Below are positions 1 to 22,817 of a stretch of DNA of 22,817 nucleotides, piece by piece. This DNA comes from Roseovarius sp. UBA3070. GTDB taxonomy: Bacteria; Pseudomonadota; Alphaproteobacteria; Rhodobacterales; Rhodobacteraceae. Every line of letters starts with the position of its first letter. The stretch's first letter is position 1. The notes under the pieces were generated by a model that saw only the letters and a list, made by a program, of their open reading frames with translations, was not told the origin of the DNA and ran no database searches. The translations under genes and the position numbers were made by a program. The stretch spans positions 1 to 22,817 of the forward strand of contig DFBW01000092.1 in assembly GCA_002366775.1 (NCBI GenBank), read 5' to 3'.

Positions 1-696
1 AAAATCAGGGCCAGGCACATATTCAATCAGATCTTCCGTGCTCAGATCAGGGTTTTCGATCAGGGCTAACGTGGCGTCCACCACTTCGCCCAGATTATGG
101 GGCGGAATGTTGGTGGCCATACCCACAGCGATACCGCCCGCACCATTGACCAGCATATTGGGGAAACGGGCAGGCAGCACCGTCGGCTCGCGGTCTTTGC
201 CGTCGTAGTTGTCCTGAAAGTTGACAGTGTCTTTTTCGATGTCCGCCAGCAGATAGGCGGCAGGTTTGTCCATGCGCACTTCGGTGTAACGCATGGCCGC
301 CGCGTTATCGCCGTCCATGGAGCCAAAGTTGCCTTGCCCGTCCAGCAGCGGCAACGACATGGAGAAATCCTGCGCCATGCGCACCAGAGCGTCATAGATC
401 GCGCTGTCACCGTGGGGGTGGTATTTACCCATGACATCGCCCACGGGGCGTGCCGATTTGCGGTAGGGCTTGTCATGGCCATTGTTGGTTTCAAACATGG
501 CGTACATGATGCGCCGATGCACCGGTTTCAGACCGTCGCGCAGATCGGGAATTGCACGGCTGACGATCACGCTCATGGCGTAATCCAGATAGGAGGTCTT
601 CATCTCCTCTTCGATTGTGACGGAAGGCCCGTCATAGATCGGCCGCTCAGGCGGAGTTTCGTCAGCGTTTTCAGGTGTTTCTGGGGTGTCGTTCAC
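1..696 (-). CDS. gyrA: DNA gyrase subunit A, N-terminal part (cut by window edge)
   Basis: The first 232 codons of the breakage-reunion subunit of DNA gyrase, which introduces negative supercoils into DNA. It reads from a GTG at 696-694 and runs in frame off the left edge. Visible landmarks are the [15 protein letters not shown] block (residues 49-63), the [10 protein letters not shown] quinolone-resistance region (93-102) and [10 protein letters not shown], whose Tyr137 corresponds to the DNA-linking Tyr122 of E. coli. Ser98 and Asp102 match E. coli Ser83 and Asp87, so the usual quinolone-resistance substitutions are absent. GyrA is preferred over ParC because the sequence reads [15 protein letters not shown], the gyrase form. 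The N-terminus carries a short acidic, proline-rich extension (about residues 2-19). No ATG lies upstream in frame near the start; the first in-frame ATG inside is residue 32, already within conserved sequence, so GTG is the best start. An upstream promoter is listed separately. Confidence 0.96.
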
Positions 697-740
697 GTTG
701 CGGCCTGTCCTGTCGGAGACATCTATATTTTGTTACAAAA

Positions 741-770
741 ACTATATCAGAGACAGGATGTAGGGTGCAA
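741..770 (-). promoter_or_regulatory. Possible gyrA promoter
   Basis: On the minus strand a TTGCAC hexamer (770-765) lies 18 bases before TATAGT (746-741), about 45 bases upstream of the gyrA GTG. The -10 matches the consensus at five of six bases, but the -35 at only three. The surrounding DNA is AT-rich compared with the genes. The rest of 697-978 holds a run of nine G (889-897) and the terminator of the next gene; I see no coding sequence there. Confidence 0.35.
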
Positions 771-920
771 TGCCTGTCTACTCACCCAATTGACAGTCAG
801 CACTACATGCAGGTAACGCACTGTTTTCATTGAAAAGTAAATTCATTTTTGCAAGATGATCCCGCTGGGGACATGGCGCAATGTGATTGGGGGGGGGCTG
901 ACGCTGCATTGGGGCCCGCA

Positions 921-950
921 CAAGAAAAACCCGCCTGCGAACAGGCGGGG
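921..950 (-). terminator. Rho-independent terminator of the Ysc84-family gene
   Basis: An 8-bp perfect stem, CCCGCCTG (930-937) with CAGGCGGG (942-949) and a four-base loop, is followed on the minus strand by TTTTTCTTG. It lies 30 bases past the stop codon of the minus-strand lipoprotein gene and is oriented to end its transcript before gyrA. Confidence 0.8.
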
Positions 951-978
951 CATACTCGTCAACATCGACCCGAGAAGC

Positions 979-1539
979 TTAGGGGATGATGCGGGTGTAT
1001 TTCATGCCTTCAAGTGACACACCGGCCAGCAAGCCTGCCTGCCCAAAGATCACAGCGACCACTGGTGACGATGAGGTGGTTGTTTCGGCACGAAGGTTTT
1101 CGCCGATGTCATTGAAGACATATTCGATGTCCGCGCCAGCAGCCCAGCCCGAGGATCGACGGAACTTTGACAGGGCATCTTCGGTCATGAAGAACAGGAC
1201 GTGGGCAAATTGCTGTGCGCCGATCTGAAGGCCAAAGCTGCCTTTGGTGGCCGAATAGTAATCCACTGAGGTACCACCCACACGCAATGCGCCGCGACCA
1301 TAGCCACCACCGGCAATAAAGCCTGCTTCGGTGACAAGCGGCATGACCAGAATGCCAGCGGCCTTACCGGCCAGATCCTGCGTATTGGGGTAATTGGTGT
1401 AGAGATAGTTCAGCGTTGTGTCAGCGCGCGCGTCGATGCGCGGTGCACCATTGCTGCCGATGCCGTTGCCGCAAGCCGCCAGAAGGGGTGTGCCTGCAAG
1501 CGCACCAAGGGTGAATGTGCGTCTGTTAAGATGTGTCAT
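979..1539 (-). CDS. Tat-exported Ysc84/DUF500-family lipoprotein
   Basis: A 186-residue protein of the Ysc84 actin-binding (DUF500) family; the family's bacterial function is not established. The N-terminus reads MTHLNRRTFTLGALAGTPLLAACGNG: a twin-arginine motif (NRRTFTL, residues 5-11), a short hydrophobic stretch and a lipobox LAAC with Cys23, so export by Tat and lipid attachment are predicted. The rest is the glycine-rich Ysc84 core (AGILVMPLVTEAGFIAGGGYGRGAL and GSFGLQIGAQ, about residues 63-107). The frame is open up to 1602, but starting there would bury the signal peptide behind 21 residues, so the ATG at 1539-1537 is chosen; the ribosome site before it is weak. It ends with TAA and a good terminator, and is probably its own transcript. 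Confidence 0.85.
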   Translation of the reverse strand: MTHLNRRTFTLGALAGTPLLAACGNGIGSNGAPRIDARADTTLNYLYTNYPNTQDLAGKAAGILVMPLVTEAGFIAGGGYGRGALRVGGTSVDYYSATKGSFGLQIGAQQFAHVLFFMTEDALSKFRRSSGWAAGADIEYVFNDIGENLRAETTTSSSPVVAVIFGQAGLLAGVSLEGMKYTRIIP

Positions 1540-1674
1540 GTTGACTGCTCGTTTATGTTGCCTGACTGATATGCCGGTCTTTTGCTGACCGATCTGACAC
1601 ACAGTATAGGGGCAGGGGATGGCGCTGTCACTAAGGATTGTGATTTGTGCGCGGGATGGCGCTTAGATATCAGA

Positions 1675-2670
1675 TCACGCCAGGGCGCGGGCCAGATCAG
1701 GTGCGAAGTAGCTGAGCACCCCATCGCACCCGGCACGTTTGAAGGCCATCAGGCTTTCCACCATCGCCTTGTCGCCATCGATCCAGCCGTTTTGCGCAGC
1801 CGCTTTGATCATCGCATATTCACCTGACACCTGATAGGCAAAGGTTGGCGCGCCAAAGGTGTCTTTCACCCGCCGACAGATGTCCAGATAGGGCATTCCG
1901 GGTTTGATCATGACCATATCAGCGCCTTCGGACAGATCACGTTCAACCAGCCGCAGGGCTTCGTCTGAATTGGCCGGATTCATCTGATAGGTTTTCTTAT
2001 CCCCCTTCAGGGCGCCCGATGCACCCACGGCATCGCGAAATGGCCCATAAAAGGCCGAGGCGTATTTTGCAGCATAGCTCAGCAGCAGTACGTTTTTGTG
2101 ATCCTTCGCTTCGAGTGCCGCGCGGATAGCACCGATGCGGCCATCCATCATGTCAGAGGGCCCGATAATATCGACGCCAGCCTCAGCCTGCGACAGCGCC
2201 TGTTTGATCAGCGCCTCAGTGGTTTCATCATTCACGATCTCACCATCACGCACGAACCCGTCGTGACCCGTGTCAGAATAAGGATCAAGCGCCACATCCG
2301 TCATGATAGCAATGTCGGGCACGCCAGCTTTGATCGCGCGGGTGGCACGGTTTGACAGATTGTCGGGGTTCCAGGCCTCGGCGCAATCGGCTGTTCGGTG
2401 TGCATCACCGGTGTAGGGAAAGAGGCAAATCGCCGGAATACCCAGATCTGCCGCCTCGCGGGCCGCTTCGACCACGCGGTCAACCGAGCGACGAACCACG
2501 CCGGGCATTGAGGGCACGGGCTCTTCTATGCCCTCGCCATCGCGCACAAACACAGGCCAGATCATATCAGAGGCGGAAAGCGAGTTTTCCGCAACCAACG
2601 CGCGAATCGCAGCTGATTTGCGTGTGCGGCGTAGCCGGGTGGCGGGGAAAGGGCCGATCGTTGGACGCAT
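1675..2670 (-). CDS. hemB: Delta-aminolevulinic acid dehydratase (porphobilinogen synthase)
   Basis: A 331-residue HemB, which condenses two 5-aminolevulinate molecules to porphobilinogen in cytosolic haem and tetrapyrrole synthesis. The two Schiff-base lysines are Lys202 (SYAAKYASAFYGPF) and Lys256 (VMIKPGMPYLD). The metal loop reads TDVALDPYSDTGHDGF (residues 124-139), with aspartates where zinc enzymes carry the three-cysteine site, so a magnesium-type, zinc-independent enzyme is expected, as in other alphaproteobacteria and Pseudomonas. The ATG at 2670-2668 giving MRPTIGPFPATRLRR is chosen; an in-frame extension to 2709 adds 13 residues that do not look like the family. It lies on the minus strand with 135 bases to the preceding lipoprotein gene and diverges from the plus-strand membrane protein at 2791. 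No FNR-like box was seen in the 120-base divergent gap. Confidence 0.96.
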   Translation of the reverse strand: MRPTIGPFPATRLRRTRKSAAIRALVAENSLSASDMIWPVFVRDGEGIEEPVPSMPGVVRRSVDRVVEAAREAADLGIPAICLFPYTGDAHRTADCAEAWNPDNLSNRATRAIKAGVPDIAIMTDVALDPYSDTGHDGFVRDGEIVNDETTEALIKQALSQAEAGVDIIGPSDMMDGRIGAIRAALEAKDHKNVLLLSYAAKYASAFYGPFRDAVGASGALKGDKKTYQMNPANSDEALRLVERDLSEGADMVMIKPGMPYLDICRRVKDTFGAPTFAYQVSGEYAMIKAAAQNGWIDGDKAMVESLMAFKRAGCDGVLSYFAPDLARALA

Positions 2671-2790
2671 GATTTTGCCTTTAAGGTAACGATTGCCACT
2701 GAGTGACACGGAAATTCGAGCATCTCAAGGGTAGGAATTGCCGCGCTGCCCGGTTAAGAGAGGCGAAACCCCGGAATTTGAGGCGCAGGT

Positions 2791-3318
2791 TTGGACTGGT
2801 ACGAAAGCGTTTTTGAACTCATCGACATGCGCAGTTTTTCGAACCTCTGGTTCTGGATTGCACTGGCTGTGCTGTGGTCCTCCGTAAGCCATTGGGTGTT
2901 GGGGGTGCCATGGGACATGGTGCTGCGCGCACGCAAGGAGCAAGACGGCGAGGCGGTCGATGATCTGATGGATCTGGTGCGCATCAATGTGAACCGCATT
3001 TTGTACATCACGCAGGCCTCGGGCCTCTTGACGGTCGGATTTATCAGCTTTGCACTGACGGCGATGTTCACACTTGGGTTTTTCTATCACAATGAATTTG
3101 CGCAGGCTTTGTTTTTGCTGGGGTTTCCCACGGCAATGGTGGCGCTGCTGTCAGTTTCCACAGCGCAAAAAATACGCAAATTGGAACCCGAGGGTGAAGT
3201 ACTGTTCAAACGGCTCAGCCTGCACCGGGTGTTCACCCAAATCATCGGCATGGTCTCTATTTTTGTGACAGCGATCTGGGGAATGTTGCAGAACATGACC
3301 GCCAGTGTGTTGTTCTGA
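2791..3318 (+). CDS. Four-helix inner-membrane protein of unknown function
   Basis: A 175-residue protein that starts at TTG (MDWYESVFELIDMRSFSNLW), with a GAGGCGCAGG purine-rich stretch just upstream. Hydrophobic segments lie at about residues 19-39, 75-98, 103-123 and 147-167, joined by a charged cytosolic-type loop (about 44-70) and a basic loop near 125-146. I recall close relatives in Rhodobacterales carried in databases under the label 'component of SufBCD complex'; nothing in this sequence or its neighbours supports a role in iron-sulphur assembly, so I leave the function open. It sits 26 bases upstream of mfd on the same strand and may share its transcript. If the TTG is wrong, the next start is ATG at 2827, which would remove the conserved-looking N-terminus. 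Confidence 0.75.
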   Translation: MDWYESVFELIDMRSFSNLWFWIALAVLWSSVSHWVLGVPWDMVLRARKEQDGEAVDDLMDLVRINVNRILYITQASGLLTVGFISFALTAMFTLGFFYHNEFAQALFLLGFPTAMVALLSVSTAQKIRKLEPEGEVLFKRLSLHRVFTQIIGMVSIFVTAIWGMLQNMTASVLF

Positions 3319-3344
3319 TTGCCCGCGCTTGATGCAAAACGGCG

Positions 3345-6300
3345 ATGACTTTCCCACATCATATCACCGTCAGTGGCGCGCCCGAGGGCTATGACGCTCA
3401 GCTGATCCTGCGCGAGATTGAAAAGACCGGCGCGCCGGTTTGCCATGTGGCACGTGATGACAAACGCATGGCCGCCATGGCCGAGGCCCTGCGGTTCTTT
3501 GCCCCTGATATGCCTGTTGTGCAGTTCCCTGGTTGGGATTGTCTGCCCTATGATCGCACATCGCCCAATGCTGATATTTCGGCGGCGCGTATGGCCACGC
3601 TGGCGGGGCTGGTGCATCAGATGCCCGGCCAATATGTGCTGCTGACCACGTTAAATGGCGCCACGCAACGTGTGCCTGCCCGCGAAGTTTTGCGCGAGGC
3701 GGCCTTCAAGGCGCAGGTGAACTACCAAATTGACGAGTCGGCCCTGCGCGCCTTTCTGACCCGAATGGGGTTTAGTCAGGCCCCCACCGTGATGGAGCCG
3801 GGTGATTATGCTGTGCGCGGTGGAATCATTGATATTTACCCCCCCGGAGACAGCGGCCCGGTGCGGCTTGATCTGTTTGGCGATGTGTTGGATGGCATCC
3901 GCCGGTTTGACCCGGCAACCCAGCGCACCATCGAAAAACTGGATGTGATCGAACTGGCGCCTGTGTCTGAGGTGATCCTGGATGAGGCCGCAATCACCCG
4001 GTTTCGCCAGAACTACCGCGTTGAATTTGGCGCCGGGCGAGGCGAAGACCCCCTATATGAGGCCGTCAGTGCCGGGCGCAAACATCAAGGTGTTGAGCAT
4101 TGGCTGCCGTTTTTCCACAAGACGCTTGAGACATTGTTTGACTATTTGCCAGATGTGACCATCAGCCTGGATGATCAAATGGAGGCGGCGCGCCTGGCAC
4201 GTTGGGAAGCTGTGGCGGATCAATACGGCGCGCGCCAACACGCAATGACCCAAAAGGGGCGCGATGATACGGTGTATAAACCGATTGCGCCTGAATTGCT
4301 GTATCTTGATGATAGCGCATGGAAGGCGGCAGTGGGCGATCGCCGCGTGCTGAAGCTGGTGCCTTTGCCACAGGCCCTGGGGCCGGGGGTGATTGACGCG
4401 GGCGGGCGAATCGGCCGTGATTTTGCACCCGAGAGACAGCAAGAAAGTATCAGCCTTTTCGGGGCGTTAAAGGACCATATTAATGCGCGATTGGCCGAAT
4501 CTCCGGTGCTGTTGGCGTCCTATTCTGAGGGCGCGCGCGAGCGTATGGAGGGCCTGCTTGAGGATGAGGGGCTGATCGGATCTGTCACGGTGCGCGACGC
4601 CGCCGCGATTGGCCGCCATGGCTTGCACCTGGCGGTTTGGCCGCTGGAACATGGCTTTGCCGCGCCCGATCTGACGGTGATCTCAGAGCAAGATATCCTG
4701 GGTGATCGGCTGATCCGCGCCCCCAAGCGCAAACGCCGGGCCGAGAATTTCCTGAGTGAAGTGCAGAGCCTTTCACCCGGTGATCTGGTGGTGCATGTGG
4801 ACCACGGGATCGGCCGCTATCACGGCATGGAGGTGATCACGGCGGCAGGGGCTGCGCATGAGTGTCTTGTGCTGGAATACGCCGAGGCCGCGAAGCTGTA
4901 TTTGCCTGTGGAAAACATCGAATTGCTGAGCCGTTATGGGCATGACGAAGGGCTGCTGGACCGATTGGGTGGTGGGGCCTGGCAATCCAAGAAGGCCAAG
5001 CTGAAGGAACGCATCCGCGAAATGGCGGACAAGTTGATCCGGATTGCAGCCGAGCGCGCCCTGCGCCGTGCCCCGGTGATGGCACCCGAGCATCACGCCT
5101 GGGAAGAGTTTGCCACCCGGTTTCCGTATCAGGAAACTGATGATCAACTGCGCGCCATTGAGGACGTTCTGAATGATCTGGAAGCGGGCACGCCGATGGA
5201 TCGGCTGATTTGCGGCGATGTGGGGTTTGGCAAAACCGAAGTGGCCATGCGCGCGGCCTTTGTCAGTGCGATGAGCGGCAAACAGGTGGCGGTAATTGCC
5301 CCGACAACATTGCTGGCGCGCCAGCACTATCAGAGCTTTGCCGAGCGGTTTCGCGGGTTTCCCGTCACGGTGCGCCCGCTCAGCCGGTTTGTCACCGCAG
5401 GCGAGGCCAACAAAACCCGCGAAGGCATGGCCAACGGGCAGGTCGATATTGTGATCGGCACCCATGCGCTGCTGGCCAAAAACATTCGGTTCAAGGATCT
5501 GGGCCTGTTGGTGATCGACGAAGAACAACGCTTTGGGGTGGGCCACAAAGAGCGCCTGAAAGCGCTGCGCAGTGACGTGCATGTGTTGACCCTGACGGCG
5601 ACGCCCATTCCGCGCACCTTGCAGCTGAGCCTGTCAGGCGTGCGTGATCTGAGCATCATCGGCACGCCCCCCGTAGACCGCCTGTCGATCCGCACCTATG
5701 TGAGCGATTTTGACTCGGTGACAATCCGTGAGGCCCTGTTGCGCGAGCATTATCGCGGTGGGCAGTCGTTCTATGTGGTGCCACGGATCAAAGACCTGCC
5801 GGAAATCGAGGAATTCCTGAAAACGCAGGTGCCAGAAGTATCGTATGTGGTGGCACACGGCCAGATGGCTGCGCGTGATCTGGATGACCGGATGAATGCC
5901 TTTTATGACGGCAAATACGATGTGTTGGTGGCCACGACGATTGTCGAATCGGGGCTTGATATCCCCACGGCCAATACGATGGTCATCCATCGGGCGGATA
6001 TGTTTGGGCTGGCGCAGCTCTATCAAATCCGCGGCCGAGTGGGGCGCTCAAAAACCCGCGCATATGCCTATCTGACGACCAAGCCGCGTGTGCCGCTGAC
6101 GCCCAGTGCCCAAAAACGGCTGCGGGTTTTGGGCTCGCTTGATACGTTGGGGGCAGGATTTACACTGGCCTCGCAAGACTTGGATATTCGCGGCGCAGGC
6201 AATCTGCTGGGCGAAGAACAATCCGGCCAGATGCGCGATGTGGGATACGAGTTGTACCAATCCATGCTGGAAGAGGCGATTGCCAAGATCAAAGCCGGGG

Positions 6301-6806
6301 AATTGGAAGGCCTGTCAGAGGCGGATGATCAATGGGCACCGCAGATTAATCTTGGTGTGCCGGTGCTGATCCCGGCAACATATGTGCCCGACCTTGACGT
6401 GCGCCTTGGATTATATCGCCGTCTCAGTGGGTTACATAGCAAAGTTGAACTTGAGGGCTTTGCGGCTGAACTGATTGACCGCTTTGGCAAATTGCCACGC
6501 GAGGTCAACATGCTGATGTTGATCGTGCGGATCAAAGCGATGTGCAAGAAGGCCGGAATTGCCAAACTGGATGGCGGGCCCAAGGGCGGCACCATTCAGT
6601 TCCACAATGATAAATTTGCCTCGCCGCAAGGGCTGGTGGACTTCATTCAGGCCCAAAATGGCCTGGCCAAAGTGCGCGATAACAAGATTGTCGTGCGCCG
6701 GGATTGGCGCAAAGAAGGCGACAAGATCAAAGGCGCCTTTGCGATTGCCCGTGATCTGGCCGAGAAGGTTGTGGCCGAAAAGAAGAGGCGCAAAAAGGCG
6801 GGCTGA
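3345..6806 (+). CDS. mfd: Transcription-repair coupling factor
   Basis: A 1153-residue Mfd, the usual family length. It is a double-stranded-DNA translocase that displaces RNA polymerase stalled at lesions and recruits UvrA. Domains in order: the UvrB-like N-terminal half (about 1-340, with FPGWDCLPYD and the EPGDYAVRGGIIDIYPPGD block); the RNA-polymerase-interaction domain opening with SPGDLVVHVDHGIGRYHGM (near 478-496); the RecG-like motor with Walker A GDVGFGKTEVA (near 623-633), the DEEQ box VIDEEQRFGV (near 723-732) and TATPIPRTL; then motif VI and the TRG element LASQDLDIRGAGNLLG (near 942-957); and the C-terminal autoinhibitory domain (about 1000-1140). The extreme C-terminus is lysine-rich. 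All motor motifs look intact. The ATG at 3345 gives a typical N-terminus although its ribosome site is weak. Confidence 0.97.
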   Translation: MTFPHHITVSGAPEGYDAQLILREIEKTGAPVCHVARDDKRMAAMAEALRFFAPDMPVVQFPGWDCLPYDRTSPNADISAARMATLAGLVHQMPGQYVLLTTLNGATQRVPAREVLREAAFKAQVNYQIDESALRAFLTRMGFSQAPTVMEPGDYAVRGGIIDIYPPGDSGPVRLDLFGDVLDGIRRFDPATQRTIEKLDVIELAPVSEVILDEAAITRFRQNYRVEFGAGRGEDPLYEAVSAGRKHQGVEHWLPFFHKTLETLFDYLPDVTISLDDQMEAARLARWEAVADQYGARQHAMTQKGRDDTVYKPIAPELLYLDDSAWKAAVGDRRVLKLVPLPQALGPGVIDAGGRIGRDFAPERQQESISLFGALKDHINARLAESPVLLASYSEGARERMEGLLEDEGLIGSVTVRDAAAIGRHGLHLAVWPLEHGFAAPDLTVISEQDILGDRLIRAPKRKRRAENFLSEVQSLSPGDLVVHVDHGIGRYHGMEVITAAGAAHECLVLEYAEAAKLYLPVENIELLSRYGHDEGLLDRLGGGAWQSKKAKLKERIREMADKLIRIAAERALRRAPVMAPEHHAWEEFATRFPYQETDDQLRAIEDVLNDLEAGTPMDRLICGDVGFGKTEVAMRAAFVSAMSGKQVAVIAPTTLLARQHYQSFAERFRGFPVTVRPLSRFVTAGEANKTREGMANGQVDIVIGTHALLAKNIRFKDLGLLVIDEEQRFGVGHKERLKALRSDVHVLTLTATPIPRTLQLSLSGVRDLSIIGTPPVDRLSIRTYVSDFDSVTIREALLREHYRGGQSFYVVPRIKDLPEIEEFLKTQVPEVSYVVAHGQMAARDLDDRMNAFYDGKYDVLVATTIVESGLDIPTANTMVIHRADMFGLAQLYQIRGRVGRSKTRAYAYLTTKPRVPLTPSAQKRLRVLGSLDTLGAGFTLASQDLDIRGAGNLLGEEQSGQMRDVGYELYQSMLEEAIAKIKAGELEGLSEADDQWAPQINLGVPVLIPATYVPDLDVRLGLYRRLSGLHSKVELEGFAAELIDRFGKLPREVNMLMLIVRIKAMCKKAGIAKLDGGPKGGTIQFHNDKFASPQGLVDFIQAQNGLAKVRDNKIVVRRDWRKEGDKIKGAFAIARDLAEKVVAEKKRRKKAG

Positions 6807-7031
6807 CCTATCTACCCGGTCAGATGATCGGCTTAGGCATAATCGCTCAAAAGCGCGGCAAAGTGCGATTGTGTCAGATGAAAGAAGCGCTCATTATGCC
6901 AAAGCGTGTCATCGGCATCAAAGGCCACAGTAGTCAGTTTTTGCGTCATTTGCCTCTTGGGCGCGATGGCCCCTTTTCTAATGTGGTGCAAAGGTTATAT
7001 AGACCCCTGACCAACCGTCACGGTACCAGAT

Positions 7032-7370
7032 ATGATCCTAAGCAATATCATCATGGCAGGCCCGAACGACGATGACAACGACACCTCCGTTGTTGTTGAA
7101 ACGCGGCCCAAGACCAAGCGGCCACCTTTGTACAAGGTGTTGCTGCTGAATGATGACTATACGCCGATGGAATTTGTCGAAGCGGTTTTGATGCGGTTTT
7201 TCCACATGGATTATGCACAGGCAAATGCCATCATGCTGACGGTTCACAAAAAAGGCGTGGCCATTGTGGGCGTGTTCAGTCACGAGATTGCCGAAACGAA
7301 AGTCGCGCAAGTGATGGATTTTGCCCGCCAGCATCAGCATCCTCTGCAATGCACTTTGGAAAAAGAATAG
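7032..7370 (+). CDS. clpS: ATP-dependent Clp protease adaptor protein ClpS
   Basis: A 112-residue ClpS, the N-recognin that delivers proteins with bulky hydrophobic N-termini to ClpA-ClpP. The core begins with [20 protein letters not shown]. Asn40, Asp41, Thr44, Met46 and His72 align with E. coli Asn34, Asp35, Thr38, Met40 and His66, which form the N-degron pocket, so binding should be normal. The acidic, disordered N-terminal tail (PNDDDNDTS) is the part that regulates ClpA. Two starts are possible: ATG at 7032 (112 aa) or ATG at 7053 (105 aa, closer to the 106 of E. coli); neither has a strong ribosome site. clpA is not next to it; an RsmC-like gene follows after 31 bases. A TATATA at 6996-7001 could be part of its promoter. 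The 225 bases before it hold no gene I can support. Confidence 0.95.
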
Positions 7371-7401
7371 CATGCTGATGTGCATGACGGAAAAAACCTA
7401 G

Positions 7402-8388
7402 GTGTTGGGAATTCGCTTATCCTTGGCCGTTGATGGCGGGCTGCTGAGCTGGCCTGATGAGGGCCGGATCGCTGTCTTTGCGCCGCGCGCTGGCGCAGAC
7501 CTGAGTGCGCTTCCAAAAGACCGGGTTGAGGTGATCACCGGCTTCAAGCCTGATTTTGATACCTTTGAGGCGCAAGGGTTTGCCTGCGCTGTGGTGCCTG
7601 ATGGGCGCTATGCCGCGTCGGTGATCTGTCTGCCGCGTGCCAAACACCGCGCCCGCGCTTTGGTGGCTCAGGCCGTTGCTGTCAGTGATGGGATGGTGAT
7701 CGTGGATGGGGCCAAAACCGACGGTGTTGAAAGTATCCTAAAGGAATGTCGCAAGCGGGTTGATGTGTCAGCCCCTATTTCAAAGGCGCATGGGAAGATA
7801 TTTTGGTTTCACCCAGAGCCCGCGTTTGATGACTGGACTGCGCAACCCCAACAGATCGAAGGTGGATATACCACGGCCCCCGGCGTGTTTTCCGCCGATG
7901 GCATTGATCCCGGATCGGCCATGCTGGCCGAGAGCCTGCCGGTCAAACTGGGGGCTCAAGTGGCTGATCTTGGCGGCGGGTGGGGGTATCTGAGTGCCCG
8001 CGCATTGGAGCGCGACACGATTAAGGCGCTGCATCTGGTAGAAGCAGACCATGGTGCCTGTGATTGCGCCCGTATCAATATACCCGATCCGCGGCTGAGC
8101 ATCCATTGGGCGGATGCCACCGTTTGGGCTGCCCCTGCCAAAATGGACACGGTGATCATGAACCCGCCGTTTCATACGGACCGCGCGGCTGATCCTGATC
8201 TCGGCCGGGCCTTTGTGGTGGCGGCGGCGCGGATGCTGGCCCCGTCGGGGCATTTGTGGATGGTTGCCAACCGCCATCTGCCCTATGAGGACACGCTGAG
8301 CCAGCATTTTGCCGCCGTTGAAGAGGTTGCAGGCACCACGAAGTTCAAAATTCTGCACGCAACACGCCCGTCTCGTAAGGCGCGATGA
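7402..8388 (+). CDS. Class I SAM-dependent RNA methyltransferase, RsmC-like
   Basis: A 328-residue protein resembling RsmC, which methylates G1207 of 16S rRNA in the 30S subunit. As in RsmC there are two Rossmann-like halves: a degenerate N-terminal one (about 1-170) and a catalytic C-terminal one with SAM motif I ADLGGGWGYLSAR (188-200) and the catalytic NPPFH (254-258), typical of guanine-N2 methyltransferases. The length fits RsmC (about 340). The start is uncertain: GTG at 7402 is taken because hydrophobic strand sequence begins immediately after it, but TTG at 7405 is equally possible. It lies between clpS (31 bases upstream) and the SDR gene (46 bases downstream) on the same strand. The exact target, 16S G1207 or another guanine, cannot be told from sequence alone, so I give no gene symbol. 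Confidence 0.85.
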   Translation: MLGIRLSLAVDGGLLSWPDEGRIAVFAPRAGADLSALPKDRVEVITGFKPDFDTFEAQGFACAVVPDGRYAASVICLPRAKHRARALVAQAVAVSDGMVIVDGAKTDGVESILKECRKRVDVSAPISKAHGKIFWFHPEPAFDDWTAQPQQIEGGYTTAPGVFSADGIDPGSAMLAESLPVKLGAQVADLGGGWGYLSARALERDTIKALHLVEADHGACDCARINIPDPRLSIHWADATVWAAPAKMDTVIMNPPFHTDRAADPDLGRAFVVAAARMLAPSGHLWMVANRHLPYEDTLSQHFAAVEEVAGTTKFKILHATRPSRKAR

Positions 8389-8434
8389 ATTGGCCTAAGC
8401 TGGCGCATGGAATCAGGGAAAGGGATGTCCCAAT

Positions 8435-9235
8435 ATGTCCAAATCTATATCTGGTAAGACCGCAATTATCACTGGAGGAGCCAATGGAATTGGCCTGGCG
8501 ATAGGGCGGCATTTTGCTGACCAGGGCGCCAATGTGATGTTCGCTGATATGGACGAAGAGCAGCTGATCAAAGAGTTTGGCGAAACCAACGAAGGTGACC
8601 CGATCCGTTATTTTGCGGGTGATTTGCGCGAAAAACTGACCATTGCCAACCTGTTGTCAGCCACGATTGATGCCTTTGATCAGGTGGATATTCTGGTCAA
8701 CGCCGCGCGGCAAGTGATGCCATCGGACCCGCTGAACCCCGATGATGATGCGGTCACGACACTGATCAATCAAAACCTGATGCCCGCATTGCGATTAAGT
8801 CAATTGGTGGCCAAACGCATGATCAAACAAGCCGAAGGCCGCGAAGACGGCATGGCAGGGTCGATCGTGAACCTGTCTTCGGTGGCCTCAAAGCTGTGCC
8901 ATCCTGAATTGATGGCCTTTTCAATGGCCTCTGCCGCGCTGGACCAAATGACACGATCTCTGGCTGTGGCATTGGCATCTGATAAAATACGGGTGAACGC
9001 GGTGGCGTTTGGGTCTGTCATGTCGGCCTCGTTGAAGGGCGCATTGAAAGAACACCGTGATTATCGCGCTGAGATTGAGGCGCATACACCGCTGGGCCGC
9101 ATTGCGTCGTCCTCGGAACTGGCGGAAGCGGCACAGTTTTTGGCCAGCGATGCGTCAGGGTTTATGACCGGGCAAATCATGACCATTGATGGCGGGCGCA
9201 GCTTGTTGGATCCGGTCAACGTAGCTGCACATTGA
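8435..9235 (+). CDS. Short-chain dehydrogenase/reductase fold protein with altered catalytic residues
   Basis: A 266-residue SDR. The cofactor-binding TGGANGIG (13-20) is normal for NAD(P), with FADMDE (acidic, NAD-leaning) after beta-2. The catalytic region is not: Ser149 is present in NLSSVAS, but at the places of the usual Tyr and Lys of YxxxK there are Phe162 and Ser166 (AFSMASAALDQM). The NNAG motif is VNAARQ. The C-terminus with ASGFMTGQIMTIDGG is typical. So the fold and probably nucleotide binding are kept, but classic proton-transfer chemistry should be lost. It precedes hemF by 9 bases, with the hemF ribosome site overlapping its stop codon, so the two are very likely co-transcribed and perhaps functionally linked. 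The start ATG has a purine-rich AGGGAAAGGGA upstream. The substrate is unknown. Confidence 0.85.
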   Translation: MSKSISGKTAIITGGANGIGLAIGRHFADQGANVMFADMDEEQLIKEFGETNEGDPIRYFAGDLREKLTIANLLSATIDAFDQVDILVNAARQVMPSDPLNPDDDAVTTLINQNLMPALRLSQLVAKRMIKQAEGREDGMAGSIVNLSSVASKLCHPELMAFSMASAALDQMTRSLAVALASDKIRVNAVAFGSVMSASLKGALKEHRDYRAEIEAHTPLGRIASSSELAEAAQFLASDASGFMTGQIMTIDGGRSLLDPVNVAAH

Positions 9236-9244
9236 GGGTTGGAC

Positions 9245-10123
9245 ATGAGCTCTGATTTCAAACAAGAAAAGCGCCGCGCGGCGTCGTGGTTTCGCACGTT
9301 GCGAGATCAGATTGTCACCGCCTTTGAGGGGTTGGAAACAGCCCATGATGGCGATGGTCCCCCAGGGCGCTTTGAGCTGCGCGAGACAAAACGCGACAGT
9401 GCCGATGGTGCGGATGCGGGCGGCGGATTGATGAGCGTGATGCGCGCTGGCCGGGTGTTTGAGAAGGTGGGCGTCAACGTCTCGGAAGTATACGGCGAAC
9501 TGGGGGACGCCGCGCAAAAGGCGATGGCGGCGCGCGGTGTTCCGGGGATGAAGGATGACCCACGGTTCTGGGCCTCGGGCATCAGTCTGGTGGCCCATAT
9601 GCAAAACCCGCACGCACCGGCGGTTCACATGAACACCCGCATGTTCTGGACGCCGGGTGCATGGTGGTTTGGCGGTGGGTCCGATCTGAACCCATGTATC
9701 GAGTATGACGAAGACACGGCGCATTTCCATGGTGTCCAAAAGGCGCAGCTCGACCCGCATGGGGAGGGTTTATACACCGAGCTAAAGGCCTGGGCGGATG
9801 AGTATTTCTATGTTCCACACCGGGGCCGCGCGCGTGGGGTTGGTGGCATTTTCATGGATGATCGCAACTCGGGCGACTGGGAGGCGGATTTCGCGTTGAC
9901 CCAAGACATCGGCCGCGCATTTCTGCCGGCCTATCTGCCTTTGGTGGAAAAACGTATCGCGCAAAGCTGGTCTGATGCTGACAAGGATGTTCAACTGATC
10001 CACCGTGGTCTTTATGCCGAATATAACCTGGTCTATGACCGGGGCACAAAGTTTGGTTTGGCCACAGGCCATGATGCCGATGCGGTGCTGATGAGCCTGC
10101 CACCCATGGCAAAATGGGTTTAA
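9245..10123 (+). CDS. hemF: Oxygen-dependent coproporphyrinogen III oxidase
   Basis: A 292-residue HemF (E. coli 299), which decarboxylates coproporphyrinogen III to protoporphyrinogen IX with oxygen in haem synthesis. Conserved blocks are QNPHAPAVHMNTR (120-132, with His123 and His128), WWFGGGSDLNP, PHRGRARGVGGIFMDD and the C-terminal GLYAEYNLVYDRGTKFGL with SLPPMAKW. ATG at 9245 is the start because GAGGG (9234-9238), which overlaps the stop codon of the SDR gene, is correctly spaced six bases before it; the TTG at 9239 in the same frame is too close to that site. Its TAA overlaps the stop codon of the convergent acyltransferase gene, so there is no room for a terminator between the two genes. 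Confidence 0.97.
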   Translation: MSSDFKQEKRRAASWFRTLRDQIVTAFEGLETAHDGDGPPGRFELRETKRDSADGADAGGGLMSVMRAGRVFEKVGVNVSEVYGELGDAAQKAMAARGVPGMKDDPRFWASGISLVAHMQNPHAPAVHMNTRMFWTPGAWWFGGGSDLNPCIEYDEDTAHFHGVQKAQLDPHGEGLYTELKAWADEYFYVPHRGRARGVGGIFMDDRNSGDWEADFALTQDIGRAFLPAYLPLVEKRIAQSWSDADKDVQLIHRGLYAEYNLVYDRGTKFGLATGHDADAVLMSLPPMAKWV

Positions 10124-11055
10124 TCCTGGCGCGTTAGATCGGCCAATACCTGTGCACGTTTTTCGGCCAACGGCCCGGTGCCATCTTTCCAGCGACGATG
10201 AATCCAGAACCATTGATCCATATGCTGGCGCACCTGAGCCTCAAGCCGGTTGTTGAAATCCTGCGTCATTGTCACCGCATCGGTGGGGGGGATTTCATCT
10301 TCGACCAACACATGAAAGCTGTGCCCGTCGGGATTGCGAATACCCCAGACCGGAATCAGCGGTGCGTTGTATTTTAATGCCATTTCAGCGGTCGCCAATG
10401 AGGTCAGCGCAGGCTGGCCAAAGAAGGTGAGCGGCACGCCGTCATGGGCGTTCAGATCGTTCAGGATCGCCACGACTCCGCCACCGCGCAGATGTTTGAC
10501 CATCTGCATCATACCGCGCCGACCTTGTTCAAATAGTGGTTCGCTCACCGATCGCATCGCCTGCATGTAGTGTTTGTTGAAGGGCCTGTTGGTGAGCGGG
10601 CGGTAAAAGCCGCCCATGTGAAAGCCCTGTTCGATCATCGCCACGCGCGCGGCATTGAAATTGCCAAAATGACCGGTGACAAAAACCACTGGTCGGCCAG
10701 CTTTGCGCGCGGTGCGCAGGGTCTCTAATCCGGGGCCAGAGATGGGAACATTGCGCGCCAGTTCTTTGAATTCGCGAGAGTACATCTCCATCATGCTGCG
10801 CCCCGCGTTGTCAGGAACAGAGCGGGTCAGGGCACGAACATCGGCGGCGGATAGGTTTGGGCACGCATGGGCCAGGTTTTCCCGCACGCGGCGGCGATAC
10901 CCGGCCAAGGGGGCCAGCACGCGTGCCGTCAGCCATCCGGCAACCGGGACGCGCCAGCGATAAGGCAGCACACGGGCAATCACCAAAGGCGCATAAAGTG
11001 CAGCCCCGATCAGACGTTCGGAGATTGGGATATTTTTGTTGGGTTGATCGGTCAT
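10120..11055 (-). CDS. LpxL/HtrB-family lysophospholipid or lipid A acyltransferase
   Basis: A 311-residue member of the LpxL/LpxM (HtrB) acyltransferase family; these inner-membrane enzymes add secondary acyl chains to lipid A or related glycolipids. Family blocks are visible: VRENLAHACPNLS (57-69), VFVTGHFGNFNAARVA (124-139), FYRPLTNRPFN and VAILNDLNAHDGVPLTFFGQPA. The catalytic HX4(D/E) motif reads His129-FGNF-Asn134: the acidic residue is Asn, confirmed from the nucleotides (CAT TTT GGC AAT TTC AAT). The usual D(Q) block is NDLNAHDG. A weakly hydrophobic N-terminal stretch (about 13-30) may anchor it. ATG at 11055 is chosen over a TTG at 11091. It follows the nitrile hydratase-like genes by 66 bases on the same strand and overlaps hemF at the stop codons. 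Confidence 0.85.
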   Translation of the reverse strand: MTDQPNKNIPISERLIGAALYAPLVIARVLPYRWRVPVAGWLTARVLAPLAGYRRRVRENLAHACPNLSAADVRALTRSVPDNAGRSMMEMYSREFKELARNVPISGPGLETLRTARKAGRPVVFVTGHFGNFNAARVAMIEQGFHMGGFYRPLTNRPFNKHYMQAMRSVSEPLFEQGRRGMMQMVKHLRGGGVVAILNDLNAHDGVPLTFFGQPALTSLATAEMALKYNAPLIPVWGIRNPDGHSFHVLVEDEIPPTDAVTMTQDFNNRLEAQVRQHMDQWFWIHRRWKDGTGPLAEKRAQVLADLTRQD

Positions 11056-11121
11056 GCCGTGGCGCGTTTCATATCGTTGAGGGCTTTGCAATACGCGGGG
11101 CGGGTGCCCATCGCAAGCCTG

Positions 11122-11763
11122 TTAGGGCTGGCGTGGCAAGCCGACACCAATCATGGAATCGCGCGTCACCAATTCCGCCAGTTCGCCCTGAGACAAATCA
11201 TCCGTACCAGCCGGGCGCGCGGGCAACACGATATAGCGCATGTCAGCGGTGCTATCGTGGACGCGCAGCGTTGTGGTGTCGGGCAGGTTGAGGCCGAATT
11301 CACGCAACACCGCGCGCGGTTCAGACACAGCCCGCGAACGATACGCGCGGGTTTTGTACCAATCAGGCGGTAGGCCGAGCAGATTGCGCGGATAACAACT
11401 GCACAAAGTACACACGATAAGGTTATGAATTGTATCGGTATTTGCGACGGCAACCAGGTGCATTGGGCCGATGTCAAACCCCATGTCACGGCTGGCAGTC
11501 GAGGCGTCGGCCAAAAGCTGCGCTTTGAAATCCGGGTCAACCCAGGCGCGCGCGACAACTGCGGCACCGTGCGACGGGTTACGCGCATCCATCGCATCAA
11601 TCTGGGCGGTGATGTCGGCTTGGGCTAAATGGCCCTTTTCCACCAGAATTTCACGCAGGGCGATTTCCATGGTTTGCCAATAGGTGAGTGGCTCGTCATT
11701 GTCGGGGCGAAACGGATGGCCCGAAGGGCTGAGATTGTCATGATCATGATGGTCGTGGGGCAT
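11122..11763 (-). CDS. Nitrile hydratase alpha subunit / thiocyanate hydrolase gamma-type subunit, Co-type
   Basis: A 213-residue metal-binding subunit. The claw-setting motif VCTLCSCYP has Cys118, Cys121 and Cys123; CTLC with Thr is the low-spin cobalt form (Fe enzymes have Ser there). The downstream sequence (LGLPPDWYKTRAYRSRAV, VHDSTADMRYIVLPARPAGT, LVTRDSMIGVG) matches the alpha family closely. Nitrile hydratase hydrates nitriles to amides; the related thiocyanate hydrolase converts thiocyanate to carbonyl sulphide and ammonia. The N-terminus is histidine-rich (MPHDHHDHDN), which could bind metal. The ATG at 11763 is chosen because the family's N-terminal region (YWQTMEIALREILVEKG) follows and a GGAAAGGG lies upstream; the open frame to 11946 overlaps the beta-C gene. 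It is the last of three tightly packed genes in beta-N, beta-C, alpha order. Confidence 0.92.
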   Translation of the reverse strand: MPHDHHDHDNLSPSGHPFRPDNDEPLTYWQTMEIALREILVEKGHLAQADITAQIDAMDARNPSHGAAVVARAWVDPDFKAQLLADASTASRDMGFDIGPMHLVAVANTDTIHNLIVCTLCSCYPRNLLGLPPDWYKTRAYRSRAVSEPRAVLREFGLNLPDTTTLRVHDSTADMRYIVLPARPAGTDDLSQGELAELVTRDSMIGVGLPRQP

Positions 11764-11767
11764 CTGT

Positions 11768-12031
11768 TCAGACCCTTTCCAGCCAATGGTCGTAAACTTC
11801 GGCATCGATGGTGTCGGCAGGGTTTTCGGCGTTATCTCCCCAGACTTCTGCCATGGTAAAGCGGACACGATACAGCGGTTTGGGATCTGCCTTGTGACGA
11901 TACGCCAATTGTTCGGGGTTAGCGAAATTGCCCAAATCCCGCTCAATTACGCCGGTTTTGCCGCGCAGATAATACGGCGCACGCACATGGCCCGGTGGAT
12001 AGATGGCTTTGATGCGCACATGCTCAGCCAT
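11768..12031 (-). CDS. Nitrile hydratase beta subunit, C-terminal (SH3-like) half as a separate protein
   Basis: An 87-residue protein equal to only the C-terminal beta-barrel of nitrile hydratase beta: VRIKAIYPPGHVRAPYYLRGKTGVIERDLG, then PLYRVRFTMAEVWGDNAE and a short tail. HVRAPYYLRGKTG and YRVRF...WG are family hallmarks; the second contains an arginine region that contacts the oxidised cysteines of the alpha subunit in known structures. The full-length beta subunit has this domain fused to a helical N-terminal half; here that half is the gene just upstream. The ATG at 12031 overlaps the upstream gene's stop by eight bases (ATGGCTGA), which suggests translational coupling, and the stop lies four bases before the alpha gene's start. 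Stand-alone SH3-like halves are known in thiocyanate hydrolase (alpha subunit) and toyocamycin nitrile hydratase. Confidence 0.88.
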   Translation of the reverse strand: MAEHVRIKAIYPPGHVRAPYYLRGKTGVIERDLGNFANPEQLAYRHKADPKPLYRVRFTMAEVWGDNAENPADTIDAEVYDHWLERV

Positions 12032-12362
12032 TGTTGGCCTCGCCATATGTGGGGCCGCGCGCCTGAACTTCGGCCATGCGGGTGCCCAGCTCTTCCAGGG
12101 TATAGAGCCCGGCTTCAATCAGGTTTTGATTGATCGAGGCGATCCATCGTTCGTAATAGCTGTATTTTTCAAAGGTGTCCTCGCCCATATCCTCAAGCGC
12201 GCGGCGCAGCCCGTCAACGCTCAGAAATCCCTTGTTGCCACATAAGACCATCAGCGCATCCACGCGTTTTTCCCATAGGGCAAAGTCGTGACCTTCCATT
12301 GGGATGGGGCCTGCGGGCATACCGCCCATATCGTGCCATCGGCGTCCGTCTGTATCGCTCAT
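12024..12362 (-). CDS. Nitrile hydratase beta subunit, N-terminal half (or activator-like protein)
   Basis: A 112-residue protein equal to the helical N-terminal half of nitrile hydratase beta: WHDMGGMPAGPIPMEGHDFALWEKRVDALM (residues 9-38, by position) followed by a helical region with DGLRRALEDM and KYSYYERWIASINQNLIEAGLYTLEELGTRM. HDxGGM and SYYERW are family hallmarks. It stops before the SH3-like domain, which is the next gene, overlapping by eight bases. This protein could be a structural subunit, as ScnB is in thiocyanate hydrolase, or a cobalt-inserting activator of the P14K/P15K type, since those activators are homologous to this same half. No separate activator gene lies in the window, so it may do both. 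The ATG is at 12362-12360; the FliG-like gene ends 56 bases upstream. Confidence 0.85.
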   Translation of the reverse strand: MSDTDGRRWHDMGGMPAGPIPMEGHDFALWEKRVDALMVLCGNKGFLSVDGLRRALEDMGEDTFEKYSYYERWIASINQNLIEAGLYTLEELGTRMAEVQARGPTYGEANNG

Positions 12363-12418
12363 GATCTGAACCTAGGCGGGGCGCTATCGTCTGTCCAGCC
12401 CGAGGGATGTCTTGGTGC

Positions 12419-13507
12419 TTATTCGTCCCCAGACTCTTCGGGGATCAGCAGGGTAATGTCGCCACTGGCCTCTAACGTGCGGATGCCGTTGATAACAGCC
12501 GTCATTGCCTCTTCGCCATCCTGCGTTTTGATTTGGCCCATTTCGCTCATTTCCTCGCGCAAACCATCGGCCATGCGGGTGGACAGGTTTGAGAGCACGA
12601 ATTCTGAGGCGGCCGCCATGTCATCACCGGCATCACTGGCAGCCTTTAGGGCCGTGGCCAAAACACTTTGGTCCACTTCACGGATGGCCTTGGGAATATC
12701 CAGCGCCTTGAGGCGTTCGGGAATATTGGTGAAGGTGAAAATGGCGCGCCGCACCAGTTTGGCAAATTCTTCATCTGTTTCATCCAGCCCCACCAGCACA
12801 TCATCACGGGTGATCGCGGGCGAGAAATTGAGGATGGCACCGACACGTTCCACCGGGCCGTCGGCAAAGGCGGTTTCGGGGAGGTCATGCAATTGCGCGG
12901 CCAGTGACAGCCCGATGCGATCAACTGCGTCAGGGGTCACCGATTCGGTGCGTGACATTTCAAGAGCAATCTGGCGGGCGGCGCGGCCGGGCAGGCGGCC
13001 CAGCAAATCTGCTGCGCGCACCACCTCAAGTTTGGAGAGCATAACGGCAGCTACCTGGGTGCTTTCAGTTTCCAGGATTGGCAATAACTGCTCAGGTTCC
13101 GCCTTGCAGACCTGACTCCAGGGATCACCAAATTGGCGCACACCGGCCTCTTTGCGCAGCCGGGCGGCGGTTTGCGGGCTGATGCGCCCGTCCAGTGCTG
13201 ATAGTGCCCCCGATACACCACGCGGAAAGACAAGGCCCATGGCCTCAATTTCATGGGCGAACTCGGCCACGACATCGGCCAAGGTGGAGCGATCAACATA
13301 GCGCATGGACCCCATCTGCGTGGTTAACCGCGCTTGCAATGGTTCGGGCAGGTCGGTCAGGGGCACTTCAGCGCCTTCGTTCAGCAAAAACCGCACGATA
13401 ATGGCGGCCTTTTGCTGTCGGGTCAGGTGATCTGCGCCTGTGCGCGCAGGCCTGTGACCGGGCATTTGAACAGGCTCAATTCGAGCCAAAGGAAGAGGGT
13501 CGGACAT
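12419..13507 (-). CDS. fliG: Flagellar motor switch protein FliG, divergent and isolated
   Basis: A 362-residue FliG-family protein. FliG links the MS ring to the C ring and receives torque from the stator. The N-terminal helical domain starts at about residue 27 (HLTRQQKAAIIVRFLL). The middle domain has AEPEQLLPILETESTQVAAVMLSKL (136-160), where the usual EHPQ is ESTQ (148-151). The C-terminal torque domain shows FTFTNI (257-262), PKAIREVDQSVLATALKAAS (272-291) and STRMADGLREEM (309-320): a lysine, Arg311 and the Glu318-Glu319 pair stand where E. coli has Lys264, Arg281 and Asp288-Asp289. The charge pattern for torque is therefore kept. Other flagellar genes are not next to it. An AAAGGCG lies about eight bases before the ATG at 13507. 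It may share a transcript with the three genes downstream. Confidence 0.82.
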   Translation of the reverse strand: MSDPLPLARIEPVQMPGHRPARTGADHLTRQQKAAIIVRFLLNEGAEVPLTDLPEPLQARLTTQMGSMRYVDRSTLADVVAEFAHEIEAMGLVFPRGVSGALSALDGRISPQTAARLRKEAGVRQFGDPWSQVCKAEPEQLLPILETESTQVAAVMLSKLEVVRAADLLGRLPGRAARQIALEMSRTESVTPDAVDRIGLSLAAQLHDLPETAFADGPVERVGAILNFSPAITRDDVLVGLDETDEEFAKLVRRAIFTFTNIPERLKALDIPKAIREVDQSVLATALKAASDAGDDMAAASEFVLSNLSTRMADGLREEMSEMGQIKTQDGEEAMTAVINGIRTLEASGDITLLIPEESGDE

Positions 13508-13721
13508 CCGTGCGCCTTTGCTGTGGTCGTCACAGGGTAAGCAAGCGGAGTGAAGAAAAGTCTAAGGCCCAATGCAATTTCCATCCGTACCGGCAAGGTA
13601 TTGAGACAATTGGACCTAATTCAAGCAGGTCAACAGGAGGCTTGCAGCACACCAGTGGCCCCACACCTGAGTAACACAAAGGCGCGGGGGCAGGGGATAG
13701 ACATATTGCTGAGCCGGATTC

Positions 13722-15026
13722 CTAGTCTTTGAAGACCCGGGCAAAGATCGTATCTACATGTTTGGTGTGATAGCTCATGTCGAACTTCGCTTCGATCGCA
13801 TCTGTCCCAAGGGCGGCACATACATCCGGGTCTGACAGAAGTTCTTCTTTGAAATCAGTGCGATGTTCCCAGACCTTCAACGCATTGCGTTGCACCATTG
13901 CATAGGCATCCTCGCGGCTGACGCCCGCCTGAGTGAGCGCCAAAAGCACACGTTGGCTCATCACCAAGCCGGGGAATTTGTTCATGTTATCCAGCATGTT
14001 GTCAGGAAAGATCAGCATTTTGTCGATCACACCGGTCAGACGGGCCAATGCGAAATCAAGCGTCACAGTGGCATCCGGGCCAATCATCCGCTCGACTGAG
14101 GAATGCGAAATATCACGTTCGTGCCAAAGCGCGACGTTTTCCATCGCAGGCACCACGGCCATACGCACCAGACGGGCCAGCCCAGTCAGATTTTCGGTCA
14201 GCACCGGGTTCTTCTTGTGGGGCATGGCCGACGAGCCCTTTTGACCCATCGAGAAAAACTCGGCCCCCTCCAGCACCTCGGTGCGTTGCATGTGGCGGAT
14301 TTCAATGGCGACGTTTTCAACTGACGACGCAATGACACCCAACGTGGCAAAGAATGCAGCGTGGCGGTCACGCGGGATGACTTGGGTTGAAATCGGCTCG
14401 GGTGTCAGGCCCAGTTGGGCGCAAACGTGTTCTTCGACCGCAGGATCGACATTGGCAAATGTACCAACCGCACCCGAGATTGCACCGGTGGCGATTTCTT
14501 CGCGCGCCGTGCGCAGGCGCGTCAGGTTACGGTCCATTTCAGCATAAAACCGCGCAAAGGTCAGGCCCATGGTGGTGGGTTCTGCATGGATGCCGTGGCT
14601 GCGGCCCACACGCAGGGTGTCTTTGTGCTCCAAAGCGCGGCGTTTCAGGGCTGCCAGCAGGGCTTGCAAATCGTCAATCAGGATGTCAGCCGCGCGGGTC
14701 AGTTGCACGTTAAAGCAGGTGTCCAGCACATCAGAGGAGGTCATGCCCTGATGAACAAAACGCGCTTCGTCACTGCCCACATGTTCGGCCAGATGCGTGA
14801 GAAAGGCGATGACGTCATGTTTGGTGACGGCCTCGATTTCGTCAATGCGCGCCACGTCAAACTCAACGTCTTTGGCCTTCCATACGGCCTCGGCGTTTTC
14901 ACGCGGGATCACGCCCAGATCGGCCATCGCATCACAAGCGTGGGCTTCGATCTCGTACCAGATGCGGAATTTGGTGGCGGGCTCCCAGATGGCAACCATT
15001 TCGGGGCGGGAATAACGGGGAATCAT
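13722..15026 (-). CDS. purB: Adenylosuccinate lyase
   Basis: A 434-residue PurB of the fumarase/aspartase superfamily, which cleaves SAICAR and adenylosuccinate with release of fumarate in purine synthesis. Superfamily signatures are HQGMTSSDV (92-100), GRSHGIHAEPTTMG (141-154, with the catalytic His) and MGQKGSSAMPHKKNP (260-274), the mobile loop with the catalytic serine. The ATG at 15026 gives MIPRYSRPEM, the standard start of this type, with an AAAGG eight bases before it; a longer open frame to 15092 adds 22 residues of unconvincing sequence. It diverges from the DUF6314 gene across 70 bases, which must contain both promoters. The 214 bases between its stop and the FliG gene's start hold no gene or terminator that I can support. 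Confidence 0.96.
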   Translation of the reverse strand: MIPRYSRPEMVAIWEPATKFRIWYEIEAHACDAMADLGVIPRENAEAVWKAKDVEFDVARIDEIEAVTKHDVIAFLTHLAEHVGSDEARFVHQGMTSSDVLDTCFNVQLTRAADILIDDLQALLAALKRRALEHKDTLRVGRSHGIHAEPTTMGLTFARFYAEMDRNLTRLRTAREEIATGAISGAVGTFANVDPAVEEHVCAQLGLTPEPISTQVIPRDRHAAFFATLGVIASSVENVAIEIRHMQRTEVLEGAEFFSMGQKGSSAMPHKKNPVLTENLTGLARLVRMAVVPAMENVALWHERDISHSSVERMIGPDATVTLDFALARLTGVIDKMLIFPDNMLDNMNKFPGLVMSQRVLLALTQAGVSREDAYAMVQRNALKVWEHRTDFKEELLSDPDVCAALGTDAIEAKFDMSYHTKHVDTIFARVFKD

Positions 15027-15096
15027 GTGACGAGCCTTTGGTTTATCGCTATGTGTTGGCGCGGGTTTAACCGGGCAGGCAGGAAGCGGCAAGGCA

Positions 15097-15522
15097 ATGG
15101 CACTAACACTGGACGATTTTGAAGGCGCGTGGGTATTGGAACGCAGGATTATGCATGACGATGCCCCCGACGCCCAGTTTCGCGGCTCGGCCCGCTTTGC
15201 GCCAGATGGCGACGGGATGCTGTATGAAGAAAAGGGATTGCTGAAAGTTGAAGGCCACCGCCCGGTGAGTTCGCAACGCAGCTATCTTTGGCGCGAGGGC
15301 GAGGGGGCGCAGATTGACGTGATGTTTGACGATGGGCGCGCGTTTCATACGATTGACCCAACAGGGCCGCAGGCCACGCATTTCTGTGACCCTGACACCT
15401 ATGAAGTGGCCTACCAGTTTGGCCAATGGCCTGACTGGATCAGCACCTGGAAGGTCAGCGGGCCACGCAAGTCATACAAGATGGTGAGCACCTACAGGCG
15501 CCCGGTACAGGGTGCAGATTAA
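15097..15522 (+). CDS. DUF6314-family protein
   Basis: A 141-residue cytosolic-looking protein recognised as the DUF6314 family, small beta-rich proteins of unknown function that are common in Rhodobacterales. Landmarks are FEGAWVLERRI (8-18), GDGMLYEEKGLLK (38-50), SQRSYLWR, VMFDDGRAFHTID and DTYEVAYQFG...ISTWKVSGPRKSYKMVSTYRR. The alternating strand pattern and central W/Y residues suggest a lipocalin-like barrel (inference). No signal peptide or membrane segment is seen. ATG at 15097 is preceded by AGGAAG ten bases upstream. It diverges from purB and converges on the Glyoxalase_8 gene. I know no defined role for the family. Confidence 0.8.
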   Translation: MALTLDDFEGAWVLERRIMHDDAPDAQFRGSARFAPDGDGMLYEEKGLLKVEGHRPVSSQRSYLWREGEGAQIDVMFDDGRAFHTIDPTGPQATHFCDPDTYEVAYQFGQWPDWISTWKVSGPRKSYKMVSTYRRPVQGAD

Positions 15523-15543
15523 GGCGCGCGGCGGCCTGTTAAC

Positions 15544-15587
15544 CGGGGTGATGCACATCGCGGGGATGGCGTTGCAATGTCACCCCG
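15544..15587. repeat. Inverted repeat between convergent genes, possible bidirectional terminator
   Basis: Eight-base arms CGGGGTGA (15544-15551) and TCACCCCG (15580-15587), with an inner TGCA on both sides (15552-15555 and 15573-15576), lie between the convergent DUF6314 and Glyoxalase_8 genes. There is no T-run on either side, so it may be a Rho-assisted or weak terminator, or a protein-binding palindrome. Confidence 0.4.
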
Positions 15588-15618
15588 CGCCAGCCAAAGG
15601 ATAGCGCGGGGGATAGGT

Positions 15619-16047
15619 TTAGCTCAGCACCAGATGGGCCTGACCATCCGAGGTTTTCTCAACCGTGCGGCCTTGTGAGTTCAGCGTTGCTGTCACCTGT
15701 CGGCGCAAAGAGCTGAATTTGTCAGAGGCAACAACATCGACAGGTGTATCAAACACCACCGTTAGTTGCGTGTGGCTGTGGCCTTTGCGGCTGACTGATT
15801 TGATCAGGCCGACAAAGGCGTGGCCCAGATAGTGCCCCTGTACCGACTGGCCAATCTGCCAGCGTGGGGCAGGGGTGGCTGCACTTGCGGCGGCAAGGGT
15901 GTTCCAGTCCCGGTATCCCCATTGGCGCGCCACGGTTTCAAGAGCTGCGCCATGAGACATGTTGCTGCCCTGATCCGCCAGAGTTGAGCGCAAACGACGG
16001 GCTTGCGATTTGAGGGCGTCACGAGAGGGTAAAGTTGTATTCGTCAT
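15619..16047 (-). CDS. Small Glyoxalase_8-type (glyoxalase superfamily-labelled) protein
   Basis: A 142-residue protein. The N-terminal PSRDALKSQARRLRSTLADQG and MSHGAALETVARQWGYRDWNTLAA (about 7-53) are the pattern carried by the small proteins that databases place in the glyoxalase superfamily (Glyoxalase_8). It is a short helical module ending in GYRDWNTL, which is also seen in plasmid and stress-associated proteins. The second half (about 62-142) is beta-rich, with WQIGQSVQGHYLGHAFVGLIKSV. I see no metal-binding set of a true glyoxalase I, so the enzyme name should not be taken literally. The start ATG at 16047 has an excellent GAGGAAG ribosome site. Convergent with the DUF6314 gene; the function is unknown. 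Confidence 0.72.
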   Translation of the reverse strand: MTNTTLPSRDALKSQARRLRSTLADQGSNMSHGAALETVARQWGYRDWNTLAAASAATPAPRWQIGQSVQGHYLGHAFVGLIKSVSRKGHSHTQLTVVFDTPVDVVASDKFSSLRRQVTATLNSQGRTVEKTSDGQAHLVLS

Positions 16048-16203
16048 GGTTTCTTCCTCGGTGGTGTCATGATCCGAGAGCGGGTGTTCGCCTTGCCACC
16101 CGGCTATGACACATGAGGTCAGAAACGAGAGGGCCTAGATAGGTTCAGAACTTCACCACAGGCCAATGGGCCTTGCGAACGGCGGGGGCCTGAACCCCTT
16201 GAA

Positions 16204-16230
16204 GAGCGCACAGATAGGCACTGTGCGCTC
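16204..16230. repeat. Perfect 10-base inverted repeat downstream of the 244-residue protein gene
   Basis: GAGCGCACAG (16204-16213) and CTGTGCGCTC (16221-16230) form a perfect stem with a seven-base loop, 40 bases past the stop of the minus-strand gene at 16271. No T-run follows on either strand, so it is either a Rho-assisted terminator or an operator for the downstream Glyoxalase_8 gene (starts at 16047 on the same strand). The rest of 16048-16270 holds nothing I recognise. Confidence 0.5.
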
Positions 16231-16270
16231 ACGGGTCAAGGATGGGTCATAGGGGTGTTGCGCGAAAGGC

Positions 16271-17005
16271 TCAGCTATGTGCGTGGGTAGGAACCAGATC
16301 GCGCAGGGTTGAATAAATTAGCAAGGAGGCCCCCACGGGCGGCGTATAGAGCAGCATCGTGGCCCCCAGCGTGTAGATGGTCAGCCGTTTTGGCAGGGAT
16401 GTCGCATCCTGGGGTGGCAGGATTTCCCCCTCGACATTCACAACCTCGGGTTCGTGCCCTTCAAACTGTGGCGTGTGGGCGCGTATGAAATCCGGGTCCA
16501 GGGTAATATCACGGGTATAGGCGCGATCCCTTTTGAAACCACGCTCACTGGGGGTGCGGGGCGCACCATCGTGGGGCGTGCTAAAGTCGCGGTTCAGGAT
16601 TTCAGTGACAGTGTCCACCAATTCAGTGCCCACTGGCTGGGTGGCATCGGCGTGGAATACGGTTTCAAAGTTCAGGTAGCTGTCCATATGTGTCACCAGA
16701 ATGTCTTTGACGAATTCGCAGGTTTCACGATTGACCAACAAATTACCGCCGCTGGTGGCGTGGCCCACAGCAAAAACCAGAAAGGACGCGCCGCCTTCAT
16801 AGGCCGCGGGCAACCAGCCCATCAATACCCGCAGGCTGTCTCGTTCCAGAATGGCGATGTCATCGCTGTCCCAGATCAAGCTGCGCCGTGTCAGGCCAAA
16901 GGGGCGGAACGAAATATCCAGCTCTTCGACGATATCCTCGAAACTCTGAGTAGGGGGAACACGAAACTCTAAAGCAGCTATTGTTCCAAAAGTCTCCTCG
17001 GCCAT
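16271..17005 (-). CDS. Hypothetical protein with one C-terminal membrane segment
   Basis: A 244-residue protein that I do not recognise. The first two-thirds are mixed alpha/beta and acidic, with no signal peptide: RVPPTQSFEDIVEELDISFRPF, a DSDDIAILERDSLRVLMGWLP segment and YEGGASFLVFAVG. A charged linker (about 140-200) leads to a hydrophobic segment at about 209-233 (TIYTLGATMLLYTPPVGASLLIYSTL) and a short tail ending HAHS. A tail-anchored inner-membrane protein with its N-terminal domain in the cytosol fits this. The ATG is at 17005 with an AGGACAGGA upstream. It lies between the lytic transglycosylase (194 bases away) and the Glyoxalase_8 gene on the same strand, probably as a separate unit because a terminator precedes it. 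Confidence 0.75.
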   Translation of the reverse strand: MAEETFGTIAALEFRVPPTQSFEDIVEELDISFRPFGLTRRSLIWDSDDIAILERDSLRVLMGWLPAAYEGGASFLVFAVGHATSGGNLLVNRETCEFVKDILVTHMDSYLNFETVFHADATQPVGTELVDTVTEILNRDFSTPHDGAPRTPSERGFKRDRAYTRDITLDPDFIRAHTPQFEGHEPEVVNVEGEILPPQDATSLPKRLTIYTLGATMLLYTPPVGASLLIYSTLRDLVPTHAHS

Positions 17006-17131
17006 TTTCCTGTCCTCACGGTTTGCTGTTGCTGAGTTCAGAAAACCGGTGAAATTTGTTCTAAATTGGCCCCAATTGGGTTCTGGGAGGGGCAGTCAGT
17101 ACTGACAGGGTGCTTTGCGGGTATTTCACGC

Positions 17132-17160
17132 AAAAAACCGCCTACGACGGGCGCAGACGG
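17132..17160 (-). terminator. Rho-independent terminator of the lytic transglycosylase gene
   Basis: On the minus strand an 8-bp stem with two G-U pairs, CCGTCTGC (17160-17153) and GTAGGCGG (17145-17138), has a seven-base loop and is followed directly by TTTTTT (17137-17132). It lies 39 bases past the stop at 17200 and would separate that gene from the hypothetical gene downstream. Confidence 0.7.
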
Positions 17161-17199
17161 CTTGGTGTGGGCTTGATTGCAATGATGTGATCTGGTGCG

Positions 17200-18003
17200 T
17201 CAGCCGTCGATCTTGGCGCCCATGATGGCGATGGCTTTTTGATAGACACCGGCCGCGTTCCATTCCTTGATCACACGGAAATTGGGCTGGCCTTCCTGAT
17301 AACCTTTGCCGGGTTTCCAGCCCTTCTGGCGCAGGAAATTGGCGGTTGAGGTCAGCGCATCGGTCTGGTTGTAAAAATTCACACGCCCGTCGCCGTTGCC
17401 ATCAACACCGTATTTGACGGCATTGCCGGGCAGGAACTGGGTATGGCCCAGCTCGCCATGTTTGGCGCCTTTGGTGGCGGGTGTGATCGTGCCCTGATCC
17501 ACCAGTTTCAACGCGCCAATGGCATGGGGCACAAAGAAATCGGACCGCCGACAATCATAGGCCAGCGTCGTGATGGCCGACACAACCGAGCTGTCGCCCA
17601 TAAAGCCGCCAAAACCGGTTTCCATGCCGTGAATGGCAATCACAACGCCCGCAGGCACACCGTATTGGCGCTCAATCGCGTCATAGAAGCTGGCGCTTTT
17701 GGCTTTGCGTTTGCGGCCCTGACTGATGATCGTATTTGCGCCACGCACTTTCATGAATTTATCAAGCGAGTATTTGAAGCTTTTCTGATTGCGATCGGCT
17801 GCAATGGTCTTGGTCGCGTATTTTGCCCCGGCAAGGGCCTGCAAGCCGCGCTGACCTACTCCGGCGCGTTTAGCTTGGGATGCGAATGCGCCTTTCCAAG
17901 CTTCAAACCCACCCGAAGTATTGCCACAGGGTGCGGCCACTGCGGCGGCTGGCATCAACCAAATTGTGGCGGCGACAACAGCGGCGAAACTTGTACGATA
18001 CAT
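17200..18003 (-). CDS. MltB-family lytic murein transglycosylase
   Basis: A 267-residue periplasmic enzyme that cleaves peptidoglycan glycan strands to 1,6-anhydromuramic ends. The N-terminus MYRTSFAAVVAATIWLMPAAAVAAP is a Sec signal peptide with likely cleavage after AVAA (about residue 24). It is followed by the MltB-type SLT domain: FEAWKGAFASQAKRAGV (33-49), the catalytic Glu128 in IHGMETGFG (124-132), GELGHTQFLPGNAVKYGVDGNGDG (an MltB hallmark) and LRQKGWKPG. A C-terminal peptidoglycan-binding domain, common in longer members, is absent, so this is the short form. ATG at 18003 is chosen over a longer open frame to 18069 because the signal peptide then begins at the N-terminus. A terminator follows the gene. 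Confidence 0.9.
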   Translation of the reverse strand: MYRTSFAAVVAATIWLMPAAAVAAPCGNTSGGFEAWKGAFASQAKRAGVGQRGLQALAGAKYATKTIAADRNQKSFKYSLDKFMKVRGANTIISQGRKRKAKSASFYDAIERQYGVPAGVVIAIHGMETGFGGFMGDSSVVSAITTLAYDCRRSDFFVPHAIGALKLVDQGTITPATKGAKHGELGHTQFLPGNAVKYGVDGNGDGRVNFYNQTDALTSTANFLRQKGWKPGKGYQEGQPNFRVIKEWNAAGVYQKAIAIMGAKIDG

Positions 18004-18160
18004 AACAAGAGGCTCCCTACCCAAACTTCGGATCAAGTTTAGACAAGCCAGACATCGGAACAAGGGCAAACTTATGCCAACGGGACAATCCGCCCACTCC
18101 GAGCAGAAAGCGGGCGGCTGGGAGCCAGATCAACTGGCCCGTCGTTAAAGGCGAAACGCT

Positions 18161-19042
18161 TTAGGGAATGATTGTTTGAAGCACCGTGGCGGCTTGTGCC
18201 ACTGATCCAAATGCCTGTAGCGCCATGAATGTGCCGGTCAGAGCCGCTGCCTGATTGGCCAGCCGCAGGTTTTCGCCACGCAACAGGTTTATCACGATCA
18301 GTGCAATGCCAACGGGAAGGCACAACAGGGCCACGGCCATGGACATAAACCAGGCCGAAAGACGTAAGATTGGGGTTCGCTCACGAATCTCGGGCGTGGG
18401 TGGTGCAACTTGATCCTCGAGGTCTTCATCGGGTTCTAAAAACGCGGTGCGCAACGCGCCTTGATCTGCGTCGGCAATGGCCCAGGCGGCATTATGTTGC
18501 AGCTGACGATCCAACCGCTCGCTGCATTCTTCGATCTTTTGAAGCGCCAATATGGGGTGTGATACCTGTGTATCAGGGCGTGGTGAATTTCCGGCTTCGC
18601 GTGATTTAACTATAGGGGTGCCCATTGCGTCTGTGGCGCTCAGGAACTCATTTCCAGTTAACACTGCTTTGTGTCCCGCCCATATCACATGGTCGGCGTG
18701 AAGTGCGATCTGCAACGCGCGTAACAAATGGGCCAGAACGGTATCGTTGCTGATTTGGCGGGCATCCGATGCACCGGTGCGACATAGAATTTGCAGTGAC
18801 AACACCACGTCAGCGGGTTTGCCCAATGCGCCAACCAACTGATCCCTCAACAAGGCAATGCGCACCTGATGATGGATGGTCTTAATCTGCGCGCTGGTGT
18901 CGGATACAATCCGAATTCCAGCAACATGGTGTTGCAACGCCTCAAATGCGGCGCTGATATGATTGCCTGCTTCGACAATGTCGATCTCTCTCATATTGAG
19001 AAAAACCAGACCTGACGAAACCCATGTTGTGCCTGTCCCCAT
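18161..19042 (-). CDS. Hypothetical membrane protein with two C-terminal helices
   Basis: A 293-residue protein that I do not recognise. The N-terminal two-thirds are soluble and helix-rich (NHISAAFEALQHHVAG, LVGALGKPADVVLSLQILC), with two short His-rich patches (HH near 38, HH near 57). An acidic, proline-rich linker follows (EPDEDLEDQVAPPTPE), then hydrophobic segments at about 229-253 and 266-288. An inner-membrane anchor with a cytosolic N-terminal domain is the likely form. The start is uncertain: ATG at 19042 gives 293 residues; ATG at 18994 gives MREIDIVEAGNHIS, a more natural-looking N-terminus. Neither has a strong ribosome site. It lies between the lytic transglycosylase and glnA, and a terminator isolates it from glnA. 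Confidence 0.68.
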   Translation of the reverse strand: MGTGTTWVSSGLVFLNMREIDIVEAGNHISAAFEALQHHVAGIRIVSDTSAQIKTIHHQVRIALLRDQLVGALGKPADVVLSLQILCRTGASDARQISNDTVLAHLLRALQIALHADHVIWAGHKAVLTGNEFLSATDAMGTPIVKSREAGNSPRPDTQVSHPILALQKIEECSERLDRQLQHNAAWAIADADQGALRTAFLEPDEDLEDQVAPPTPEIRERTPILRLSAWFMSMAVALLCLPVGIALIVINLLRGENLRLANQAAALTGTFMALQAFGSVAQAATVLQTIIP

Positions 19043-19177
19043 TTTGGGTGTCTCGCAGTGTTGTTATTGTTTGGTCGTCCCAAATATGTGACACGAGATC
19101 ATGTGATCAGTTTGTTTCAATTATGGAAACATCGCGGCGAATTGGCTGGATTGAGGCACAAGCCCAAGAGCATCCCA

Positions 19178-19208
19178 AAAAGAAAGGGCGCCGGTTTGCG
19201 GCGCCCTT
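19178..19208 (-). terminator. Rho-independent terminator of glnA
   Basis: A perfect 9-bp stem, AAGGGCGCC (19208-19200 on the minus strand) with GGCGCCCTT (19192-19184), has a seven-base loop and is followed by TTCTTTTT. It lies 33 bases past the glnA stop, ending the glnB-glnA transcript. Confidence 0.88.
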
Positions 19209-19240
19209 CGTTGGTGTATCTGGTTTTGCTGTAAGGTTGA

Positions 19241-20647
19241 TTAGCAGCTGTAGTACATTCCGAATTCCACCGGGTGGGGGGTATGTTCATACAGCTCGAT
19301 CTCTTCCATTTTGAGGTCGATATAGCCGTCAATCTGATCTTTGGTGAACACATCACCGGCCAGCAGGAAGTCATGATCAGCCGCCAGGGCCTCCATCGCT
19401 TCACGCAAGGAGCCACAAACTGTGGGGATGCCGCTCAATTCTTCGGCAGGCAGGTCATAGAGGTTCTTGTCCATCGCCTCGCCTGGGTCGATCTTGTTCT
19501 TGATACCGTCAAGGCCGGCCATCAAAAGCGCTGCAAAGCAAAGATAGGGGTTTGCTGCGGGATCAGGGAAGCGGGCCTCAACGCGCTTGGCTTTGGGGCT
19601 TTCGGTCCATGGGATGCGTACACAACCCGAGCGGTTGCGCGCTGAATAGGCGCGCAGAACCGGGGCTTCAAAGCCAGGAATCAGCCGCTTATAGCTGTTG
19701 GTAGCAGGGTTGGTGAAGGCGTTCAGTGTTTTGGCGTGCTTCAGGATTCCGCCGATATAATACAGTGCCTCTTGTGACAGGTCAGCGTATTTATCGCCTG
19801 CAAACAAGGGCTTGCCACCTTTCCAGATTGACATGTTTACATGCATGCCGGTGCCGTTGTCGCCGTAGATTGGCTTGGGCATGAATGTCGCCGTTTTGCC
19901 ATAGGCCTGTGCCACGTTGTGGATCACATATTTGTATTTCTGCAACTCATCTGCTTGCTTGGTCAGCGAGTCAAAAATCAGGCCCAATTCGTGCTGACAT
20001 GACGCCACTTCGTGGTGATGCTTGTCCACCTTCATACCCAGGCGCTTCATCGTGCTGAGCATTTCGGAACGGATGTCCTGGGCGTCGTCGGTGGGGTTCA
20101 CCGGGAAATAGCCGCCTTTGAGGCCAGGGCGATGGCCCATATTGCCCATCTCATATTCGGAATCGGTGTTCCATGAGGCGTCGATTGCATCAACTTCGTA
20201 GGATACTTTGTTGATAGAATTGGAAAAACGCACATCGTCAAACAAGAAGAACTCAGCTTCGGGCCCCATATAGGCCACATCGCCGATGCCTGAGGATTTC
20301 AAGTAAGCCTCGGCCTTTTGCGCTGTGCCGCGCGGGTCACGGTTATAGGGCTCACCGGTGTCCGGCTCAACAACCGAGCAATGCACACAGATTGTTTTCT
20401 CGGCATAGAAGGGATCAACATAGGCACTATCAGTGTCCAACATCAGCTTCATGTCTGAAGATTCAATGGATTTCCAACCGGCAATCGAGGAGCCATCAAA
20501 CATGAAGCCCTCTTCGATGAAATCTTCGTCCACCAGATCGGCGACGATGGTTACATGTTGTAGTTTGCCACGCGGGTCGGTGAAGCGGATATCAACATAT
20601 TCGATATCCTCGTCCGCGATGGTCTTGAGCAGGTCTTTCGCGCTCAT
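19241..20647 (-). CDS. glnA: Type I glutamine synthetase
   Basis: A 468-residue dodecameric GS-I that makes glutamine from glutamate, ammonia and ATP. Signature blocks are [14 protein letters not shown] (48-61), [32 protein letters not shown] and the ATP-binding [19 protein letters not shown]. The adenylylation site in NLYDLPAEE is Tyr397, the same number as in E. coli, so GlnE-type regulation is expected. ATG at 20647 has GAAGGAAG about seven bases before it. glnB lies 28 bases upstream on the same strand; the pair is a classic alphaproteobacterial operon in which the PII protein relays nitrogen status to GS. The stop is followed by a strong terminator. All expected residues look intact. Confidence 0.98.
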
Positions 20648-20675
20648 GGCAGTCTTCCTTCAGTTTATGGGTGTC

Positions 20676-21038
<363 letters not shown>

Positions 21039-21099
21039 TTATAGCGTGAGACCACTTCTATTCTGGGTGCTCAATCGGATAGGGTGAAATGGGTGCATC

Positions 21100-21147
21100 C
21101 GGCAGCGTTGCCGTGATTTAAATGCACAAAAAATGGGCAGAATGCCC
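21100..21147. repeat. Two small palindromes in the glnB-nnrE divergent region
   Basis: CGGCAGCGTTGCCG (21100-21113) has five-base arms and a four-base centre. GGGCAGAATGCCC (21135-21147) has five-base arms; read on the minus strand it is followed by ATTTTTT, so it resembles a small intrinsic terminator or attenuator upstream of glnB. Both could equally be operator sites. An ATTTAAAT (21116-21123) lies between them. Confidence 0.35.
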
Positions 21148-21184
21148 GGATATTATGCTGAATTGAATCGCAAAGGATTACCCC

Positions 21185-21928
21185 ATGACCGAATTGCTAA
21201 CCGCCGCTCAAATGCGTGCCGTTGAGAGGGCCGCAATTGAGTCGGGTGAAGTGACTGGCCTGGAGCTGATGGAGCGCGCCGGGCGCGGCGTGGTTGAGGC
21301 CGTGTTTGAGGCATGGCCCGAACTGGCCAAAACCACGCACCGCGCCGTGGTTCTGTGCGGCCCCGGCAACAACGGCGGCGACGGGTTTGTCGTGGCTAGG
21401 TTGTTGAAGGACTGGGGTTGGGACGTGGAGGTGTTTTTATATGGAGACCCCGCCAAACTGCCACCTGATGCGAAAGTGAATTATGAGCGATGGGGGGAGA
21501 TGGGGGAAGTAATAGACTTCTACGCGTGCCAAGAGATCCATTTGATTGGGGGGCACAACAAAAAGACACGACGCTGGTCGACGGCCCCTCTTGAAACATG
21601 GGATGATCGTGTTTTGGTGGACGCCTTATTTGGAATCGGAGTGGATAAGCCTGCAGATGAGAGGATGCGCGAAGTTGTGAGAAATATTGAGTTGTTATCT
21701 GGCCCGAACAAACGCGTCGCCGTAGATTTACCCTCCTGGCTACACGCGGACACGGGCGTATTCGTAGACTATGCGCCTTGTGAACTTGGCAAGATGCATG
21801 AAGCTGTCGAGTTTGTACCAATTGAAGCAGACCTTACAGTGACATTTCATCGTGCGAAACGAGGACATGTCATGCGAGATGGGCTCTCTAAGTGTGGTAA
21901 CTTGGTTATCAAGGGGATCGGGCTTTGA
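21185..21928 (+). CDS. nnrE: NAD(P)H-hydrate epimerase (NnrE domain as a stand-alone protein)
   Basis: A 247-residue YjeF N-terminal domain protein that interconverts the R and S forms of hydrated NAD(P)H for repair. CGPGNNGGDGFVVARLL (58-74) is intact, including the Asn-Asn and Asp that bind substrate and potassium; Asp146 in VDALFG is present. The usual DIPSG motif reads DLPSW (181-185), with Trp for the conserved Gly. The protein stops at TGA (21926-21928) after KGIGL, whereas in many bacteria this domain runs on into the dehydratase. From about codon 70 onward the codons change character (TTA, CTA, AGA, AGG, GTA), unlike neighbours. ATG at 21185 has AAGGA seven bases before it. It diverges from glnB, a conserved order in this group as far as I recall. 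Confidence 0.85.
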   Translation: MTELLTAAQMRAVERAAIESGEVTGLELMERAGRGVVEAVFEAWPELAKTTHRAVVLCGPGNNGGDGFVVARLLKDWGWDVEVFLYGDPAKLPPDAKVNYERWGEMGEVIDFYACQEIHLIGGHNKKTRRWSTAPLETWDDRVLVDALFGIGVDKPADERMREVVRNIELLSGPNKRVAVDLPSWLHADTGVFVDYAPCELGKMHEAVEFVPIEADLTVTFHRAKRGHVMRDGLSKCGNLVIKGIGL

Positions 21929-21966
21929 TCACCGTCCTGCCAGAAATATCCCCTCAGGAGGCATGA

Positions 21967-22817
21967 ATGTTTCGAGAACCACACACGCTTTCCAAAAGCG
22001 CCGCTATGACCATAGCTCTTCGCAAAGGCGAGGATGATCACAAATACACCCACGGCCACGCCCTGATCCTTTCCGGTGGCGCGGGCAAAACCGGGGCGGC
22101 GCGGTTGGCGGCAAGGGGCGCGCTGAGGATTGGGGCAGGGGTGGTGACGGTTGGTGTGCCGCCTTCGGCGCAGATGGAGGTGGCCGGGCAGATCACAGCC
22201 TTGATGTTGAAACGGGTTGAGGGGGCTGATGGGCTGGCCGAAGTGTTGCAGGACAAGCGGATCAATGCGCTGTGTCTGGGGCCGGGGCTGGGGCTGGAAC
22301 GGGCGCGGGAGCTGGTGCCTGTGGCGTTGCGGCAAGGTGGGATTGAATCCCACCCTACGGTGTTGGATGCGGATGCGCTGTCGGCCTATAAGGATGACCC
22401 GGAGGCACTGTTTGAGATGTTGCACGAGGGGTGCGTGTTGACGCCCCATGGCGGAGAGTTTGCGCGGCTGTTCCCGGATATCGCTGAACAATTGAATTCT
22501 GTGCCTACCAAAGGCCCGGCCTATTCCAAAGTGGATGCCACGCGCGCGGCGGCGAAACGGGCGGGCTGTGTTGTGTTGTTCAAGGGCCCGGACACGGTAA
22601 TTGCACATCCTGATGGGCGCTGTTCGATCAACTCGGCACAGTATGAGCGTGCTGCCCCGTGGCTGGCCACTGCCGGGTCGGGCGATGTATTGGCGGGGTT
22701 TATCACCGGGCTTTTGGCGCGTGGGTTTGATCCGATGCAAGCGGCGGAAACCGCGGCGTGGTTGCATGTGGAATGCGCGCGCAGCTTTGGACCGGGCTTG
22801 ATCGCCGAGGATCTGCC
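21967..22817 (+). CDS. nnrD: ADP/ATP-dependent NAD(P)H-hydrate dehydratase (NnrD), cut at right edge
   Basis: The first 283 codons of the YjeF C-terminal (ribokinase-like) dehydratase that converts S-NAD(P)HX back to NAD(P)H using ADP or ATP. Visible blocks are KYTHGHALILSGGAGKTGAA (29-48), ALCLGPGLGLERA, VLTPHGGEFARLFPD, VLFKGPDTVIA and the nucleotide/catalytic TAGSGDVLAGF (235-245), with the base Asp240. Ser stands where Thr is usual in GTGD. ATG at 21967 has a perfect AGGAGG (21956-21961) five bases before it and an in-frame TGA directly upstream (21964-21966), so it is translated on its own. Its frame differs from nnrE; 38 bases separate the nnrE stop from this start. A palindrome at codons 124-130 adds residues GGIESHP that look inserted. 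The 3' end lies outside the window. Confidence 0.88.
   Translation, partial: MFREPHTLSKSAAMTIALRKGEDDHKYTHGHALILSGGAGKTGAARLAARGALRIGAGVVTVGVPPSAQMEVAGQITALMLKRVEGADGLAEVLQDKRINALCLGPGLGLERARELVPVALRQGGIESHPTVLDADALSAYKDDPEALFEMLHEGCVLTPHGGEFARLFPDIAEQLNSVPTKGPAYSKVDATRAAAKRAGCVVLFKGPDTVIAHPDGRCSINSAQYERAAPWLATAGSGDVLAGFITGLLARGFDPMQAAETAAWLHVECARSFGPGLIAEDL
22336..22360. repeat. REP-like palindrome inside nnrD
   Basis: GGTGGGATT (22336-22344), one central G, then AATCCCACC (22346-22354) make a perfect nine-base inverted repeat, followed by CTACGG. The form (GGTGGG...CCCACCCTAC) resembles short REP-type palindromes known in many proteobacteria. It lies in frame within nnrD and encodes GGIESHP. 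No second copy was seen in this window, so its repeat status is inference. Confidence 0.5.

Follow-up and report, generated by a model that had tools for sequence, protein, structure and literature searches.

A putative three-subunit, cobalt-type nitrile hydratase with a split beta gene and no TIGR03889 activator in Roseovarius and its relatives

Genes and junctions of the operon

Based on the open reading frames and the sequence, three genes lie head to tail on the minus strand of the window (the whole 22,817-nucleotide stretch of Roseovarius sp. UBA3070 DNA analyzed here), bN first, followed by bC and then alpha. The features referred to below, in which NHase stands for nitrile hydratase and SCNase for thiocyanate hydrolase, are as follows.

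12362..12024, minus strand: AnhD-like bN gene, 112 aa, for the helical N-terminal half of nitrile hydratase beta
12201..12206, minus strand: bN Arg53-Arg54, with Arg53 corresponding to NHase beta Arg52 and Arg54 as in SCNase
12031..11768, minus strand: AnhE-like bC gene, 87 aa counted from the ATG at 12031, for the SH3-like C-terminal half of nitrile hydratase beta
12024..12031, minus strand: overlap of 8 bases between the bN stop and the bC start, ATGGCTGA
11981..11983, minus strand: bC Arg17, corresponding to NHase beta Arg157
11764..11767, minus strand: gap of 4 bases from the bC stop to the alpha start
11763..11122, minus strand: alpha gene (AnhA-like), 213 aa
11395..11412, minus strand: CTLCSC codons, cobalt-type metal-binding motif, alpha Cys118-Cys123
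11386..11388, minus strand: alpha Arg126, directly after CTLCSCYP, corresponding to NHase alpha Trp116 and SCNase gamma Arg136

The bC start was taken as the ATG at 12031, and a longer frame of 116 aa begins at an upstream TTG. The alpha protein has an N-terminus rich in His and Asp, and its full metal motif is VCTLCSC. The three genes are translationally coupled; the eight-base junction of the initial annotation is indeed an overlap between bN and bC, whereas its four-base junction is a gap and not an overlap.

Each product matches its expected Pfam profile well above the cut-off: bN PF21006 (NHase_beta_N, 71.5 bits, cut-off 21.5), bC PF02211 (NHase_beta_C, 78.4 bits, cut-off 27.7) and alpha PF02979 (NHase_alpha, 260.6 bits, cut-off 27.2). 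The two beta halves cover complementary stretches of TIGR03888 (positions 3–101 by bN, 130–226 by bC), and neither reaches its cut-off of 152.2 bits (59.9 and 74.1 bits). The label of a classical fused-beta nitrile hydratase was rejected, since no single beta polypeptide exceeds that cut-off and the genome, which is incomplete, has no match to the activator model TIGR03889; on the window bN itself, TIGR03889 gives no match at E<=0.01. The alpha protein passes the nitrile hydratase alpha model TIGR01323 by a margin of just 2 bits (251.8 against 249.85), and its relatives in a Roseovarius bin (L003) and in strain CCS2 (L026) score 256.3 and 255.3. On TIGR03887 (thiocyanate hydrolase gamma) it obtains 192.7 bits, under the cut-off of 291.45, whereas the two SCNase loci used as positive controls reach 359.2 and 356.8. 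Separately, alpha proteins themselves give matches to the bN profile in their N-terminal helices, at about 20–61 bits (for example, in L114), which hints either at a distant kinship of the parts or at profile drift.

In the window genome (76.87% complete) alpha, bN and bC are each matched once, and the Roseovarius bin L003 is the closest named relative among the 492 loci encoding a relative (alpha 95% identical). In the best 80 loci the neighbors of the operon resemble housekeeping genes, and no conserved amidase or cobalt uptake gene was found beside it, so that the genomic context gives no substrate. A FliG-like protein (window 12419–13507, minus strand; 138.2 bits on TIGR00207, whose cut-off is 226.7) adjoins the operon, and its relative occurs near the operon in 37 of these 80 loci.

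Distribution of the split beta gene and of the activator gene

In the best 80 named loci of the 492, all three genes are complete in 78, and all 78 have the split in the order bN, bC and alpha; in the other two, bN was not found and the contig stops upstream of bC. When the start codon closest to the preceding stop is used, bN and bC share 8 bases in 55 of the 78 loci and 4 bases in 14 of them. In one locus (L049, a Paracoccaceae bin) about 0.75 kb separates bN from bC, and this interval (about 4975–5740) holds a reading frame whose product resembles a GH19/lysozyme-type enzyme. The separate genes for the beta halves reported in the initial annotation are thus borne out by the Pfam and TIGR domains and by all 78 complete loci, and the sequencing error that it had named as a possible refutation does not apply: the split is neither chance nor error, and it is old and stable.

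Among 198 Rhodobacteraceae genomes, 102 have a bC match: 31 hold split copies only, 70 a fused beta, and in one (G148) the beta frame of a classical-type locus is broken (L202). All 31 split-only genomes (loci: the window, L115, L116, L118–L121 and L177–L201) read bN, bC and alpha in separate frames. Of the 70 fused genomes, 20 were read as L083–L102 and one as L117, and the other 49 were called by an open frame of at least 210 aa around bC. Two genomes counted as fused (G127 and G128) also have a split copy (L122 and L123), and in another with a fused-type enzyme (G112) a broken split-type bC copy was seen (G112:C2:66456-66680, L124).

The missing activator gene, a point absent from the initial annotation, was followed in the same 198 genomes with TIGR03889 (counts compiled by hand from the match tables). 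The window genome has no match, which is weak evidence alone at 76.87% completeness. None of the 31 split-only genomes has a match over the cut-off, some of these assemblies being incomplete and others 99–100% complete; the sole weak match (G143, 21.7 bits) is that genome's own bN. In the fused-beta genomes, by comparison, TIGR03889 is matched at E<=1e-3 in its own frame in 69 of 70 (over the cut-off in 63), the exception being G059, and the broken locus genome G148 also has a match in its own frame.

At the class level, bC occurs in 142 of 385 genomes and an activator over the cut-off in 80 of 385. Among 20 class regions chosen for low bC scores or short frames, 19 have bN, bC and alpha with no activator-like gene, and the remaining one (L153) has a split beta plus an activator. 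Ten others (L125–L134), chosen for paired bC matches or short frames, include nine with an activator-like gene and one (L134) with the layout of the window; five of the ten (L125, L126, L127, L129 and L133) are alpha-first split-beta operons in which an activator-like domain is fused to an extra bC. Some class genomes hold both kinds, such as G571, in which the activator lies beside a separate classical locus (L203), and in L164 the activator-like match is weak (38 bits). Because four fused loci (L117, L204, L205 and L206) also have no TIGR03889 gene, the split kind is not alone in lacking it. On plasmid pUSP2 of Aminobacter sp. MSH1 (L170, 4022–5698), a split beta with an activator lies next to an amidase and CbtAB, and both beta halves are annotated merely as SH3-like proteins.

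The layout of the window was also found on a Streptomyces plasmid, followed there by genes for an aquaporin and a nickel/cobalt transporter, on a Planktothrix plasmid, and in three loci from another order of the phylum (L155–L157). The three-gene layout is common among these bacteria. In both plasmid records bN and bC are labeled 'SH3-like domain-containing protein' or 'nitrile hydratase', and recognition of the layout would improve such annotations. In one further locus (L147), an additional bN copy (4043–4312) precedes a complete split operon by about 1.3 kb.

Alpha phylogeny and active-site residues

A maximum likelihood tree of 102 hand-chosen alpha domains (203 columns; bootstrap incompletely settled), including 16 of the 81 rows from named loci plus the window, has one branch (UFBoot/SH-aLRT 100/99) that parts 30 classical rows from 72 others. 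The classical side consists of 20 fused and 10 split rows with activator, although L117, grouped with the former, is without one. On the other side are 48 split rows, that of the window among them, together with 11 full fusions, six bN-alpha fusions, three bC-alpha fusions, two bC-alpha-bN operons and two thiocyanate hydrolases, and the window falls within a 19-row clade of split Rhodobacteraceae-type rows (100/99). A recent fission within ordinary fused nitrile hydratases, which the initial annotation had proposed to test by a tree, is therefore not the case. The separating branch recurs (SH-aLRT 99) in a quick tree of 130 rows, from which SCNase and the long row L121 were left out and to which 26 split rows, two activator-bearing rows and three fused rows without activator were added; these last three fall on the classical side. 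Among the sampled rows, TIGR03889 activators are confined to one side of the tree. The activator contrast represents one inherited difference, and not repeated independent changes, in a tree that is unrooted.

The bN tree, built on 97 columns and poorly resolved, groups 26 of the 28 activators in a separate branch (SH-aLRT 93); the bN of the window belongs with the beta N-terminal halves and is one of them by descent. Natural bN-alpha fusions number 30 among 232 proteins (one of them, P0121, looks frame-disrupted), and the fusion P0129 is predicted as a confident single unit (pLDDT 85.3, pTM 0.81), a model that fits a bN-alpha pre-complex. Named eukaryotes or eukaryote collections are the source of nine of the 11 full fusions, and metagenomes that of the other two (P0181 and P0240); in the quick alpha tree ten of them lie together and P0347 lies apart.

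Residues were counted in 113 split rows (81 are the named loci plus the window, many of them near relatives; 111 for bN, as two split loci are without it) and in 30 classical rows. The cysteine claw CTLCSC, as part of the cobalt-type motif VCTLCSC recognized in the initial annotation, is invariant in 113 of 113 split rows. Two arginines are common to both kinds: bN Arg53 (111/111 split, 30/30 classical) and bC Arg17 (113/113 and 30/30), which we take to be the places of beta Arg52 and Arg157 in the numbering of the Pseudonocardia enzyme. The titles of structure entries include mutants of both.

Two other arginines separate the kinds. The position after CTLCSCYP (alpha Arg126) is Arg in 109 of 113 split rows, in all six bN-alpha fusions and in both SCNase rows, whereas the classical rows have Trp (29/30) or Phe (1/30). 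Likewise, 108 of 111 split rows and both SCNase rows carry Arg at the place of bN Arg54, as against 0 of 30 classical ones, which have His (23), Tyr (5), Trp (1) and Phe (1) there; both bN arginines align with consecutive arginines in SCNase beta (2dd4_B). The equivalents of alpha Arg126 and bN Arg54 presumably lie in the substrate pocket. At the former place, Arg and Trp have already been swapped by crystallographers in both enzymes (entry titles 3vyg, 'Thiocyanate hydrolase mutant R136W', and 3vyh, 'aW116R mutant of nitrile hydratase'), and the R136W change of 3vyg is visible in the sequence comparison. The nine-residue insertion of SCNase gamma before the metal motif was found in both SCNase rows and in 0 of 113 split rows, and this, together with the failure at TIGR03887, ruled out the label thiocyanate hydrolase. 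Judged from sequence, the window protein is thus SCNase-like in these two arginines, yet no SCNase by model or insertion.

Interpretation and known systems

The closest published architecture is that of Streptomyces canus CGMCC 13662, as compared by description, that is, by gene order and the missing activator. This nitrile hydratase (ScNHase) is described as a cobalt enzyme encoded by anhD, anhE and anhA, with no activator, in which AnhD and AnhE are partial peptides of the beta subunit; it assembles as AnhD2E2A2, hydrates acetamiprid and matures in vitro without an activator (PMC7329996). According to the same source, AnhD is a structural part of beta as well as a metal and swapping chaperone, and the loaded AnhD2A passes alpha to the cobalt-free AnhD2E2A2. 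As gene order, missing activator and motif all agree, this mechanism is the best-supported reading of the window, and we infer from it the assembly, the cobalt, the chaperone role and the substrate of the window enzyme. The enzyme is probably (about 0.66) an activator-free three-subunit nitrile hydratase of the cobalt type, in which bN doubles as metallochaperone and a small nitrile is the substrate. The separately made bN would bind newly made alpha and let cobalt enter CTLCSC, two of whose cysteines would become oxidized; bN would then join bC, or swap the loaded alpha into bN-bC-alpha, so that the three products assemble into one enzyme. The mature site, formed by the alpha cysteine claw, bN Arg53 and bC Arg17, would hydrate a small nitrile to the amide.

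We agree with the initial annotation that the sequence does not tell the substrate, and the context is uninformative. Nitriles are the most likely class, given the acetamiprid activity of the precedent and the alpha score above the TIGR01323 cut-off. Thiocyanate is a possible one because of alpha Arg126 and bN Arg54, the former at a place where the Arg/Trp exchange was made in both enzymes, and SCNase shares the window's side of the alpha tree. However, a thiocyanate hydrolase in function, or an enzyme acting on thiocyanate or another small anion, seems unlikely in view of the failed TIGR03887 model and the missing gamma insertion, and the same arginines occur in a Streptomyces relative whose layout is that of the known nitrile-hydrating enzyme. 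The three-part layout, which the initial annotation ascribed to SCNase and ToyJKL, is no defining mark of SCNase, given that the two loci passing TIGR03887 in this analysis (L168 and L174) have a single 283-aa beta-like gene. In these two loci, an unannotated gene of about 126 aa lies directly after scnC (L168 6741–7121, L174 about 4696–5076; 86% identical to each other). It weakly resembles bN and may be an activator of a different family, a candidate P15K-type chaperone; beside the window's relatives it matched only their own bN, which also speaks against an SCNase.

This small gene bears on maturation as well. The window could encode a nitrile hydratase of this layout in which bN is structural only and an unlinked chaperone of another family, which would escape TIGR03889, does the maturing; such a chaperone may exist because the SCNase loci apparently carry a small gene for their own use and TIGR03889 is likewise missing from the four fused loci. 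Indeed, the argument from missing TIGR03889 is weakened by that small gene and by the iron nitrile hydratase of Comamonas testosteroni Ni1, reportedly a further activator-free exception. Even so, we regard an unlinked chaperone as a shade more improbable than activity on thiocyanate, considering that natural bN-alpha fusions exist and that the S. canus enzyme, as described, matures in vitro with its bN as the chaperone (PMC7329996). Vestigial or regulatory proteins with no hydratase activity would suit the lack of a conserved catabolic neighbor, but are very unlikely where the metal motif, bN Arg53 and bC Arg17 are kept throughout the split rows. We thus retain the activator-free nitrile hydratase.

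A wider scenario, offered tentatively and at rather less than even odds, is that one lineage never had or lost the TIGR03889 activator and uses the beta N-half as a built-in chaperone. The three-gene operon of marine Rhodobacteraceae would be a common bacterial form of this lineage, the eukaryotic bN-bC-alpha protein an end-to-end fusion of such an operon, and SCNase a specialized member keeping the double arginine that was replaced in classical enzymes. Published activator-free exceptions are few, namely the S. canus enzyme, the eukaryotic fusions and the Comamonas testosteroni Ni1 iron enzyme. If the cobalt exceptions form one large lineage, it would offer many natural systems for activator-free cobalt insertion, a candidate bacterial origin for the eukaryotic fusions, and two defined residues with which to probe nitrile versus thiocyanate selectivity.

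Activator proteins have been called crucial for nitrile hydratases (PMC7329996). The activator-free three-subunit kind was already described in 2019–2020 for one species, and the window is a further member. What is new is the contrast of activator and split in Rhodobacteraceae, the tree side common to the eukaryotic and SCNase enzymes, and the two arginines; this architecture in Rhodobacteraceae, the activator contrast and the common tree side are undescribed in the titles and abstract openings searched, a scope with the subscription literature mostly outside it. Marron et al. noted that the beta of CCS2 'appeared truncated' and substituted that of another Roseobacter strain in their tree (PMC3323583); CCS2 carries a split bN/bC pair. 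A 2023 study counted proteins with at least 50% identity to an SCNase as SCNases and termed both families exclusively prokaryotic (PMC10098168), a view against which the full fusions from named eukaryotes speak. An auxin role should not be assumed, because a Phaeobacter nitrile hydratase beta mutant (architecture unspecified) still produces indole-3-acetic acid (PMC5148602).

In comparison with known systems, the classical cobalt nitrile hydratases (P14K, NhlE type) have the same Pfam domains, CTLCSC and catalytic arginines, but mostly a fused beta and a TIGR03889 activator, with Trp after CTLCSCYP and a place on the opposite side of the tree. The toyocamycin nitrile hydratase ToyJKL has three subunits. 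Two operons on Rhizobium and Azospirillum plasmids (L175, by annotation, and L172, by gene reading) have the order bC, alpha and bN, the former with CbtAB, cytochrome P460 and sulfite oxidase nearby. Thiocyanate hydrolase ScnABC (2dd4; L168 and L174) shares with the window the family fold, the side of the alpha tree, alpha Arg126 and the Arg-Arg of bN, whereas the window is without the gamma insertion and the small bN-like neighbor and fails TIGR03887. The eukaryotic bN-bC-alpha fusions share the domain order end to end and the tree side, and differ in being one polypeptide and in a residue after CTLCSCYP that is not fixed (in 11 rows Leu 4, Arg 2 and five others once each); the S. canus authors (PMC7329996) and a review describe them as having no known activator. 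The initial annotation had likened the architecture to that of SCNase and ToyJKL; SCNase does share the tree side and the two arginines, but the closest architecture is AnhD-AnhE-AnhA. ScNHase, although from another phylum and with a nitrile activity that is demonstrated where that of the window is predicted, shares with the window the order bN, bC and alpha in separate genes, the lack of an activator gene and the cobalt-type CTLCSC motif.
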